A stretch of 64,000 bases of DNA. Origin: Cetobacterium sp. 2A (lineage in GTDB: Bacteria > Fusobacteriota > Fusobacteriia > Fusobacteriales > Fusobacteriaceae). Location of the stretch: positions 952,501 to 1,016,500 of the forward strand of contig NZ_JACFAJ010000006.1 of NCBI RefSeq assembly GCF_014250685.1, given 5' to 3'. The notes beneath the pieces were generated by a model that saw only the letters and a program-made list of their open reading frames with translations, did not search any database and was not told where the DNA came from. Positions 1 to 64,000 of the stretch are shown piece by piece; position 1 is the stretch's first letter; every line of letters begins with the position of its first letter. The translations under genes were made by a program, and so were the position numbers.

Positions 1-1
1 C

Positions 2-1672
2 TTAAAAGGTCAAATGTTAACTATTAACAGTCCAATATCTTATGAGTTAGCTGAAGAGTTAGCTGAAGAATATGAAGCTTTAGTAGAAAAAGAAGAAGAA
101 GTAGAATTAGAGTTCGGAGAAAAATTCGCACTTGAAATAGAAGACAGATCAGCAGATCTAATAGAGAGACCTCCAGTAATAACAATAATGGGACACGTTG
201 ATCATGGAAAAACATCATTACTTGATGCTATCAGAACAACAAGCGTTGCATCAGGAGAAGCTGGTGGAATCACACAGAAAATAGGAGCATACCAAGTAGT
301 AAAAGATGGTAAGAAAATTACTTTCGTAGATACTCCTGGACATGAGGCCTTCACAGATATGAGAGCTAGAGGAGCACAGGTAACTGATATAGCAATTTTA
401 GTTGTAGCAGCAGATGATGGAGTAATGCCACAAACAATAGAAGCACTTTCTCATGCGAAAGCAGCAAATGTACCTATAATAGTTGCAATCAATAAGATGG
501 ATAAGCCAGATGCTAATCCTATGAGAGTAAAGCAAGAAATGATGGAGCATGGACTTGTTTCTATCGAATGGGGTGGAGACACTGAGTTCGTTGAAGTTTC
601 TGCAAAACAAAGATTAAATTTAGATACTCTTCTAGATACAATTTTAATTACAGCAGAGATGCTTGAATTAAAAGCTAACCCTAACAAAAGAGCTAAAGGT
701 GTAGTGTTAGAGTCTAGACTAGATCCAAAAGTTGGTCCAATAGCAGATATTCTTGTTCAAGAGGGAACTCTTAAAATAGGAGATATCATAGTTGCTGGAG
801 AAGCAAATGGTAGAGTTAGAGCTTTAGTAAACGACAAAGGTGAAAGAGTAGAGAAAGCTGAATTATCTCAACCAGTTGAAATAATCGGATTTAACTTTGT
901 TCCATCTGCTGGAGACGTTATGTATGTTGTACAAAATGAACAACATGCTAAGAGAATAGTAGAAGAGATGGCTAAAGAGAGAAAAATTTCTGAAATAACT
1001 AGAAAAACAATATCTCTAGAGTCATTATCTGAGCAATTAGAAAGTGCAAACATTAAAGAACTTAACTTAATTCTAAGAGCAGATTCAAGAGGATCTGTAG
1101 ACGCGTTAAGAGATTCTTTAACTAAGTTATCAACAGACGAGGTTGCAGTTAACATAATTCAAGCAGCTTCAGGTGCTATAACAGAAAGTGACGTAAGACT
1201 TGCTGAAGCATCGAAAGCAATCATAATTGGTTTCCATGTTAGACCTACAACAAAAGCTTTAAAAGAAGCAGATGCTGCTGGTGTTGAAATCAGAACATCT
1301 AATATAATCTACCATATTACAGAAGATATTGAAAAAGCTCTTACTGGTATGTTAGATCCAGAATTTAAAGAGATGTACTCTGGAAGAATAGAGATTAAAA
1401 AAGTATTTAAAGTTTCTAAAGTTGGAAATATCGCTGGATGTGTAGTGGTAGACGGTAAAGTTAGAAACGATTCAAATATTAGAATTCTTAGAAATGGAGT
1501 TATAGTATATGAAGGGAAATTAAGTACATTAAAGAGATATAAAGACGATGCTAAAGAAGTTGTAGCAGGTCAAGAGTGTGGACTTGGAATAGAGAACTTT
1601 AATGATATCAAAGAAGGAGATATCGTTGAGGCATTCGATATTATTGAAATAAAAAGAAGCTTAAAAAAGTAG
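2..1672 (+). CDS. infB: Translation initiation factor IF-2 (5' end outside window)
   Basis: IF-2 is the GTPase that brings initiator fMet-tRNA to the 30S subunit and promotes 50S joining. The reading frame is open to the left edge, so the N-terminal part lies outside the window. The first visible residues resemble the end of the IF2_N domain. Counting from the first visible Met at 14, the G motifs are GHVDHGKT (residues 60-67), DTPGH (106-110), NKMD (160-163) and SAK (196-198). Domains II and III and the fMet-tRNA-binding C-terminal domain follow and end in a Lys-rich tail. rbfA starts 12 bases after the stop, the common infB-rbfA pairing. Identity is certain; only the true start is unknown. 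Confidence 0.97.
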
Positions 1673-1684
1673 AGGGTGATTGAA

Positions 1685-2041
1685 ATGAAAAGACAAAGAT
1701 TAGCCGCAATTGAAAAAGAAGTTTCTAAAGTAGTTTCACAAGCATTATTTGGAGAAATAAAAAATCCTAAAATAAAAAAAGCGATTGTTTCTGTTACGGG
1801 GGTAAGAGTTACTGAGGATCTTAAGTTCGCTGATTTATATTTTAGTATAATGCCAATAACTGGTGAGAGTTTCAACAAAGAAGAAGTGCTTGAAGGACTT
1901 AATGAAGTAAAAGGATTTTTAAGAAAAAGAGTATCTGAAGAATTGGCTCTTAGATATACTCCAGAAATGAGAATTAAATTGGATGATACAATAGAGCATG
2001 CTATTAAAATTTCTCAACTTTTAAATGACTTAAAAGGGTAG
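1685..2041 (+). CDS. rbfA: Ribosome-binding factor A
   Basis: RbfA is a small KH-like protein that binds the 30S subunit late in assembly and helps 16S rRNA 5'-end maturation. The protein is 118 residues, normal for the family. It has the typical basic N-terminus (MKRQRLAAIEKE) and a C-terminal region with RYTPEMRIKLDDTIEHA, a family hallmark. A GTG at 1676 is in frame, but the Shine-Dalgarno-like GAGGGTGAT overlaps it and is well placed for the ATG at 1685, so I use 1685. It sits between infB and recJ and is probably cotranscribed with both. Confidence 0.93.
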   Translation: MKRQRLAAIEKEVSKVVSQALFGEIKNPKIKKAIVSVTGVRVTEDLKFADLYFSIMPITGESFNKEEVLEGLNEVKGFLRKRVSEELALRYTPEMRIKLDDTIEHAIKISQLLNDLKG

Positions 2042-2048
2042 TGATACT

Positions 2049-3767
2049 ATGGAGTGGGAATATAGTGAACTATCTGAAAATCTAATTAAATCTAAAGCTA
2101 GCCAGTGGAAGGTTTCAAATCTTTTAGCTAATTTACTTCTTAACAAAGGTTTTGTTGAGAAGGATGAAGTGGAAAGTTTTTTAAATCCAAATATTTCTAA
2201 ACTTAGAAATCCCTTTGGATTTGAAAAAATGGATGAGGTTGTTGAAAAAATAATCTCAATAAAAAATAAAAAACAGAAACTTTTTATCTATGGTGATTAT
2301 GATGTAGATGGAATAACAGCAGCAGCATTCCTAGTTTTAGTATTTAGAGAGATAGGTATAGATGTGGATTATTATATTCCTAATAGAATGGAAGAAGGTT
2401 ATGGTCTTGATAAAAAGACCATAAACTATATCCATAGTAAAAAAGGGAAATTAGTAATTACAGTTGATACTGGTATAAATTCTATGGAAGATTTAGAGTA
2501 TGCTAATTCTCTGGGAATAGATGTTATAATTACAGATCATCATAAAAGTGTTAAAGAAAAAGCAGATAATCAACTTATCTTGATAAACCCAAAACTAAGT
2601 GAAAACTATGAGTTTAAATTTTTAGCAGGGGCTGGAGTAGCGTTAAAAGTTGCCCAAGCTGTATTTATTAAACTTCAAGAAGATTTTTCTAAACTCTATC
2701 AGTATATGGATATAGTAATGATAGGTACTGTTGCGGATGTTGTTCCAATGATAGATGAGAATAGAATTATTATAAGAGAAGGATTAAAAGTATTGAAAAA
2801 TACTAAGGTAAAAGGATTAGTTTATCTTATGAGATACTTAAAATTTCAAAATAAGGATATAAACACTACTGATATTAGTTATTTTGTATCTCCACTCATA
2901 AATTCACTTGGAAGAATTGGCATCTCTAGATTAGGAGCCGATTTTTTTATGAAAGAAGATGAGTTTGAAATTTATAATATTATCGAAGAGATGAAAAGAT
3001 CTAATAAATTAAGAAGAGAATTGGAAAAAAGTATTTATGATGAGGCCGATAGAATACTTAAAAGTAAGAATTTAAAGGAATTGAGATACATTTTCTTGAG
3101 CTCTTATAAGTGGCATCCAGGTGTTATAGGAGTTGTTTCTTCTAGACTAAGCGTTAAATATGGGGTTCCCGTAGTATTAATTGCTTTGAAGGATGGTATT
3201 GGAAAAGCTTCATGTAGAAGTGTTCCCGGAATAAATATCTTTAATATCTTCAAAAAAATAGGTGATAACCTAATTCGATTTGGCGGTCATGATTTGGCAG
3301 CTGGATTTATAGCAGAGGAAACAAAGCTTTCTTATATTGAAAAACTTTTCTCTGAAGAGATTGAAGAAGTGAAAAGTAAAAAAGATAAAAGAAAATTAAT
3401 GATAGATTTAGAATATTCTATTGAAAATATAGATGAAAGTATGATAAAAGATATAGGAGAATTATCTCCATTTGGGTTGGAAAATCCACATCCATTATTT
3501 TTAGATACTAATTTAAAGATAGAGGGGATTAAAAAATTTGGAGTTGAAGATAGACATTTTAACGGGATCATAAGAAAAGGAAACAAATCTTACCCAATAG
3601 TGGCTTTTGAACTTGCTCACAAGATAAACGAGGAAGAATATAAACTTCAAAAATTCGATATAGTCTACTACCCTGAGAAAATCTATTACAAAGGGGAGGA
3701 GATTTTTCAGATTAGGATTAAAGACCTAAAAGTTAAGGATGAATTCTTTGAGGTTTTTATCAAATAG
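2049..3767 (+). CDS. recJ: Single-stranded-DNA-specific exonuclease RecJ
   Basis: RecJ degrades ssDNA 5' to 3' in recombination and mismatch/base-excision repair. The protein is 572 residues, close to the E. coli length. DHH-superfamily metal-binding motifs appear in order: GDYDVDG (about residue 82), VDTG (about 140), TDHH (about 163), a TVADVVPM segment (about 227) and the DHHA1 glycine-rich GGHDLAAGF (about 417). The C-terminal OB-like region is present. It begins 7 bases after rbfA and ends 18 bases before tig, so it is likely part of the same transcript. Nothing is missing from the catalytic set I can see. Confidence 0.95.
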   Translation: MEWEYSELSENLIKSKASQWKVSNLLANLLLNKGFVEKDEVESFLNPNISKLRNPFGFEKMDEVVEKIISIKNKKQKLFIYGDYDVDGITAAAFLVLVFREIGIDVDYYIPNRMEEGYGLDKKTINYIHSKKGKLVITVDTGINSMEDLEYANSLGIDVIITDHHKSVKEKADNQLILINPKLSENYEFKFLAGAGVALKVAQAVFIKLQEDFSKLYQYMDIVMIGTVADVVPMIDENRIIIREGLKVLKNTKVKGLVYLMRYLKFQNKDINTTDISYFVSPLINSLGRIGISRLGADFFMKEDEFEIYNIIEEMKRSNKLRRELEKSIYDEADRILKSKNLKELRYIFLSSYKWHPGVIGVVSSRLSVKYGVPVVLIALKDGIGKASCRSVPGINIFNIFKKIGDNLIRFGGHDLAAGFIAEETKLSYIEKLFSEEIEEVKSKKDKRKLMIDLEYSIENIDESMIKDIGELSPFGLENPHPLFLDTNLKIEGIKKFGVEDRHFNGIIRKGNKSYPIVAFELAHKINEEEYKLQKFDIVYYPEKIYYKGEEIFQIRIKDLKVKDEFFEVFIK

Positions 3768-3785
3768 ATTTTTAAGGAGGAATAA

Positions 3786-5075
3786 ATGAGACACGAAATC
3801 AAGAAAATTGAAAATTCAGCAGCTGAGTTAAAGTTTAATCTTACTGCAGAGGAATTAGCACCAATTAAATCTCAAATCTTAAAAGAATTAGTTAAAAAGG
3901 TGGAGGTTCCTGGATTTAGAAAAGGAAATGCTCCAGTTGATAAAGTTGAAGCTCAATATGCAGATTTATTAAAAGAAGAAATCGTTGAGAAAGTTTTAAA
4001 AGAAAATTTTGATAAAGTTATTGCTGATGAGAAATTATCTCCAATAAGTTTCATATATAATTTAAAAGCTGATATGACAAAAGATGGATTAGAGCTTGTA
4101 TTTAACATAGATCTTTATCCAGAAGTAACATTAGGTCAATATAAAGGATTAGAAGCGGAAAAAGAAACTTTTGAAATGTCAGAAACTCTTTTAAATGACG
4201 AAATCGAAACTTTATTACAATCTAAATCTAAATTAGTAGATGCTCCAGAAGGAACAAAAGCAGCTATGGGTGATACAGTAGATTTAGCTTTTGAAGGATT
4301 TATAGACGGTGTTCCATTTGAAGGTGGAAAAGCTGATTCTCACCAATTAAAGTTAGGATCAAAAATGTTTATTGATACTTTCGAAGATCAATTAGTTGGA
4401 TACACAGTTGGACAAGAGGGAGAAATAGTTGTAAACTTCCCTGAAAACTATCACCAAGCTTCATTAGCTGGAAAACCTGCAACTTTTAAAGTTAAAATAA
4501 ACGCTATAAAAGTTTTAGAAAAGCCAGAATTAAATGATGAGTTTGCAAAAGAATTAGGATATGATTCAGTAGCAGATTTAAAAGCTAAAAAAGAAGAAGA
4601 ATTAAAAGCTAGAGAAGAGTTAAGAATTAAAAATGATTTCACTGGAAAACTAATACAAAAAGTAGTAGCAGACAGTAAAGTAGAAATTCCTAAGTCAATG
4701 ATCACAAGAGAAATCGAAGCTAGATTTGCTGAAATGGATCAACAACTTGCAATGCAAGGAATGAACCTTGAGACTTATTTAAAAATGACTGGAATGACTA
4801 TGGAGAAAGCATTTAATCAAATGGCACCAATGGCACTTAATAAAGTTACAGTTGATTTAGTTTTAGAAACAATCGCTAAAGCTGAAAATATTGCTCTTTC
4901 TGAAGAAGAATTAGCTGAGAAAATTTCTGAAGTTGCTAAGATGTATGGAATGACAACTGAGCAGTTAGAAACAGAATTAAACAAAAATAACAACTTAGAG
5001 AACTTTAAAGCTACTTTAAAAGGGGAAACTCTATTACAAAAAGCTGTTGAAGTTATTGTTAACAACGCAAAGTAA
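3786..5075 (+). CDS. tig: Trigger factor (ribosome-associated chaperone/PPIase)
   Basis: Trigger factor docks at the ribosomal exit tunnel and shields nascent chains. The 429-residue protein shows the ribosome-binding signature GFRKGNAP near residue 43, the FKBP-type PPIase domain at roughly 150-245 (GDTVDLAFEGFIDG onward) and the helical C-terminal chaperone arms. A strong AAGGAGG precedes the ATG. It is followed by two hairpins and then clpP, the widespread tig-clpP-clpX order that places nascent-chain folding next to proteolysis. Confidence 0.96.
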   Translation: MRHEIKKIENSAAELKFNLTAEELAPIKSQILKELVKKVEVPGFRKGNAPVDKVEAQYADLLKEEIVEKVLKENFDKVIADEKLSPISFIYNLKADMTKDGLELVFNIDLYPEVTLGQYKGLEAEKETFEMSETLLNDEIETLLQSKSKLVDAPEGTKAAMGDTVDLAFEGFIDGVPFEGGKADSHQLKLGSKMFIDTFEDQLVGYTVGQEGEIVVNFPENYHQASLAGKPATFKVKINAIKVLEKPELNDEFAKELGYDSVADLKAKKEEELKAREELRIKNDFTGKLIQKVVADSKVEIPKSMITREIEARFAEMDQQLAMQGMNLETYLKMTGMTMEKAFNQMAPMALNKVTVDLVLETIAKAENIALSEEELAEKISEVAKMYGMTTEQLETELNKNNNLENFKATLKGETLLQKAVEVIVNNAK

Positions 5076-5087
5076 TAATTTAAAAAT

Positions 5088-5122
5088 AAGTATTGAGTAG
5101 AGAATTTCTCTACTCAATACTT
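5088..5122 (+). terminator. Strong hairpin after tig (terminator or attenuator)
   Basis: A perfect 15-bp inverted repeat (left arm 5088-5102, right arm 5108-5122) with a 5-base AATTT loop lies 13 bases after the tig stop. It is not followed by a clean T run (ACTTAAATATAAAG follows), so it may act as an mRNA-stabilising or partial termination element between tig and clpP rather than as a classical terminator. Confidence 0.6.
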
Positions 5123-5139
5123 ACTTAAATATAAAGATA

Positions 5140-5162
5140 AATACTAATATGAGATTAGTATT
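5140..5162 (+). promoter_or_regulatory. Second hairpin in the clpP leader
   Basis: A perfect 9-bp stem AATACTAAT/ATTAGTATT (5140-5148 and 5154-5162) with a 5-base loop lies just upstream of the clpP Shine-Dalgarno. Its right arm runs into a TTCCTATTTATTT stretch. Together with the preceding hairpin it makes a two-hairpin leader. A regulatory role is inference. Confidence 0.4.
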
Positions 5163-5190
5163 TTCCTATTTATTTAAGGAGGTAAACTTT

Positions 5191-5766
5191 ATGTATAATC
5201 CAACAGTAATAGAAAATACAGGTAAGGGTGAAAGAGCCTACGATATATATTCAAGACTTCTTAAGGACAGAATAATTTTCTTAGGAACAGAGATAGACGA
5301 TCAAGTCGCAAATTCAATTGTGGCACAACTTCTTTTTTTAGAAGCAGATGATCCTGAAAAAGATATAATAATGTATATTAACAGTCCAGGTGGGGTAATA
5401 ACTTCTGGAATGGCTATATACGATACAATGAACTATATAAAACCAGATGTACAAACAGTATGTGTTGGTCAAGCTGCAAGTATGGGAGCATTACTTTTAT
5501 CTGCAGGAACAAAAGGAAAGAGATATGCTTTAGAAAATGCTAGAATAATGATTCACCAACCTTTAGGTGGAGCAAAAGGTCAAGCAACAGATATAGCAAT
5601 TCAAGCTCAAGAAATTTTAAGAATGAAAGATTTAACATCTAAAATTTTAGCTAAAAATACAGAAAAACCATTAGAAAAAGTATTAGCAGATACTGAAAGA
5701 GATAACTTTATGTCAGCAGAAGAAGCTAAAAATTACGGTCTAATAGATGAAGTTTTTGTGAGATAG
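5191..5766 (+). CDS. clpP: ATP-dependent Clp protease proteolytic subunit
   Basis: ClpP is the tetradecameric serine protease that works with ClpX or ClpA/C unfoldases in the cytoplasm. Using the ATG at 5191, which follows AAGGAGG at a good distance, the protein is 191 residues. The catalytic triad falls at Ser97 (GQAASMGA), His122 (IMIHQPLGG) and Asp171 (TERDNFMS), matching the family. A longer open frame begins at 5149, but that start lies in the leader hairpin and has no ribosome site. clpX follows 14 bases later. Confidence 0.97.
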
Positions 5767-5780
5767 GAGGAGAAATACTT

Positions 5781-7016
5781 ATGAGTAAAAAAGAAAATTG
5801 CTCTTTTTGTGGCAGAGGACAAAATGAAGTAGCTAAACTTTTTGCAGGAATAGAAGGAGCTTATATTTGTGATGAGTGTATAGAAACTTGTTTCGATATG
5901 CTTGATTTTTCCTCGATTCCAGAAGGTGAAAAACTTGAAAGTCTTTCAGAACTTAAATTATTGACGCCAAGAGAGATTAAGTCAAAACTTGATGAATATG
6001 TAATAGGACAGGATGAAAGTAAAAAAGTTTTAGCGGTTTCAGTATATAATCACTACAAAAGAATAATGCATAAAGATAGCGGAGATCAAGATGTTGAGCT
6101 TCAAAAATCAAATGTTTTATTAATTGGACCAACAGGTTCTGGAAAAACATTATTAGCACAAACATTAGCTAGAACTTTAAATGTACCGTTTGCAATAGCA
6201 GATGCAACTACACTAACAGAAGCTGGATACGTAGGAGATGACGTAGAAAATGTTTTAGTTAGATTATTACAAGCTTCAAACTATGATGTGGATGCAGCTG
6301 AAAGAGGAATAATTTATATAGATGAAATAGATAAGATAGCAAGAAAATCTGAAAATGTTTCAATAACAAGAGATGTTTCTGGAGAAGGAGTACAACAAGC
6401 GCTTCTTAAAATAATAGAAGGAACTAAATCACAAGTTCCACCTCAAGGAGGGAGAAAGCATCCAAATCAAGAATTGATTGAAATCGATACTACAAATATT
6501 TTATTTATAGTTGGTGGAGCTTTTGAAGGACTAGAGAAGGTTATAAAATCAAGAACTAACAAGAAAGTATTAGGATTTGGAGCTCAAAACAATAAAGCTA
6601 TAACTGAAACTGAAGGTGAAAGTTTCCAAAGAGTTTTACCTGAAGATTTAGTTAAACAAGGGATAATTCCAGAACTTGTGGGAAGACTTCCTATCATCAC
6701 AACTTTACAAAGTTTAGATGAAGAAGCTCTTATTAAAATTTTAACTGAGCCAAAAAACTCTATAATAAAACAGTATGGAAAGTTTTTCCAAATGGAAGAT
6801 GTAGAGATTGAATTTACACAGGACGCACTTAAAAAAATAGCAGATTTAGCATTAGCTAGAAAAATTGGAGCTAGAGGATTAAGAGCGATTTTAGAAAATA
6901 CAATGTTGGAGCTTATGTATGATGTTCCATCAGAAAAAGATATAAAGAAAATAGTGATTACGGCAGAGTCTGTTACTGACTCTTCAAAAGTTTTAATTGA
7001 AAGAATGGAGGGATAA
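5781..7016 (+). CDS. clpX: ClpX, ATPase subunit of ClpXP
   Basis: ClpX is an AAA+ unfoldase that recognises tagged substrates such as ssrA-tagged chains and feeds them to ClpP. The 411-residue protein has the N-terminal C4 zinc finger (CSFCGR about residue 7, CDECIETC about residue 30), Walker A GPTGSGKT (about 114-121), Walker [11 protein letters not shown] (about 175-184) and the sensor region [10 protein letters not shown] near residue 369. It lies between clpP and lon, with the lon ribosome site formed by its last codons. Confidence 0.97.
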
Positions 7017-7020
7017 CCTT

Positions 7021-9327
7021 ATGAGTAAATTACCATTTTTACCAACTAGAGATATAGTTATCTTCCCTGGGATTGTAACGCCAGTATATGTAGGAAGAGA
7101 GTTAAGCCTTGTTACTTTAGAAAATGCTGCTCAAAATAAAGAGAGAATAATTCTTGGAACTCAAAAAGATAGTCTTAAAGAAGATTTAGATCTTACAAAA
7201 GATATCCATAAAGTTGGTGTTATCGCAACTATACTTCAAACAGTTAAGATGCCAAATAATACTATTAAACTCTTATTAGAAGCAGAACAAAGAGTGTATG
7301 TTGATAATGTAGAAATTGTTGATGGGAAATACGAATCAGAATATACTTTAATAGAGTGTAAAGAAGAAAAGACGAAAGAACTTCAAGCTTTATACAGAAA
7401 AATTTTGAAAAATTTTGAAAAATATGGAAAGATTACTAATAAAGTTAGTCCAGATTTAATAATAAATTTAAAAAGTATGACTTCAATAGGATCATCTTTT
7501 GATATAATTGCATCTAATCTTATGATTGATACAGCTGAAAAGCAGTCATTGCTAGAAGAATTTGATGTTGAAAAAAGAGGATTTAAAATTCTTGAACATC
7601 TAAATAGAGAGATTGAAATAGCTAATATTGAAAGAAAAATAGAAGAGAAAGTTAAATTTAAAATAAATGAGAACCAGAAAGCATACTACATAAAAGAAAA
7701 AATTACTGCGATGAAGGAAGAACTTGGAGATCAAAATCCAGATGAAGATATAGCGCAGTTAAAAGAGTTAATTGATAAGAAGAAACTTCCAAAAGATGTA
7801 AAGAAAAAATTAGAGTCGGAATTAAAAAAACTTTCAAGAATGGCTCAATTTTCTGCGGAAGCGACAGTATCTAGAACTTATATAGAAACAGTTGTTGATT
7901 TACCTTGGGATAAATCGACTAAAGATGTCTTAGATTTAAAAAAAGCAAGTGAAATTCTAGAAAGAGATCACTATGGACTTAAAGATGTAAAAGAAAGAAT
8001 CTTAGATTATTTAGCTGTAAAAAAATTAAATCCAAACATGAAAGGTACTATTTTATGTCTTGCAGGACCTCCTGGAGTTGGAAAAACATCTTTAGCAAAA
8101 TCAATAGCTGAATCTATGGGAAGATCATTTGTTAGAGTTTCTTTAGGTGGAGTAAGAGATGAAGCTGAAATAAGAGGACATAGAAGAACATATATTGGTT
8201 CTATGCCTGGAAGAATTATGAAAGCTTTAAAAATAGCTAATTCAAAAAATCCTGTTATTCTTTTAGACGAACTTGATAAAATGTCGAGTGATTTTAAAGG
8301 AGATCCGTCTTCAGCTATGCTTGAAGTTCTAGATCCTGAACAAAATTCACATTTTGAAGATCATTACATTGATATGCCATTTGACTTATCAAAAGTATTT
8401 TTTATAGCAACAGCTAATGAGTTAAGAAATATTCCAGGACCATTGAGAGATAGAATGGAAATTATAACTCTTTCATCTTATACAGAGATTGAAAAATTAC
8501 ATATTGCAAAAAAATATTTAATAGATTCTTCTAAAATTGAAAATGGTTTAAAAGATGTAGAAGTTGACATATCGGATAAGTCTATTTTAAAAATTATTGA
8601 TGAGTATACAAGAGAAGCTGGAGTTAGAAATTTAAAAAGAGAAATAATGTCACTATTTAGAAAAATAGCAAGAGATGTTATTGAAAATAAAAAGAAAAAA
8701 GTAGTAGTCAGCATAAAAAATGTTGAAAAATATTTAGGTAAAGTTAAATTTAGACCTGAAAAAATGAGAGAAAAAGTTTCGAAACTTGGAGTAGTTAACG
8801 GGCTTGCTTGGACTGCTGTTGGTGGAGTAACTCTTGAAGTACAAGGAGTTGTTATACCGGGGAAAGGAAACTTATCTCTAACTGGAACTTTAGGAAACGT
8901 AATGAAAGAATCAGCTCAAGTTGCATTTACATACTTAAGAGCTAATTTAGAGAAATTTGGATTAGAAAATCCAGAATTTTTAGAAAAGAAAGATATACAT
9001 CTACATTTTCCTGAGGGAGCTACTCCAAAAGATGGTCCATCTGCAGGAATTGCAATAACTACAACTATTTTATCTATCTTAACGAATAGAAAAATTAGAC
9101 AGGATATAGCGATGACTGGAGAGATTACTATCATTGGGGAAGTGTTAGCAGTTGGTGGAATTAAAGAAAAAGTGATAGGGGCTCATAGAGCTGGAATAAG
9201 AGAAGTTATTCTTCCAGATGACAATAGAGTTGATGGCGACGAAATACCTAAAGAGGTAGCCAAAGATATGACTATTCATTATGTTAAGCAATATAGTGAG
9301 GTTGAAGAGTTAGTATTTGAAAAATAA
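7021..9327 (+). CDS. lon: ATP-dependent protease Lon (La)
   Basis: Lon is a cytosolic AAA+ serine protease that clears misfolded and regulatory proteins. The 768-residue protein has the LON N-terminal domain (PFLPTRDIVIFPG at the start), a coiled-coil region, Walker A GPPGVGKT (about 350) and Walker B VILLDELDK (about 415). The C-terminal protease domain has the Ser-Lys dyad in DGPSAGIAI (about 672) and GGIKEKVIGA (about 711). An in-frame upstream start at 6997 would overlap clpX. The ATG at 7021 has GGAGGG at the right distance, so it is chosen. I saw no dedicated heat-shock element. Confidence 0.97.
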   Translation: MSKLPFLPTRDIVIFPGIVTPVYVGRELSLVTLENAAQNKERIILGTQKDSLKEDLDLTKDIHKVGVIATILQTVKMPNNTIKLLLEAEQRVYVDNVEIVDGKYESEYTLIECKEEKTKELQALYRKILKNFEKYGKITNKVSPDLIINLKSMTSIGSSFDIIASNLMIDTAEKQSLLEEFDVEKRGFKILEHLNREIEIANIERKIEEKVKFKINENQKAYYIKEKITAMKEELGDQNPDEDIAQLKELIDKKKLPKDVKKKLESELKKLSRMAQFSAEATVSRTYIETVVDLPWDKSTKDVLDLKKASEILERDHYGLKDVKERILDYLAVKKLNPNMKGTILCLAGPPGVGKTSLAKSIAESMGRSFVRVSLGGVRDEAEIRGHRRTYIGSMPGRIMKALKIANSKNPVILLDELDKMSSDFKGDPSSAMLEVLDPEQNSHFEDHYIDMPFDLSKVFFIATANELRNIPGPLRDRMEIITLSSYTEIEKLHIAKKYLIDSSKIENGLKDVEVDISDKSILKIIDEYTREAGVRNLKREIMSLFRKIARDVIENKKKKVVVSIKNVEKYLGKVKFRPEKMREKVSKLGVVNGLAWTAVGGVTLEVQGVVIPGKGNLSLTGTLGNVMKESAQVAFTYLRANLEKFGLENPEFLEKKDIHLHFPEGATPKDGPSAGIAITTTILSILTNRKIRQDIAMTGEITIIGEVLAVGGIKEKVIGAHRAGIREVILPDDNRVDGDEIPKEVAKDMTIHYVKQYSEVEELVFEK

Positions 9328-9346
9328 AAAGAAAAGAGGATAAATT

Positions 9347-9967
9347 ATGACAGTAAAACAAGCGGAATTTATCAAATCTGCAGTTTTTGAGAAAGATTAT
9401 CCAGCAGAATTAGAAAATATGGAGTTTGCATTTGTAGGAAGATCTAACGTAGGTAAGTCTTCTTTAATAAATAGTATTACAGGAAGAAATAAATTAGCTA
9501 AAACAAGTAAAACTCCTGGAAGAACTCAATTGATAAATTATTTTTTAATTAATAGGGAAGTTTTCTTTGTAGATTTGCCAGGATATGGATTTGCAAAAGT
9601 TCCAAAAGAGATGAAAAAAGAGTGGGGACAAACTATGGAAAGATATCTAGCGAGTCCTAGAAACAAGTTAGTATTTGTTCTGCTAGATATAAGAAGAGTT
9701 CCAAGTGAAGAGGATTTAGAAATGTTAACATGGCTAGATCACTATAACACTCCATTTAAAATAATATTTACAAAAATGGATAAAGTGTCAAACAATGAAA
9801 AATTTAAAGCTTTAAAAGATATAAGAACTAAGATAGAATTTTCAAACGAAGATGTACTTTTCCATTCTTCACTTAATAATCATGGAAGAGATCAAGTTTT
9901 AGAATTTATTGGAGCTTATTTAAAAGATGAATTACAGGAGGAGATTTGTAGTGAAAGAACTGAATAA
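9347..9967 (+). CDS. engB: Ribosome-biogenesis GTPase EngB/YsxC
   Basis: EngB (YsxC/YihA) is a small essential GTPase needed for 50S subunit assembly. The 206-residue protein carries G1 GRSNVGKS (about residue 31), a conserved TPGRTQ switch I segment (about 59), G3 DLPGYG (about 77) and G4 TKMD (about 143). Its position right after lon is the usual one in many low-GC lineages. Its 3' end overlaps the valS start by 17 bases, which suggests translational coupling. Confidence 0.94.
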   Translation: MTVKQAEFIKSAVFEKDYPAELENMEFAFVGRSNVGKSSLINSITGRNKLAKTSKTPGRTQLINYFLINREVFFVDLPGYGFAKVPKEMKKEWGQTMERYLASPRNKLVFVLLDIRRVPSEEDLEMLTWLDHYNTPFKIIFTKMDKVSNNEKFKALKDIRTKIEFSNEDVLFHSSLNNHGRDQVLEFIGAYLKDELQEEICSERTE

Positions 9968-12617
9968 AACTTATTCTCCCAATGAAATCGAAAAAAAATG
10001 GTATAAGCATTGGGAAGATTCGAAATTTTTTGCAGCTACTTTAGAGGAGGGAAAACCTAATTATTCAATAGTAATTCCTCCACCAAATGTAACTGGAATA
10101 TTGCATATGGGACATATATTAAATAACAGTATTCAAGATGTTCTTGTAAGATATAAGAGAATGAGTGGATATAACACTCTTTGGATGCCAGGAACAGACC
10201 ATGCTGGAATAGCAACACAAAATAGAGTAGAAAGAAAACTAGCTGAACAAGGGCTTAAAAAAGAAGATCTTGGAAGAGAAAAGTTTGTAGAGCAAGTATG
10301 GGAATGGAAAGAGCAATATGGTGGAGCTATCACTACTCAACTTAGAAGAATAGGTGCTTCTTTAGATTGGGATAGAGAAAGATTTACTATGGACGAAGGA
10401 CTTTCAAATTCTGTAAGAGAAATATTTGTAAAATTATATAAAGATGGACTTATTTATCAAGGTGAATACATGGTAAACTGGTGTCCAAGATGTGGAACTG
10501 CTCTTGCTGATGATGAAGTTGAACATGAAGAAAAAGCTGGAAAATTATGGTATTTAAGATATCCTGTAAAAGATTCAGAGGAATTTCTAATCATTGCAAC
10601 TACAAGACCAGAAACAATGTTGGCAGACGTTGCTATAGCAGTTAATCCAAACGACGATAGATACAAGCATTTAGTTGGAAAATCTGTAATTTTACCATTA
10701 GTAGGAAGAGAGATTCCAGTTATAGCTGATGAATATGTAGATATAGAGTTTGGAACAGGAGCTTTAAAAATTACTCCAGCACATGATCCGAATGACTTTG
10801 CTTTAGGACAAAAATTTGATTTACCAATTATAAATATGATGACAGATGATGGAAAAGTAGTAGCAGATTATCCAGCTTATGCAGGAATGGACAGATTTGA
10901 GGCTAGAAAAGTTATGGTTGAAGATTTAGAAAAAGGTAATTATGTTGTAAAAATTGAAGATCATAAGCATAATGTTGGTGGATGTTATAGATGTAATACT
11001 GTAATTGAACCAAGAGTTTCAAAGCAGTGGTTCGTTAAGATGGAACCTTTAGCTGTAAAAGCTTTAGAAGTTGTAAGAAACGGACAAGTAAAACTTATGC
11101 CTAAGAAATGGGAAAAAGTTTACTACAATTGGCTTGATAATATAAGAGATTGGTGTATATCTAGACAAATTTGGTGGGGACATAGAATACCTGCTTGGTA
11201 TGGTCCAGATAACTTCATATTTGTTGCAAAAGATGAAGCAGAAGCTTATGAGCAAGCTGAAGCACACTATGGAAAAAAAGTAGAATTAAGACAAGAAACA
11301 GATGTTTTAGATACTTGGTTCTCATCAGCACTTTGGCCTTTCTCAACATTAGGTTGGCCAGATAAGACTGCTGAATTATCAGCATTCTACCCAACTTCAA
11401 CTCTTGTAACAGGAGCAGATATATTATTCTTCTGGGTAGCTAGAATGGTAATGTTTGGAATGTATACTATGGATGAGATTCCATTCGAAAATGTATATCT
11501 TCATGGAATTGTAAGAGATGAAAATGGAAGAAAGATGTCAAAATCTTTAGGAAATTCTCCAGATCCATTAGAACTTATAGATGAGTATGGTGCAGACGCT
11601 ATAAGATTTACTATGATTTATAGTACTTCTCAAGGTCAGGATGTTCATTTCTCTGAAAAGCTTTTAGAAATGGGAAGAAATTTTTCAAATAAAATTTGGA
11701 ACGTTTCAAGATTCGTACTTATGAATCTTGAGGGATTCAATGTTGAAACGGTTAATAAGGATGATCTGAAATTTGAACTAGTTGATGAATGGATATTCTC
11801 GAGATTGAACAGAACAGTTAAAGATGTTGCTGACAAACTTGAAAAGTTCCAATTAGATGAAGCAGCGAAGTCTGTATATGAATTCTTAAGAGGAGATTTC
11901 TGTGACTGGTATGTAGAGCTAGCAAAAGTAAGACTATACAATGAAGATGAATCTGATAAGAGTTCAAAAGTAACTGCACAATATGTACTTTGGTCAATTC
12001 TAGATTCAGGATTAAAGATGTTACATCCATTTATGCCATTCATAACTGAAGAAATTTGGCAAAAAATAAAAACTTCTACAGATGCTGAGAGCATAATGCT
12101 TTCTAAGTATCCGGTAGTTGAGGATGCATTAATTAATGAAGATATTGAGAAATCGTTTGGTTATATCCAAGGATTAATTTCATCTCTTAGAAATATTAAA
12201 GCTGAAAGAGGAATATCTCCAGCTAAAGAAGTTAAAGTGGTAATTAGAACTTCAAACCCAATTGAACTTGAAACAATTAAAAACAACTACGTATTTATAA
12301 CTAAACTTGCTAAAATAGAAGAACTTACTTATGGTCCAGATGTTGTTGCTCCAGAGCAAAGTGGATTTAGAGTAAATGGGGATTCTGAAGTTTATATGAT
12401 TTTAACTGGTCTTCTTGATGTAGAAGCTGAAGTTAAAAAAATAAAAGAACAACTAGAAAAAGTTGAAAAAGATTTAGAAAAAGTTAATACTAAACTTTCT
12501 GATGAAAGATTTACTTCAAAAGCTCCTGTACATATTTTGGATAGAGAAAGAAAAATCCAAAAAGAGTATCAAGATAAATTTGATAAATTAATGGAAAATC
12601 TAAAAAACTTCCAATAA
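9951..12617 (+). CDS. valS: Valyl-tRNA synthetase
   Basis: ValRS is a class Ia synthetase that charges tRNA-Val. With the GTG at 9951 (preceded by AGGAGGAGA) it is 888 residues. An ATG at 9927 in frame would add eight residues but lacks a ribosome site. Visible are the HIGH-type motif PPPNVTGILHMGH (about 43-55), the CP1 editing domain (TTRPETMLAD about 215), Cys pairs CPRCG and CYRCN, GRKMSKSLGN (about 520) and a C-terminal coiled-coil tRNA arm rich in Lys and Glu. It ends at a strong terminator and so closes the quality-control operon. Confidence 0.96.
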   Translation: MKELNKTYSPNEIEKKWYKHWEDSKFFAATLEEGKPNYSIVIPPPNVTGILHMGHILNNSIQDVLVRYKRMSGYNTLWMPGTDHAGIATQNRVERKLAEQGLKKEDLGREKFVEQVWEWKEQYGGAITTQLRRIGASLDWDRERFTMDEGLSNSVREIFVKLYKDGLIYQGEYMVNWCPRCGTALADDEVEHEEKAGKLWYLRYPVKDSEEFLIIATTRPETMLADVAIAVNPNDDRYKHLVGKSVILPLVGREIPVIADEYVDIEFGTGALKITPAHDPNDFALGQKFDLPIINMMTDDGKVVADYPAYAGMDRFEARKVMVEDLEKGNYVVKIEDHKHNVGGCYRCNTVIEPRVSKQWFVKMEPLAVKALEVVRNGQVKLMPKKWEKVYYNWLDNIRDWCISRQIWWGHRIPAWYGPDNFIFVAKDEAEAYEQAEAHYGKKVELRQETDVLDTWFSSALWPFSTLGWPDKTAELSAFYPTSTLVTGADILFFWVARMVMFGMYTMDEIPFENVYLHGIVRDENGRKMSKSLGNSPDPLELIDEYGADAIRFTMIYSTSQGQDVHFSEKLLEMGRNFSNKIWNVSRFVLMNLEGFNVETVNKDDLKFELVDEWIFSRLNRTVKDVADKLEKFQLDEAAKSVYEFLRGDFCDWYVELAKVRLYNEDESDKSSKVTAQYVLWSILDSGLKMLHPFMPFITEEIWQKIKTSTDAESIMLSKYPVVEDALINEDIEKSFGYIQGLISSLRNIKAERGISPAKEVKVVIRTSNPIELETIKNNYVFITKLAKIEELTYGPDVVAPEQSGFRVNGDSEVYMILTGLLDVEAEVKKIKEQLEKVEKDLEKVNTKLSDERFTSKAPVHILDRERKIQKEYQDKFDKLMENLKNFQ

Positions 12618-12624
12618 TTAATTG

Positions 12625-12660
12625 AAAGCCGCTAGAATCTTCTTCTAGCGGCTTTGTTAT
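12625..12660 (+). terminator. Intrinsic terminator after valS
   Basis: A 13-bp perfect stem (12625-12637 with 12643-12655), GC-rich in the middle (GCCGCTAG), has a 5-base loop and is followed by TTTGTTATT. It sits eight bases after the valS stop. Confidence 0.9.
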
Positions 12661-12719
12661 TAGTTGGCAATTCCCAAAAAAGTTTTTCACAATATAATGT
12701 ATTAAAAAATAAAAAAATG

Positions 12720-12728
12720 TGCTAAAAT
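12720..12728 (+). promoter_or_regulatory. Possible extended -10 for the lysR-gmhA unit
   Basis: TGC-TAAAAT fits the extended -10 pattern seen at other promoters in this window and lies about 45 bases before the lysR start. No good -35 is visible, so this is tentative. Confidence 0.35.
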
Positions 12729-12773
12729 AAAATTGATGTTATATATAATTATAATATTTGGGGAGTGATGGTT

Positions 12774-13646
12774 TTGGATTTACATTATTTAAAAATATTT
12801 TATGAGGTAGCTAAAGAGAAAAGTTTTACTAAAGCTGCAAGCAAGCTGTATATCAATCAATCGGCTGTATCAATTCAAGTTAAAAAATTTGAAGAGTTAT
12901 TAAATGCTAGATTATTTGATAGAAGTTCTAAAAAGATTAAGTTAACTTATACAGGTGAAGCGCTTTTTAAAATGGCAGAAGAGATTTTTGAAAAAGTAAA
13001 AAGAGCTGAAAAAGAGATAAGCAGAATAATAGATTTAGATAGAGCTAAAATTTCTATAGGGGCGAGTCCAGTTATTGGAGAGCCTGTTTTACCGTGTCTT
13101 ATGAAAGAATTTAATAAAGTTCATGAAGAGATTGAATACGATATAAATGTATCTAATAAGCAGTGGCTTTTAAAGCTTCTGAAAGAGGGGGAATTAGATA
13201 TATTACTATTGGACGAAGAACATATAACAGACCCAAATCTTGAAGTTATTACTTTAGATAAGGTTCCATATGTGTTAGTTGGTAGAAGGGAATATAGAAA
13301 TATTGAAAATGTAGCCAAAGATCCATTAATTAGTAGAAAACATATTCCAAATAATAATGAGGCTATAGCAATTGTAGAAGAGAGACATAAAATAAATTTT
13401 GAGACTAAGATATCAGTTTTAGGAAACTTAGAAGTTATAAAAGGAATGGTTCGTGAGGGAATAGGAAATGTAATTCTTCCTTACTATGCTGTGCATAAAG
13501 AAATAGAGAGTGGAGAATTTAAAGTTATAGAAGAAATAGAAGAAATAAAAGACGGATATCAAATCGTAATAACAAAAGATAAGAAAAATCTTATTCAGAT
13601 TATTAAGTTTGTTAATTTCGTCCAAAATTATAAGATACAATATTAG
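12774..13646 (+). CDS. LysR-family transcriptional regulator
   Basis: LysR-type regulators bind DNA through an N-terminal winged helix and sense a small ligand in a periplasmic-binding-protein-like domain. The N-terminal HTH is clear (YEVAKEKSFTKAASKL, then NQSAVSIQVKKFEE), followed by a linker helix and an effector domain of about 200 residues. The start is uncertain. An ATG at 12768 lies only two bases behind GGGGAG, while the TTG at 12774 has ideal spacing and gives the typical family start MDLHYLKIFYE, about 290 residues. gmhA starts nine bases downstream, so the pair is probably cotranscribed. The ligand and targets cannot be read from the sequence. Confidence 0.88.
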   Translation: MDLHYLKIFYEVAKEKSFTKAASKLYINQSAVSIQVKKFEELLNARLFDRSSKKIKLTYTGEALFKMAEEIFEKVKRAEKEISRIIDLDRAKISIGASPVIGEPVLPCLMKEFNKVHEEIEYDINVSNKQWLLKLLKEGELDILLLDEEHITDPNLEVITLDKVPYVLVGRREYRNIENVAKDPLISRKHIPNNNEAIAIVEERHKINFETKISVLGNLEVIKGMVREGIGNVILPYYAVHKEIESGEFKVIEEIEEIKDGYQIVITKDKKNLIQIIKFVNFVQNYKIQY

Positions 13647-13655
13647 GAGGAACTT

Positions 13656-14231
13656 ATGGAACTTTTGAACTCTTATAAAACAACTCTGGAGATGCTAGAG
13701 AAGTTTATAAAAGAAGAATCAAAGAGAAATGAGACAGAAAAAGTAGCTAAATCTTTATCTGAAACTTTTTTTGAAGGAAACAAAGTTTTAATATGTGGAA
13801 ATGGTGGAAGTAACTGTGATGCACTTCATTTTGCAGAGGAATTTACAGGTAGATTCCGTGGAAATAGAAGAGCTTTACCAGCTATAGCTTTATCAGATTC
13901 ATCACATATAACTTGTGTAGGAAATGATTATGGATTTGACTACATTTTTTCTAGAGGTGTTGAAGCTTATGGAAAACCTGGAGATATGTTTATCGGGATT
14001 TCAACAAGTGGAAATTCAGAAAATGTAATAAAAGCTGTTGAATCTGCAAAGAAAATGGGATTGAAAACAGTGGTATTACTTGGTAAAGATGGTGGAAAAT
14101 TAAAAGGAATGTGTGACCATGAATTTATAATTCCTGGTGCTACTTCAGATAGAATTCAAGAGATTCATATGATGATACTTCATATAATAATTGAAGGTGT
14201 AGAAAAAATAATGTTCCCAGAAAATTACTAG
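13656..14231 (+). CDS. gmhA: Phosphoheptose isomerase
   Basis: GmhA converts sedoheptulose 7-phosphate to D-glycero-D-manno-heptose 7-phosphate, the first step toward ADP-heptose for the LPS core. The 191-residue SIS-domain protein has GNGGSNCDALHFAEEFTG (about 48-65), which contains the family's active-site His and Glu, STSGNSENV (about 116) and a C-terminal QEIHMMILH helix with the second His. The diagnostic HFAEE and IQEIHM segments favour GmhA over DiaA. Its ribosome site is AGGAGG. It follows a LysR gene and ends at a good terminator. Confidence 0.9.
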   Translation: MELLNSYKTTLEMLEKFIKEESKRNETEKVAKSLSETFFEGNKVLICGNGGSNCDALHFAEEFTGRFRGNRRALPAIALSDSSHITCVGNDYGFDYIFSRGVEAYGKPGDMFIGISTSGNSENVIKAVESAKKMGLKTVVLLGKDGGKLKGMCDHEFIIPGATSDRIQEIHMMILHIIIEGVEKIMFPENY

Positions 14232-14233
14232 AG

Positions 14234-14259
14234 AAATGCCCTTGGTTGGGCATTTTTTT
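14234..14259 (+). terminator. Intrinsic terminator after gmhA
   Basis: Stem AAATGCCC/GGGCATTT (14234-14241 with 14248-14255), six-base loop, followed by more T residues to 14259. It lies three bases after the gmhA stop. Confidence 0.9.
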
Positions 14260-14291
14260 GTAACCTCTAAAAAATTTCAAGGAGGGGATTG

Positions 14292-15117
14292 ATGAAAAAA
14301 GTTATACGATTATTTCTGTTTTTTATTATTTCTGTTTTTGTCTATACTAGTGAAGCAAATATTGGAGTTTTTAATACTCTTAGGCTTGGTAAAAGCAAAA
14401 AAAAATTTTGAAATAATGGCTTCTGGTATAAAGAAATTTGAAATAATAGGATTAGTAGAAGTTATGGATGAAAAAGGACTTGAAAAGTTAGTAGATAATT
14501 TAGAAAAAGTTAGCAATAAAAAATGGGCATATCATATTTCTCCATATGCTGTTGGAACCGATGGATATAAAGAGTATTATGGATATGTTTATCAAAAAGA
14601 TAAAGTTAAATTTTTAGGAAGTGAAGGTTTTTATCCAGATCCTGGGAATAAATTAATAAGAGAGCCATATGCTGCTAATTTTAAAATAGATAATTTTGAT
14701 TTTACATTTGTTTTAATTCATTCTATTTTTGGAAAAAAAGAGAGTCAAAGAAGAGCGGAAGCCTTTCAATTTGATGACATTTATAAATATTTTCAAGAGA
14801 AAGATTCCAAAGAAAATGATATAATAATAGCTGGAGATTTTAATTTACCAGCAAATGATGAGTCATTTCAGCAACTGATGGATATTCCTGACAATATAAT
14901 CTATGCAATTGATCCTACAATAAAGACAACAATCGGAAGTAAAGGATTTGCGAATTCATATGACAACTTTTTTATTTCATTGAAATATACAAAAGAGTTT
15001 ACGGGTGTGAGTGGAGCTATAGATATTACAAATGGAAATTATATAGATACGAGAAAAAATGTATCTGATCATTTGCCTATATTTATGAAAGTACTTACAG
15101 GAGAAGATGATGACTAG
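14292..15117 (+). pseudogene. Secreted endonuclease/exonuclease/phosphatase-family protein, frame broken at an A9 tract
   Basis: The N-terminus and the body lie in different frames. The ATG at 14292, behind GGAGGGG, opens a frame with a Sec-type signal peptide and then NIGVFNTLRLGKSKK, and stops at 14409-14411. The body continues in the other frame with the DNase I-like fold motifs: GLVEVMDEKG (catalytic Glu), GYVYQKDKV, LIHSIFGKKESQRRAEA, IAGDFNLPAN and SDHLPIF at the C-terminus. One base fewer in the A9 tract (14397-14405) would give one continuous 274-residue exported protein. The out-of-frame TTG at 14338 is an unlikely start because it would yield a scrambled N-terminus. This could be a sequencing error, a real loss, phase variation or transcriptional slippage. 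The substrate (DNA, phosphoester or lipid) is unknown. Confidence 0.85.
14397..14405 (+). repeat. A9 homopolymer at the frameshift point
   Basis: Nine A residues followed by four T residues mark exactly where the two reading frames of the secreted nuclease-like gene must join. A length of eight restores the full frame; nine gives a 39-residue product. Confidence 0.9.
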
Positions 15118-15733
15118 AGCATATATATTTTTAAATGGTGTTGGAGAAAAAGAAGAATTTTATAAAAAATTAGATTTTAAAAATAGCTCGGTTTATTGTG
15201 CTGATGGTGGTTATAGGCAGTGTCTAAAAGCTGGAGCTATTCCTAAAGAAGTCTGGGGAGATTTTGATTCAGTTTCAGATTCAGAGTTTAAAGATTTAGA
15301 AGATAGTGATATAATTTTAAGAAAATTTAGTAAAGAAAAAGATTCTACCGATGGAGAATTATTGATAGAATATGTAAGTTCTAAAAATTACGATGAAATT
15401 TATGTGTTGTGTGGATTAGGAGGAAGATTGGATCATGAACTAACTAATATAAATCTTCTCTTCAAATATAAAAATATTAACATAAAAACAGAAAAAGAGC
15501 TTTTATTTTCGGTCGATAGAAAGTATACTTTTATTAACAAAAAAAATAAGATAATTTCATTTGTTCCCTTTTCAGATGAGGTAAGAAATATGAATTTAAA
15601 AGGATTTAAATATCCTTTAAATGATTACTTATTAAAAAGAGGAGATTCAAGATGTATGAGTAATATTGTATGTAGTGATGAAGCAACTGTAGATTTTAAT
15701 ACCGGAAGACTACTATGTATTCTAAACGATTAA
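15110..15733 (+). CDS. thiN: Thiamine diphosphokinase
   Basis: The enzyme transfers pyrophosphate from ATP to thiamine to make thiamine diphosphate. The protein of about 207 residues shows the family landmarks: CADGGYRQCLKAG (about 30), WGDFDSV (about 49), the acidic KDSTDGELLIEY (about 77) and GLGGRLDHELTN (about 98). Two adjacent ATGs (15107, 15110) overlap the stop of the preceding frame. The second has better spacing to GGAG. No TPP riboswitch fits upstream, because the start overlaps the previous gene. Some members of this family are annotated thiN, others tnr3-like. Confidence 0.87.
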   Translation: MTRAYIFLNGVGEKEEFYKKLDFKNSSVYCADGGYRQCLKAGAIPKEVWGDFDSVSDSEFKDLEDSDIILRKFSKEKDSTDGELLIEYVSSKNYDEIYVLCGLGGRLDHELTNINLLFKYKNINIKTEKELLFSVDRKYTFINKKNKIISFVPFSDEVRNMNLKGFKYPLNDYLLKRGDSRCMSNIVCSDEATVDFNTGRLLCILND

Positions 15734-15751
15734 AAGTAAGGAGTGATTTCT

Positions 15752-16012
15752 ATGTTAACAACAATTATAGTAATTTTAATATCTCTTGTAATTTTAATGA
15801 TTTATGTAGGAGGACTTCTTGCATTCACTCCAGATAGAAAAGATGATAAGTACATAATTTCTATTTTAAAAGTTGGATTTCGATATTTAGATAATGGAAA
15901 ATCTAGAAAGTTTAAACTGTACGGAACTTTAGAGTTCCATTTAGGATATTTAATAATTTTATTTGCATATAAAATTTTAGATGGAAGAAAATACGCAGAA
16001 ATAAAAGCATAA
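15752..16012 (+). CDS. Small membrane protein of unknown function
   Basis: I do not recognise this 86-residue protein. It has a strongly hydrophobic N-terminal helix (about residues 3-27), a middle basic segment (GFRYLDNGKSRKFK) and a second hydrophobic stretch (LGYLIILFAYKIL) near the C-terminus, so it is probably a two-helix membrane protein. The ATG at 15752 follows AAGGAG; an in-frame GTG at 15743 overlaps that site and is rejected. The gene lies between thiN and the uracil permease with only 13 bases to the permease start, so it is likely cotranscribed with both. Confidence 0.75.
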   Translation: MLTTIIVILISLVILMIYVGGLLAFTPDRKDDKYIISILKVGFRYLDNGKSRKFKLYGTLEFHLGYLIILFAYKILDGRKYAEIKA

Positions 16013-16025
16013 TTTGGAGGATTTA

Positions 16026-17249
16026 ATGAACAATATTTCAACAAGAACAAAATTGATTTTAGGATTTCAACATGTTTTAGCCATGTTTGGAGCCACTGTA
16101 TTAGTTCCATATTTGACTGGCTTGAGTCCAGCGATAGCATTACTTTCAGCAGGAATAGGAACATTACTTTTTCACCTGTGTACTAAAGGAATTGTACCGG
16201 TTTTCTTAGGATCATCATTTGCATTTATTGGAGCACTTGCATTGGTTTTAAGAGAGGGAGGAATAGCTGCAATTAAAGGTGGAGTAATTTCAGCTGGATT
16301 GGTGTATATAGGAATGTCACTAATGGTTAGAGTGTTTGGTGTTGATAAAATAAGATCATTTTTCCCACCAGTAGTTGTAGGACCAATAATAATGGTTATA
16401 GGATTGAGATTGAGTCCAGTAGCTCTTAATATGGCGGGATATTCAAATGGAACTTTTGACATAAAAAGTTTAATAGTAGCATCAATTGTTGTAGCATCGA
16501 TGGTTACGATTTCTGTTTTAGAAAAATCATTTTTTAGATTAGTTCCAATACTAGTTTCAGTTATAGTTGGGTATTTAGTTGCAGTTGCTATGGGAATGGT
16601 AGATTTCCAACCAGTATTAGCAGCTAGATGGTTTGGATTCTCATCAAATGATTTAGAGCAAATATTAACAATTCCTAAGTTTAGTATAACATCTATCCTA
16701 GCAATAGCTCCTATAGCTATGGTAGTTTTTATAGAACATATAGGAGATATAACTACGAATGGTGCTGTAGTTGGTAAAGATTTCTTTAAAAACCCTGGAA
16801 TTGCAAGAACGCTATTAGGTGATGGAGTTGCAACAATAGCGGCAGGATTCCTAGGTGGTCCAGCTAATACTACTTACGGTGAGAATACAGGAGTACTAGC
16901 TGTAACTAAAGTTTATGATCCAGCTATCCTAAGAATAGCAGCGTGCTATGCAATTGTTTTAAGTTTTATAGGTAAGTTTGGAGTAATAATTCAAACTATA
17001 CCAGTTCCAATAATGGGAGGAATATCAATAATTCTATTTGGAATGATAGCTTCGGTTGGAGTTAGAACTCTTATAGAAGCGGAATTAGATTTCTCTCATT
17101 CAAGAAATTTAATAATATCTTCATTGATATTTGTTTTAGGAATAGCAATTGAAAATGTTGTTATCTGGAGAACTGTATCAATATCAGGACTTGCAATAGC
17201 GGCTTTGATTGGAGTTACATTAAATAAAATATTGCCTAAAAATATATAA
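16026..17249 (+). CDS. uraA: Uracil permease (NCS2 family)
   Basis: This is a proton-coupled nucleobase transporter of the inner membrane. The 407-residue protein has about 14 hydrophobic segments and the NCS2 substrate-site residues: Glu in FIEHIGD (about 238) and Glu in GGPANTTYGENTGV (about 285). The RTLIEAELDFSHSRNLII segment is closer to UraA-type uracil carriers than to xanthine carriers. The ATG at 16026 with GGAGG upstream is chosen over an in-frame TTG at 16014. It is followed by a terminator. Uracil specificity is inference from motif similarity. Confidence 0.88.
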   Translation: MNNISTRTKLILGFQHVLAMFGATVLVPYLTGLSPAIALLSAGIGTLLFHLCTKGIVPVFLGSSFAFIGALALVLREGGIAAIKGGVISAGLVYIGMSLMVRVFGVDKIRSFFPPVVVGPIIMVIGLRLSPVALNMAGYSNGTFDIKSLIVASIVVASMVTISVLEKSFFRLVPILVSVIVGYLVAVAMGMVDFQPVLAARWFGFSSNDLEQILTIPKFSITSILAIAPIAMVVFIEHIGDITTNGAVVGKDFFKNPGIARTLLGDGVATIAAGFLGGPANTTYGENTGVLAVTKVYDPAILRIAACYAIVLSFIGKFGVIIQTIPVPIMGGISIILFGMIASVGVRTLIEAELDFSHSRNLIISSLIFVLGIAIENVVIWRTVSISGLAIAALIGVTLNKILPKNI

Positions 17250-17256
17250 TCAAGGG

Positions 17257-17288
17257 AAAAATGGAAAGGAAACTCTTTCCATTTTTTT
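17257..17288 (+). terminator. Intrinsic terminator after uraA
   Basis: A stem of about 12 bp, AAAAATGGAAAG paired with CTTTCCATTTTT (17257-17268 and 17275-17286), six-base loop, merging into a T run. Confidence 0.88.
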
Positions 17289-17336
17289 ATTTGTATAGTA
17301 ATATAGTTCTAAGAATCTAAAATTGAGGAGAATATT

Positions 17337-19289
17337 ATGAAGAAATTTGTATATTTGGGAATAATAGTTGGATTAATAAATTTAGGTTTTTTCGGAAAAA
17401 CTTATTATGAAAATAGGAAAATAGTAAAACAAGAGGTAAAAGAGAATCAGATAGAAAAAGGAGCTGATAATAGTATGTTAAAAAGAGAAGAAATAGAAGC
17501 TAAGTATAAATGGAATTTAGATGATATTTATCCGAACTGGGAAGCTTGGAATAAAGATGTAGATAATATGCAAGAAATGATGAATGTTATACCAACATAT
17601 AAAGGAAAAATAAAAGATAATCCTGAAGAATTTATAAAACTGGTGAAACTAGAAGAAAAACTTTCAAGAACATTGGATAAGGTGTATTTATATCCTTATT
17701 TGATGAAAGATTTGAATTCAAAAGATCAAGAAGCTTCTATAAAATTACAAGAAATAGAATCAATATATACAAAATATGCAATATCAACAGCGTGGATAAC
17801 ACCTGAGATTTTGCAAATTCCTCAAGAGACTATGGTAACTTGGATAGAAACTTATCCTGAATTGCAAGAGAATAAATTTCCGTTAATGGAAATTTATAGA
17901 TTACAGGGACATGTTTTAACAGAAGATAAAGAGAGATTGTTATCATACTTTGGTCAATATATGGGAGCACCTAGTGATATCTATAGTGAGCTTTCAACTT
18001 CAGATATAAAATGGAATGAAGTGGAGTTTTCAGATGGAACGAAAGTTCCAGTAACAAATGGAGTTTATTCAAAAGTTGTTTCTACGAATAGAAATCAAGA
18101 AGATAGAAAAAAAGCTTTTGAAGCGATGTATGGATCATTTTTAGTTGGAAAGAATACGTACGGAGCTATATATAGAAACTTATTACAAAGGGACTGGGCA
18201 TCGGCACAATCAAGAAATTATGGTTCGACTCTAGAAAAAGCCCTAGAAGCAAATAATATACCAGTAAATGTTTACGAGATATTAATAGAATCTACAAAAG
18301 CTAACACAGCTCCATTAAAGAGATATATAGATATTAGAAAAAAAGCATTAAAACTTTCAAATTACTATTACTATGATAACCAAATAAATATAGTTGATTA
18401 CAATAGAGATTTTTCTTATGAAGAAGCTAAGTCAGATGTTTTAAAATCTGTTTCACCGCTTGGGGAGCAATATGTAGAAGGACTTAATAAAGCATTGAGC
18501 GAAGGGTGGCTAGATGTGTTTGAAACAACAAATAAGAGAAGTGGGGCCTACTCAATAAGTATATATGATGTACATCCATATATGTTACTTAATTACAACG
18601 GAACTTTGGATTCAGTTTTCACGTTAGCTCATGAGCTTGGGCATACTATGCATAGTATGTTATCTGTAAAAAATCAGCCATATCCTACAAATAGTTATAC
18701 TATATTTATAGCGGAAATTGCTTCTACATTTAATGAAAGATTATTATTGGATAGTATGTTAGAAAATACAACTGATCCTAAAGAGAGAATAGCTCTTATA
18801 GAGCAGGCATTAGGAAATATTATGGGGACATATTATTTACAAACTATGTTTGCAGACTATGAGTATCAAGCTCACAAGATAGTGGAAAATGGTGGAGCAA
18901 TAACTCCAGAAGTATTAGATGGGATAATGGCACAGTTATTTAGTGATTATTTTGGACAGGGAATTGAAGTGGATGAATTACAAAAGCTTATTTGGGCTAG
19001 AATACCTCATTTCTATAATTCTCCGTATTACGTTTATCAATATGCAACAAGTTTTGCTGCATCGGCTAATTTGTATGATAAAGTGACAAATCCAAATAGT
19101 ACAGTAGAAGAAAAAGAGATTGCAAGAGAGAGTTATTTAGAACTTTTAAAATCAGGTGGAAACAACCATCCAATGGATCAATTAAAAAAAGCAGGAGTTG
19201 ATTTAAGTAAAAGAGAAAGTTTTGATTCAATAGCTAAAGAGTTTGATAGATTATTAGATATTTTAGAAAAGGAACTTGAGAAAATATAA
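17337..19289 (+). CDS. pepF: Membrane-anchored or exported oligoendopeptidase F-type (M3B) metallopeptidase
   Basis: This is a zinc oligopeptidase of family M3. The catalytic helix AHELGHTMHS (HExxH, about residue 431) and a downstream IAEIASTFNERLL segment with the third zinc ligand are intact. The body starts with KYKWNLDDIYPNWEAW, the classical PepF N-terminus. Ahead of it lies an extra stretch of about 46 residues with a hydrophobic helix (VYLGIIVGLINLGFF), so the full product should be exported or anchored, unlike ordinary cytosolic PepF. GAGGAG supports the 17337 start. A second in-frame ATG at 17475 lies 11 bases behind AAAAGGAG and could give a cytosolic form. The substrate is probably small peptides. 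It is a single-gene unit bounded by terminators. Confidence 0.9.
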   Translation: MKKFVYLGIIVGLINLGFFGKTYYENRKIVKQEVKENQIEKGADNSMLKREEIEAKYKWNLDDIYPNWEAWNKDVDNMQEMMNVIPTYKGKIKDNPEEFIKLVKLEEKLSRTLDKVYLYPYLMKDLNSKDQEASIKLQEIESIYTKYAISTAWITPEILQIPQETMVTWIETYPELQENKFPLMEIYRLQGHVLTEDKERLLSYFGQYMGAPSDIYSELSTSDIKWNEVEFSDGTKVPVTNGVYSKVVSTNRNQEDRKKAFEAMYGSFLVGKNTYGAIYRNLLQRDWASAQSRNYGSTLEKALEANNIPVNVYEILIESTKANTAPLKRYIDIRKKALKLSNYYYYDNQINIVDYNRDFSYEEAKSDVLKSVSPLGEQYVEGLNKALSEGWLDVFETTNKRSGAYSISIYDVHPYMLLNYNGTLDSVFTLAHELGHTMHSMLSVKNQPYPTNSYTIFIAEIASTFNERLLLDSMLENTTDPKERIALIEQALGNIMGTYYLQTMFADYEYQAHKIVENGGAITPEVLDGIMAQLFSDYFGQGIEVDELQKLIWARIPHFYNSPYYVYQYATSFAASANLYDKVTNPNSTVEEKEIARESYLELLKSGGNNHPMDQLKKAGVDLSKRESFDSIAKEFDRLLDILEKELEKI

Positions 19290-19296
19290 AGAATAT

Positions 19297-19326
19297 AAAG
19301 AGGCGATACTAATATCGCCTCTTTTG
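19297..19326. terminator. Bidirectional terminator between pepF and abgT
   Basis: A 12-bp perfect stem AAAGAGGCGATA/TATCGCCTCTTT (19297-19308 and 19313-19324) with a four-base loop lies between convergent genes. A residues on the left and T residues on the right suit termination from both sides. Confidence 0.88.
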
Positions 19327-19339
19327 TTATTTATATTAT

Positions 19340-20878
19340 TTATATTCCTATAAAAGCTCCAGGACCAATTGGTAATCCAAATAGATACCAAACGAATAAT
19401 AGTATAATCCATCCAATCATAAAGATTAAAGAGAATGGAATCATAGTTGAAATTAAAGTTCCAAGACCAGTATTTTTATCATATTTTTGAGCGAAAGCAA
19501 CAGTTACAGCAAAATATGACATTAGAGGAGAGATAATATTAGTTGTAGAATCTCCAATTCTATATGCAATTTGTGTAAACTCAGGAGAGTAACCAACTTG
19601 CATAAGCATAGGAACAAAAATAGGTGCCATTATTGCCCACTTAGCTGACGCTGATCCCATAAATAGATTTATAAATCCTGTTATGATTATAAAGGCTATT
19701 ATTAATGGGAACCCAGTGAAACCAACACTCTTTAAGAAGTCAGCTCCCTTAACAGCCATGATTGTTCCAAGATTTGTATATGAGAAATATGCTATAAATT
19801 GAGAAGCTGCAAAAGCTAGAGCTAAGTATCCACCCATAGTTCCTAGAGATTTTCCAATTAATCCAGCTATATCTTTATCATTTTTTATTGTTTTAGCACC
19901 AAGTCCAAAAGCAATACCTGGAATTAGGAAAGCGAACATCATAGTAGGAACAAGACCGTCAGAAGTCCAAGCATTTAATGTTCCTTTAGTTTTTAAGATT
20001 GCATCAGCAGGAAGAGTTAAATAAAGCATTACACCGATGAAGGCAAGAATAGCAATTCCAGCAAATTTCAGTCCCTTTTTTTCTAGAGGTGTCAGTTCGT
20101 TCATATCACCTTTATATTCACCGTTATATGTACCTAGCCGAGGCTCTACTATCTTATCAACAACTAGTGAACCAAGGATTGTGATTAAAAATGTAGAAAC
20201 AGCCATAAAATACCAGTTTCCAGTAGCAGTTACATTGTATGTAGGATGTAACAGTTTAGCAGCTTCAGTTGATATACCAGCAAGTAATGGATCGATTGTA
20301 CCAACTAAAAGATTTGCAGAGAATCCCCCAGAAACTCCAGCAAATGCAGCAGCAAGACCAGCAAGTGGATGTCTACCAAAAGATAAGAATATAACTGCTC
20401 CAAGAGGAGTTAAAACAACATATCCAGCATCAGAAGCAACGTTTGACATAACTCCAGCAAATACAACCATCGCAGATATTGCACTCTTTGGCGTAGCAAG
20501 AACGATTTTTCTAAGGAAAGCAGACATAAGTCCAGTACCTTCACATACTCCAACTCCTATAAGAGCTACAAGTACCGTTCCTAAAGGTGCAAAACCAGTA
20601 AAGTTTTTAACCATAGAATTGAAAATATATCTGATTCCTTCCGCATTCATAAGAGATTTAGTAGAAACTGTCATCTCTTCAATAACATTTTTAGCTCTAT
20701 TAAGTCCAGTATAAGTTACAGAAAGTCCAATTTTTTCAGCAATCCCAGAAATGAAAATTATGGAAACAGCAAAAATAAAAAATAATGTTACAGGATGTGG
20801 AAGTTTGTTTCCGCTAACTTCTACAAAATCCAAAAATTTGTTAAAAAGTCCTCTTTTTTTTCGCACTAATTCAGCCAT
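19340..20878 (-). CDS. AbgT-family transporter
   Basis: AbgT-family proteins are inner-membrane transporters. E. coli AbgT imports p-aminobenzoyl-glutamate, and other members export sulfonamides. The 512-residue protein starts with a charged cytosolic tail followed by LPHPVTLFFIFA, typical of the family. It has about 11-12 hydrophobic helices and the conserved NVASDAGYVVLTPLGA, GGFSANLL and GSASAKWAIMAPIFVPMLM segments. AAGGGGG precedes the ATG on the minus strand. It stands alone between a terminator and a divergent promoter region, without abgA/abgB hydrolase genes nearby, so substrate and direction remain open. Confidence 0.88.
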   Translation of the reverse strand: MAELVRKKRGLFNKFLDFVEVSGNKLPHPVTLFFIFAVSIIFISGIAEKIGLSVTYTGLNRAKNVIEEMTVSTKSLMNAEGIRYIFNSMVKNFTGFAPLGTVLVALIGVGVCEGTGLMSAFLRKIVLATPKSAISAMVVFAGVMSNVASDAGYVVLTPLGAVIFLSFGRHPLAGLAAAFAGVSGGFSANLLVGTIDPLLAGISTEAAKLLHPTYNVTATGNWYFMAVSTFLITILGSLVVDKIVEPRLGTYNGEYKGDMNELTPLEKKGLKFAGIAILAFIGVMLYLTLPADAILKTKGTLNAWTSDGLVPTMMFAFLIPGIAFGLGAKTIKNDKDIAGLIGKSLGTMGGYLALAFAASQFIAYFSYTNLGTIMAVKGADFLKSVGFTGFPLIIAFIIITGFINLFMGSASAKWAIMAPIFVPMLMQVGYSPEFTQIAYRIGDSTTNIISPLMSYFAVTVAFAQKYDKNTGLGTLISTMIPFSLIFMIGWIILLFVWYLFGLPIGPGAFIGI

Positions 20879-20910
20879 ATTTGTCCCCCTTTAATATAAA
20901 GTATCAATAA

Positions 20911-20939
20911 AGTATATAGTATTAACAAGGGCGAAACAA
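20911..20939 (-). promoter_or_regulatory. Promoter for abgT
   Basis: Read on the minus strand: TTGTTT, 17-base spacer, TATACT, about 35 bases upstream of the abgT start. Confidence 0.55.
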
Positions 20940-20991
20940 TTATATAAAAAGAATATTACATATATACAGTATAAATATTTGATATAAGATG

Positions 20992-21020
20992 TTTAAAATT
21001 TAAGAATTTTTTGTTAGAAT
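20992..21020 (+). promoter_or_regulatory. Promoter for sppA
   Basis: TTTAAA, 17-base spacer, extended -10 TGT-TAGAAT (hexamer 21015-21020), 40 bases before the sppA ATG. Confidence 0.55.
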
Positions 21021-21060
21021 AATACTAAGAGAGTTAATAAATTAATCGAAGGAGAAAAAT

Positions 21061-22794
21061 ATGAAAATTATGACTGCGCTAAAGAATATGATTTTATTCA
21101 TAATGAAGCAGATTGTTAAATTGATTGTAAATCTAGGATTAATAGGATTGATTTTATTTTTAGGATTTAGTTATTTTACTAAAAAGGATAAATCAACAAT
21201 CATAAAACCGAATACATTTATAGAGTTAGACTTATCTGATGAGTATCTTGAAAATGGAATATTTTCTCCTTTTTCATTTAGACCACAAGGAGTATATTTT
21301 TACAAATTATTAAAAAATATAGATGAAGCAAGAGATAATTCCAATATATCGGGATTAATAATAAAGCTAGATGACATGAACTTAAATAAGGCGCAAGCTG
21401 AAGAGTTAAGTGGAAAAATAAAAAAATTCAGAGAATCTGGAAAACCTGTCTATTCATTCGCAACAACTTTAGATAATAAAAACTATTCGGTTGCTGTTTA
21501 TACAGATAAAATAATTATGCCTCCAAGTTCAGCAGCTACTGTAAATTTAGATGGGTATTTTAAAGAAACTCCGTATTACAAATCACTCGCAGATAAAGTT
21601 GGGGTTGGATTTAATGTAATTCATGTAGGAGATTATAAATCTTATGGAGAAAATTATGTAAGAGATACTATGACTGAAGAATATAGAAATAATATGGATA
21701 GAATTTTAGGGATTGTATATTCTAATTTTATAAGTAGAGTTACAATAGAGAGAAAACAAGATGAGATATTTTTAAATGAAAGAGTTTTAAATGGAGATTT
21801 CATGGTATCTGAACCGTATAACCTTTTGAAGTATAACATGATAGATGAAGTTCAGCATTATGAGAATTTTTTAGTAGAAAATAATATAGAAAATAAAATT
21901 TCTATGCAAGACTATGTTGATAATAGTATAGTTACATTGAAAAATTTAAATAAAGATAAAATAGCAATTATATATGCAGAAGGAGAGATAAATTATAATA
22001 CAACTCCAGGAAATATAAAAAGTAAGATAACTCCAGAAGTTATTTTTAAAAGTATAGATGAGGCTGTAAAAGATGATAGTGTAAAAGGAATTGTTTTAAG
22101 AGTTAATTCTCCTGGTGGATCAGCTCTAGCGTCTGAGATTATATATAACAAAATAAAAAAAATAGAAAAACCAGTATATGTTTCTATTGGTGGAGTTGCG
22201 GCTTCAGGAGGATATTATATCTCAGTTGCTGGAAAAAAAATATTTGCAGATAGAGAAAGTATAACTGGATCAATTGGTGTAGTGAGTCTTATACCAAATA
22301 TTTCAGAGTTAGTAAAAAAAGTAGGAGTAAATGTTGAAGTCTTAGAAAAAGGAAAATATTCTTCAATATATTCAATGACACAACCTTTAGATAAAGATGA
22401 AATAGATAAGATTTATGCTTCGAATTTAAAAGTATATAATGAATTTTTAGATAGAGTAAGTGAGGGAAGAAATTTAGATAGAAGTAAACTAGAAAGCATA
22501 GCTCAAGGAAGAGTTTGGTTGGGACAAGAAGCTATAACTATTGGATTGGTAGATGAGATAGGTGGAATTGAAGAAACTATATCTGGTTTAGCAAAAGATT
22601 ACAATATTGAAAATTACGATGTGGTAGAAGTGAAATCATCAGAGAGTTTGGATTCTGTTATACAAAGCTATATTTTACCTGTAACTTTGATGAGAAATTA
22701 TGAAGCTTTAATGTCTCCAAGTTCAATTATGCACAAACTAAGAAAAGAAGAATTGTTTTTTAAACCTGTTATGTATCTTCCATATGATTTATAG
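21061..22794 (+). CDS. sppA: Signal peptide peptidase SppA, long form
   Basis: SppA is a membrane-anchored Ser/Lys protease that degrades cleaved signal peptides. The 577-residue length matches the duplicated 67K type. An N-terminal transmembrane helix (about residues 20-42) is followed by two S49 domains. The Lys of the dyad lies in VGDYKSYGENYVRD (about residue 201) and the Ser in GGVAASGGYY (about residue 383). The start has GGAG six bases upstream. It stands alone between its own promoter and that of ybaB. Confidence 0.93.
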   Translation: MKIMTALKNMILFIMKQIVKLIVNLGLIGLILFLGFSYFTKKDKSTIIKPNTFIELDLSDEYLENGIFSPFSFRPQGVYFYKLLKNIDEARDNSNISGLIIKLDDMNLNKAQAEELSGKIKKFRESGKPVYSFATTLDNKNYSVAVYTDKIIMPPSSAATVNLDGYFKETPYYKSLADKVGVGFNVIHVGDYKSYGENYVRDTMTEEYRNNMDRILGIVYSNFISRVTIERKQDEIFLNERVLNGDFMVSEPYNLLKYNMIDEVQHYENFLVENNIENKISMQDYVDNSIVTLKNLNKDKIAIIYAEGEINYNTTPGNIKSKITPEVIFKSIDEAVKDDSVKGIVLRVNSPGGSALASEIIYNKIKKIEKPVYVSIGGVAASGGYYISVAGKKIFADRESITGSIGVVSLIPNISELVKKVGVNVEVLEKGKYSSIYSMTQPLDKDEIDKIYASNLKVYNEFLDRVSEGRNLDRSKLESIAQGRVWLGQEAITIGLVDEIGGIEETISGLAKDYNIENYDVVEVKSSESLDSVIQSYILPVTLMRNYEALMSPSSIMHKLRKEELFFKPVMYLPYDL

Positions 22795-22824
22795 TTGAAA
22801 AAAAATAACATACTATGGTATAAT
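22795..22824 (+). promoter_or_regulatory. Promoter for ybaB
   Basis: TTGAAA (22795-22800), 18-base spacer, TATAAT (22819-22824) with an extended TGG in front. A textbook sigma-70-type promoter 34 bases before the GTG start. Confidence 0.8.
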
Positions 22825-22857
22825 CACAGCAGAAACAGATTTGGAGGAGGAGTATAA

Positions 22858-23208
22858 GTGGTTAGAAAATTAAAAACATCTCAAAAAACAGGAAATTCTC
22901 AAATGGATATATTAAAGCAGGCTCAAGTTATGCAACAGCAAATGCTTGAAGTTCAAGAAGAACTTAAAGGTAAAGAAGTAGAAGCTTCAGTTGGTGGAGG
23001 AGCTGTTATAGTTAAAGCTAACGGACAAAAAGAGATTGTTTCGATAGTTATTTCAGATGAAACTATAAAAGACGCTGCAACAGACAAAGAAATGCTAGAA
23101 GATCTAGTTCTTTCAGCAGTTAGAGAAGCTATGAGACAAGCAGAAGAATTAGCAGAAAAAGAAATGTCTAAAGTAACTGGTGGAATAAACATTCCAGGGT
23201 TATTCTAA
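22858..23208 (+). CDS. ybaB: YbaB/EbfC-family nucleoid-associated protein
   Basis: YbaB/EbfC proteins are small dimeric DNA-binding proteins with tweezer-like dimers. The 116-residue protein has the helical MDILKQAQVMQQQMLEVQEE segment, the beta hairpin with VEASVGGGAVIVKANGQ and the C-terminal EEMSKVTGG-like tail with GINIPGLF. The start is GTG at 22858 behind GGAGGAGGAG. In many genomes it lies between dnaX and recR; here it is alone with its own promoter and terminator. Confidence 0.92.
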   Translation: MVRKLKTSQKTGNSQMDILKQAQVMQQQMLEVQEELKGKEVEASVGGGAVIVKANGQKEIVSIVISDETIKDAATDKEMLEDLVLSAVREAMRQAEELAEKEMSKVTGGINIPGLF

Positions 23209-23216
23209 TAATCAAT

Positions 23217-23251
23217 AAAAGCACTGATATCTAGTATATTGGTGCTTTTTT
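23217..23251 (+). terminator. Intrinsic terminator after ybaB
   Basis: Stem AAAAGCAC/GTGCTTTT (23217-23224 and 23242-23249) with a 17-base loop and further T residues. Confidence 0.8.
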
Positions 23252-23264
23252 TAATTTATATTGT

Positions 23265-23274
23265 ATGGTATAAT
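23265..23274 (+). promoter_or_regulatory. Extended -10 promoter for the acyltransferase-metG-galU-groESL run
   Basis: ATGG-TATAAT (hexamer 23269-23274) is nearly identical to the ybaB promoter core. The -35 region is only a T run, so recognition would depend on the extended -10. Confidence 0.6.
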
Positions 23275-23308
23275 TACTTCAAAATATTAGTAATCAGGAG
23301 TTTATTTT

Positions 23309-23944
23309 ATGGCTAATAAAAATTATAGATTATATGGTTTTCTTCTATATTATATTTTAAAGATAGTTTCTAAAACTATGAGAAAAAAAATAATAAAATC
23401 TAAAGAAATTGAGGCAGATGAGAGTTATATTTATGCGTTTTGGCACAATAAATTAATTGCAGCTTCTGTAACTTTGACATTTGTTGAAAAAAAGGCAGTT
23501 TTAGCTAGTCCTTCGAAAGATGGAGAGCTTATATCTGTTCCTCTTGAAAAGCTTGGATTTACGGTTGTAAGAGGTTCTTCGGGTAAGGACTCAGCAAAGA
23601 GTTTAATAAATCTTATAAGACTTGTAAAAAATGGATATAGTGCTGGAACTCCTCTTGATGGACCAAAGGGACCGATGTATGAGGTAAAGCATGGTATGTT
23701 ATATCTTGCACAAAAATCAGGTAAAAAAATAATTCCCGTTGGAGCAGCATTTAGTAATAAATGGACTTTTGAAAAAGCTTGGGATAAATTCCAATTTCCG
23801 AAACCTTTTTCAAAGCTAGTTTGTATTTTGGGTGATCCTATAGAGATTCCACCAGATTGTGAATTAGATGAGTATGCAGATATAGTTAGAGATGAATTGT
23901 TAAATTTAGATAGACAAGCTGAGAGAGAGTTAGGAAATAAATAA
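23309..23944 (+). CDS. DUF374 lysophospholipid acyltransferase-like protein
   Basis: This is an acyltransferase-fold protein of the DUF374 group, which is related to membrane lipid and lipid A acyltransferases. Conserved blocks in the 211 residues are AFWHNKLIAA (about 42, the HxxxxD-like region), ASPSKDGELI (about 68), VVRGSSGKDS (about 87), PLDGPKGPMYEVKHG (about 114) and a PVGAAF segment. The N-terminus is hydrophobic, so it is probably membrane-associated. It is first in a run with metG. A role in late acylation of lipid A is possible given the LPS genes in this window, but that is inference. Confidence 0.82.
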   Translation: MANKNYRLYGFLLYYILKIVSKTMRKKIIKSKEIEADESYIYAFWHNKLIAASVTLTFVEKKAVLASPSKDGELISVPLEKLGFTVVRGSSGKDSAKSLINLIRLVKNGYSAGTPLDGPKGPMYEVKHGMLYLAQKSGKKIIPVGAAFSNKWTFEKAWDKFQFPKPFSKLVCILGDPIEIPPDCELDEYADIVRDELLNLDRQAERELGNK

Positions 23945-23966
23945 ATTTTAAGGGAGCGTTTAGAGT

Positions 23967-25889
23967 ATGAGTAAAAATTTTTATGTAACAACACCGATAT
24001 ATTATGTTAATGGAGATCCACATGTTGGAAGTGCTTATACAACATTAGCTGCAGATATTTTAGCAAGATATAAAAAATCGATGGGATACGATGTATTCTT
24101 CTTAACAGGGACAGATGAGCATGGTCAAAAAGTTGAAGAGACAGCTAAAATGAAAGGTCTTACACCTCAAGATTGGACAGATTCTATGGCTCCAAGATTT
24201 ATAGAGATGTGGAAAGCTTTAGATATAAATTATACAGATTTTATAAGAACAACAGAACCAAGACATAAAGATGCAGTTAAGAAAATATTAAAAACTGTAC
24301 ATGATAAAGGGGATATATATAAAGGAGAATATGAGGGAAAATATTGTGTTTCGTGTGAAACGTTTGTTCCTGAAAATCAAGTTGTAAATGAAAATCATTG
24401 TCCTGATTGTGGAAAAGAATTAAGAGTTGTAAAAGAGGAATCGTATTTCTTTAAAATGTCTAAATATCAAGATGAGCTATTAAAACATATAGATGAAAAT
24501 CCAGATTTTATTTTACCTCACTCTAGAAGAAATGAAGTAACTTCATTTATCAAACAAGGGCTTCAAGATTTATCTATTTCAAGAAATACTTTTGAATGGG
24601 GAATACCTATAGAATTTGCACCAGGACACATAACTTATGTTTGGTTTGACGCTTTAACAAATTACTTAACAGCAGTAGGATATGAAAATAATCCTGAATT
24701 ATTTGATAAATTCTGGAATAATTCAGAAATTGTTCATCTTTTAGGAAAAGATATTTTAAGATTCCACGCAATTATTTGGCCATGTATGTTACTTTCAGCT
24801 GGAATTAAACTTCCAGAAAAGATAGTTGCTCATGGATGGTGGACATCTGAAGGAGAAAAAATGTCAAAATCTAAAGGGAACGTAGTAGCTCCTTTAGATG
24901 AAGTTGCAAAATATGGAGTAGATGCTTTCAGATATTGTTTAATGAGAGAGGTTAACTTTGGAAATGATGGAGATTATTCAACTAAATCTATCGTAACAAG
25001 AATAAATTCAGATTTAGCAAATGATTTAGGAAATCTACTAAACAGAACATTAGGAATGTATAAAAAATATTTTGATGGTCAGATAGTTTTAGGAAATGTT
25101 GAAGAAGAAATTGATTCTGAAGTAAAAAAATTATGGGAAACTACATTAGATTCTATCGAGTACCATATGAATAGAGTTGAGTTCTCAAAAGCTTTAGAGG
25201 CTATATGGAAATTTGTATCTAGAATGAATAAATATATTGATGAAACTGCTCCTTGGGTTTTAGCAAAAGATGAGGATAAAAAATTAAGACTTGCAACAGT
25301 TATGAATATGTTAGTAGAGTCTCTTTATAAAATAGCGGTTGTAGTGGCTCCTTATATGCCAACTTCAGCTCAAAAGATTTGGAACCAATTAGGATTTGAA
25401 GGTTTTAATATTCAAGATATTAAGATAGAAGATATTAAAAACTGGGGTGCTTTAGAAGCTGGTCATAAATTAGGAAATGCAGAACCTATATTCCCGAGAT
25501 TAGAATTAGAAAAAGAAGAGGTAGTAGATCCTTTTGCTATCAACGAAAATTTAGTAGTAGAAAATCCAGTGGCAATAGATGATTTCTCTAAAACAAAAAT
25601 TCAAGTTGTTGAAATATTAGAAGTTTCAAAAGTTGAAGGTGCAGATAAGCTTTTAAAATTTAAAGTTAGTTTAGGAGATCATGCAAGACAAATAATATCT
25701 GGAATAGCAAGATATTATCCAGAACCTCAGGAGCTTGTAGGGAAAAAAGTTCTAGCAGTAACTAATTTAAGTCCTGTTAAATTAAGAGGAGAATTATCTC
25801 AAGGAATGCTTTTAAGTTCTGAAGAAAAAAATAGATTAAAACTTGTTGAAGTTGATTCATCTGTAAAAGTAGGATCTAAAATAAAATAA
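23967..25889 (+). CDS. metG: Methionyl-tRNA synthetase
   Basis: MetRS charges initiator and elongator tRNA-Met. The 640-residue protein shows the HIGH variant HVGS (residues 19-22), the zinc knuckle CVSC/CPDC (about 127-147), GEKMSKSKGN (about 297), an anticodon-binding domain with the WVLAKDE segment, and a C-terminal EMAP/Trbp111-like tRNA-binding domain (KIQVVEILEVSKVEGADKL, about 546 onward). The domain composition is that of dimeric bacterial MetRS. It lies 22 bases after the acyltransferase gene and 19 before galU. Confidence 0.97.
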   Translation: MSKNFYVTTPIYYVNGDPHVGSAYTTLAADILARYKKSMGYDVFFLTGTDEHGQKVEETAKMKGLTPQDWTDSMAPRFIEMWKALDINYTDFIRTTEPRHKDAVKKILKTVHDKGDIYKGEYEGKYCVSCETFVPENQVVNENHCPDCGKELRVVKEESYFFKMSKYQDELLKHIDENPDFILPHSRRNEVTSFIKQGLQDLSISRNTFEWGIPIEFAPGHITYVWFDALTNYLTAVGYENNPELFDKFWNNSEIVHLLGKDILRFHAIIWPCMLLSAGIKLPEKIVAHGWWTSEGEKMSKSKGNVVAPLDEVAKYGVDAFRYCLMREVNFGNDGDYSTKSIVTRINSDLANDLGNLLNRTLGMYKKYFDGQIVLGNVEEEIDSEVKKLWETTLDSIEYHMNRVEFSKALEAIWKFVSRMNKYIDETAPWVLAKDEDKKLRLATVMNMLVESLYKIAVVVAPYMPTSAQKIWNQLGFEGFNIQDIKIEDIKNWGALEAGHKLGNAEPIFPRLELEKEEVVDPFAINENLVVENPVAIDDFSKTKIQVVEILEVSKVEGADKLLKFKVSLGDHARQIISGIARYYPEPQELVGKKVLAVTNLSPVKLRGELSQGMLLSSEEKNRLKLVEVDSSVKVGSKIK

Positions 25890-25908
25890 ACTTATATGAG
25901 GGGGAAGT

Positions 25909-26793
25909 ATGAGAAAGGTAACAAAAGCAGTTATACCTGCAGCAGGTTTAGGAACTAGGGTTTTACCTGCAACTAAGGCTCAACCAAAAGAGATGCTGGT
26001 AATAGTTGATAAACCGTCTTTACAATATATAGTTGAAGAGCTGGTAGCTTCTGGTATAACTGATATAGTTATAGTAACAGGAAGAAATAAAAATTCGATA
26101 GAGGATCATTTTGACCATTCTTATGAGTTAGAGAATACCCTTTTAAAATCAGGAAAAACAGATCTATTAAAGAAAGTTGACGATATATCAAGCATGGCAA
26201 ACATATTTTATGTAAGACAAAATCATCCACTAGGATTAGGACATGCAATATTAAAGGCCAAGCCATTTATCGGAGATGAACCATTTGTAATAGCTCTAGG
26301 TGATGATATTGTTTATAATCCTGGAAACCCCGTTTCAAAGCAGTTAGTTGATGTATATGAAAAGTATGGAGCAAGTGTAATTGGAGTTCAAAATGTACCT
26401 GATGAAGATGTATGTAAATATGGTATAGTAAAGCCGTCTAAGAATTTAGATGATAAAACTGTAGAGATGGAAGATTTTATTGAAAAACCATCTTTAGAGG
26501 AAGCACCTTCAAAAATGGCTTGTCTTGGAAGATATTTACTATCAGGAGAAATTTTTGACTACTTAGAAAAAACAGAGCCTGGAAAAGGTGGAGAAATCCA
26601 ACTTACAGATGCGATTTTAAAGATGTTACAAGATAACAAAAAAGTAGTAGCGCATAATTTTGATGGAAAAAGATATGATATTGGAAATAAAATTGGATTA
26701 TTAAAAGCTAATATAGAGTTTGGATTAAGAAATGAAGAGACAAAAGAGGACTTAATGGAATATTTGAAATCAGAATTCGGAGGAAAGATATGA
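25909..26793 (+). CDS. galU: UTP-glucose-1-phosphate uridylyltransferase
   Basis: GalU makes UDP-glucose from UTP and glucose 1-phosphate for glycans, LPS core and galactose use. The 294 residues include the nucleotide-binding PAAGLGTRVLPATKAQPKEM at the N-terminus, EDHFDHSYELE (about 64), ALGDDIVYN (about 131) and the EKPSLEEAPS region (about 192), all typical of bacterial GalU. Its stop overlaps the groES start as ATGA. With the phosphohexomutase gene downstream, which can supply glucose 1-phosphate, it frames the groESL pair. Confidence 0.95.
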   Translation: MRKVTKAVIPAAGLGTRVLPATKAQPKEMLVIVDKPSLQYIVEELVASGITDIVIVTGRNKNSIEDHFDHSYELENTLLKSGKTDLLKKVDDISSMANIFYVRQNHPLGLGHAILKAKPFIGDEPFVIALGDDIVYNPGNPVSKQLVDVYEKYGASVIGVQNVPDEDVCKYGIVKPSKNLDDKTVEMEDFIEKPSLEEAPSKMACLGRYLLSGEIFDYLEKTEPGKGGEIQLTDAILKMLQDNKKVVAHNFDGKRYDIGNKIGLLKANIEFGLRNEETKEDLMEYLKSEFGGKI

Positions 26794-27059
26794 ATATTAA
26801 ACCTATTGGAGATAGAATTTTAGTAAAAGTAGCCAAAAAAGAGGAGAGAACAGCTAGTGGAATAATAATAGCTGGAGGAACTGAATCTGAAAAACAAAAT
26901 ATTGGAGAAATTGTAGCCTTAGGAAAAGGTCAAAATCTTATAGAGATAAAAATTGGAGAAAAAATAATATATAACAAATTTTCAGGAACAGAAGTAAAGG
27001 ATAATGGTGAAAATTACTTGATTCTTAATTTTGAAGATGTATTAGCTGTAATTGAGTAA
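26790..27059 (+). CDS. groES: Co-chaperonin GroES
   Basis: GroES caps the GroEL cavity. The 89-residue protein begins MNIKPIGDRILVK and carries a mobile loop (EERTASGIIIAGGTES, about 17-32) and the roof hairpin. Its ATG overlaps the galU stop, so translation is probably coupled. I see no CIRCE repeat and no clear promoter directly upstream, which is unusual for a heat-shock gene. Confidence 0.96.
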   Translation: MNIKPIGDRILVKVAKKEERTASGIIIAGGTESEKQNIGEIVALGKGQNLIEIKIGEKIIYNKFSGTEVKDNGENYLILNFEDVLAVIE

Positions 27060-27088
27060 AAATTTTTTATTTTGGAGGGCGAAAATAA

Positions 27089-28705
<1,617 letters not shown>

Positions 28706-28720
28706 AATAGGGGGAGTAAA

Positions 28721-30454
28721 ATGGAAGGTTTGATTAAAGAAAATTATTCTAAGTGGTTAAATTCAAACTATATTGATTTGAAAGATAGAGAAGAATTAAA
28801 AAGTGTAGAAAAAGATGAAAAAGAAATAGAGGATAGATTTTATACAAACTTATCTTTCGGTACTGGTGGAATGAGAGGGGTAAGAGGGATAGGAACCAAC
28901 AGAATAAATAAATATGTAATAAGAAAAGCAACACAAGGTTTATCTAATTACATAATGTTAAAAGCCGGTGAGGAAGGAAAGAAAAAGGGTGTGGCAATAG
29001 CTTATGACTGTAGAATAGGGTCAGTGGAGTTTGCTTTAAATGCAGCCTTAGTTCTTGCTGGAAATGGAATAAAAGCTTATTTATTTGAAGGATTGAGATC
29101 AACTCCTGAATTATCATTTGCTGTAAGAGAGCTAGGAGCACAAGCAGGAATAGTTGTTACAGCTTCTCATAATCCGAAAGAGTATAATGGTTATAAAGTT
29201 TATTGGAATGACGGAGCACAGATAATAGAACCTCAGGCTAGCGGAATTGTTCAAGCTGTAAATGAGGTTGAAAATTTCGATGATATAAAAATAATGTCAG
29301 AAAAAGAAGCTAAAGAAAAAGGTCTTCTTGTAATGATAGGAAAAGAAATAGACGATAGATTTATATCTGAAGTTGAAAAACAGGTTATAAAAAAAGAAAT
29401 TCCAGGAAAATCTGAATTTAAGATAGTATATTCACCTCTACATGGAACTGGAAGAGTTCCAGTTCAAAGAGTTCTTAAAGAGATGGGGTTTGATTCCGTT
29501 TATACAGTTGCCTCACAAGAGATGCCAGATGGGAACTTCCCAACATGCTCATATGCAAATCCAGAAGATCCAGCTGTTTTCAAATTAGGAATAGAACTAG
29601 CTGATGAAGTTGGAGCGACAATATGTATGGCAAATGATCCAGATGCTGATAGAATTGGAATAGCTGTTAAAGATAAAGAGGGTAAATGGAATTATCCAAA
29701 TGGAAATCAAGTAGGACTTCTTCTAATGAACTATATATTAGAAAATAAGAAAGATATTCCTAAAAATGGAGCTATAATTTCAACAATAGTTTCAACTCCA
29801 ATGCTGGATGTAATAGCAGCTTCAAAAGGAGTAAAAATATTTAGAACATTAACTGGATTCAAATATATCGGAGAAAAAATTAGAGAGTTTGAAGAAGGTA
29901 AATTGGATGGAACTTATTTATTTGGATTTGAAGAATCTTATGGATATTTGATAGGAACACATGCTAGAGATAAGGATGCCATAGTATCTACTTTATTGAT
30001 TGCTGAAATGGCAGCATACTATAATAGCATAGGAACATCTATACCAGAAGAATTAGAAAAACTTTATGATAAATATGGATGGTATAAAGAGGGAATAATA
30101 GCCGTTACTAAAAAAGGTAAGGCTGGAGTTGAAGAAATCAACAAAATAATGAACTCTTTAAGAGATGGAAATTACAAGGAAATAATTGGCAAAAAAATAA
30201 AAACTATAAAAGATTTTAAATTAAGTAAGGAATTAGATATAGAAACTGGAGAAACTAAAACAATAGATCTTCCTAGTTCTGATGTTATTCAATTTATCTT
30301 TGAAGATGGTACTTATATAACAGCAAGACCATCTGGAACAGAACCTAAGATAAAGTACTATTTCTGTATAATAGGTAAAAATTCGGATGAAGCAGAGATA
30401 AAAATAACAAATACTATGACAGAGTTTGAAAAATTTGTAGATTCATTGGTATAA
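28721..30454 (+). CDS. Phosphohexomutase (phosphoglucomutase/phosphomannomutase family)
   Basis: Enzymes of this family interconvert hexose 1- and 6-phosphates through a phosphoserine. The 577-residue protein has the active serine loop VVTASHNPKEYNGYKVYW (about 142-159), the metal loop NDPDADRIGI (about 304), the sugar loop GFEESYGYL (about 402) and the phosphate loop ARPSGTEPKIKYY (about 534). The length fits the PgcA-like alpha-phosphoglucomutase group more than short PMMs. It is last in the run with galU, which would use its glucose 1-phosphate product. Confidence 0.9.
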   Translation: MEGLIKENYSKWLNSNYIDLKDREELKSVEKDEKEIEDRFYTNLSFGTGGMRGVRGIGTNRINKYVIRKATQGLSNYIMLKAGEEGKKKGVAIAYDCRIGSVEFALNAALVLAGNGIKAYLFEGLRSTPELSFAVRELGAQAGIVVTASHNPKEYNGYKVYWNDGAQIIEPQASGIVQAVNEVENFDDIKIMSEKEAKEKGLLVMIGKEIDDRFISEVEKQVIKKEIPGKSEFKIVYSPLHGTGRVPVQRVLKEMGFDSVYTVASQEMPDGNFPTCSYANPEDPAVFKLGIELADEVGATICMANDPDADRIGIAVKDKEGKWNYPNGNQVGLLLMNYILENKKDIPKNGAIISTIVSTPMLDVIAASKGVKIFRTLTGFKYIGEKIREFEEGKLDGTYLFGFEESYGYLIGTHARDKDAIVSTLLIAEMAAYYNSIGTSIPEELEKLYDKYGWYKEGIIAVTKKGKAGVEEINKIMNSLRDGNYKEIIGKKIKTIKDFKLSKELDIETGETKTIDLPSSDVIQFIFEDGTYITARPSGTEPKIKYYFCIIGKNSDEAEIKITNTMTEFEKFVDSLV

Positions 30455-30459
30455 TGTAG

Positions 30460-30488
30460 ATAGGGGCTGTGACCAGCCCCTATTTTAT
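30460..30488 (+). terminator. Intrinsic terminator after the phosphohexomutase gene
   Basis: 10-bp perfect stem ATAGGGGCTG/CAGCCCCTAT (30460-30469 and 30474-30483) with a TGAC loop and TTTT afterwards. It separates this run from hemW. Confidence 0.88.
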
Positions 30489-30506
30489 ATATTAGGAGGG
30501 ATAGCT

Positions 30507-31583
30507 GTGGTAAATGGAATATACATACATATACCCTTTTGTATGAACAAGTGTAATTATTGTGATTTTTTATCTTTTAAATCTAAAAAAAGTGAAAGAG
30601 ATAAATACATTCAATATTTAATAAAAGAAATAGAGTTATATCCAACGGTTGAATATTCTACTGTTTATTTTGGTGGTGGAACACCTTCAATCTTAGAACC
30701 TTGTGAAATCAAAAAAATTATTAGAAGTATAGATATTTCAATTGATTCTGAAGTAACTTTAGAGACAAATCCTAAAACTGTAGATTTACAAAAGTTAAAG
30801 GAGATAAAAAAAGCTGGTGTCAACAGACTGAGCATTGGAATTCAAAGTTTTAATGATAAATTTTTAAATATACTTGGAAGAATGCATAACTCTCAAGAAG
30901 GGGTAGAGGTTTACCATTTAGCTAGAGAAGCTGGATTTAGAAATATAAGTTTAGATTTAATGTTTTCTTTGCCTAATCAAACTTTAGAAGAATTGAAAGA
31001 AGATTTAAATAAATTATTTGAATTAAGACCAGAACATTTTTCGATTTACTCTTTAATTTGGGAGGAGGGAACAAACTTCTTTGAAAAATTAAAAAAGGGA
31101 GAATTAAAGGAAACGGATAATGATTTAGAAGCATCTATGTATGAACTAATAATTGAGATGGCTAAAGAACACGGATATATACATTATGAAATTTCAAATT
31201 TTGCTCTTCCTGGAAAAGAGGCTATACATAATTCTAAATATTGGGAAAATGAAGAATATGTGGGTGTTGGTCTAGGAGCTTCAGGATATTGCGACGGTAT
31301 TAGATATAAAAATCAGGTGAAATTTAAGGATTATTATGATAATATAGATAATGAAGAGAAACCAATATTTGAAAGTGAAATAATTGATGAATCTGAAAAA
31401 GAGATTTATAAATATATACTTGGATTAAGACTTTTAACTAAAGGAGTCAAAGCTGAAGGTAAATATATAAAAGTCTGTGAATCTTTAATGAAAAAAGGAT
31501 TTTTAGAAAAAAATAAAGATGGATATATTCTAACATCCAAAGGTATTTTATTAGCCAATGATGTTTTTGATGAATTTGTTTAA
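30507..31583 (+). CDS. hemW: Radical SAM protein HemW (coproporphyrinogen oxidase-like)
   Basis: HemW is a radical SAM protein thought to act as a heme chaperone and is often misannotated as HemN. The N-terminus IYIHIPFCMNKCNYCDF holds the CxxxCxxC cluster site. The residue after the final CD is Phe, not the extra Cys found in true HemN. YFGGGTPSILE (about 53), RLSIGIQSFND (about 109) and the C-terminal HemN_C region are present across 358 residues. Translation starts at GTG behind GGAGGG. It is first of a run with ylmE and sepF. Confidence 0.88.
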   Translation: MVNGIYIHIPFCMNKCNYCDFLSFKSKKSERDKYIQYLIKEIELYPTVEYSTVYFGGGTPSILEPCEIKKIIRSIDISIDSEVTLETNPKTVDLQKLKEIKKAGVNRLSIGIQSFNDKFLNILGRMHNSQEGVEVYHLAREAGFRNISLDLMFSLPNQTLEELKEDLNKLFELRPEHFSIYSLIWEEGTNFFEKLKKGELKETDNDLEASMYELIIEMAKEHGYIHYEISNFALPGKEAIHNSKYWENEEYVGVGLGASGYCDGIRYKNQVKFKDYYDNIDNEEKPIFESEIIDESEKEIYKYILGLRLLTKGVKAEGKYIKVCESLMKKGFLEKNKDGYILTSKGILLANDVFDEFV

Positions 31584-31596
31584 AAGGAGTTAAAAA

Positions 31597-32268
31597 TTGG
31601 AAGTAGGTAAAAATATTCAGGAAGTTTTAGGTGATATTGAGAAATATTCTCCTTATGCTAAAAATGTAAAATTAGTTGTGGTAACAAAGTATGTGGATTC
31701 TTTAATTATAAAGGAAGTATTGAAAACTGGAGTAAATATTTTAGGAGAAAATAGAGTTCAGGTTCTTCAAGAAAAAAATGAAGAATTATCTAAAAATAAT
31801 CTTAGCGTAAAATGGCATTTTATAGGAAATCTTCAGAAAAATAAAGTGAAATATATAGCTAGTTATATAGATATGATTCATTCAGTTAATAAACTTACTC
31901 TAGCTAAAGAAATTGATAAAAGAGCGAAAGAAAATAATAGAATTATTGAAACTCTTTTAGAAATTAATATTTATGGTGAAGAAAGTAAAGAAGGATATAA
32001 ATTAGAGGAGTTACTAAAGAATCTTCCAGAGCTATTAAAGTTAGAAAATATAAAGATAGTAGGATTGATGACGATGGCACCATTTACTGATGATGAAAAT
32101 ATTCAAAGAATGGTTTTTAAAAAATTAGGAGTAATTAAAGATGAGTTAAATGAAACTTATTTTGAAAATTCTTTAACAGAATTGTCAATGGGAATGAGTA
32201 ATGACTATAAAATAGCTCTTGAAGAAGGGGCGACATTAATAAGAGTTGGAAGTAAAATTTTTAAATAA
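31597..32268 (+). CDS. ylmE: PLP homeostasis protein, YggS/YlmE family
   Basis: YggS/PLPBP proteins bind pyridoxal 5'-phosphate without known enzymatic activity and balance vitamin B6 and amino-acid pools. The 223-residue TIM-barrel protein carries the PLP Lys in LVVVTKYV (about residue 30), GENRVQ (about 50), WHFIGNLQKNK (about 70) and ELSMGMSNDYKIALEEGATLIRVGS near the end, the phosphate-binding segment (that last stretch spans residues about 195-219). The start is TTG behind AAAGGAG. Its position in front of sepF recalls the ylmE-ylmF order of Firmicutes. Confidence 0.9.
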   Translation: MEVGKNIQEVLGDIEKYSPYAKNVKLVVVTKYVDSLIIKEVLKTGVNILGENRVQVLQEKNEELSKNNLSVKWHFIGNLQKNKVKYIASYIDMIHSVNKLTLAKEIDKRAKENNRIIETLLEINIYGEESKEGYKLEELLKNLPELLKLENIKIVGLMTMAPFTDDENIQRMVFKKLGVIKDELNETYFENSLTELSMGMSNDYKIALEEGATLIRVGSKIFK

Positions 32269-32281
32269 GAGGGGGAAACTA

Positions 32282-32776
32282 ATGTCAAGTAAGAGTGCTG
32301 GAATAAAGAATAAATTTAAAAGCTTTAAAGAGATGATTGGAATCGAAGCAGATGAAGATGAATCACTAAGCTTTACTGGGATGGAAGATGTGGCGATAGA
32401 GGAAAACTTAAAACCTAATTTTATTGAAACTCCATCTCCAAGAATAGATTCTTCAGTATCTGCATCAAATGTAGATCAAGCAAATAATCAGCAGTATCAA
32501 ACAGTTTTTGTAGATCCTAAAAGCTTTGCAGATTGTAAAAAAATTGCGAATTATATAAAAAATGATAAGATGGTAACTTTAAATTTAGAATATTTAGATA
32601 CTAAGGATGCTCAAAGAATAATGGATTTTTTAAGTGGAGCTATGAGTATAAAAGAAGCAAGATTCATAGAAATAAGCAAAAAAGTTTATACGTCAATTCC
32701 AAAGTCAGTTAAGTTTCATTATGATGGAAAAACAGATTTAAAACAAAGAGCATTCCTAGATATTAATAACGATTGA
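32282..32776 (+). CDS. sepF: Cell-division protein SepF
   Basis: SepF binds FtsZ and the membrane and helps align the division ring in lineages such as Firmicutes and Actinobacteria. The 164-residue protein has an N-terminal segment before an acidic, poorly structured linker, then the SepF core from about 80: PKSFADCKKIANYI, MVTLNLEYLD, RIMDFLSGAM and a final FIEISKKVYTSIP strand pair. The ATG at 32282 has GAGGGGG upstream; the longer frame from 32246 would overlap ylmE and is rejected. The synteny supports the call. Its presence beside LPS genes is notable. Confidence 0.87.
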   Translation: MSSKSAGIKNKFKSFKEMIGIEADEDESLSFTGMEDVAIEENLKPNFIETPSPRIDSSVSASNVDQANNQQYQTVFVDPKSFADCKKIANYIKNDKMVTLNLEYLDTKDAQRIMDFLSGAMSIKEARFIEISKKVYTSIPKSVKFHYDGKTDLKQRAFLDINND

Positions 32777-32794
32777 TATTGAGGAGGTAATATT

Positions 32795-33787
32795 ATGAAA
32801 GCATTGGCACTTTTTTCTGGTGGACTAGATAGTGCTTTAGCTATAAAAGTGGTGAAGGAACAAGGGATTGAAGTAATAGCTTTAAATTTTGTTTCGCACT
32901 TTTTTGGTGGTAAAAATGAAAAAGCAGAAAATATGGCAGAACAGTTAGGTGTAAAATTGGAGTATGTTGACTTTAGTACAGCTCATACTCAAGTGTTAAA
33001 AAAACCTGTACATGGAAGAGGTAAAAATATGAATCCGTGTATAGATTGCCATGCACTTATGTTTAGAATTGCAGGACAATTATTAGAGCAATATGGAGCT
33101 TCATTTATAATTTCGGGAGAGGTTTTAGGACAAAGACCTATGTCTCAAAATTATCAAGCTCTTGAGAAGGTAAAAGGTATGTCTGGAGGATTAGAGGATT
33201 TAATAGTTAGACCTCTATGTGCAAAGCATTTACCGCCAAGCTTACCTGAGAGAGAAGGGTGGATTGACAGAGAAAAACTACTTGATATCCATGGAAGAAG
33301 CAGAAAGACTCAAATAGAACTTATGGATAGATACGGAATAGTAGATTATCCAAGTCCAGGTGGAGGATGTTTATTAACTGATCCAGGATATTCTCAAAGA
33401 TTAAGATTTGTAGAGCAAGACGGATTATTAGAAGAAGAAAACTCTGTATTATTCCATCTTCTAAAAACAGGAAGATTCTTTAGATTTGAGGCTGGAAAAT
33501 ATCTGATAGTTGGAAGAGAAAAAGAAGACAATCATAAATTGGATAATTATAAGGATATAGGAACACTTTACATAAAAGGAAGAGAAATTCCTGGACCTCA
33601 CATTTTAGGATATGGAGATTTAAATGAGGAGCAAATTGAATTTGCATTAAATTTATTCTCAAGATACTCTAAGGTAAAAGGGAAAGAAACTATTCCAGTA
33701 TTTATAAATGGTGGAACTAGAGAAGTATTACCAGTTGATTTAGAAAAGTTAGAAGAAGATATAAAAAAATATCAAGTAGCAATGTAA
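32795..33787 (+). CDS. PP-loop ATP pyrophosphatase with a DUF814/NFACT-R-like C-terminus
   Basis: The N-terminal PP-loop SGGLDSALA (residues 8-16) and the Cys pair in MNPCIDCHALMF (about 80) resemble MnmA/ThiI-type tRNA thiolation enzymes. A further Cys lies in PGGGCLLTDPGYS (about 188). The C-terminal part (GRFFRFEAGKYLIVGREKED and IPGPHILGYG, about 228-272) looks like the DUF814/NFACT-R RNA-binding region. It is likely an RNA sulfur-transfer or related nucleotidyl enzyme, but the exact target is unknown to me. The 330-residue gene follows sepF by 18 bases and ends at a long terminator. Confidence 0.7.
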   Translation: MKALALFSGGLDSALAIKVVKEQGIEVIALNFVSHFFGGKNEKAENMAEQLGVKLEYVDFSTAHTQVLKKPVHGRGKNMNPCIDCHALMFRIAGQLLEQYGASFIISGEVLGQRPMSQNYQALEKVKGMSGGLEDLIVRPLCAKHLPPSLPEREGWIDREKLLDIHGRSRKTQIELMDRYGIVDYPSPGGGCLLTDPGYSQRLRFVEQDGLLEEENSVLFHLLKTGRFFRFEAGKYLIVGREKEDNHKLDNYKDIGTLYIKGREIPGPHILGYGDLNEEQIEFALNLFSRYSKVKGKETIPVFINGGTREVLPVDLEKLEEDIKKYQVAM

Positions 33788-33788
33788 T

Positions 33789-33832
33789 AAAAAGACGGTA
33801 CATAGATTTTAATCTATGTACCGTCTTTTTTC
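33789..33832. terminator. Long bidirectional terminator between convergent genes
   Basis: A perfect 20-bp inverted repeat (33789-33808 and 33811-33830) with only two bases between the arms has A residues on the left and T residues on the right. It serves both the PP-loop gene and the flavoprotein gene on the minus strand. Confidence 0.92.
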
Positions 33833-33834
33833 TA

Positions 33835-35589
33835 TTAATTATTTACAACATTTTTTCCTGCAACTCTACCAAATACAGTTATATCTGAAATAGCATTACT
33901 TCCTAAACGGTTAGTTCCATGAATATCGCCAGTAACTTCACCTGCAGCAAAAAGTCCAGGAATAGGTTTTTTATTATTATCTAAAACTCTAGCATTCGTA
34001 TCAATTGTTAATCCACCCATAGTGTGGTGAACAGCTGGAACATTTTTCATTAGATAAAATGGTCCGTTTTCAAAAGCTGTTAATTTACCTCTTTTATTAA
34101 ACTCTAAATCTTTACCATCTTTAGAATACTGATTATATTTTTGAACAGTATTTTTTAACTCTGTAGCATCTACATCAAAAGCTTTTGCAACCTCTTCTAT
34201 AGTATTGCCTTTAATTAGAACTTTTCTCTTAATTAGAGAGTTATACTCATCGCTATGATGCTCTGCAACTTTACTTAAATCCATCATTTCTTGGTTCCAG
34301 AATTGGTAAGCTACATTTCCAGTTTGTTTTTTTATTGCCATTGAAATAACATCTCTTCTATCTAATTCTTCAACAAAACGTTTTCCTTCTTTATTAACTA
34401 AGATACTTCCACCAATAAGTCTTACATCTCCTATATAAAGTAGAGCACCAGTCATTGGGTCGCAAGTTGGATAAGTTTGGATATACTCCATATCTGTTAC
34501 ACCTGCTCCAATTTTTTCTGCCATTACAATTCCGTCACCCGTAATTCCAGTAGTATTTGTAGAAAGAATATTTTCATCCATAGCTGTGTTGTATTTCATT
34601 CTCATTTCTAAATTTGATCCAAATCCTCCAGTTGCAAGGATAACACCATTTTTAGCTAAATATTTATTAGTTTCAGTTTCAGAAACTGCCTGAACTCCAA
34701 TAACTTTTCCAGTATTATCTAAAATTAATTCGTTTGCATTCATGTTATAAACAATTGGAATATTAAGATCTTTGGCCTTTTTTAAAAGTTTTCCAATTAA
34801 TTCTACTCCACTAGCACCCTCAGGCACTAAACTTCTTTCAACTGAATGTCCACCGAAGAACATTTGTCTATCTTCAAACGATACATTTACAAAATCTCTA
34901 AGCCAAAGTGCACCATCTAAAGCATTATCAGCTAGAACCTTTATCAGATTAATATCTGCTTGGTTATCTCCACCTTTAATAATATCTTTATAAAACTGTT
35001 CTTTACTATCTGAAATTCCTACTTTCTTTTGAATCCAGTTTTCAGGAGCGGCATATTCAGCACCAGAAATAAGAGTATTTCCACCTGGGAAACTCATTTT
35101 CTCTATAATAATAACGTTTGCACCTGCTAACTTTGCTTCTATTGCTGCAATTAGTCCAGCACCTCCAGCACCCACAATAACTACATCATTTTCATGATTT
35201 ATAACTTTGTTTGAAAACTGTTTTTTTGTTTCTTTTATTTTTCTAAGTTCTGAAGTATCAGCTCCAGAAGATTTTATAGCTTTAGTTACAGCTGATATAA
35301 ATCCTTTACTTGTTCCAGTAGCACCAGCGACTGTATCAACACCAAGTCCCTGTAAATTTAAAATTTTACTTGGAAGTATATTTAGAGCGCTATCAGATAT
35401 TATTGGAGTATCTCCATTTTTTATAATTTTTATATCTTCAATTTTATTTTTTCCTAATTTAACTTCAACTTTTATTTCGCCTTTATATCCATCAGATGTC
35501 CCAAGATATGTTCCAGCTTTAAATTCTGTAGCATGAACCATTGTAGAAAAAAACATTATTGCTGTTAACATTGTTGTTATTTTGTTCAT
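33835..35589 (-). CDS. Exported flavoprotein reductase (FMN-binding plus FAD/fumarate-reductase domain)
   Basis: This belongs to the fumarate/urocanate-reductase-like family of soluble extracytoplasmic flavoproteins. In order, it has a Sec signal peptide (about 1-20, ending VHA), an FMN_bind domain (about 24-112) with the flavinylation-type motif VAGATGTSKG (about 88), an FAD-binding domain with DVVIVGAGGAGLIAA (about 136), and the catalytic-side segments HHTMGGLTID and GTNRLGSNAISD near the C-terminus. It would need an ApbE-type flavin transferase and an electron donor, neither of which is visible here. The acceptor (fumarate or a related enoate) cannot be fixed from the sequence. Total length is 584 residues. 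Confidence 0.88.
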   Translation of the reverse strand: MNKITTMLTAIMFFSTMVHATEFKAGTYLGTSDGYKGEIKVEVKLGKNKIEDIKIIKNGDTPIISDSALNILPSKILNLQGLGVDTVAGATGTSKGFISAVTKAIKSSGADTSELRKIKETKKQFSNKVINHENDVVIVGAGGAGLIAAIEAKLAGANVIIIEKMSFPGGNTLISGAEYAAPENWIQKKVGISDSKEQFYKDIIKGGDNQADINLIKVLADNALDGALWLRDFVNVSFEDRQMFFGGHSVERSLVPEGASGVELIGKLLKKAKDLNIPIVYNMNANELILDNTGKVIGVQAVSETETNKYLAKNGVILATGGFGSNLEMRMKYNTAMDENILSTNTTGITGDGIVMAEKIGAGVTDMEYIQTYPTCDPMTGALLYIGDVRLIGGSILVNKEGKRFVEELDRRDVISMAIKKQTGNVAYQFWNQEMMDLSKVAEHHSDEYNSLIKRKVLIKGNTIEEVAKAFDVDATELKNTVQKYNQYSKDGKDLEFNKRGKLTAFENGPFYLMKNVPAVHHTMGGLTIDTNARVLDNNKKPIPGLFAAGEVTGDIHGTNRLGSNAISDITVFGRVAGKNVVNN

Positions 35590-35618
35590 TTTAAGCTCCT
35601 ATAAACATTTTATAATAC

Positions 35619-35627
35619 ACTATATCA
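35619..35627 (-). promoter_or_regulatory. Extended -10 for the flavoprotein gene
   Basis: Minus-strand TGA-TATAGT, 30 bases upstream of the start. The -35 region is weak (TTTAAA-like). Confidence 0.45.
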
Positions 35628-35681
35628 TAAAAAATTGTATTTTTAAAATTAAAAATTTAAATAATCTTTTAATAAATAATC

Positions 35682-35724
35682 AAAAAAATAAAAGAGCGAT
35701 TAAATCTTTTATGACTTAATCGCT
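35682..35724 (-). terminator. Intrinsic terminator of the Cys-rich protein gene
   Basis: On the minus strand, stem AGCGATTAA/TTAATCGCT (35716-35724 and 35695-35703) with a 12-base loop is followed by CTTTTATTTTTTTG. It lies just after the stop of the minus-strand gene. Confidence 0.8.
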
Positions 35725-35733
35725 GTGAATGTA

Positions 35734-36063
35734 TTAATTATCTCCAAATTCTTTAATGGCTTTTAGAGTTAAAACTTTAATATTGGAATAATCTTCGTCT
35801 TTAGAAGAACAACATCCTCCGCTTGAAGATTTACTACTACAAGAACTTCCACAACCAGAACCACAACTCTTTTTTTCGGTAGCTACTGACTGATTATTTT
35901 TTACAAAATCATCGTAAGATTCTAAATATCCATTATTTTCTAACTCTATATATATTTTTTTTAATTCATCTTCTGAAATTCCTATATTTTTTATTATGGC
36001 TGAGTCACTGTAAGCTTTTCCTGAAACTAGAAATTTCAGAACTTTTATTGAAACTATATCCAT
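35734..36063 (-). CDS. Small winged-helix-like protein with a cysteine-rich linker
   Basis: I do not recognise a named family. Residues about 1-52 look like a small winged-helix domain (VLKFLVSGKAYSDSAIIKNI, then a helix and LENNGYLESY). A low-complexity Ser/Gly/Cys stretch follows with five cysteines (CGSGCGSSC and later GGCC, about 67-85), and then a short C-terminal helix. The layout recalls FeoC, a winged helix with Fe-S cysteines, and the feo genes lie 2 kb away, but this is only a resemblance. The ATG at 36063 has GAGGTGA well placed; a GTG nine bases earlier overlaps that site. It is divergent from the ttcA pair and has its own promoter and terminator. Product 109 residues. Confidence 0.75.
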   Translation of the reverse strand: MDIVSIKVLKFLVSGKAYSDSAIIKNIGISEDELKKIYIELENNGYLESYDDFVKNNQSVATEKKSCGSGCGSSCSSKSSSGGCCSSKDEDYSNIKVLTLKAIKEFGDN

Positions 36064-36087
36064 TGTATTCACCTCTTTATATTTAAA

Positions 36088-36117
36088 TCTATATCATATA
36101 GTATAACATAATATCAA
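36088..36117 (-). promoter_or_regulatory. Promoter for the Cys-rich protein gene
   Basis: Minus-strand TTGATA, 18-base spacer, TGA-TATAGA; the -10 ends 25 bases before the ATG. Confidence 0.55.
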
Positions 36118-36145
36118 TTTTGATTAGTACTTTTTTAAAAAATTA

Positions 36146-36154
36146 TGATATAAT
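36146..36154 (+). promoter_or_regulatory. Promoter core for the ttcA pair
   Basis: Extended -10 TGA-TATAAT (hexamer 36149-36154), 38 bases before the TTG start. No clear -35. Confidence 0.55.
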
Positions 36155-36192
36155 TTTACTAAAATACTATAGTTTTTTGGAGGAAAAAGAAG

Positions 36193-37002
36193 TTGGAAAA
36201 TGAAAAAATATCAATGGGTGAACTTGCTCTTGCGAGCATAAGAACTACATATAAAAAGAAAATATGGTCAAAATTTGTGAAAGCTGTAAAGGATTTTGAT
36301 TTAATCCAAGATGGCGATAAAATAGCTATTGGAATTTCAGGTGGAAAAGATAGTCTTTTACTTGCTAAGTTATTTCAAGAGTTAAAAAAAGATAGAAGTA
36401 AGAAATTTGAAATAGCTTTTATTTCTATGAATCCTGGTTTTGGTTCGATGGATTTAGAACAATTTGAAAAAAATCTAAAAGATCTAGATATCTCTTGTGA
36501 AATTTTTAATGCAAATGTTTGGGAAATAGCATTTGAGCAATCCCCGGAAAGTCCTTGCTTCTTATGTGCTAAAATGCGTAGAGGTGTTTTATATAAAAAA
36601 GTTGAAGAGTTAGGGTTTAATAAATTAGCACTAGGACATCATTTTGATGACATGGTAGAGACCGCTATTATAAACATGTTTTATGCAGGTACAGTAAAAA
36701 CAATGATTCCTAAAGTTAAATCTACAAGTGGAAAATTAGAACTAATAAGACCACTTATTTATATTCAAGAAAAGGATATAATTTCTTATACTAAAAAAAA
36801 TGAAATTCAAGCAATGGCTTGTGGATGTCCTATAGAATCTGGAAAAGTTGATTCTAAAAGAAAAGAAATAAAAAATCTTCTAGCTGAATTAGAAAAAAAT
36901 AATTCTCAAATTAAACAAAGTATATTTAATTCTATGAAGAATATAAATCTAGATTATGTTTTGGGTTATACTAGGGGAAATAAAAAGAACGGAGAAAATT
37001 AA
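36193..37002 (+). CDS. TtcA-like PP-loop tRNA thiolase (first of a pair)
   Basis: TtcA-type enzymes use a PP-loop and an Fe-S cluster to thiolate tRNA (C32 in E. coli). The 269-residue protein has the PP-loop GISGGKDSLLL (about 48), the cysteine pair CFLCAKMRRG (about 118), GHHFDDMVET (about 148) and a C-terminal CGCPIESGK (about 211) with the third cysteine. It starts at TTG behind GGAGG. The stop TAA and the start ATG of the next gene share a base, so the two are probably translated as a coupled pair. The exact tRNA base is unknown. Confidence 0.83.
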   Translation: MENEKISMGELALASIRTTYKKKIWSKFVKAVKDFDLIQDGDKIAIGISGGKDSLLLAKLFQELKKDRSKKFEIAFISMNPGFGSMDLEQFEKNLKDLDISCEIFNANVWEIAFEQSPESPCFLCAKMRRGVLYKKVEELGFNKLALGHHFDDMVETAIINMFYAGTVKTMIPKVKSTSGKLELIRPLIYIQEKDIISYTKKNEIQAMACGCPIESGKVDSKRKEIKNLLAELEKNNSQIKQSIFNSMKNINLDYVLGYTRGNKKNGEN

Positions 37003-37946
37003 TGATAAAGTTGAATAATATAATAGATATAGATGGATTGAAATTTGAAAATTTTAATTTTATAGTAAAAGAAGATAAGGTTATTATTGAAAATAATAAA
37101 GAAAATAGTGTTATAGAAATAAAGTATAACGAAAATAAAATTTTAAAATTATTGGATAGTATAAATAGATTCACAAATTTAAAGCTAGAATTAAATTCTC
37201 TTTCTGAAAGAGAGATATTACCTTTTATTGAGTCAAAAGGATTTACAAAAACTTTATGGAGTCCGATTGGAAGAGCAATGCATAAATATAATATGGTCCA
37301 AGATGGGGATAGAGTTGCTGTTGGGGTTTCTGGTGGAAAGGATAGTTTGACTGTTCTTAATGCTCTTATAAGAATAAAAAAAATATCAGGGATTAATTTT
37401 GAAATAATTCCGATTCATATTCATCCAGTGGAAGAAGGTTCGAAATATGGAGAAATAGTTGAATATTGTAAAAAAATGGGGTTAGATTTACAAGTTTTTG
37501 AAACTTCTTTAAGCAAAGATATTTTTGAAAATGAAGAGATTAAAAATCCATGTTTTTTATGTGCTAGAATTAGAAGGGGACTTTTATATAGGGTTATGAG
37601 GGAACAAAATATTAATAAGTTAGCTTTAGGGCATCATAAGGATGATATCATAGAAACTTTTCTTATGAATGTTTTCTATCAAGGAAATATAAATGTTATG
37701 AAACCAGCATATTATTCTGAAGAGTACGGGGTAACTGTAATAAGACCTCTTTCATTTGTAGAGGAAAAGGATACTATTAAGTATGCAAAAAAATTAAACT
37801 TACCGATACTTCACAACGAATGTCCGTATGAAAAAAGTGAAAATTCAAAAAGATTAAGAGTTAAGAACTTAATAAAAGATTTAGCGAAAGAAAATGAAGA
37901 CATAAGAAGTGTTATGTTAAATAGTATAAAAGATCTTTTGGATTAA
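37002..37946 (+). CDS. TtcA-like PP-loop tRNA thiolase (second of a pair, N-terminally extended)
   Basis: This is a paralogue of the upstream gene, with PP-loop GVSGGKDSLTV (about 107), CFLCARIRRG (about 186), GHHKDDIIET (about 210) and NECPYEKSENSK near the C-terminus. The first 70-90 residues are an extra domain rich in Ile, Asn and Lys with no motif I know. The cysteine set is retained, so both copies look catalytically competent. The one-base TAATG overlap with the first gene suggests equal synthesis and possibly a heteromeric enzyme. It ends before the feo promoter without a visible hairpin. Length 314 residues. Confidence 0.8.
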   Translation: MIKLNNIIDIDGLKFENFNFIVKEDKVIIENNKENSVIEIKYNENKILKLLDSINRFTNLKLELNSLSEREILPFIESKGFTKTLWSPIGRAMHKYNMVQDGDRVAVGVSGGKDSLTVLNALIRIKKISGINFEIIPIHIHPVEEGSKYGEIVEYCKKMGLDLQVFETSLSKDIFENEEIKNPCFLCARIRRGLLYRVMREQNINKLALGHHKDDIIETFLMNVFYQGNINVMKPAYYSEEYGVTVIRPLSFVEEKDTIKYAKKLNLPILHNECPYEKSENSKRLRVKNLIKDLAKENEDIRSVMLNSIKDLLD

Positions 37947-37988
37947 ATTAGTTTTATAATAAATACTTTTATAATCAAAGTTTTATTG

Positions 37989-38017
37989 TTGACAAATATA
38001 TTGCTATATAATATACT
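37989..38017 (+). promoter_or_regulatory. Consensus promoter of the feo operon
   Basis: Perfect -35 TTGACA (37989-37994), 17-base spacer, TATACT (38012-38017), 38 bases before the first feoA start. The AT-rich surroundings could hold an iron-responsive operator, but I cannot define one. Confidence 0.75.
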
Positions 38018-38055
38018 ATTGGTATAGAATAAAATTTGAAATATGGGGGAATTAT

Positions 38056-38280
38056 ATGCTGATACCTTTACCTTTTGTAGAACAAAATACTAATTTTATT
38101 ATAAAAGATATAAGAACTAACCCCAAAGAGAAGAATAGACTTATTGAAAAAGGTTTTTGTATTGGAAATAAGATCTGTTTGTTAAAAGATGATAACAATA
38201 ATTTCATAGTTAAAATAAATGATAGCAAATATGTAATAAATTTTGGTTTGGCAAATAAAATATTATTAGAAAATTGTTAA
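38056..38280 (+). CDS. FeoA-like SH3-fold protein, divergent copy
   Basis: This 74-residue protein looks like a FeoA domain: a short N-terminal segment, then RLIEKGFCIGNKICLLKDD, matching the FeoA pattern of a helix, a turn and a hydrophobic strand, and a final strand pair ending FGLANKILLENC. It contains two cysteines, which ordinary FeoA lacks. It is the first gene after a consensus promoter and is followed by a hairpin and then a canonical FeoA. It may regulate or modulate FeoB. I am fairly but not fully sure of the family. Confidence 0.72.
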   Translation: MLIPLPFVEQNTNFIIKDIRTNPKEKNRLIEKGFCIGNKICLLKDDNNNFIVKINDSKYVINFGLANKILLENC

Positions 38281-38283
38281 ATG

Positions 38284-38310
38284 TTCACAGCGTAAAGCTG
38301 TGAATTATTT
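38284..38310 (+). terminator. Hairpin between the two feoA genes (attenuator candidate)
   Basis: 8-bp stem TTCACAGC/GCTGTGAA (38284-38291 and 38297-38304) with a GTAAA loop and TTATTTTT after it lies three bases after the stop of the first feoA. It may reduce read-through into feoA-feoB. Confidence 0.65.
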
Positions 38311-38372
38311 TTGAAAATATATTTTGATTTACGAAATGTATTTAATACTTAATTTGAAATTGGAGGAGATTA

Positions 38373-38603
38373 ATGAAACTTAGTGATTTAAATAGAGGAG
38401 AAACAGCAAAAATTGTAAAGATAGGTAAAATAGGAGAGCTAAAAAAAAGATTGGTAGATATGGGAGTTACAAATGGAGAAATTATAAAACTTGAGAGAAA
38501 TGCCCCACTTGGTGATCCTCAAGAGTTTATAGTTAGATCGACTGGAATTGCAATTAGAAAAGAAGATGCAGCTCATATTGAAGTAGAAAAAATAAAAAAT
38601 TAG
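38373..38603 (+). CDS. feoA: Ferrous iron transport protein FeoA
   Basis: FeoA is a small cytosolic SH3-fold protein that assists FeoB. The 76 residues fit the family closely: MKLSDLNRGETAKIVKI, RLVDMGVTNGEIIKLERNAPLGDP and a C-terminal GIAIRKEDAAHIEVE strand pair. GGAGGAG precedes the ATG. feoB starts 17 bases downstream. Confidence 0.92.
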   Translation: MKLSDLNRGETAKIVKIGKIGELKKRLVDMGVTNGEIIKLERNAPLGDPQEFIVRSTGIAIRKEDAAHIEVEKIKN

Positions 38604-38620
38604 TTACGAAGGGAGAATAC

Positions 38621-40819
38621 ATGATTAAGATAGCTTTTGCTGGAAATCCAAATGTTGGAAAGTCAGCTTTAATAAATGCAATAGCAGGTTCTAATTTGAA
38701 AGTAGGAAACTGGCCAGGTGTAACTGTAGAAAAAAAGGAAGCAGAATTTACTTACAATGGTCAAAGAATACAATTTATTGATTTACCAGGAGTATATAGT
38801 TTAAGTCCTTATACTTTAGAAGAGATTATAACTAGAGATTTTATACTGCAAGAAAATCCAGATGTAGTTATAAATGTTGTAGATTCAACAAATCTTGAGA
38901 GAAATTTATATTTAACGATGTTATTAAAAGAACTTGGAAAACCAATGATAATGGCTCTTAATTTCTATGATGAATTTGAAAAGTTAAATTATAAGTTGGA
39001 TTTGAAAAAATTCCAAGAGCATATTGGAATGGAGGTTGTTTTAACATCAGCTCTAAAAGGGAATGGATTAAAAGAACTTTTAGACAAAGTTATAGTAAGG
39101 GCAAAAGAAGGGAAAAAATTAGTTGATTATAATTTGAACTTTGAATCTTATTTACAAGAAGAGTTGACATATATCAAATGTAATATGAATCAAGATGAGT
39201 CATTGAAGGAAATTATAGCGAAGTATGGAATTGATTTTACTGCTATAAAACTTTTAGAAAATGACGCTAATTTTATAGGTCATATTGAAAAAGAATATGG
39301 ATTTAAATATCCAGATTATTTTGGAAAAGTAACGAAAGAGTTAGAAGAGAGATATGATGAGGATATAGAGACTATATTTGCAGAATCAAGATATGGAATA
39401 GTAAAGGGTATTCTTGCTCAAACATTTACAACTTCTATGAAATCAAGGCTTGATTTTACTGATAAAGTGGATAAAATTTTATTAAATAGATTTTTAGGGT
39501 TGCCAATATTCTTTGTAATAATTGCAGGACTTATGGGAACAGTTTTTAATGGAAGTGCTCCACTTATAGATTGGATAGACGGATTTATAAATGATTATAT
39601 TGGAAAATATGTTGAAATGTTTATAGGAAATGGGATTCCTGATTGGCTTCATTCATTAATTGTTGATGGAATACTAGGAGGAGTTGGAGGAGTTGTTGTA
39701 TTTATTCCTTTAATGCTTTATTTATATTTCTTCTTAGCTATTTTGGAAGAAAGTGGATATATGTCAAGAGTTGCATTTATAATGGATAAAATTATGAGGA
39801 AATTAGGACTGAATGGAAGAGCTTTCGTTCCAATGGTTCTTGGATTTGGATGTACAGTTCCAGCTATATATGCAACAAGAACTTTAGAAGATGAACCTTC
39901 TAGAAAACTTACAGCAGCTATGGCGCCATTTATGTCATGTGGAGCAAGACTACCTGTATATGGTTTATTTACAGCTGCGTTCTTTGGTGCAAAAGCTGGA
40001 ATGGTTGTAATGTCTCTTTATGTCATTGGAATAGTTGTAGCTATCTTAGTTGGTCTAGTATTAAAGAACTTTAAAATGTTCCAAGCTGAAGATAAATCAT
40101 TACTGATTGAACTTCCACCGTATAGATTACCAAGCTTTAAAATTATTATTAAATCAACACTTAGAAGAACAGGGGAATACTTTAAAAAAGCAACAACTGT
40201 AATAATGGGAATTTTAATAGTACTTTGGGCGTTAACATATTTTCCAAATGATGGGGATGCATCTAATTCTTATATAGCTAAATTTGGAAAAACATTTACT
40301 CCAATTATGTCGCCAACAGGGTTCGGAAATAGATGGGAAGCAGTAGCTGCTATTCCGCCAAGTTTTGCAGCGAAAGAGGTTGTTGTTGGGTTTATGGCTC
40401 AGGTTTTAACAGCTGATTCTACACTAGAATCTGAGGATGAAAAAACTGATACAACTTTTGCTCAGGATACGTTAGAGCAGTTTAAAGGTCTAGCAATCGC
40501 GATTAAAGATTCGGCAATTGGAATAGTAAGTTTTGATGTAGGTGGTTTATTTGCAACGCCAGATGCGGATGAGGTTGAGGCGGAAGGTCTTGGAGTTGTT
40601 TCTGCAACAAAAATGCTTTGGGCAGGAGATCCTCTAGCATCACTAAGAGCATATTCATTTATGATATTTATACTGTTAGTAGTTCCTTGTGTTGTAACTT
40701 TGGCTGCTATAAAGCATGAGTTTGGAACTAAGTTTACAGGATTTATAGTAATGATTATGTTAGTAGTTCCATATATAGCTTCTACACTTATTTTCCAAGT
40801 AGGAAGGCTATTTTATTAG
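38621..40819 (+). CDS. feoB: Ferrous iron transporter FeoB
   Basis: FeoB imports Fe2+ across the inner membrane. The 732-residue protein has an N-terminal G domain with G1 GNPNVGKS (8-15), the switch NWPGVTVEKKE (about 31), G3 DLPGVYSL (about 54) and the NFYDE G4 variant (about 114). A helical GDI-like spacer is followed by the polytopic core with GFGCTVPAI and MSCGARLPVYG gate motifs. A Cys in each gate segment matches known FeoB. The canonical NKxD at G4 is relaxed to NFYD. It is flanked by feoA and the small FeoB-associated gene. Confidence 0.95.
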   Translation: MIKIAFAGNPNVGKSALINAIAGSNLKVGNWPGVTVEKKEAEFTYNGQRIQFIDLPGVYSLSPYTLEEIITRDFILQENPDVVINVVDSTNLERNLYLTMLLKELGKPMIMALNFYDEFEKLNYKLDLKKFQEHIGMEVVLTSALKGNGLKELLDKVIVRAKEGKKLVDYNLNFESYLQEELTYIKCNMNQDESLKEIIAKYGIDFTAIKLLENDANFIGHIEKEYGFKYPDYFGKVTKELEERYDEDIETIFAESRYGIVKGILAQTFTTSMKSRLDFTDKVDKILLNRFLGLPIFFVIIAGLMGTVFNGSAPLIDWIDGFINDYIGKYVEMFIGNGIPDWLHSLIVDGILGGVGGVVVFIPLMLYLYFFLAILEESGYMSRVAFIMDKIMRKLGLNGRAFVPMVLGFGCTVPAIYATRTLEDEPSRKLTAAMAPFMSCGARLPVYGLFTAAFFGAKAGMVVMSLYVIGIVVAILVGLVLKNFKMFQAEDKSLLIELPPYRLPSFKIIIKSTLRRTGEYFKKATTVIMGILIVLWALTYFPNDGDASNSYIAKFGKTFTPIMSPTGFGNRWEAVAAIPPSFAAKEVVVGFMAQVLTADSTLESEDEKTDTTFAQDTLEQFKGLAIAIKDSAIGIVSFDVGGLFATPDADEVEAEGLGVVSATKMLWAGDPLASLRAYSFMIFILLVVPCVVTLAAIKHEFGTKFTGFIVMIMLVVPYIASTLIFQVGRLFY

Positions 40820-40829
40820 GAGGTTTTAA

Positions 40830-40976
40830 ATGAAAACAATTTTTTTAATAACAATAGTGGCTGTAATAGCATACTTTTCTCTTAAAAGCGTAATAAAAAT
40901 GTTTAAAGGTGAATCAGGATGTAGTTGTGGGTCAGATAAAAATAAATGTTCGTTCAAAGATAAATGTCACAAATAG
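40830..40976 (+). CDS. FeoB-associated Cys-rich membrane protein
   Basis: This short gene of 48 codons follows feoB by ten bases and has AGGAGG upstream. The product has one N-terminal transmembrane helix (FLITIVAVIAYFSL) and a short cytosolic or periplasmic tail with four cysteines (CSC, then KCSFKDKC). This is the layout of the FeoB-associated Cys-rich family found behind feoB in anaerobes, sometimes compared to FeoC. Its role is probably iron handling or assembly of the FeoB complex; that part is inference. Confidence 0.87.
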   Translation: MKTIFLITIVAVIAYFSLKSVIKMFKGESGCSCGSDKNKCSFKDKCHK

Positions 40977-40995
40977 AAGTCAATAAATCTAAATC

Positions 40996-41024
40996 TTGAA
41001 TTTTAACGATGACTTTGGTAGAAT
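40996..41024 (+). promoter_or_regulatory. Promoter for the lipid kinase gene
   Basis: TTGAAT (40996-41001), 17-base spacer, extended -10 TGG-TAGAAT (41019-41024), 30 bases before the ATG. Confidence 0.72.
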
Positions 41025-41054
41025 CTATTCATTGGATAGTTAAGGAGTGATTTT

Positions 41055-41933
41055 ATGAAAAAGGTAAAATTTATTTACAATCCTCATGCCGGAGAAAAAG
41101 TCATCTTAGAATATATAGATAAAATTATATATATGTATCAAAAAAAGGGATTTATTTTAGAACCATTTAGAATATCTTTTGAATTTGATATAAATGAAAC
41201 CATAAGTGAGATGGATGACACGTATCATCATATTCTAATTTCTGGTGGAGATGGAACAATAAATCAAGTTATAAATTCCATGAAAAATAAGGGGCTAGAT
41301 TTACCAATAGCAATTTTGCCGACAGGAACTGCAAATGATTTTGCAACACTTTTGGAAATAGACTCAGATATAGAAAAGGCAGTGGAGAAAATCCTAACTG
41401 GTGAGTTTAAAAGAATAGATTTGGGAAAGGCAAATGAGAAATATTTTGTAAATGTTTTTAGTTGTGGATTATTTACAGAAGTTTCTCAAAAGACTCCCTC
41501 AGTCTTAAAAAATACTTTTGGAAAATTGGCTTATTATTTGAATGGAATAAAAGAAATCCCACATTTTAAAAAAATTAATATTAAGGTTGAAACAGATTCG
41601 ATAACGTTTTCTACTTCAGCCTTAGTTTTTTTTGTTTTTAATGGAAAAAGTGCTGGGAGTTTAAAAATTGCCTATAAATCAAAGGCTGACGATGGAATGT
41701 TAGATGTAATAATTTTTAAAAATGATGGATTAGCAGCAACTTTTAGTTCAGTTTTTAGATTTTTAAGAGAAGAACATTTGGATTATCCAGAAGGGGTAGT
41801 TCATTTTAAAACAAATAGAGTTAAGTTTACAGTCTTGGATGATATAAATACAGACATAGATGGAGAACCAGGGCCAAAATACCCAGTGGAAATAGAATGT
41901 ATACAAGGTGGATTAAAAATACTGGGTATTTAG
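41055..41933 (+). CDS. Diacylglycerol kinase-family lipid kinase (YegS/BmrU/DgkB-like)
   Basis: These soluble kinases phosphorylate diacylglycerol or related lipids and recycle lipid head groups. The 292 residues begin with FIYNPHAGE, then the nucleotide loop ISGGDGTINQVI (about 60) and ILPTGTANDFA (about 89), and end with the IDGEPGPKYP segment (about 269) of the C-terminal beta domain. It has its own promoter and ends only 13 bases from the convergent mgtA. Whether the substrate is diacylglycerol, as for DgkB, or another lipid cannot be told. Confidence 0.88.
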   Translation: MKKVKFIYNPHAGEKVILEYIDKIIYMYQKKGFILEPFRISFEFDINETISEMDDTYHHILISGGDGTINQVINSMKNKGLDLPIAILPTGTANDFATLLEIDSDIEKAVEKILTGEFKRIDLGKANEKYFVNVFSCGLFTEVSQKTPSVLKNTFGKLAYYLNGIKEIPHFKKINIKVETDSITFSTSALVFFVFNGKSAGSLKIAYKSKADDGMLDVIIFKNDGLAATFSSVFRFLREEHLDYPEGVVHFKTNRVKFTVLDDINTDIDGEPGPKYPVEIECIQGGLKILGI

Positions 41934-41946
41934 GACTGTTGTAAGC

Positions 41947-44604
41947 TTATAGCCATGTTTTGAATTTTTTAATATAAAAATATTTAACTATTAAAGTTAA
42001 AGTGAAGTATCCGATTAAAATTATAAATAGCCATAGAAAATATATTCCTGGGAGTTCCACAAACCCAATTATTTTTCCAAAATATGAAAAGGGAATAACC
42101 ACTCCAATTGTTATAATTAAAAATGTTAAAATTAAAACAGGGGCAGACGCTGTAGACTGAATAAAAGGAATTTTTTCCGTTCTTATCATGTGGACGATTA
42201 AGACTTGAGTTAAAAGTCCTTCGACAAACCATCCTGATTGAAACAGCGACTGCATTCCTAAATTATTAGCCTTAAATATATACCACATCAAAATAAAAGT
42301 AGCTATATCAAATACAGAACTTAAAGGACCAATGCACAGCATAAATTTTTTCAAATCATTGGATTCCCATTTTCTGGGTTTGACCAAATATTCTTTGTCC
42401 ATGTGATCCCAAGGAATAGAAGTTTGTGAAAAATCATATAAAAGATTCTGTATTAATAGTTGTATTGGAAGCATTGGTAAAAATGGTAAAAATGCACTAG
42501 CAATCAAAACGCTAAACATATTTCCAAAGTTTGAACTAGCTGTCATTTTAATATATTTATTAATATTTCCAAAAATTTTTCTACCTTCTATAACACCTTC
42601 TTCTAAAACCATTAAATTCTTTTCTAATAAAATTATGTCTGCTGATTCTTTCGCTATATCCACAGCTGTATCTACAGATATTCCTACATCTGCTTGTTTT
42701 AAAGCAGCACTATCATTTATTCCATCCCCCATATATCCAACTGTATGACCTAAAATTTGGAGTGCTTTGACAATTTTTGATTTTTGAACAGGAGATAATT
42801 TAGCAAAAACAGTAGTTTTTTCAACAGCTATTTGAAGTTCTTGATCACTCATTTTATCCATTTCATTTCCGAGTAAAATATTTTGAACTTCTAATCCAAC
42901 ATCCTTACAGATTTTTTTTGTAACAACATCATTATCTCCAGTCAAGATTTTTATTTTCAAACCATATTGTTCCAGTGCTTGAATTGCTTCTTTTGCATCG
43001 TCTTTAGGAGGATCTAAAAATCCAATATATCCAATGAGTATCATTTCATTTTCATCCTCTATTTTGAAATTTCCAACATGTTCTTCTCTTAATTTTTTTT
43101 TCGAAATTGCTATAATCCTCATACCTTGACTTGAAAGATAATCTACCATATCCATAATTTTACTTATAATCTCTGCATTTAGTTGTACGACTGTTTTGTT
43201 TGTTTCGGCAAACTTAGAGACTGATAAAATTTCCTCTACAGCTCCCTTTGTAATAACTTCCAAATTCTTATTACCATTTTCATCTGTAGAGTCCAAAATT
43301 ACAGACATTCTTTTTCGAGTGAAATCAAAAGGAATTTCATCTACTTTTACATACTTATTTTGAAGATTAATTAAACCTTCTATATTTCCACGCTCTAAAA
43401 TTGCCTTATCCATGAGATTTTTTAATCCCGTTTGGAAATAGCTATTTAGATAACCGTATTTTAAAACCCCTAGATCTTCTTCACCATCAATATTTAAGTG
43501 TTTTTGAACAACAATTCTATCTAGAGTTAATGTTCCTGTTTTATCGGTGCATAAAATGTCCATAGCTCCAAAATTTTGAATAGCTTCAAGCTTTTTAACA
43601 ATGGTTCTTTTTTTTGAAAGACTAAGAGCACCTTTAGCCAAGTTCGTTGTCACTATCATTGGAAGCATTTCTGGAGTTAGTCCAACTGCTATAGATATAC
43701 TAAAAAGAAATGATTCTAAAATATTTCCTTTGAATAAAATATTTATAATGAACACAATTGGAACCATAATACACATAAACTTTATTAAAAGCTTTGATAC
43801 GTCATCTATTCCTTTTTCAAAGCTTGTTTTTACTCTGGTTGTCATAAACATTTCTTTCATGGATCCAAGGTATGTATTCTCACCAGTAGATATTATAATA
43901 GCTATGGCACTTCCACTTACAACACTTGTTCCTAAAAGTCCAATATTTTCAAGTTCAGAGGGTGTTATTTTATCAGTAATAATTTTTTTACATTCGGATA
44001 TTTTTTCAACTGGTTCAGATTCGCCGGTAAGGGCGGACTGGCTTAAAAATAAATCCTTGGTAGCTAGAAGTCTAATATCAGCTGGAATCATATCACCTGC
44101 AGAAAGATGTATGATATCACCTGGAACAAGTTCTTTTATATTTTCTTCTTGAATATTATTACCATTTCTTTCTACAGCTGAAGTTGTTTTTATCAAAAGC
44201 TTTAAGTTTTCAGAAGCTATATTTGATTTGTATTCTTGAAAAAATTTAAGTAAACCTCCAAGTAAAACCATTATTGTTAGTACAATAATAGTTCTCCAAC
44301 TTGCTTCACCTTCAGCCATAATAACATCGGTGATTACAGAGACTATGGCAAGTATTAATATAATTAAATTGAATGGATTTATGAAAGCTTTGAAAAGTTG
44401 CGTATACCAAGGTTTAGATTTATGATAAAGAATTTCATTTTTCCCAAATTTTTTCAATCGTTTGGTAGCTTCTTCGGAAGTTATACCACTTTTAGAACTT
44501 TCAAACTCCTTAAAAATTTGATCGCAGTTCATTTGACTATATTTTTTAAGTTCTTCAGTTTTATTTGAATATTTTATTTTAATCACCTCCTTTTGATTTT
44601 TCAA
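41947..44604 (-). CDS. mgtA: Magnesium-translocating P-type ATPase, MgtA type
   Basis: MgtA is a P-type ATPase that imports Mg2+. The protein of about 876-885 residues has the actuator loop LTGESEPVE, the phosphorylation motif CTDKTGTLTLDR (about 360), LTGDNDVVTKK, the hinge GDGINDSAALKQADVGI (about 652) and ten hydrophobic segments, with a C-terminal block typical of MgtA/B. The start is a puzzle. The longest frame begins with a TTG at 44604 lacking a ribosome site, while a perfect AAAGGAGGTGATT (44581-44594) lies inside it and points to codon ATA at 44575-44577. No ATG follows until 44530-44532. No room exists for an M-box riboswitch. It neighbours a ClC transporter gene. Confidence 0.93.
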   Translation of the reverse strand: MKNQKEVIKIKYSNKTEELKKYSQMNCDQIFKEFESSKSGITSEEATKRLKKFGKNEILYHKSKPWYTQLFKAFINPFNLIILILAIVSVITDVIMAEGEASWRTIIVLTIMVLLGGLLKFFQEYKSNIASENLKLLIKTTSAVERNGNNIQEENIKELVPGDIIHLSAGDMIPADIRLLATKDLFLSQSALTGESEPVEKISECKKIITDKITPSELENIGLLGTSVVSGSAIAIIISTGENTYLGSMKEMFMTTRVKTSFEKGIDDVSKLLIKFMCIMVPIVFIINILFKGNILESFLFSISIAVGLTPEMLPMIVTTNLAKGALSLSKKRTIVKKLEAIQNFGAMDILCTDKTGTLTLDRIVVQKHLNIDGEEDLGVLKYGYLNSYFQTGLKNLMDKAILERGNIEGLINLQNKYVKVDEIPFDFTRKRMSVILDSTDENGNKNLEVITKGAVEEILSVSKFAETNKTVVQLNAEIISKIMDMVDYLSSQGMRIIAISKKKLREEHVGNFKIEDENEMILIGYIGFLDPPKDDAKEAIQALEQYGLKIKILTGDNDVVTKKICKDVGLEVQNILLGNEMDKMSDQELQIAVEKTTVFAKLSPVQKSKIVKALQILGHTVGYMGDGINDSAALKQADVGISVDTAVDIAKESADIILLEKNLMVLEEGVIEGRKIFGNINKYIKMTASSNFGNMFSVLIASAFLPFLPMLPIQLLIQNLLYDFSQTSIPWDHMDKEYLVKPRKWESNDLKKFMLCIGPLSSVFDIATFILMWYIFKANNLGMQSLFQSGWFVEGLLTQVLIVHMIRTEKIPFIQSTASAPVLILTFLIITIGVVIPFSYFGKIIGFVELPGIYFLWLFIILIGYFTLTLIVKYFYIKKFKTWL
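44581..44594 (-). promoter_or_regulatory. Perfect Shine-Dalgarno inside the mgtA frame
   Basis: Minus-strand AAAAGGAGGTGATT matches the anti-SD over about ten bases, yet the codon eight bases after GGAGG is ATA, not ATG, GTG or TTG. Confidence 0.8.
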
Positions 44605-44635
44605 TTATTTTCAGATTTTTCCTTCATTTGTTAAA

Positions 44636-44672
44636 ATAAAAAAAGCCCTATAAACAAAAAATGTTTATAGGG
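44636..44672 (-). terminator. Intrinsic terminator of the ClC gene
   Basis: Perfect 11-bp stem CCCTATAAACA/TGTTTATAGGG (44646-44656 and 44662-44672) with a five-base loop. On the minus strand it is followed by CTTTTTTTA, directly after the ClC stop. Confidence 0.88.
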
Positions 44673-44677
44673 ACTTA

Positions 44678-46249
44678 TTATTTTTCTGTACCCATATGAT
44701 AAAGAAGCTCAGTGATTATTCTAGCTTTTTTCTCAGACATTAAAATGAAAAGTTTACTTCCAGATGAAATTCTAGTAGATCCAGAAGGGATTCTCTCGAC
44801 TCCGTTTTCTTCTATTGCAACAATTAAAATTTCCTCAGGCCAAACGACTTCTGAAATTATTTTACCATCCAGATATGATTCTGCAATTATTGGAATGGTT
44901 ATAACAGTTTTATTTGGATTTTCATCATCTTCAGGTTCATCTTTTTTCATTCTTTTATAAAGAATTTCGTATATTGGTTCTAATTTCATAATTTCAGTAA
45001 CATAATAAGCAACCAAGGAAACTGTAGTAAGTGCTAAAAGATGTTCAAAACTTCCTGTCATTTCTAGAATTAAAATAATCCCAGTAATTGGAGCACGAAC
45101 GACAGCAACAAAATATGCAGCCATTCCAAGAACCATATAATGAGGAATGAAGTCATAACCAACGTTTAAAACATTAATTAAAAATAGAGCATAAATTTTA
45201 CCTAAAACAGCTCCTAGAACAAGCATAGGTAGAAATATTCCACCTGGAAAACTAGTTGAATATGAAATTGCAGTAAAAAACAACTTTATGAAGAATAGAA
45301 TAATTAAAAACTTTAAAGTTGATTGACTGTGAACTAAAGTTTCAACTAAATCATGTCCACCACCACTGACCTCTGGTAAAATAAAGCAAAGAACAAATGA
45401 TAGTGTCATAACAGATGAAATTTTTAACCATCTAGGTAGTGGGATACGAGTAAATGTATCTTGTGTTTTTATAAGCACAGTAGTAAATAACTTTCCAAAA
45501 ATAGCTACTATAATTCCAAATAATATAAATAGTAAAAATTGGAAATATGGATTTATACTAAGAGGATAATTTACATGAAAAACAAAAGCTGGAGAAATAC
45601 CGAATATCCTTCTTCCAACAAAATCTGAAGCGATACTAGCTAATAAAGTGCAAATTAAAAGTTTGGTAGAAAAATATTTATGTAATTCTTCTAAACTAAA
45701 CATAACTCCGGCTAGAGGAGCACCAAAAGCTCCTGAAAGACCCGCACTTGCTCCACTTGTAACTAAATAATTAGTTTCCATTATATTTTTTTTGAAAATT
45801 TTTGAAAGTCCAAAAGCAACATAAGAACCTAATTGTACAGAAGGACCCTCTCTTCCCAATGAAAGACCAGCACCTATCCCTAAAAATCCACCTATAAATT
45901 TTCCTAATAATTCAGAAAACCATTTTTTATAAGTTAGTTTTCTTAAAATAATAGCCTTTACCTGTGGAACACCACTTCCAGAAGTAGTCGGCAATTTTCT
46001 ATATATAAAATCTACAATAAAACCTATCAATATAAATAAAATCCAGATTTTAATTAAAAATTGTGGATCATTAAGTTGATTAAGAGTTAAGTATTTTGCC
46101 CTTAAAATGCTTGCGAATTTTAAGCAGTACCTGTAAAAAGAAACGATAAAACCAGTTAAAACACCTATTAAAAGACAAAGGAAGTATAAAGAAGAACTTT
46201 CTTTGTTTAAAAAATTGATATTGTCTTCACTACTAATTTTTTTTTCCAT
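44678..46249 (-). CDS. ClC-family chloride/proton antiporter with C-terminal TrkA-C domain
   Basis: ClC proteins move Cl- (or F-) across the membrane, often in exchange for protons. The 523-residue protein shows the selectivity motif GSGVPQVKA, the gating Glu in GREGPSVQLG, the internal proton Glu pair in FSLEELHKY and PGGIFLPML. Both key glutamates point to an antiporter rather than a channel. The last 80 or so residues form a regulatory TrkA-C-like domain (SYLDGKIISEVVWPEEILI). The ATG at 46249 follows GGCGGG; a longer in-frame start at 46264 overlaps this site. The SRP RNA gene lies directly upstream and a terminator follows. Confidence 0.9.
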   Translation of the reverse strand: MEKKISSEDNINFLNKESSSLYFLCLLIGVLTGFIVSFYRYCLKFASILRAKYLTLNQLNDPQFLIKIWILFILIGFIVDFIYRKLPTTSGSGVPQVKAIILRKLTYKKWFSELLGKFIGGFLGIGAGLSLGREGPSVQLGSYVAFGLSKIFKKNIMETNYLVTSGASAGLSGAFGAPLAGVMFSLEELHKYFSTKLLICTLLASIASDFVGRRIFGISPAFVFHVNYPLSINPYFQFLLFILFGIIVAIFGKLFTTVLIKTQDTFTRIPLPRWLKISSVMTLSFVLCFILPEVSGGGHDLVETLVHSQSTLKFLIILFFIKLFFTAISYSTSFPGGIFLPMLVLGAVLGKIYALFLINVLNVGYDFIPHYMVLGMAAYFVAVVRAPITGIILILEMTGSFEHLLALTTVSLVAYYVTEIMKLEPIYEILYKRMKKDEPEDDENPNKTVITIPIIAESYLDGKIISEVVWPEEILIVAIEENGVERIPSGSTRISSGSKLFILMSEKKARIITELLYHMGTEK

Positions 46250-46281
46250 TAAATACCCGCCCAATTGAGAAATAGTAAATT

Positions 46282-46419
46282 AAAAAAAAGAGCCATGAAT
46301 AGCCTCTAGGAAGAAAAAATTACACCCATATTCAATACCTTAATGCTGCTTCCTTCCGGATCTGACATGGTTCGATAAGAATACGCCGTAAAAATCTTGC
46401 CTATTGACTATTCATGACA
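46282..46419 (-). ncRNA. ffs: Signal recognition particle RNA (4.5S-type)
   Basis: SRP RNA pairs with Ffh to target nascent membrane proteins. On the minus strand the universally conserved domain IV apex is present (CCGGAAGGAAGCAG, about 46344-46358, within 46343-46370). The ends can pair through CATGAATAG/CTATTCATG (46408-46416 with 46294-46302), closing one long hairpin, and the 3' end runs into eight T residues. The estimated length is about 138 nt, longer than E. coli 4.5S RNA. A clear promoter lies directly upstream. Exact ends are inferred from the stem and the T run. Confidence 0.9.
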
Positions 46420-46425
46420 TTTATT

Positions 46426-46454
46426 ATCTTAACATAAAAGAATATTATAGTCAA
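46426..46454 (-). promoter_or_regulatory. Promoter of the SRP RNA gene
   Basis: Minus-strand TTGACT, 17-base spacer, extended -10 TGT-TAAGAT. The -10 ends about seven bases before the inferred RNA 5' end. Confidence 0.75.
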
Positions 46455-46471
46455 TATAGTAATTGGGTGTT

Positions 46472-47248
46472 TTAAATAAATTTTCTTAGAGCTATTTTAA
46501 GTTTTCCCTTTTTGTTTTCACCTAGTTCATTTATGAAAATAAACTTTCCATTTTTTCTTACTGTTATGATATCTCCAACCTTTAATATTTTACTTTTATT
46601 TTTTTCAGAAATATAATTTATTAAAACTTCTCCCTTTTCAATGATGGATGTTGAGTCACCTCTTGATAGATCTCCAATGGATGAAATGATGTTATCTAGC
46701 CTATTTGAGGATACTGTAATAGTTAAATTTTCAAATCTAGATTCGGGAATTTCACTGCACTCTATTTCTGACATAGAGATTGGGATTTTTCCAATAGATG
46801 TTAAGTTGGAATTTATAAAATCATAGAGATCTTGGAAAACTACACAATAAGCGATGTTATTAAGAACAACTATATCTCCCAACATCTCTCTTTTAATTCT
46901 AAAACTCATAAGAGTACCTAAAAAATCCTTATGTTCTAGTATTTTAAATTTGTTTGTCCCATCTATTTTAAAGAAAGTGATTGGAGGGCTTAAATCTTCT
47001 TTGTTAAAATGTTTGGGATATATAGCAATCAGTTTTTTTTCTGAGTTAGAATTTAAACCAAAAGTAGAAAAATTTAAATTTGAAAAAAAATTGTTATTTT
47101 CTAATTTACTCCAAATTTGTGGGGGATAGAAGGTATCTGTATAAATAGGATAATCGATTTGTTCGCAGAGCATAATATCTTCAAAAAGTGTTGCTAAAAG
47201 GTATTCATCACATTCTTTAAAAATATTAAAAAATGATTTTTTATCCAT
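46472..47248 (-). CDS. ylmH: S4-domain RNA-binding protein, YlmH family
   Basis: YlmH proteins carry a C-terminal S4 RNA-binding domain and are linked to division genes and to ribosome-associated quality control in Firmicutes. The 258-residue protein has the YlmH_N-like region (IAIYPKHF, then LGTLMSFRIKREMLGDIVV) and an S4 domain at about 180-240 (ENLTITVSSNRLDNIISSI, GEVLINYI, VGDIITVRKNGKFI). In Firmicutes it sits with sepF; here it is separate. It lies upstream of the SRP RNA gene on the same strand. Confidence 0.85.
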   Translation of the reverse strand: MDKKSFFNIFKECDEYLLATLFEDIMLCEQIDYPIYTDTFYPPQIWSKLENNNFFSNLNFSTFGLNSNSEKKLIAIYPKHFNKEDLSPPITFFKIDGTNKFKILEHKDFLGTLMSFRIKREMLGDIVVLNNIAYCVVFQDLYDFINSNLTSIGKIPISMSEIECSEIPESRFENLTITVSSNRLDNIISSIGDLSRGDSTSIIEKGEVLINYISEKNKSKILKVGDIITVRKNGKFIFINELGENKKGKLKIALRKFI

Positions 47249-47279
47249 ATAAAATAACTCTCCTCTGTATTTTTTTTAA

Positions 47280-47288
47280 ATTTTACCA
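47280..47288 (-). promoter_or_regulatory. Extended -10 for ylmH
   Basis: Minus-strand TGG-TAAAAT, with the hexamer 31 bases from the ATG. The -35 is not convincing. Confidence 0.45.
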
Positions 47289-47324
47289 TAAATATAAGTA
47301 GAAAGAGTATGATTTTTTGTCATA

Positions 47325-47353
47325 TTGATTTTATAGTGCAGGTATGATAGAAT
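47325..47353 (+). promoter_or_regulatory. Promoter for pssA
   Basis: TTGATT (47325-47330), 17-base spacer, extended -10 TGA-TAGAAT (47348-47353), 38 bases before the ATG. Confidence 0.72.
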
Positions 47354-47391
47354 TATATAGATTTATACAAAAGGGGAGATGAGAAAAAAGT

Positions 47392-48090
47392 ATGGTTGAA
47401 AAGAAATATATTGCACCCAATGCAATTACAGCAGCGAATATGTTCCTAGGGTATCTGAGTATAACTGCATCAATAAAGGGAGATTTTACGAAAGCAATCT
47501 GGTTCATTATATTAGCTATGATATGCGACGGACTTGATGGGAAAACTGCAAGAAAACTAGATGCATTTAGTGAATTTGGAAAAGAATTTGACTCGTTTTG
47601 TGATGCGATATCTTTCGGACTAGCACCAGCGATATTTGTATACTCGGTTTTAAATAAATTTCCAGAACTTAGTGCTTTTACAATACCGGTTTCATTTATA
47701 TATGCATTATGTGGAGTTATGAGATTAGTAAAGTTTAATATAGTAACAACAGCTTCAAATGAAAAAGATGATTTTAGTGGAATGCCAATTCCAACAGGAG
47801 CTTCAATAGTATGTTCTTACTATATGTTTAATTATTATTTAAATCAAAGTTATGGAATAAATCTTTTCTCAACGGAATTATTTATTGGAATAACAATAAT
47901 AGCGGCTATCTTAATGGTTAGTACAATTCCATTCCAAACACCGGATAAAGCGTTTAAATTTATTCCAAAATCAATGACAATACCATTTGTAATATTTGTA
48001 ATAGCTACTTTAAAATATAGTTTATTTATACTTACTTGTTACTATATAGTTGCAAATTTAGTAAAAGTTTTTTCTCATAAAGCAGAGTAG
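47392..48090 (+). CDS. pssA: CDP-diacylglycerol-serine O-phosphatidyltransferase
   Basis: PssA makes phosphatidylserine, the precursor of phosphatidylethanolamine, in the membrane. The 232-residue protein has about seven hydrophobic helices and the complete CDP-alcohol phosphotransferase signature, DGKTAR, then G, then DSFCD (about residues 48-70), with the conserved ISFGLAPA following. An in-frame stop just upstream fixes the start at 47392, although the GGGGAG ribosome site is rather distant (13 bases). A strong terminator follows. Confidence 0.93.
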   Translation: MVEKKYIAPNAITAANMFLGYLSITASIKGDFTKAIWFIILAMICDGLDGKTARKLDAFSEFGKEFDSFCDAISFGLAPAIFVYSVLNKFPELSAFTIPVSFIYALCGVMRLVKFNIVTTASNEKDDFSGMPIPTGASIVCSYYMFNYYLNQSYGINLFSTELFIGITIIAAILMVSTIPFQTPDKAFKFIPKSMTIPFVIFVIATLKYSLFILTCYYIVANLVKVFSHKAE

Positions 48091-48112
48091 TAAAAAACAT
48101 TAAAATATATAT

Positions 48113-48163
48113 AAAATACCCGATGTTACTTTCCTAAAAATGGTAAGAAGGATCGGGTATTTT
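48113..48163 (+). terminator. Terminator after pssA
   Basis: 12-bp perfect stem AAAATACCCGAT/ATCGGGTATTTT (48113-48124 and 48152-48163) around a 27-base loop that can form a small inner pairing. Confidence 0.8.
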
Positions 48164-48166
48164 AAT

Positions 48167-48196
48167 TTGATTAACTATGGTTATCTATGATATAAT
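48167..48196 (+). promoter_or_regulatory. Promoter for pcrA
   Basis: TTGATT (48167-48172), 18-base spacer, extended -10 TGA-TATAAT (48191-48196). The -10 ends only 16 bases before the pcrA ATG. Confidence 0.68.
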
Positions 48197-48212
48197 TATT
48201 AAGGAGTAAAAA

Positions 48213-50366
48213 ATGAGTATATTAAAAAAATTGAATCCAAAACAGCAGTCAGCAGCTAGTAAAATAGAGGGTGCCTTACTTATATTGGCAGGAGCTGGAT
48301 CTGGAAAAACAAGAACTATAACTTTTAGAATTGCACATATGATTCAAGAACTTGGAATCTCACCATACAAAATATTAGCAGTGACATTTACAAATAAAGC
48401 TGCGAAAGAGATGAGAGAAAGAGTTGAGCTTTTAGTTGGGGAAGATGCTAAAAAAACTATGATATCTACATTTCACTCATTTGGAGTGAGACTTCTTAGA
48501 GTTTATGGAACTCAACTTGGATACTTTGTAAACTTTACTATTTATGATAGTGATGATCAAAAAAGAGCTGTAAAAAATATAATGAAAGAATTAGTTATAA
48601 AAGATAAGAATTTAACTGAATCAGTATTAGTTTCAAAAATTTCAAAATTGAAAGAGGAAGGAATTTCTCCAGAAGAGTATGAAAGAACAAATAAATTTGA
48701 CTCAAATCATGAAATTGTATATGAAGTTTTTAAAAGATACAATTCAATGTTAAAACAAAATAATGGAATGGACTTTGCCGATATACTAGTGAATACTTAT
48801 AAGATTCTTGAAATACCAGAAGTTTTGGAAAAAATTCAAGATAAGTTTCATTATATCATGGTTGATGAATATCAAGATACAAATAATATTCAGTATAAAA
48901 TTATAAATAAAATAGCTTCTAAGTATAAAAATCTATGTGTAGTTGGAGATGAAAATCAAAGTATTTATGGATTTAGAGGAGCAAATATAAAAAATATTTT
49001 AGATTTTGAAAAAGATTATCCAAATGCAATGATAGTAAAACTTGAGGAGAACTATCGTTCCACTTCAGCTATACTAGATGCAGCTAATTCTGTTATTAAA
49101 AATAATAAAACTAGTAGAGATAAAAATCTTTGGACACAAAAACCTCAAGGAGAGTTAATTACTATCAAGAATTGTTCTGATGGAAGAGATGAGGTAAATT
49201 TTGTAATAGAAGAAATAGCAAAAAGAAAGAGTCAAGGTAAGTCATTTAAAGAGTTTACTATTCTTTATAGAACGAATGCACAGTCTAGAGTTTTTGAGGA
49301 GGGATTATTAAAGTATAATATTCCTTATAAAATATTTGGCGGAATGCAATTCTATCAAAGAGCAGAAATCAAAGATATAATAGCTTATTTGACGGTTATT
49401 AATAATAGTAGAGATAACATAAATTTAAATAGAATACTAAATGTTCCAAAGAGAAAGATAGGGGATAAAACAGTTGAGAAATTACTAATTTTTGCAAATG
49501 AGAATCAGTTGTCATTATTTGAAACAATTAGTAGAGCCGATGAGGTTCCAGGAATAACAGCTGGAGTTAGAGTAACTTTAAGTGAATTTTCAACAATGCT
49601 ATCGGAGTTAATTGAACTGAGTCATGAAGTTAGTGTATCAGAGTTATTTGATAAACTAATATCATCGGTTGGGTATTTTACATATTTAAATTCGAACTAT
49701 GGAGCTGAAGCAGAGGGAAGAATAGAAAATGTAGAAGAACTTAAAAACTCGATAGTAGAATTAGAAAAAGTTGTGGAATTTCTTTCCTTAAGAGAATATT
49801 TAGAAAATATATCTTTAGTTAGTGCAACAGATGAATTAGAAGAGGGAAGAGAATATGTTAAGTTGATGACAATTCATAACTCTAAAGGGTTAGAATTCCC
49901 TGTAGTATTTTTAGTTGGAGCTGAAGATGAGGTTTTTCCTGGAACAACAAAGGTTTTATTTAACAAGGAAGAGCTAGAAGAAGAAAGAAGACTTTGTTAT
50001 GTAGCAATAACAAGAGCTGAAGAAAAGCTTTATATAACATATGCAAATAGTAGATATCTTTACGGAGATATGAGCTTTAGAACTAAATCTAGATTTATAG
50101 ATGAGGTTCCTTCAAATCTTTTAGAGAATGTGAATCAAACTAAGGAACCCGAATTTAAATTTAAAAAAATGATTAAGTCTTCAGATTTAGATAAGACATC
50201 TAATGGAAATTATCCATATTCGGTTGGAGAAAAAGTAACCCATAAAAAATTTGGATTAGGAAGAGTAGTTGGAGTTAATGATAAAAAAATTGAAGTTCAG
50301 TTTGTAGATGGTAAAAGAGAAATAGCAATGGCTTTGGCAGATAAATTCTTAACAAAAGAAAGCTAG
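48213..50366 (+). CDS. pcrA: ATP-dependent DNA helicase PcrA/UvrD
   Basis: PcrA/UvrD is a 3'-5' superfamily 1 helicase for repair, recombination control and removal of stalled polymerases. The 717 residues include the Q motif LNPKQQSAAS, Walker A AGAGSGKTRT (about 28), TFTNKAAKEM, Walker B VDEYQDTN (about 220), GDENQSIYGFRGA, LEENYRS, MTIHNSKGLEFPVVF (about 552) and CYVAITRAEEKLY. The C-terminal PcrA-type Tudor-like tail (GEKVTHKKFGLGRVV) is present. It starts the long run into the lipid A genes, 11 bases before lpxC. Confidence 0.93.
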   Translation: MSILKKLNPKQQSAASKIEGALLILAGAGSGKTRTITFRIAHMIQELGISPYKILAVTFTNKAAKEMRERVELLVGEDAKKTMISTFHSFGVRLLRVYGTQLGYFVNFTIYDSDDQKRAVKNIMKELVIKDKNLTESVLVSKISKLKEEGISPEEYERTNKFDSNHEIVYEVFKRYNSMLKQNNGMDFADILVNTYKILEIPEVLEKIQDKFHYIMVDEYQDTNNIQYKIINKIASKYKNLCVVGDENQSIYGFRGANIKNILDFEKDYPNAMIVKLEENYRSTSAILDAANSVIKNNKTSRDKNLWTQKPQGELITIKNCSDGRDEVNFVIEEIAKRKSQGKSFKEFTILYRTNAQSRVFEEGLLKYNIPYKIFGGMQFYQRAEIKDIIAYLTVINNSRDNINLNRILNVPKRKIGDKTVEKLLIFANENQLSLFETISRADEVPGITAGVRVTLSEFSTMLSELIELSHEVSVSELFDKLISSVGYFTYLNSNYGAEAEGRIENVEELKNSIVELEKVVEFLSLREYLENISLVSATDELEEGREYVKLMTIHNSKGLEFPVVFLVGAEDEVFPGTTKVLFNKEELEEERRLCYVAITRAEEKLYITYANSRYLYGDMSFRTKSRFIDEVPSNLLENVNQTKEPEFKFKKMIKSSDLDKTSNGNYPYSVGEKVTHKKFGLGRVVGVNDKKIEVQFVDGKREIAMALADKFLTKES

Positions 50367-50377
50367 AGGAGGAAACT

Positions 50378-51208
50378 TTGAAAAGAAGCACACTAAATAG
50401 TGAAGTTATTTATGAAGGAATCGGTCTTCATAAAGGTGAAAATATAAAAATGAAACTTATTCCAAATGAAAATTCTGGAATAGTTTTTAAAAGAGTCGAT
50501 TTAGAGTCTGGAAAAAATGAAATAGAACTTTCAATAGATAATACCTTTGATTTGACAAGAGGAACAAATCTGAAAAATCAGTATGGTGCAGAGGTCTACA
50601 CAATAGAACATTTCTTATCAGCTCTATATATAATGGGAATTACAGATTTAATTATAGAATTAGATGGAAACGAGCTCCCTATATGTGATGGAAGTGCAAA
50701 AGTTTTCATAGAAATTTTAGAAAAAGTTGGAACTAAAGAAATCGAAGGATCTATTTTAAATCCAATAGTTATAAAGGAACCTATTTCAATTACACTTGGA
50801 GATAAACACGTAATTGGACTTCCTTTTGACGGATACAAGATTACATATTCAATTAAATTTGAGCACACATTTTTAAAATCTCAAATGATTGAATTTTTAA
50901 TAGATGAATCAACTTACAAAAAAGAGGTTGCTCCAGCTAGAACATTCGGATTTGACTATGAAATAGATTATCTTAAGAAAAATAATCTAGCTCTTGGTGG
51001 AACACTTGAGAATGCAATCGTTGTAAAAAAAGATGGAGTTTTAAATCCAGACGGACTTAGATTTGAAGATGAGTTTGTAAGACATAAGATGTTAGATTTA
51101 ATAGGAGATTTAAAAGTTTTAAATAGACCTATTAAGGGACATATAATTGCTATAAAAGCAGGACATGCTTTAGATATAGAATTTGCAAAGTTGTTATCGA
51201 ATATTTAA
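50378..51208 (+). CDS. lpxC: UDP-3-O-acyl-N-acetylglucosamine deacetylase LpxC
   Basis: LpxC is the zinc deacetylase of the committed second step of lipid A synthesis. The 276-residue protein has the zinc/active-site region TIEHFLSALYIMG (about 74) and LPICDGSAK (about 99), and the paired motifs FVRHKMLDLIGD (about 229) with His and Asp ligands and IKGHIIAIKAGHAL (about 250). It starts at TTG behind GAGGAGG. It is shorter than E. coli LpxC but has all zinc ligands. fabZ follows 19 bases later. Confidence 0.94.
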   Translation: MKRSTLNSEVIYEGIGLHKGENIKMKLIPNENSGIVFKRVDLESGKNEIELSIDNTFDLTRGTNLKNQYGAEVYTIEHFLSALYIMGITDLIIELDGNELPICDGSAKVFIEILEKVGTKEIEGSILNPIVIKEPISITLGDKHVIGLPFDGYKITYSIKFEHTFLKSQMIEFLIDESTYKKEVAPARTFGFDYEIDYLKKNNLALGGTLENAIVVKKDGVLNPDGLRFEDEFVRHKMLDLIGDLKVLNRPIKGHIIAIKAGHALDIEFAKLLSNI

Positions 51209-51227
51209 TTTTGGGAGGCAAAACAAT

Positions 51228-51656
51228 ATGACTTTAGATGTATTAGAAATAATGAAGAGAATTCCGCACAGATATCCATTCTTATTAGTGGATAGAATAT
51301 TAGATATGAATAAGGAAGAAAACACAATTGTTGGACTAAAAAATGTTACTGTTAATGAAAACTTTTTTAACGGACATTTCCCAGGGCATCCAATAATGCC
51401 TGGAGTTTTAATAGTAGAGGGAATAGCTCAGTGTTTAGGAGTTTTAGTTATGGATGATTCAGAAGGAAAAGTTCCATATTTTGCAGCTATTGAAAATGTT
51501 AAATTTAAAGCACCAGTAAGACCAGGAGATCAGTTAATATATGAGGTAAAGGTAGATAAAATAAGAAGAAATATAGTAAAAGCAAGTGGAGTAGCCAAAG
51601 TAGATGGGAAAGTTGTAACAGAGGTAGCATTTACTTTTACTATTATGGATAAATAA
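51228..51656 (+). CDS. fabZ: 3-hydroxyacyl-ACP dehydratase FabZ
   Basis: FabZ dehydrates 3-hydroxyacyl-ACP and so competes with LpxA for the same pool, which explains the common fabZ-lpxA pairing. The 142-residue hotdog-fold protein has IPHRYPFLLVDRI (about 11), catalytic His in NGHFPGHPIMPGVL (about 47) and catalytic Glu in VEGIAQ. The ATG at 51228 with GGGAGG is used; a longer in-frame start at 51183 would overlap lpxC. Confidence 0.95.
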   Translation: MTLDVLEIMKRIPHRYPFLLVDRILDMNKEENTIVGLKNVTVNENFFNGHFPGHPIMPGVLIVEGIAQCLGVLVMDDSEGKVPYFAAIENVKFKAPVRPGDQLIYEVKVDKIRRNIVKASGVAKVDGKVVTEVAFTFTIMDK

Positions 51657-51669
51657 TAGGAGGAATAAA

Positions 51670-52443
51670 GTGATAGAGATTCATAGCACAGCTATAATCG
51701 AAGATGGGGCAGTGATTGAGGAGGGAGTGAAGGTAGGACCCTATTGTATAATTGGTAAAGATGTTAAAATAGGGAAAAATACAATTTTACAATCCCATAT
51801 AGTTGTTGAAGGGATTACAGAAATTGGTGAAAACAATACTATTTACTCTTTCGTTTCTATTGGAAAAGCTTCTCAAGATTTAAAATATAAAGGTGAGGCT
51901 ACAAAAACTATTATAGGTAATAATAATAGTATTAGAGAATTTGTAACTGTTCATAGAGGAACAGATGATAGATGGGAAACTAGAATCGGAGACAACAATT
52001 TACTTATGGCATATGTTCATGTAGCTCATGATGTTATAGTTGCAGATAATTGTATATTAGCAAACGGAGTAACATTAGCAGGACATGTAACAGTAGATAG
52101 TCATGCAATAATAGGTGGATTAACTCCAGTTCATCAGTTCTGTAGAATAGGATCTTTTGCAATGATTGGAGGCGGAAGTGCTGTAAATCAAGATATCTGT
52201 CCATTTGTAATGGCAGAAGGAAATAAAGCAGAAGTTAGAGGTTTAAATAACTTAGGACTTAGAAGAAGAGGATTTTCAGAAGAAGAACTTTCAAATCTTA
52301 AAAAGGCTTATAGAGCAATCTTTAGAAAGGGATTACCTTTAAAAGAGGCTTTGGCTGAATTAGAAAAAGATTATCCAAATGATAAAAATATATGTTATCT
52401 TGTAGACTTTATAAAAAATAGTAGCAGGGGGATAACTAGATAA
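51670..52443 (+). CDS. lpxA: UDP-N-acetylglucosamine acyltransferase LpxA
   Basis: LpxA transfers a 3-hydroxyacyl chain from ACP to UDP-GlcNAc, the first step of lipid A. The 257-residue left-handed beta-helix protein shows hexapeptide repeats through residues 1-190 and the catalytic His at 120 in HVAHD, followed by NCILANGVTLAGH. A helical C-terminal domain ends the protein. It starts at GTG behind AGGAGG. The stop and the lpxI start share one base. Confidence 0.95.
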   Translation: MIEIHSTAIIEDGAVIEEGVKVGPYCIIGKDVKIGKNTILQSHIVVEGITEIGENNTIYSFVSIGKASQDLKYKGEATKTIIGNNNSIREFVTVHRGTDDRWETRIGDNNLLMAYVHVAHDVIVADNCILANGVTLAGHVTVDSHAIIGGLTPVHQFCRIGSFAMIGGGSAVNQDICPFVMAEGNKAEVRGLNNLGLRRRGFSEEELSNLKKAYRAIFRKGLPLKEALAELEKDYPNDKNICYLVDFIKNSSRGITR

Positions 52444-53246
52444 TGAGTAAAATTGGAATAATAGTGGGCAGCGGTAAGTTGCCCCTGTATTTCTTAGAGG
52501 AAGCTGAATCAAGAGAGATAGAGGCCTATCCTCTAGGACTTGTGGATGATGTAGATGAAAAAATAAAGACTCATAAAAATTATAAAAAATTTAATATTGG
52601 TGAGATAGGAAGTATTGTAAAATATCTTATTTTAAATGATATAAAAGAAGTTGTAATGCTTGGAAAGATTGAAAAAAATACTCTTTTCAAGAAAATGAAT
52701 TTAGATTTTTATGGAGAGGAACTGTTGAAAAGACTTCCTGATAGGAAGGATGAGACTCTCCTTTTTGGTGTTATCTCATTTTTAAGATTGAATAAAATAA
52801 AAGTTTTACCTCAAAATCACCTTCTAAAGAATTTTATGTTCGAGGAAAAATCTTATACTAATAGAAAACCAAGTTTAGATGATGAAAAAACTATAAAAAT
52901 AGGTATAGAGGCAGCAAAAGCTCTTAGCAAAGTTGATGCAGGTCAAACTGTTGTATGTAAAGATTCGTCAGTGGTTGCTCTAGAAGGAATAGAAGGAACA
53001 GACAAGACTATAAAAAGAGCGGGAGAATTAGCAGGAGAAGACTGTATAATTGTAAAAATGTCTAGACCGCAACAAGATATGAGGGTTGATATTCCGGCAG
53101 TCGGAATAGAAACTGTAAAAAAAGCAATAGAGATAAGAGCAAAGGGGATAGTGGCAGAATCTAATAAAATGCTATTTTTAGATTCAAAAGATGCTATAGA
53201 ACTTGCAAATAAAAACAATATATTTATAACTGGAGTGAAAATATGA
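52443..53246 (+). CDS. lpxI: UDP-2,3-diacylglucosamine pyrophosphatase LpxI
   Basis: LpxI hydrolyses UDP-2,3-diacylglucosamine to lipid X in organisms that lack LpxH. The 267-residue protein begins with GIIVGSGKLPLYF and has EVVMLGKIEKNTLF (about 76), the DAGQTVVCKDSSVVALEGIE stretch (about 163) and MSRPQQDMRVDIPAVG (about 207), the family signatures with the catalytic Asp in the C-terminal domain. Overlapping starts with lpxA and lpxB suggest coupled translation. Confidence 0.9.
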   Translation: MSKIGIIVGSGKLPLYFLEEAESREIEAYPLGLVDDVDEKIKTHKNYKKFNIGEIGSIVKYLILNDIKEVVMLGKIEKNTLFKKMNLDFYGEELLKRLPDRKDETLLFGVISFLRLNKIKVLPQNHLLKNFMFEEKSYTNRKPSLDDEKTIKIGIEAAKALSKVDAGQTVVCKDSSVVALEGIEGTDKTIKRAGELAGEDCIIVKMSRPQQDMRVDIPAVGIETVKKAIEIRAKGIVAESNKMLFLDSKDAIELANKNNIFITGVKI

Positions 53247-54316
53247 AAATATTTGTTTCGTCAGGGGAAGTTTCTGGAGACCTACATTTATCTTATTTAG
53301 TAAAAAATATTTCAAAGATAGATAGTAGTGTTAAATTTTATGGAGTAGCTGGAGAGCATAGTAAAAGAGCTGGAGTTTACATAACTCAAGATATAAAAGA
53401 GCTAGCTATTATGGGTTTTACAGAGGCTTTAAAAAAATATAAATTTTTAAAGAAAAAATCAGAAGAATATTTGAAATTTATAAAAGATGAAAAAATTGAA
53501 AAAGTTATTTTAGTTGATTATGGTGGATTTAATTTAAAATTTTTAGAGTTATTAAAAAAAGAGTTGCCTGAAGTAGAGGTATTTTTTTACATCCCTCCTA
53601 AATTATGGATTTGGGGAGAAAAAAGAATTGAAAAATTAAGACTTGCAGATCATATTATGGTTATTTTTCCTTGGGAAGTTGAATTTTATAAAAAACATAA
53701 TATAGATGCTATTTATTTTGGGAATCCATTTTCTGAAAAATATTCTTTGATAGATAGAATTGAAGATAAAATATTGTTGCTTCCTGGAAGTAGAAAGCAG
53801 GAGATAAAATCTTTACTACCTATAATGTTAGAAGTTGTAAAAAAAAATCCGACTGAAAAATATTTACTAAAGCTTTCTTCAGAGAAGCATTTAGAGTGGA
53901 TAAACGATAACTTAGAAAATTATACCAATTTAGAGATAGATTGTAATATTGATTTATTAGAAGCTGTTAAAAAATCTAAAGTTGCAATTGCAGCTTCAGG
54001 AACAGTTACTCTTGAACTCGCACTTATGGGTCTTCCTACAGTTGTAATTTATAAAACAGGAGCTATAAACTATTTCATAGCTAAATATATACTGAAAGTT
54101 GGATACGTTTCATTACCAAATTTAACTATAAATGATGAGGTATTTCCAGAGTTGTTGCAAAATGATTGCGAAGCAGAGAAAATTGACATAGCTGTAAAAA
54201 ATATTTTAGAAAATAAAATAGAAGTAGAAAATAAATTAAGAGTAGTTAGGCAAAAACTTTCAGGAGAAAATATAACAGAAAATTTTGCCAAATTTTTATT
54301 GAAAGGAAAAAAATAA
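53243..54316 (+). CDS. lpxB: Lipid-A-disaccharide synthase LpxB
   Basis: LpxB joins UDP-diacylglucosamine and lipid X into the lipid A disaccharide. The 357-residue GT19 protein has the N-terminal SSGEVSGDLH, GVAGEHSKRAGV (about 34), PPKLWIWGEKR (about 118), YFGNPF (about 158), LLPGSRKQEI (about 177) and IAASGTVTLELALMGLPTVV (about 249). It overlaps lpxI by four bases (ATGA) and shares one base with the next start. Confidence 0.94.
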   Translation: MKIFVSSGEVSGDLHLSYLVKNISKIDSSVKFYGVAGEHSKRAGVYITQDIKELAIMGFTEALKKYKFLKKKSEEYLKFIKDEKIEKVILVDYGGFNLKFLELLKKELPEVEVFFYIPPKLWIWGEKRIEKLRLADHIMVIFPWEVEFYKKHNIDAIYFGNPFSEKYSLIDRIEDKILLLPGSRKQEIKSLLPIMLEVVKKNPTEKYLLKLSSEKHLEWINDNLENYTNLEIDCNIDLLEAVKKSKVAIAASGTVTLELALMGLPTVVIYKTGAINYFIAKYILKVGYVSLPNLTINDEVFPELLQNDCEAEKIDIAVKNILENKIEVENKLRVVRQKLSGENITENFAKFLLKGKK

Positions 54317-56130
54317 TGGAAAATAGATTTGATGCAAAATTATTAAAACTATTTCATAACAAATCTTTGAATAGTTTTTTAAAATATAGTTTAAGATATA
54401 AAGGGTGGATGGTTGGAGTAATTATACTGTCGACAATTACATCTTTAGCTAGTGCTGTACCAGCATGGTTAAGCAAATACCTGATAGATGATGTGTTGGT
54501 TTCTAAAAATGCCAAAGCTATGATATTAGTATTAGCAGGGATATTTATTTCAACTTTAATTAAAGTTGTTACAGATTATTATGCTGAAATTTCCTCAAGT
54601 TTTGTAACTGAGAAAATTAGAAGAGATATAAAAGTTGATGTTTTTAGCCATTTACAGAATTTACCTATAGCTTATTATAAAAAAAATAAATTAGGAGACA
54701 TAATGGCAAGACTTTCAGGAGACTCTTCAACTCTTGGAAGAATAGGATTTATGCTATTTGATATGTTAAAAGAGTTTTTAACTGTTTTAGCCCTTCTTTT
54801 CAGAATGTTTCAGGTTGATTTTGTATTAGCTCTGGTATCTTTAACAGTACTTCCAGCCATTTTTTCTGTTGTAAAAAAATACACTAAAAAAATAAGGAAA
54901 TCTGGAAGAATTAGACAAGATACAATGGGTGGAGTTACGGCATTTATGCAGGAATCTCTATCTGGAGTTGGAGTTATTAAAGCATTTAATAATTCAGAAG
55001 TTATAATAGAAAAATATAAAGATATAACTCAAGATGAGTTCAATAAAATTATAAAAGCTAATAAAATAAAAGCTAAAATTTCTCCAATTAACGAACTTCT
55101 TGCAACAATGATGATACTTATAGTAGCAGGTTACGGAGGATATCAGATAATTGTTAAAGGGAATATGACTGCTGGAGATTTAGTTTCATTTGTTACAGCT
55201 GTTGGACTTATGCAACAACCTTTAAAGAGATTGGTAAGAAGAAACGGAGAACTTCAAGAGGCTCTTCCTTCTGCAGATAGAGTAATTGAAATATTGGATG
55301 AAGAAAAAGAAAATGATTGTATTACTGAAGAAATAAAATCGATGAAGAATCCTATAAAAAGTATATCTTTTGAGAATGTTGACTTTACATATGATGATGG
55401 TAAAAAGTTAGTATTAAAAGACTTCAATTTAACAGTTAAAGCGGGCGAAGTAGTTGCTTTAGTTGGACAGAGTGGAAGCGGGAAAACAACTCTAGTAAAT
55501 TTAATTCCAAGGTTCTATGATGTGACATCAGGGAATATAAAAATAGATGATATAGATATAAGAGAGTTTTCTTTAAAAGAGTATAGGAATCATATTGGAA
55601 TAGTTCCGCAAGAAACTTTCCTATTTAGTGGAACTATTGCAGATAATATAGGGTTTGGTAAAAAAGGTGTGAGTAGAGATAAGATAATAGAAGCAGCTAA
55701 AATGGCAAATGCTTATAAATTTATAGAAGAGTTGCCAGATGGATTTGAGACAGAAGTTGGAGAAAGAGGGGTTCTTCTTTCTGGTGGACAAAAGCAAAGA
55801 ATCGCAATAGCTAGAGCTCTTATTCAAAATCCCGATATAATGATACTAGATGAAGCTACATCGGCTTTAGATACTGAATCAGAAAGATTGGTACAAGAGG
55901 CATTAGATAAATTAATGGTTGGAAGAACAACTTTTGTTATAGCACATAGACTTTCAACGATAGTAAATGCTGATAAAATTGTGGTGATGAAACACGGTGA
56001 AATAAAAGAAGTTGGAACTCATGAAGAACTTATGAGATATAATGGACCTTATAGAAGTTTATATGAAATTCAATTTGGAGAACAAAAACAAGTAATAGAA
56101 ACAGAAGAAATAGAAATAGACTACGTATAA
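54316..56130 (+). CDS. msbA: Lipid A flippase MsbA-type ABC transporter
   Basis: MsbA flips core-lipid A across the inner membrane using ATP. The 604-residue protein fuses a six-helix ABC exporter domain (about 20-315) to an ATPase domain with Walker [10 protein letters not shown] (about 386), Q-loop VPQETF, signature LSGGQKQR (about 489), Walker [13 protein letters not shown] (about 510) and the switch His in IAHRLS. Placement directly after lpxB, with a one-base stop/start overlap, supports the lipid A role. A general drug-exporter role cannot be excluded on sequence alone. Confidence 0.9.
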
Positions 56131-56149
56131 TAGAGAGGATGAAATAAAA

Positions 56150-56890
56150 ATGACACATATAACAAGAGAAGACGGAAGAGTAATCAATGAGAAAAGAGAG
56201 GTTAAAATAACTAGAAACTACACTATATATGCAGAAGGGTCAATACTTATTGAAGTTGGAAACACTAAGGTAATATGTACTGCAACAGTTAGTGAAAAAG
56301 TACCTCCATTTATGAGAAATCAAGGGAAAGGTTGGATAACAGCTGAATACTCAATGTTACCAAGAGCAACTGACGAGAGAAACCAAAGAGAATCTGTTAA
56401 AGGAAAACTTGGTGGAAGAACTATGGAGATTCAAAGATTGATTGGAAGATCTCTTAGAGCTTGTATTGATTTAGAGAAATTAGGAGAAAGAACAATAACA
56501 ATAGATTGTGATGTAATTCAAGCAGATGGTGGAACAAGAACAGCATCAATAACTGGTGGATATATTGCTCTATCTCTTGCAATGGAAAAATTACTTAGAA
56601 ATGGAACTTTAAAAGAAAATCCATTAGTTTCAAATATAGCTGCTATCAGTGTTGGAATAGTTAAAGGTGTGGCAATGCTAGATTTAAAATATACTGAAGA
56701 TTCAGCAGCAGAAGTAGATATGAACGTAATCATGAACTGTAAGGGAGAATTCGTTGAAATCCAAGGAACTGGAGAAGAATCAACTTATACTAGAAAAGAG
56801 TTAAATGATATGTTAGAACTTGCTGAAAAAGGAATACAAGAATTAGTAGAAGTTCAAAGACAACAGCTTAGAGAGGAGTATTCAATATAA
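56150..56890 (+). CDS. rph: Ribonuclease PH
   Basis: RNase PH is a phosphorolytic 3'-exoribonuclease that trims tRNA ends. The 246-residue protein has the N-terminal [16 protein letters not shown] (about 37), [15 protein letters not shown] (about 61), [12 protein letters not shown]-like [12 protein letters not shown] (about 91) and the catalytic [18 protein letters not shown] (about 120). It starts 19 bases after msbA and shares a base between its stop and the rdgB start. Confidence 0.96.
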
Positions 56891-57492
56891 TGAAAATCTT
56901 TTTAGCTACTGGGAATAAAAAGAAAATAAATGAAATAACAAAAAATTTAGATGGGAATTTAGACGGAAATAAGTATGAAATATTATCAATTAATGATGGA
57001 ATTGAAATTCCAGAGGTAGTTGAAGATGGAGACACTTTTGAAGCTAATTCTCAAAAGAAAGCATTAGAAATAGCGAAATTTACTGGAATGGTTACAATAG
57101 CGGATGATTCTGGACTTTGTGTAGATGCACTAAATGGTGCTCCTGGGATTTATTCTGCTAGATATTCTGGAGAAGATGCAACAGATGAAAAAAATAATGA
57201 ATTATTAATTAAAAACTTGTCAGGAATAGAAAATAGAGCAGCAAAATTTGTATGTGTAATAAGTTTAGCTAAGCCAAATGGAGAAGTTTACTCATTTAGA
57301 GGTGAATACGAAGGTGAGATAATAGATACTCCTAGAGGTGGAGTAGGGTTTGGATATGACCCATACTTTTATGTAAAAGAGTATGGAAAAACTTTTGCAG
57401 AAATGCCAGAGATAAAAGTTAAGGTTAGTCACAGAGCTAGAGCTTTAGAAAAGCTGAAGTTAGGAATAGAAAATATCTTAAAAAACTGCTAA
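56890..57492 (+). CDS. rdgB: dITP/XTP pyrophosphatase RdgB (Ham1)
   Basis: RdgB hydrolyses non-canonical purine nucleotides (dITP, XTP) so they do not enter DNA. The 200-residue protein has FLATGNKKKINEI, TIADDSGLCVDALNGAPGIY (about 69), RAAKFVCVISLA, the GEIIDTPRG-type segment and GFGYDPYF (about 155) and SHRARALEKL at the end. After the N-terminus an LDGN unit is duplicated. The rph-rdgB pairing is common. Its stop codon lies inside the left arm of a terminator. Confidence 0.95.
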   Translation: MKIFLATGNKKKINEITKNLDGNLDGNKYEILSINDGIEIPEVVEDGDTFEANSQKKALEIAKFTGMVTIADDSGLCVDALNGAPGIYSARYSGEDATDEKNNELLIKNLSGIENRAAKFVCVISLAKPNGEVYSFRGEYEGEIIDTPRGGVGFGYDPYFYVKEYGKTFAEMPEIKVKVSHRARALEKLKLGIENILKNC

Positions 57493-57513
57493 CCTATACG
57501 GGTTAGCTTTTTT
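57488..57513 (+). terminator. Intrinsic terminator overlapping the rdgB stop
   Basis: 7-bp stem GCTAACC/GGTTAGC (57488-57494 and 57501-57507) followed by TTTTTT. The rdgB TAA at 57490-57492 is part of the stem. Confidence 0.8.
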
Positions 57514-57541
57514 AGAAAACTAAAAAATCAGGAGGAAAAGT

Positions 57542-58864
57542 ATGAAAGAAAACTTAACGCCTAAAAAAATCGTAGAAGAATTAGATAGATATATAGTTGC
57601 ACAAGAAGATGCTAAAAAGAATGTAGCAATATCTTTAAGAAATAGATATAGAAGAAAAAATGTAGAAGATGAAATAATGAGAAGAGAAATAACACCTAAA
57701 AATATAATTCTTATGGGACCAACAGGGGTTGGAAAAACTGAAATAGCTAGAAGATTAGCAAAAATAGCAAACGCACCATTTTTAAAAGTTGAAGCTACAA
57801 AATATACTGAAGTTGGATACGTTGGAAAAGATGTTGAAAGTATGATTAAAGATTTACTAGCCATGGCAATTAGAAGTTTAAAAGATGAAAAAATAGAAAA
57901 AATGAGATCAACATTTTATGATTTAGCTATTGAAAAAATTGCTCGTTATCTTAAACCATTGGATATATTAAATGAAGATATTAAAAAAAATCTTTTAGAA
58001 AAAATAAAATCTGGAGATCTTGATGATTCAGAAGTAGAAATCGATAAAAAAACAAACTCTAAATTATATGGAGATACACATATGATAGAGGTTATTTCTC
58101 CTGGAGCTGAAGAGATGAATGAGGCTATTGAAAATATAGTTTCAAGTCTTGGTGGTAAAAATTCTAGAAAAATAAAAATGAAGGTTAAAGATGCTATAAA
58201 AGTAATTCTAGATCAAGAAATTGAAAGTAGAATAGATATGGAAGAACTAATACCAGAAGCAATATTGAGAGTTGAACAAGATGGAATAATATTTATAGAT
58301 GAGATAGATAAGATAGCAGAAAGAGAAGGTTCAACAAGAGGAGAGGTTTCTAGACAAGGAGTTCAAAGAGATATTCTTCCGATTGTTGAAGGAACTACCG
58401 TGATGACAAAATATGGAGCAGTTAGAACAGATCATATTTTATTTATAGCTGCTGGAGCGTTTACTCTTTCATCACCTTCAGATTTAATGCCAGAACTTCA
58501 AGGAAGATTTCCTATTAGAGTTAAACTAAAAAGTCTTGAAAAAGAAGATTTTATAAAAATTTTGACAGGAATAGAGTATAATATTTTAGAGCAGTATAAA
58601 GAACTTCTAAAAACAGATAATGTCGAGTTAAGTTTTTCAAAAATTTCTATAGAAAGAATAGCTGAAGTTGCTATTGAATTAAATGAAAATATTGAAAATA
58701 TAGGAGCTAGAAGACTTGCTGGTGTTGTAGAAGGGATACTTAAAGATATAATGTTTGAAGCTCCTTACGAGAAGTTAACAAAGATAAAAATAGATAAGAA
58801 GCTTATTGATAAAATTTTTAAAATGGAGTATGAAGAGGAAAATTTAGATAATTATATAATGTAG
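57542..58864 (+). CDS. hslU: HslU (ClpY) AAA+ ATPase, without adjacent hslV
   Basis: HslU unfolds proteins for the HslV peptidase. The 440-residue protein has the N-terminal LTPKKIVEELDRYIVAQ, Walker A GPTGVGKT (about 59), VEATKYTEVGYVGKDVES (about 82), an inserted I domain (about 110-225), Walker B IIFIDEIDKI (about 248), GARRLAGVVE and a hydrophobic C-terminal tail NYIM like the HslV-docking tail of other HslU. No hslV gene lies on either side (rdgB and smc do), so the partner must be elsewhere or absent. GGAGG precedes the ATG. Confidence 0.93.
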   Translation: MKENLTPKKIVEELDRYIVAQEDAKKNVAISLRNRYRRKNVEDEIMRREITPKNIILMGPTGVGKTEIARRLAKIANAPFLKVEATKYTEVGYVGKDVESMIKDLLAMAIRSLKDEKIEKMRSTFYDLAIEKIARYLKPLDILNEDIKKNLLEKIKSGDLDDSEVEIDKKTNSKLYGDTHMIEVISPGAEEMNEAIENIVSSLGGKNSRKIKMKVKDAIKVILDQEIESRIDMEELIPEAILRVEQDGIIFIDEIDKIAEREGSTRGEVSRQGVQRDILPIVEGTTVMTKYGAVRTDHILFIAAGAFTLSSPSDLMPELQGRFPIRVKLKSLEKEDFIKILTGIEYNILEQYKELLKTDNVELSFSKISIERIAEVAIELNENIENIGARRLAGVVEGILKDIMFEAPYEKLTKIKIDKKLIDKIFKMEYEEENLDNYIM

Positions 58865-58877
58865 TATGGGAGAAGAA

Positions 58878-61800
58878 ATGTATTTAAAGGGTGTAGAGAT
58901 TTGTGGATTTAAATCTTTTGGTGAAAGGATTTATATAGAGTTTAACAGTGGAATAACATCAATAGTTGGACCAAATGGAAGTGGAAAGTCAAATATACTA
59001 GACGCAATACTTTGGGTTCTAGGAGAGCAGTCTTATAAAAATATTAGAGCAAAAGATAGTGGAGATGTTATCTTCTCTGGAGGAGAGAAAACAAAAGGTG
59101 CTAATTATGCCGAAGTATCATTATTTATAGATAATAAAGATAATTTTTTTCCAATTGAGCAACAAAATATAAAAATTACTAGAAAAATGCATAGTACTGG
59201 AGAAAATGATTATTTAATAAATGATAAGAAAGCAAGATTAAAGGATATTAGTGATTTATTTTTAGATACTGGTGTTGGTAAAAGTGCTTATTCAGTTATT
59301 GGTCAAGGAAAAGTAGAGAGAATAATATCTTCTTCTAATAAAGAAATAAAAGGAATAATTGAAGAAGCTGCAGGAGTAAAAAAATTCCAAATAAGAGGAA
59401 TGGAAGCTAGTAAAAAATTAGATGGAGTTCAAAATGAGTTAGAAAAAATTTCTTTAATTTTAAATGAAGTTGGGGATAATAAAAAAAAGGTAGAAAAACA
59501 AGCTGAAAAAGCTATGGAGTATATAACTCTTAAAAGTGACAAAGAAACTTTGGAAAAGGCTATTTTAGAGTATGATTTAAATGAAAAGACTGCTATTTTT
59601 TATAATAGTAATAAAGAAAAACTTAGATTAACTGAAAATATAGAATTATTGGAAAATGAATTTTTAGACTCAGAGTCCAATTTAGAAAAAGTTGATAATG
59701 AAAGAAAAGAGATTAGAAAAAAAATTGAGGAATATTCAAATGAAAATATAAATCTTAAAACTTCTATAGAGGAATTTGAAAGAGAAAGAGTTAGATTAAA
59801 GGAAAGAGAAGAATCGTTCTCAAGAGAATTTTCTCAAAAAAATGAAACTGAAAATATAACAAAATTAAAGTTAGAGACTAAAAATAATTTTTTAAAGAAT
59901 CTTTCTGAAGAAAAAATAGAAGTAGAGAAAAGAATTGCAGATATTGAAGAGAAAAATAGATCCTTCGAGACAAAGATAAAATCTTTAGAGTCTGTAAAGA
60001 AGGAAAAAGAGATATCTATTGAATTAAAGAAAAGAAAAATAATGGATTTAGAAGTTGAGAAGTTAAAGCTACTAAACGAAATAGAAAATTCATCTAGAAG
60101 GATGAAAGGTAGTAACTCAAAAGTAAATGCTCTAAAAGAAGAGGAAGCTACATCAAATGAAAAATTAAGTAAAAATGAAATAGAACTTTCAGGAGCTATA
60201 AAGAATAAAAAAGATAGAGATGAGAGATTAAAAGAAATTGAAAATAAACAAATTGAATTAGAAAAAAATATTACAGAATATAGCCAAGAAATAAACAGAC
60301 TGTCAGAATCTTTAAGAAGCTGTGAGTTTGAAGAGAAAAGATCATCTGCTAAGTTACATACTCTTCTTAGAATAGAAGAGAGTAACGAAGGTTTTTATAA
60401 GGGTGTTAAAGAAATATTGAATGCTAAAATAGCTGGAGTTGAAGGAGCTTTTATAAGTTTAATAAACGTTTCTGAAAAATTTGAAAAAGCCATGGAAGCT
60501 TCAATTTCTGGGAATCTACAGGATATAGTTGTAACAACTAGCCAAGTTGCAAAACAATGTATAAGTATACTTAAAGAGAAAAAAATGGGAAGAGCTTCTT
60601 TCTTAGCTTTAGATACGATTAAAGTTGGAACGTTAAGAGATATTCCAAAAGATACAGGAGTTGTAGGTAGAGCTTCAGAACTTATTAGCTTTGACCAAAA
60701 ATATAAAAAAGTTGTAGATATGTTACTAGGAAATATTTTAATAGTGGAAAATATTGATATAGCTTTAGAACTTTTAAAGAATAATAAATTTGGTGGAAAT
60801 ATAGTAACTCTAAGCGGAGAATTATTAAGTGGAAGAGGAAGAATAACTGGTGGTGAAATAACAAATTCAGCAGTTTCTGCAATTTTTGAAAGAAAAAAAG
60901 AGATAAAAGTTTTAGAAGAACTTACAGGAAAGTTAAAAAAACAAGTTGAAGAAGAAAATAAAAAACTTGAGAATTTAAATAAAAATTTAGAAATTTTTGA
61001 AAAAGAAATAAGTGAGATTGATGCATTAGAAGATAATGCAAAAAAACAAGTTAGAATTGCTGAAGAGACATTTAATGATTTAAAAGATAAAAACAGCAGA
61101 ATAATTAAAGAATTAAGAATTATACAACTGGAACTTCAAGAAGAAGAAAATTATAGTAGAGAATATGAAAAAAGAATAAATCTATCAGAGACCGAAAAAG
61201 AAAGTATTGAAAGAATGATTGAAGAAATTAGAAAAACTTTAGAAAAAGAACAAGTAGAGATTAAAGATAGCTCTGTTGTTATTGCGAAGTTAAAAGATGA
61301 ATCATCAGATGTCAGAATTTTATATCTAAATAGTCAAGATAGATATATTCAAATAGAAAAAGAGATGTTAAAAGAAAAAGCAGAGAAGAGACAAATAGAA
61401 TCTGAAATTGAAAAAAATGGGCTTAGAATGTTAGAAATAAAAAAAGAGCTTGAAAATATATCAGAAAGAGCGGATAATATAACAGAAGAAATAAAAAAAA
61501 TGGAAACAAAATTTGAGTTTGAAAATAGAGAACTTTCAGAATTGAAAAAAAATAGCGAAATTTTAGAAGAAGTGGAAAAAGATCTTATAAAAAGAGGGAA
61601 AGATTTAGAGTCTAAATCTTTTAAGGAAAGAGAGCTATTAAACAAAGAGATAGAAAAAGTTGAGAGATTAAGTGGTGAAATTTCTAAAATAGAATCAAAA
61701 TTAGAAACTTTGGAAGGAATATTCTCTAAAGAGATAGATATATCTAAACTAAATGATTTAAGAATGCTTGTAGTTAATCTTGATATGAAAGTTAAAGGGT

Positions 61801-62393
61801 TCCAAACTGTAAATTTACTAGCTGTAGAGGAATTTGAGGAGTTAAATAAAAAATACGAATTTATGAACGCCCAAAGAGAAGATTTAGTAAATGGGGAGAG
61901 AACTTTATCAAAACTTATAAAAGAGATTGAAAAAACTATTGAAGAAAGATTCTTACAGGCATATAATGAAATAGATAAGAATTTTAATGAGATGTGTATG
62001 GAAACTCTTGATAACTCAGAAGGGAAATTATCTCTGCTAAATGCAGAAGAGTTTTCAAACTGTGGGATAGAGATATTTGTTAAGTTCAAAAACAAAAAGA
62101 AACAATCTTTATCATTACTATCTGGTGGAGAAAAGTCTATGGTAGCAATAGCATTTATTATGGCAATATTTATGTATAAACCAAGTCCATTTACGTTTTT
62201 AGATGAGATTGAAGCTGCTTTAGATGAAAAAAATACAAGGAAATTAATTGGTAAACTAAAGGAATTTACGGATAGATCCCAGTTTATTTTAATTACTCAC
62301 AATAAAGAAACTATGAGAGCATCGGATTCTTTATTTGGAGTAACAATGAATAAAAAAATAGGTATATCAAAATTGGTTCCTGTAAAACTTTAG
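58878..62393 (+). CDS. smc: Chromosome segregation ATPase SMC
   Basis: SMC, with ScpA and ScpB, loops and segregates the chromosome. Starting at 58878, where GGGAG is well placed (an ATG 12 bases earlier lacks a site), the protein is 1171 residues. It has Walker A GPNGSGKSN (about 32), a long coiled coil, a hinge around residues 500-650 (GVEGAFISLI to LLSGRGRITGGE), a second coiled coil, the C signature LLSGGEKSMVAIA (about 1076) and Walker B FTFLDEIEAALDE (about 1108). It begins 13 bases after hslU. A high Glu/Lys content reflects the coiled coils. Confidence 0.96.
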   Translation: MYLKGVEICGFKSFGERIYIEFNSGITSIVGPNGSGKSNILDAILWVLGEQSYKNIRAKDSGDVIFSGGEKTKGANYAEVSLFIDNKDNFFPIEQQNIKITRKMHSTGENDYLINDKKARLKDISDLFLDTGVGKSAYSVIGQGKVERIISSSNKEIKGIIEEAAGVKKFQIRGMEASKKLDGVQNELEKISLILNEVGDNKKKVEKQAEKAMEYITLKSDKETLEKAILEYDLNEKTAIFYNSNKEKLRLTENIELLENEFLDSESNLEKVDNERKEIRKKIEEYSNENINLKTSIEEFERERVRLKEREESFSREFSQKNETENITKLKLETKNNFLKNLSEEKIEVEKRIADIEEKNRSFETKIKSLESVKKEKEISIELKKRKIMDLEVEKLKLLNEIENSSRRMKGSNSKVNALKEEEATSNEKLSKNEIELSGAIKNKKDRDERLKEIENKQIELEKNITEYSQEINRLSESLRSCEFEEKRSSAKLHTLLRIEESNEGFYKGVKEILNAKIAGVEGAFISLINVSEKFEKAMEASISGNLQDIVVTTSQVAKQCISILKEKKMGRASFLALDTIKVGTLRDIPKDTGVVGRASELISFDQKYKKVVDMLLGNILIVENIDIALELLKNNKFGGNIVTLSGELLSGRGRITGGEITNSAVSAIFERKKEIKVLEELTGKLKKQVEEENKKLENLNKNLEIFEKEISEIDALEDNAKKQVRIAEETFNDLKDKNSRIIKELRIIQLELQEEENYSREYEKRINLSETEKESIERMIEEIRKTLEKEQVEIKDSSVVIAKLKDESSDVRILYLNSQDRYIQIEKEMLKEKAEKRQIESEIEKNGLRMLEIKKELENISERADNITEEIKKMETKFEFENRELSELKKNSEILEEVEKDLIKRGKDLESKSFKERELLNKEIEKVERLSGEISKIESKLETLEGIFSKEIDISKLNDLRMLVVNLDMKVKGFQTVNLLAVEEFEELNKKYEFMNAQREDLVNGERTLSKLIKEIEKTIEERFLQAYNEIDKNFNEMCMETLDNSEGKLSLLNAEEFSNCGIEIFVKFKNKKKQSLSLLSGGEKSMVAIAFIMAIFMYKPSPFTFLDEIEAALDEKNTRKLIGKLKEFTDRSQFILITHNKETMRASDSLFGVTMNKKIGISKLVPVKL

Positions 62394-62408
62394 TAAGAAG
62401 AGGGACAT

Positions 62409-63413
62409 ATGAAAATTTTATCGTATATATATTTTTTTATAACTTCCTTTAGAAATTGGCTCTATGATAAAAATATTTTAAAAGTATTTAAAGTTGAAGA
62501 TGTGGAGATAATTTGTATTGGAAATATAACAGTAGGCGGAACTGGAAAGACACCGGCAGTTCAATTTTTTGCTAAAAAACTCCAAGATATGGGGAAAAAT
62601 GTAGCAATAGTTTCAAGAGGTTATAAAGGGAAAAGAAAACACGAACCGCTTTTGGTGAGTGATGGAAAAACAAGATATGCAACTCCAATTGAAAGTGGAG
62701 ATGAACCCTATTTACATGCTTTAAATTTAAAAGTTCCAATAATAGTTGGAAAAAATAGATACAAAGCTTGTTTGTTCGCGAAAGAAAAATTTAATGTGGA
62801 TACAATTATATTAGATGATGGATTTCAGCATAGAAGGTTAAAAAGAGATAGAGATATAGTTTTAATAGATGCTACGAATCCATTTGGTTGGAGAGCACTC
62901 TTGCCTAAAGGAACCTTGAGAGAAGATTTTGAAGGTGGATGTAAAAGGGCTAGCGAATTTATAATAACTAAATCTGATTTAATAGAAGACAGAGATTTGG
63001 AAAAATTAAAGAGATTTTTTAAAACTAGATTTGGAAAACCAGTATCTATTGCAAAACATGGTGTAACATCTTTATGTGATATGGAGGGAAATCCTAAACC
63101 TTTGTTTTGGTTAGAAGGTAAAAGAGTTCTTTTATTTTCAGGATTGGCTAATCCTTTGAATTTTGAAAAAACGGTGATATCTTTGAAACCAAGTTATATT
63201 GAAAGAGTTGATTTTATGGATCATCATAGTTTTAAACCAAAGGATATGGAGCTTATAAAAAAACGTGCTGAAAATATGCATGCTACATTCATAATAACAA
63301 CTGAAAAAGATTTGGTGAAGTTACCAAAGAATTTAGATATAGAAAATCTTTATGTTTTGAAAATAGAATTTACTATGTTGGAAGATAACAGTTTAGAAAA
63401 TATGGAGGATTAA
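62409..63413 (+). CDS. lpxK: Tetraacyldisaccharide 4'-kinase LpxK
   Basis: LpxK phosphorylates the 4' position of the lipid A disaccharide, giving lipid IVA. The 334-residue protein has a hydrophobic N-terminal helix, the P-loop VGGTGKTPAVQFF (about 43), SRGYKGK (about 70), GDEPYL (about 96), VDTIILDDGFQHRRLKRD (about 132) and the FMDHHSFKP segment (about 276) typical of LpxK. It lies 15 bases after smc, away from the main lpx run. The next gene starts immediately at its stop. Confidence 0.94.
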   Translation: MKILSYIYFFITSFRNWLYDKNILKVFKVEDVEIICIGNITVGGTGKTPAVQFFAKKLQDMGKNVAIVSRGYKGKRKHEPLLVSDGKTRYATPIESGDEPYLHALNLKVPIIVGKNRYKACLFAKEKFNVDTIILDDGFQHRRLKRDRDIVLIDATNPFGWRALLPKGTLREDFEGGCKRASEFIITKSDLIEDRDLEKLKRFFKTRFGKPVSIAKHGVTSLCDMEGNPKPLFWLEGKRVLLFSGLANPLNFEKTVISLKPSYIERVDFMDHHSFKPKDMELIKKRAENMHATFIITTEKDLVKLPKNLDIENLYVLKIEFTMLEDNSLENMED

Positions 63414-64000
63414 ATGAATAGATTAGAGAATCTACTTGAAGAAGTAGAACTTCTAGACAAAAGAGCTTATTTTACAATAGATCAAAATGGAATAAAAAGA
63501 AAAGAAATGAATATGGCAATTCCATCTTTAGCATTTATAAAGGATGAACAACTTTTTGAAGAAATTTTAGAAAGTTTAGTAGATCCGAAAGAAAGAGTTA
63601 AATTAAAATCTATCGATAGAATGAGTAGTTTAGAACTAAGCAAATTAAAAGATAATTTTATAAAAATAATGGCTAATGGAGATTTAGATTTTTCTAAAAG
63701 ATATGGAAAAGAATTGGCTCTAAGAGATAAAGAAAGTTTTTTGAAACTTCTTTATGAGATATCTCTTATGGAAAATATAGAATTTTTAAAACCTTTAATG
63801 GCCCTTTCACTGGAAGAAATATTAAAAACAAATGAATGGAATGATAATATATGGTATTTAGTAATATCGTATTTTACTAAACAAAGATTTGATTTTTCAG
63901 GATTTGAAAGTGCAGATACATTAGATGTTTCTAAAGAAAGTTTAATGAAAGAAGTTTTAGAATCAAAAAAATATCTGGAGAATAAAGAGGGATTAGCTCT
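63414..64000 (+). CDS. Unknown protein, 3' end outside window
   Basis: An open frame begins with an ATG directly after the lpxK TAA, with GGAGG overlapping the end of lpxK, and runs off the right edge. About 195 residues are visible. I recognise no motif. It is rich in Glu, Lys and Leu, starts MNRLENLLEEVELL and looks mostly helical and soluble, without signal peptide or membrane segment. The tight junction suggests it is cotranslated with lpxK, but a role in LPS does not follow from that. Confidence 0.72.
   Translation, partial: MNRLENLLEEVELLDKRAYFTIDQNGIKRKEMNMAIPSLAFIKDEQLFEEILESLVDPKERVKLKSIDRMSSLELSKLKDNFIKIMANGDLDFSKRYGKELALRDKESFLKLLYEISLMENIEFLKPLMALSLEEILKTNEWNDNIWYLVISYFTKQRFDFSGFESADTLDVSKESLMKEVLESKKYLENKEGLA

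What the first reader, a model, noticed from the sequence alone, without database searches (positions are those of the whole stretch)
14292..15117. Secreted nuclease/phosphatase-like gene split exactly at an A9 tract
The signal peptide and first strand (NIGVFNTLRLGK) are in one frame and the catalytic domain with GDFN and SDHLP motifs is in another. The junction is an A9T4 run, and removing one A gives a clean 274-residue exported enzyme. All catalytic motifs are intact, unlike a decayed gene. In AT-rich genomes such runs can be expressed by transcriptional slippage or can switch by phase variation, so export of this enzyme may be toggled at this site.
Basis: partly seen in the sequence, partly recalled or inferred. 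Interest (0 to 1): 0.68.

Follow-up and report, generated by a model that had tools for sequence, protein, structure and literature searches.

The report
DNase gene frameshifted at A9 run
In this bacterium a secreted DNase I-like enzyme that is found, unbroken, in every well-sequenced member of its family has been knocked out of frame by one extra A in a run of A's; it is most likely a recent and easily reversed slip, of a kind already known, and not a special expression trick.

Summary
An ATG with a strong ribosome-binding site at 14292 opens a signal-peptide ORF that runs into an A9 tract (14397-14405) and stops at 14411 after 39 aa. The rest of the enzyme is open in another frame to 15117. 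It is a DNase I-like secreted nuclease (profile matches; predicted fold of an intact ortholog), single-copy here and present in 47 of 47 good genomes of the family, next to thiN. The sister species has A8 and an intact 274-aa frame at the same place, so one extra A is the whole defect. The body is pristine (50 of 51 family-invariant residues kept), so the slip is recent, or it is a consensus error. One correction: the catalytic Asn of strand 1 lies upstream of the tract, so neither ORF alone has a full active site. Rescue by slippage is poorly supported: only A8 or A11 transcripts restore the frame; the favoured +1 insertion and -1 ribosomal slip hit a stop at once. Of about 630 genes compared with the sister species, this is the only clear homopolymer break. 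The closest precedent is the A8/A9 switch of Bacillus swrA. Whether it toggles here cannot be tested from one assembly.

The parts
14229..14260 (+). intrinsic-terminator-like hairpin between the gmhA-like gene and the nuclease gene
   Evidence: fold -16.8 kcal/mol, z -4.5; a hairpin with a U-run is at the same place in the sister species and in 9 further relatives with gmhA upstream (L006-L013, L015), not clearly in L017, L023, L031
14279..14287 (+). ribosome-binding site of the nuclease gene (AAGGAGGGG)
   Evidence: read directly; matching SD in ortholog L002
14292..14411 (+). upstream ORF: signal peptide plus strand 1 with the catalytic Asn, 39 aa, ending TTT TGA just after the tract
   Evidence: N-terminus aligns to orthologs
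14397..14405 (+). A9 tract (A8 in the in-frame ortholog of the sister species), followed by TTTT
14404..15117 (+). downstream part of the DNase I-like domain (Glu of LVEV, YKEYY, REP, LIHS, GDFN, SYDN, SDHLP), in a different frame from the start
   Evidence: Pfam PF22669 E 8e-12, above cutoff; 47 of the 51 family-invariant columns lie in this part and 50 of 51 are kept overall
14416..14418 (+). ATG in the downstream frame, 4 nt after the upstream stop (TGA AATA ATG): possible re-initiation site giving a cytoplasmic protein without strand 1
   Evidence: read directly; its use is inferred
15107..15733 (+). thiN, thiamine diphosphokinase, overlapping the 3' end of the nuclease gene
   Evidence: TIGR01378 E 6e-51; follows the nuclease gene in the family relatives examined
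13656..14231 (+). SIS/gmhA-like gene upstream (named from its sequence, not scanned against a library)
   Evidence: same neighbour in many relatives

Best explanation
This is a normally intact, conserved, secreted DNase I-like nuclease gene in which the ancestral A8 run has gained one A (A9) by strand slippage, recently, in the sequenced strain. The start codon and signal peptide are still translated but translation ends at codon 39, so no active enzyme is exported. The change is of the swrA kind: one step back to A8 would restore the gene, so a culture may hold a minority of ON cells. Shown: A9, the split frame, A8 and an intact frame in the sister species, near-universal presence, a conserved body. 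Inferred: that the extra base is in the living genome, that it is recent, that it reverts.
For: The sister species has A8 in frame at the homologous site. 58 of 61 family genomes have the gene, 47 of 47 good ones, all without internal stops. 50 of 51 family-invariant residues are kept; under neutrality that allows at most about 2-3% substitutions per site since inactivation. Of about 630 genes compared this is the only clear homopolymer break, although 16 coding A9 runs lie in the compared genes. The strand-1 Asn and the rest of the active site are in different frames. Precedent: B. subtilis swrA, deletion 9 to 8 about 1e-4 and insertion 8 to 9 about 1e-5, PMC2831843.
Against: One assembly only; an extra A in A9 could be a consensus error. 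No second strain, no reads and no transcripts were available.
Confidence: 0.6

Rival explanations
1. Sequencing or assembly error: the real genome has A8 and an ordinary intact nuclease gene.
For: A homopolymer of 9 is the typical place for such an error; the gene is otherwise pristine and intact in all relatives.
Against: No other clear homopolymer frameshift among about 630 compared genes although 16 coding A9 and 162 coding A8 runs lie in the compared regions, so the assembly is not generally error-prone at such runs.
Confidence: 0.22
2. The A9 tract is bypassed at expression: RNA polymerase (or ribosome) slippage yields a useful amount of full-length secreted enzyme, as reported for poly(A) tracts of endosymbionts.
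For: AT-rich gene, A9T4 run, body conserved. Slippage rises with A/T run length in bacteria (PMC5574713; PMC3812077).
Against: Only A8 or A11 mRNAs restore the frame. Insertions dominate in A/T runs and deletions there are uncommon (PMC5574713; PMC6260861); +1 insertion and -1 ribosomal slip both run into ATT TTG AAA TAA (read). No stimulatory fold downstream (z -1.1). Relatives do not use a shift here.
Confidence: 0.1
3. Selected phase variation: the tract is maintained as an ON/OFF switch for nuclease export (and perhaps for thiN by polarity).
For: Tract near the 5' end, A8 or A9 in both species of the genus, length difference between them, swrA precedent.
Against: Other genera show no long run at the site; two Lys codons plus Asn give A8 easily in this genome (AAA 15795 vs AAG 3767); coding A>=9 runs are depleted about five-fold, 19 against about 94.
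Confidence: 0.07
4. Re-initiation at ATG 14416 or a TTG start at 14338 makes a deliberate cytoplasmic form.
For: TGA AATA ATG spacing favours termination-reinitiation; it could also keep ribosomes on the mRNA up to thiN.
Against: Such a protein lacks strand 1 and the catalytic Asn; no SD at either start; none of the relatives is arranged so.
Confidence: 0.01

Closest known systems
Bacillus subtilis swrA (A8 functional / A9 non-functional in laboratory strains)
   Same: one extra A in a 5' poly(A) run of 8 truncates the protein; one step restores it (PMC2831843; PMC3874003)
   Different: swrA is a regulator of motility with measured switching; here switching is not measured and the gene is a secreted nuclease
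Animal DNase I / DNase gamma (DNase1L3), EEP superfamily
   Same: best structural and sequence matches of the intact orthologs: 4awn E 1.2e-18, TM 0.76-0.80; DNase gamma E 3.8e-20; same catalytic residues
   Different: 22-24% identity; bacterial signal peptide; conserved acidic C-terminus DDD; activity not tested
MnuA membrane nuclease of mycoplasmas (NF045851) and ExeM/NucH (NF033681)
   Same: significant profile matches across the family
   Different: scores far below the curated cutoffs (75.6 of 185 and 37 of 300 bits)
Poly(A) slippage-rescued genes of Buchnera/Blochmannia (Tamas et al. 2008, as cited in PMC2831843)
   Same: AT-rich genome, frame broken at a poly(A) run, body conserved
   Different: the favoured slippage direction does not restore the frame here; no cDNA evidence

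Membership tests
DNase I-like nuclease (EEP superfamily) | four-layer alpha/beta DNase I fold | tested here: met
   AlphaFold model of the intact ortholog L002, pLDDT 92; top hits DNase I and DNase1L3; the window gene itself was not folded
DNase I-like nuclease (EEP superfamily) | catalytic residues Asn7, Glu39, Tyr76, Glu78, Arg111, His134, Asp168, Asn170, Asp212, Asp251, His252 | tested here: met
   all present across the two frames, Asn7 upstream and the rest downstream of the tract; DNase I numbering from general knowledge
DNase I-like nuclease (EEP superfamily) | DNA cleavage with Mg/Ca | not testable with these tools
   needs an assay
MnuA family (NF045851) | score above curated cutoff 185 bits | tested here: not met
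   75.6 bits for the window part, 89.6 for the ortholog
swrA-type homopolymer switch | tract length one base different between intact and broken alleles | tested here: met
   A8 intact in the sister species, A9 broken here; between species, not strains
swrA-type homopolymer switch | both alleles in one population, high reversion rate | not testable with these tools
   one genome of the species is held
Transcriptional-slippage rescue | favoured slippage products restore the frame | tested here: not met
   A10 and -1 reach TAA after ATT TTG AAA; only A8/A11 restore (direction bias)
Transcriptional-slippage rescue | mixed-length mRNAs and full-length protein | not testable with these tools
   no transcripts or peptides
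Programmed ribosomal frameshifting | conserved shift site and stimulator across relatives | tested here: not met
   the orthologs read through this position in one frame; no downstream structure (z -1.1)

The most novel reading that the evidence does not exclude
The A8/A9 tract is a kept contingency switch that turns export of a DNase I-like nuclease on and off in a fusobacterial lineage, and by translational polarity also changes expression of the overlapping thiN gene.
Probability: 0.07. Interest if true: 0.45.

Novelty: new member of a known kind. Interest (0 to 1): 0.2.

Why it matters
If the A9 is real, a family-wide secreted DNase is switched off in this strain by a one-base, easily reversed slip, and annotation pipelines will call it a pseudogene; strain differences in DNase phenotype could then come from a single tract. 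If it is an error, the gene is ordinary. In either case the split is not evidence for programmed recoding.

Tried and rejected
Second intact copy in the genome: none. Other frameshift candidates look like upstream small ORFs or overlapping gene pairs fused in one species; the one with a T8 (C3_182211) is a spurious antisense ORF. TTG start at 14338 as true start: rejected (no SD, loses the catalytic Asn, absent in relatives). Downstream stimulator structure: not significant. A local-identity test around each tract was too noisy in lysine-rich linkers to add anything. The terminator scanner missed the hairpin at 14229-14260, but folding found it. Papers on fusobacterial phase variation at homopolymers: nothing specific found.

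Full report
Observation. AAGGAGGGG and ATG at 14292 open an ORF with a signal peptide and the first strand NIGVFNTLRL; an A9T4 run follows and TGA at 14409-14411 ends the ORF after 39 residues. The rest of the enzyme is open to TAG at 15117 in another frame. Read with one base fewer in the tract the gene would have 274 codons before the stop, exactly the length of the intact ortholog in the sister species.

What the gene is. The body matches Exo_endo_phos2 (PF22669, E 8e-12, above cutoff) and, below their cutoffs, the MnuA and ExeM/NucH nuclease models. A profile of 25 intact orthologs finds DNase gamma (E 3.8e-20) and DNase I. The AlphaFold model of the sister-species ortholog (pLDDT 92, pTM 0.89) matches human and bovine DNase I best (E about 1e-18, TM 0.74-0.81). 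'DNase I-like secreted nuclease' is therefore better than 'nuclease/phosphatase'. Activity is not shown. Secretion rests on the look of the N-terminus in all orthologs, not on a signal-peptide program.

A correction. In the alignment with DNase I, the Asn of strand 1 (FN in NIGVFNTLRL) is the active-site Asn7, and it lies upstream of the tract; Glu (LVEV), YKE, REP, His (LIHS), GDFN, SYDN and SDHLP lie downstream (DNase I residue numbers from general knowledge). So the break parts the active site as well as the signal peptide, and no product of the downstream ORF alone should be a working enzyme.

Relatives. The gene is single-copy in its genome, found in 58 of 61 genomes of the family and in 47 of 47 that are at least 90% complete with at most 5% contamination, always without internal stops. 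thiN follows it in the relatives of the family that were examined, and a gmhA-like gene often precedes it. The only other genome of the genus has GGT AAA AAA AAT TAT at the site, that is A8, in frame. Other genera have no long A-run there.

How old is the break? The window gene keeps 50 of 51 columns that are invariant in the 25 orthologs (the exception is Gly127 to Ala), with no stop and no second indel. Counting the sites in the downstream part at which a change would alter an invariant residue or make a stop (about 145), neutral evolution since the break is limited to roughly 2% (no hits) to 3% (one hit) per site at 95%. The break is recent, or not real, or the gene is still used.

Is the assembly generally bad at homopolymers? 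Proteins from about half of the sister genome were compared with 1.25 Mb of this genome (634 genes compared in the final survey). The nuclease gene is the only clear frame break at a long homopolymer. The compared genes (592 after removing overlaps) contain 162 A8 and 16 A9 runs on the sense strand, the nuclease's own included. The survey would miss breaks within about the first 25 codons. This lowers the odds of a sequencing error but does not remove it.

Does the tract look selected? Against synonymous-codon shuffles of the 592 genes, runs of A>=9 are depleted about five-fold (19 observed, mean about 94, range 68-105), while A7 is not (620 against 546). Lys is mostly AAA and Asn mostly AAT, so A8 arises easily from Lys-Lys-Asn. 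Nothing singles this tract out as a maintained switch.

Could expression rescue it? Only mRNAs one base shorter or two bases longer restore the frame. In E. coli and Buchnera, insertions dominate in A/T runs and deletions there are uncommon (PMC5574713); E. coli RNA polymerase needs runs of at least 7 T and even longer A (PMC6260861). A one-base insertion, or a -1 ribosomal slip, leads into ATT TTG AAA TAA (read). The 100 nt after the tract fold no better than shuffles (z -1.1). Some bypass at an A8 repeat has been seen in the laboratory (PMC3812077), so a trace of enzyme cannot be excluded.

Most likely mechanism. An A8 run gained an A by slippage during replication, as in B. subtilis swrA, where the rates are about 1e-4 for 9 to 8 and 1e-5 for 8 to 9 (PMC2831843; see also PMC3874003). 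The strain as assembled is OFF. Two side effects are inferred, not shown: about 700 nt of untranslated mRNA ahead of thiN could reduce thiN through polarity, and re-initiation at ATG 14416 (TGA AATA ATG) could soften that while making a protein without strand 1.

Verdict. Real observation, ordinary cause: a recent one-base homopolymer frameshift in a conserved secreted DNase gene, or a consensus error at the same place. Read-level data decide between the two.

Noticed in passing
window 14229-14290; L002, L006-L013, L015 (75 nt before the nuclease start): An intrinsic-terminator-like hairpin with a U-run sits between gmhA and the nuclease gene, and in the relatives the ribosome-binding site of the nuclease abuts the U-run directly (e.g. 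ATACCC-TTTTTA-GGGTATTTTTTTT-GAGGTGAT). Stem sequences differ between species but pairing is kept; nuclease-thiN may depend on terminator read-through.
   Followed up: partly
C-terminus of the nuclease, window 15106-15114; last columns of alignment A1: The C-terminus ends in Asp-Asp-Asp in nearly all orthologs, even where thiN does not overlap (L018, L023, L029), in a part that the model shows with low confidence. The overlap with thiN alone does not explain the conservation.
   Followed up: partly
G000:C1 1-1250000: Coding runs of A>=9 are depleted about five-fold against synonymous shuffles, A8 only slightly.
   Followed up: yes
G000:C1 244614-245641; G001:C4 197282-198334: One 350-codon ORF in the sister species is two overlapping frames here, without a long homopolymer at the junction; either two genes or a frameshift.
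   Followed up: no
G037:C1 1195368-1196063 and 507941-508630: One relative carries two copies of the nuclease gene.
   Followed up: no
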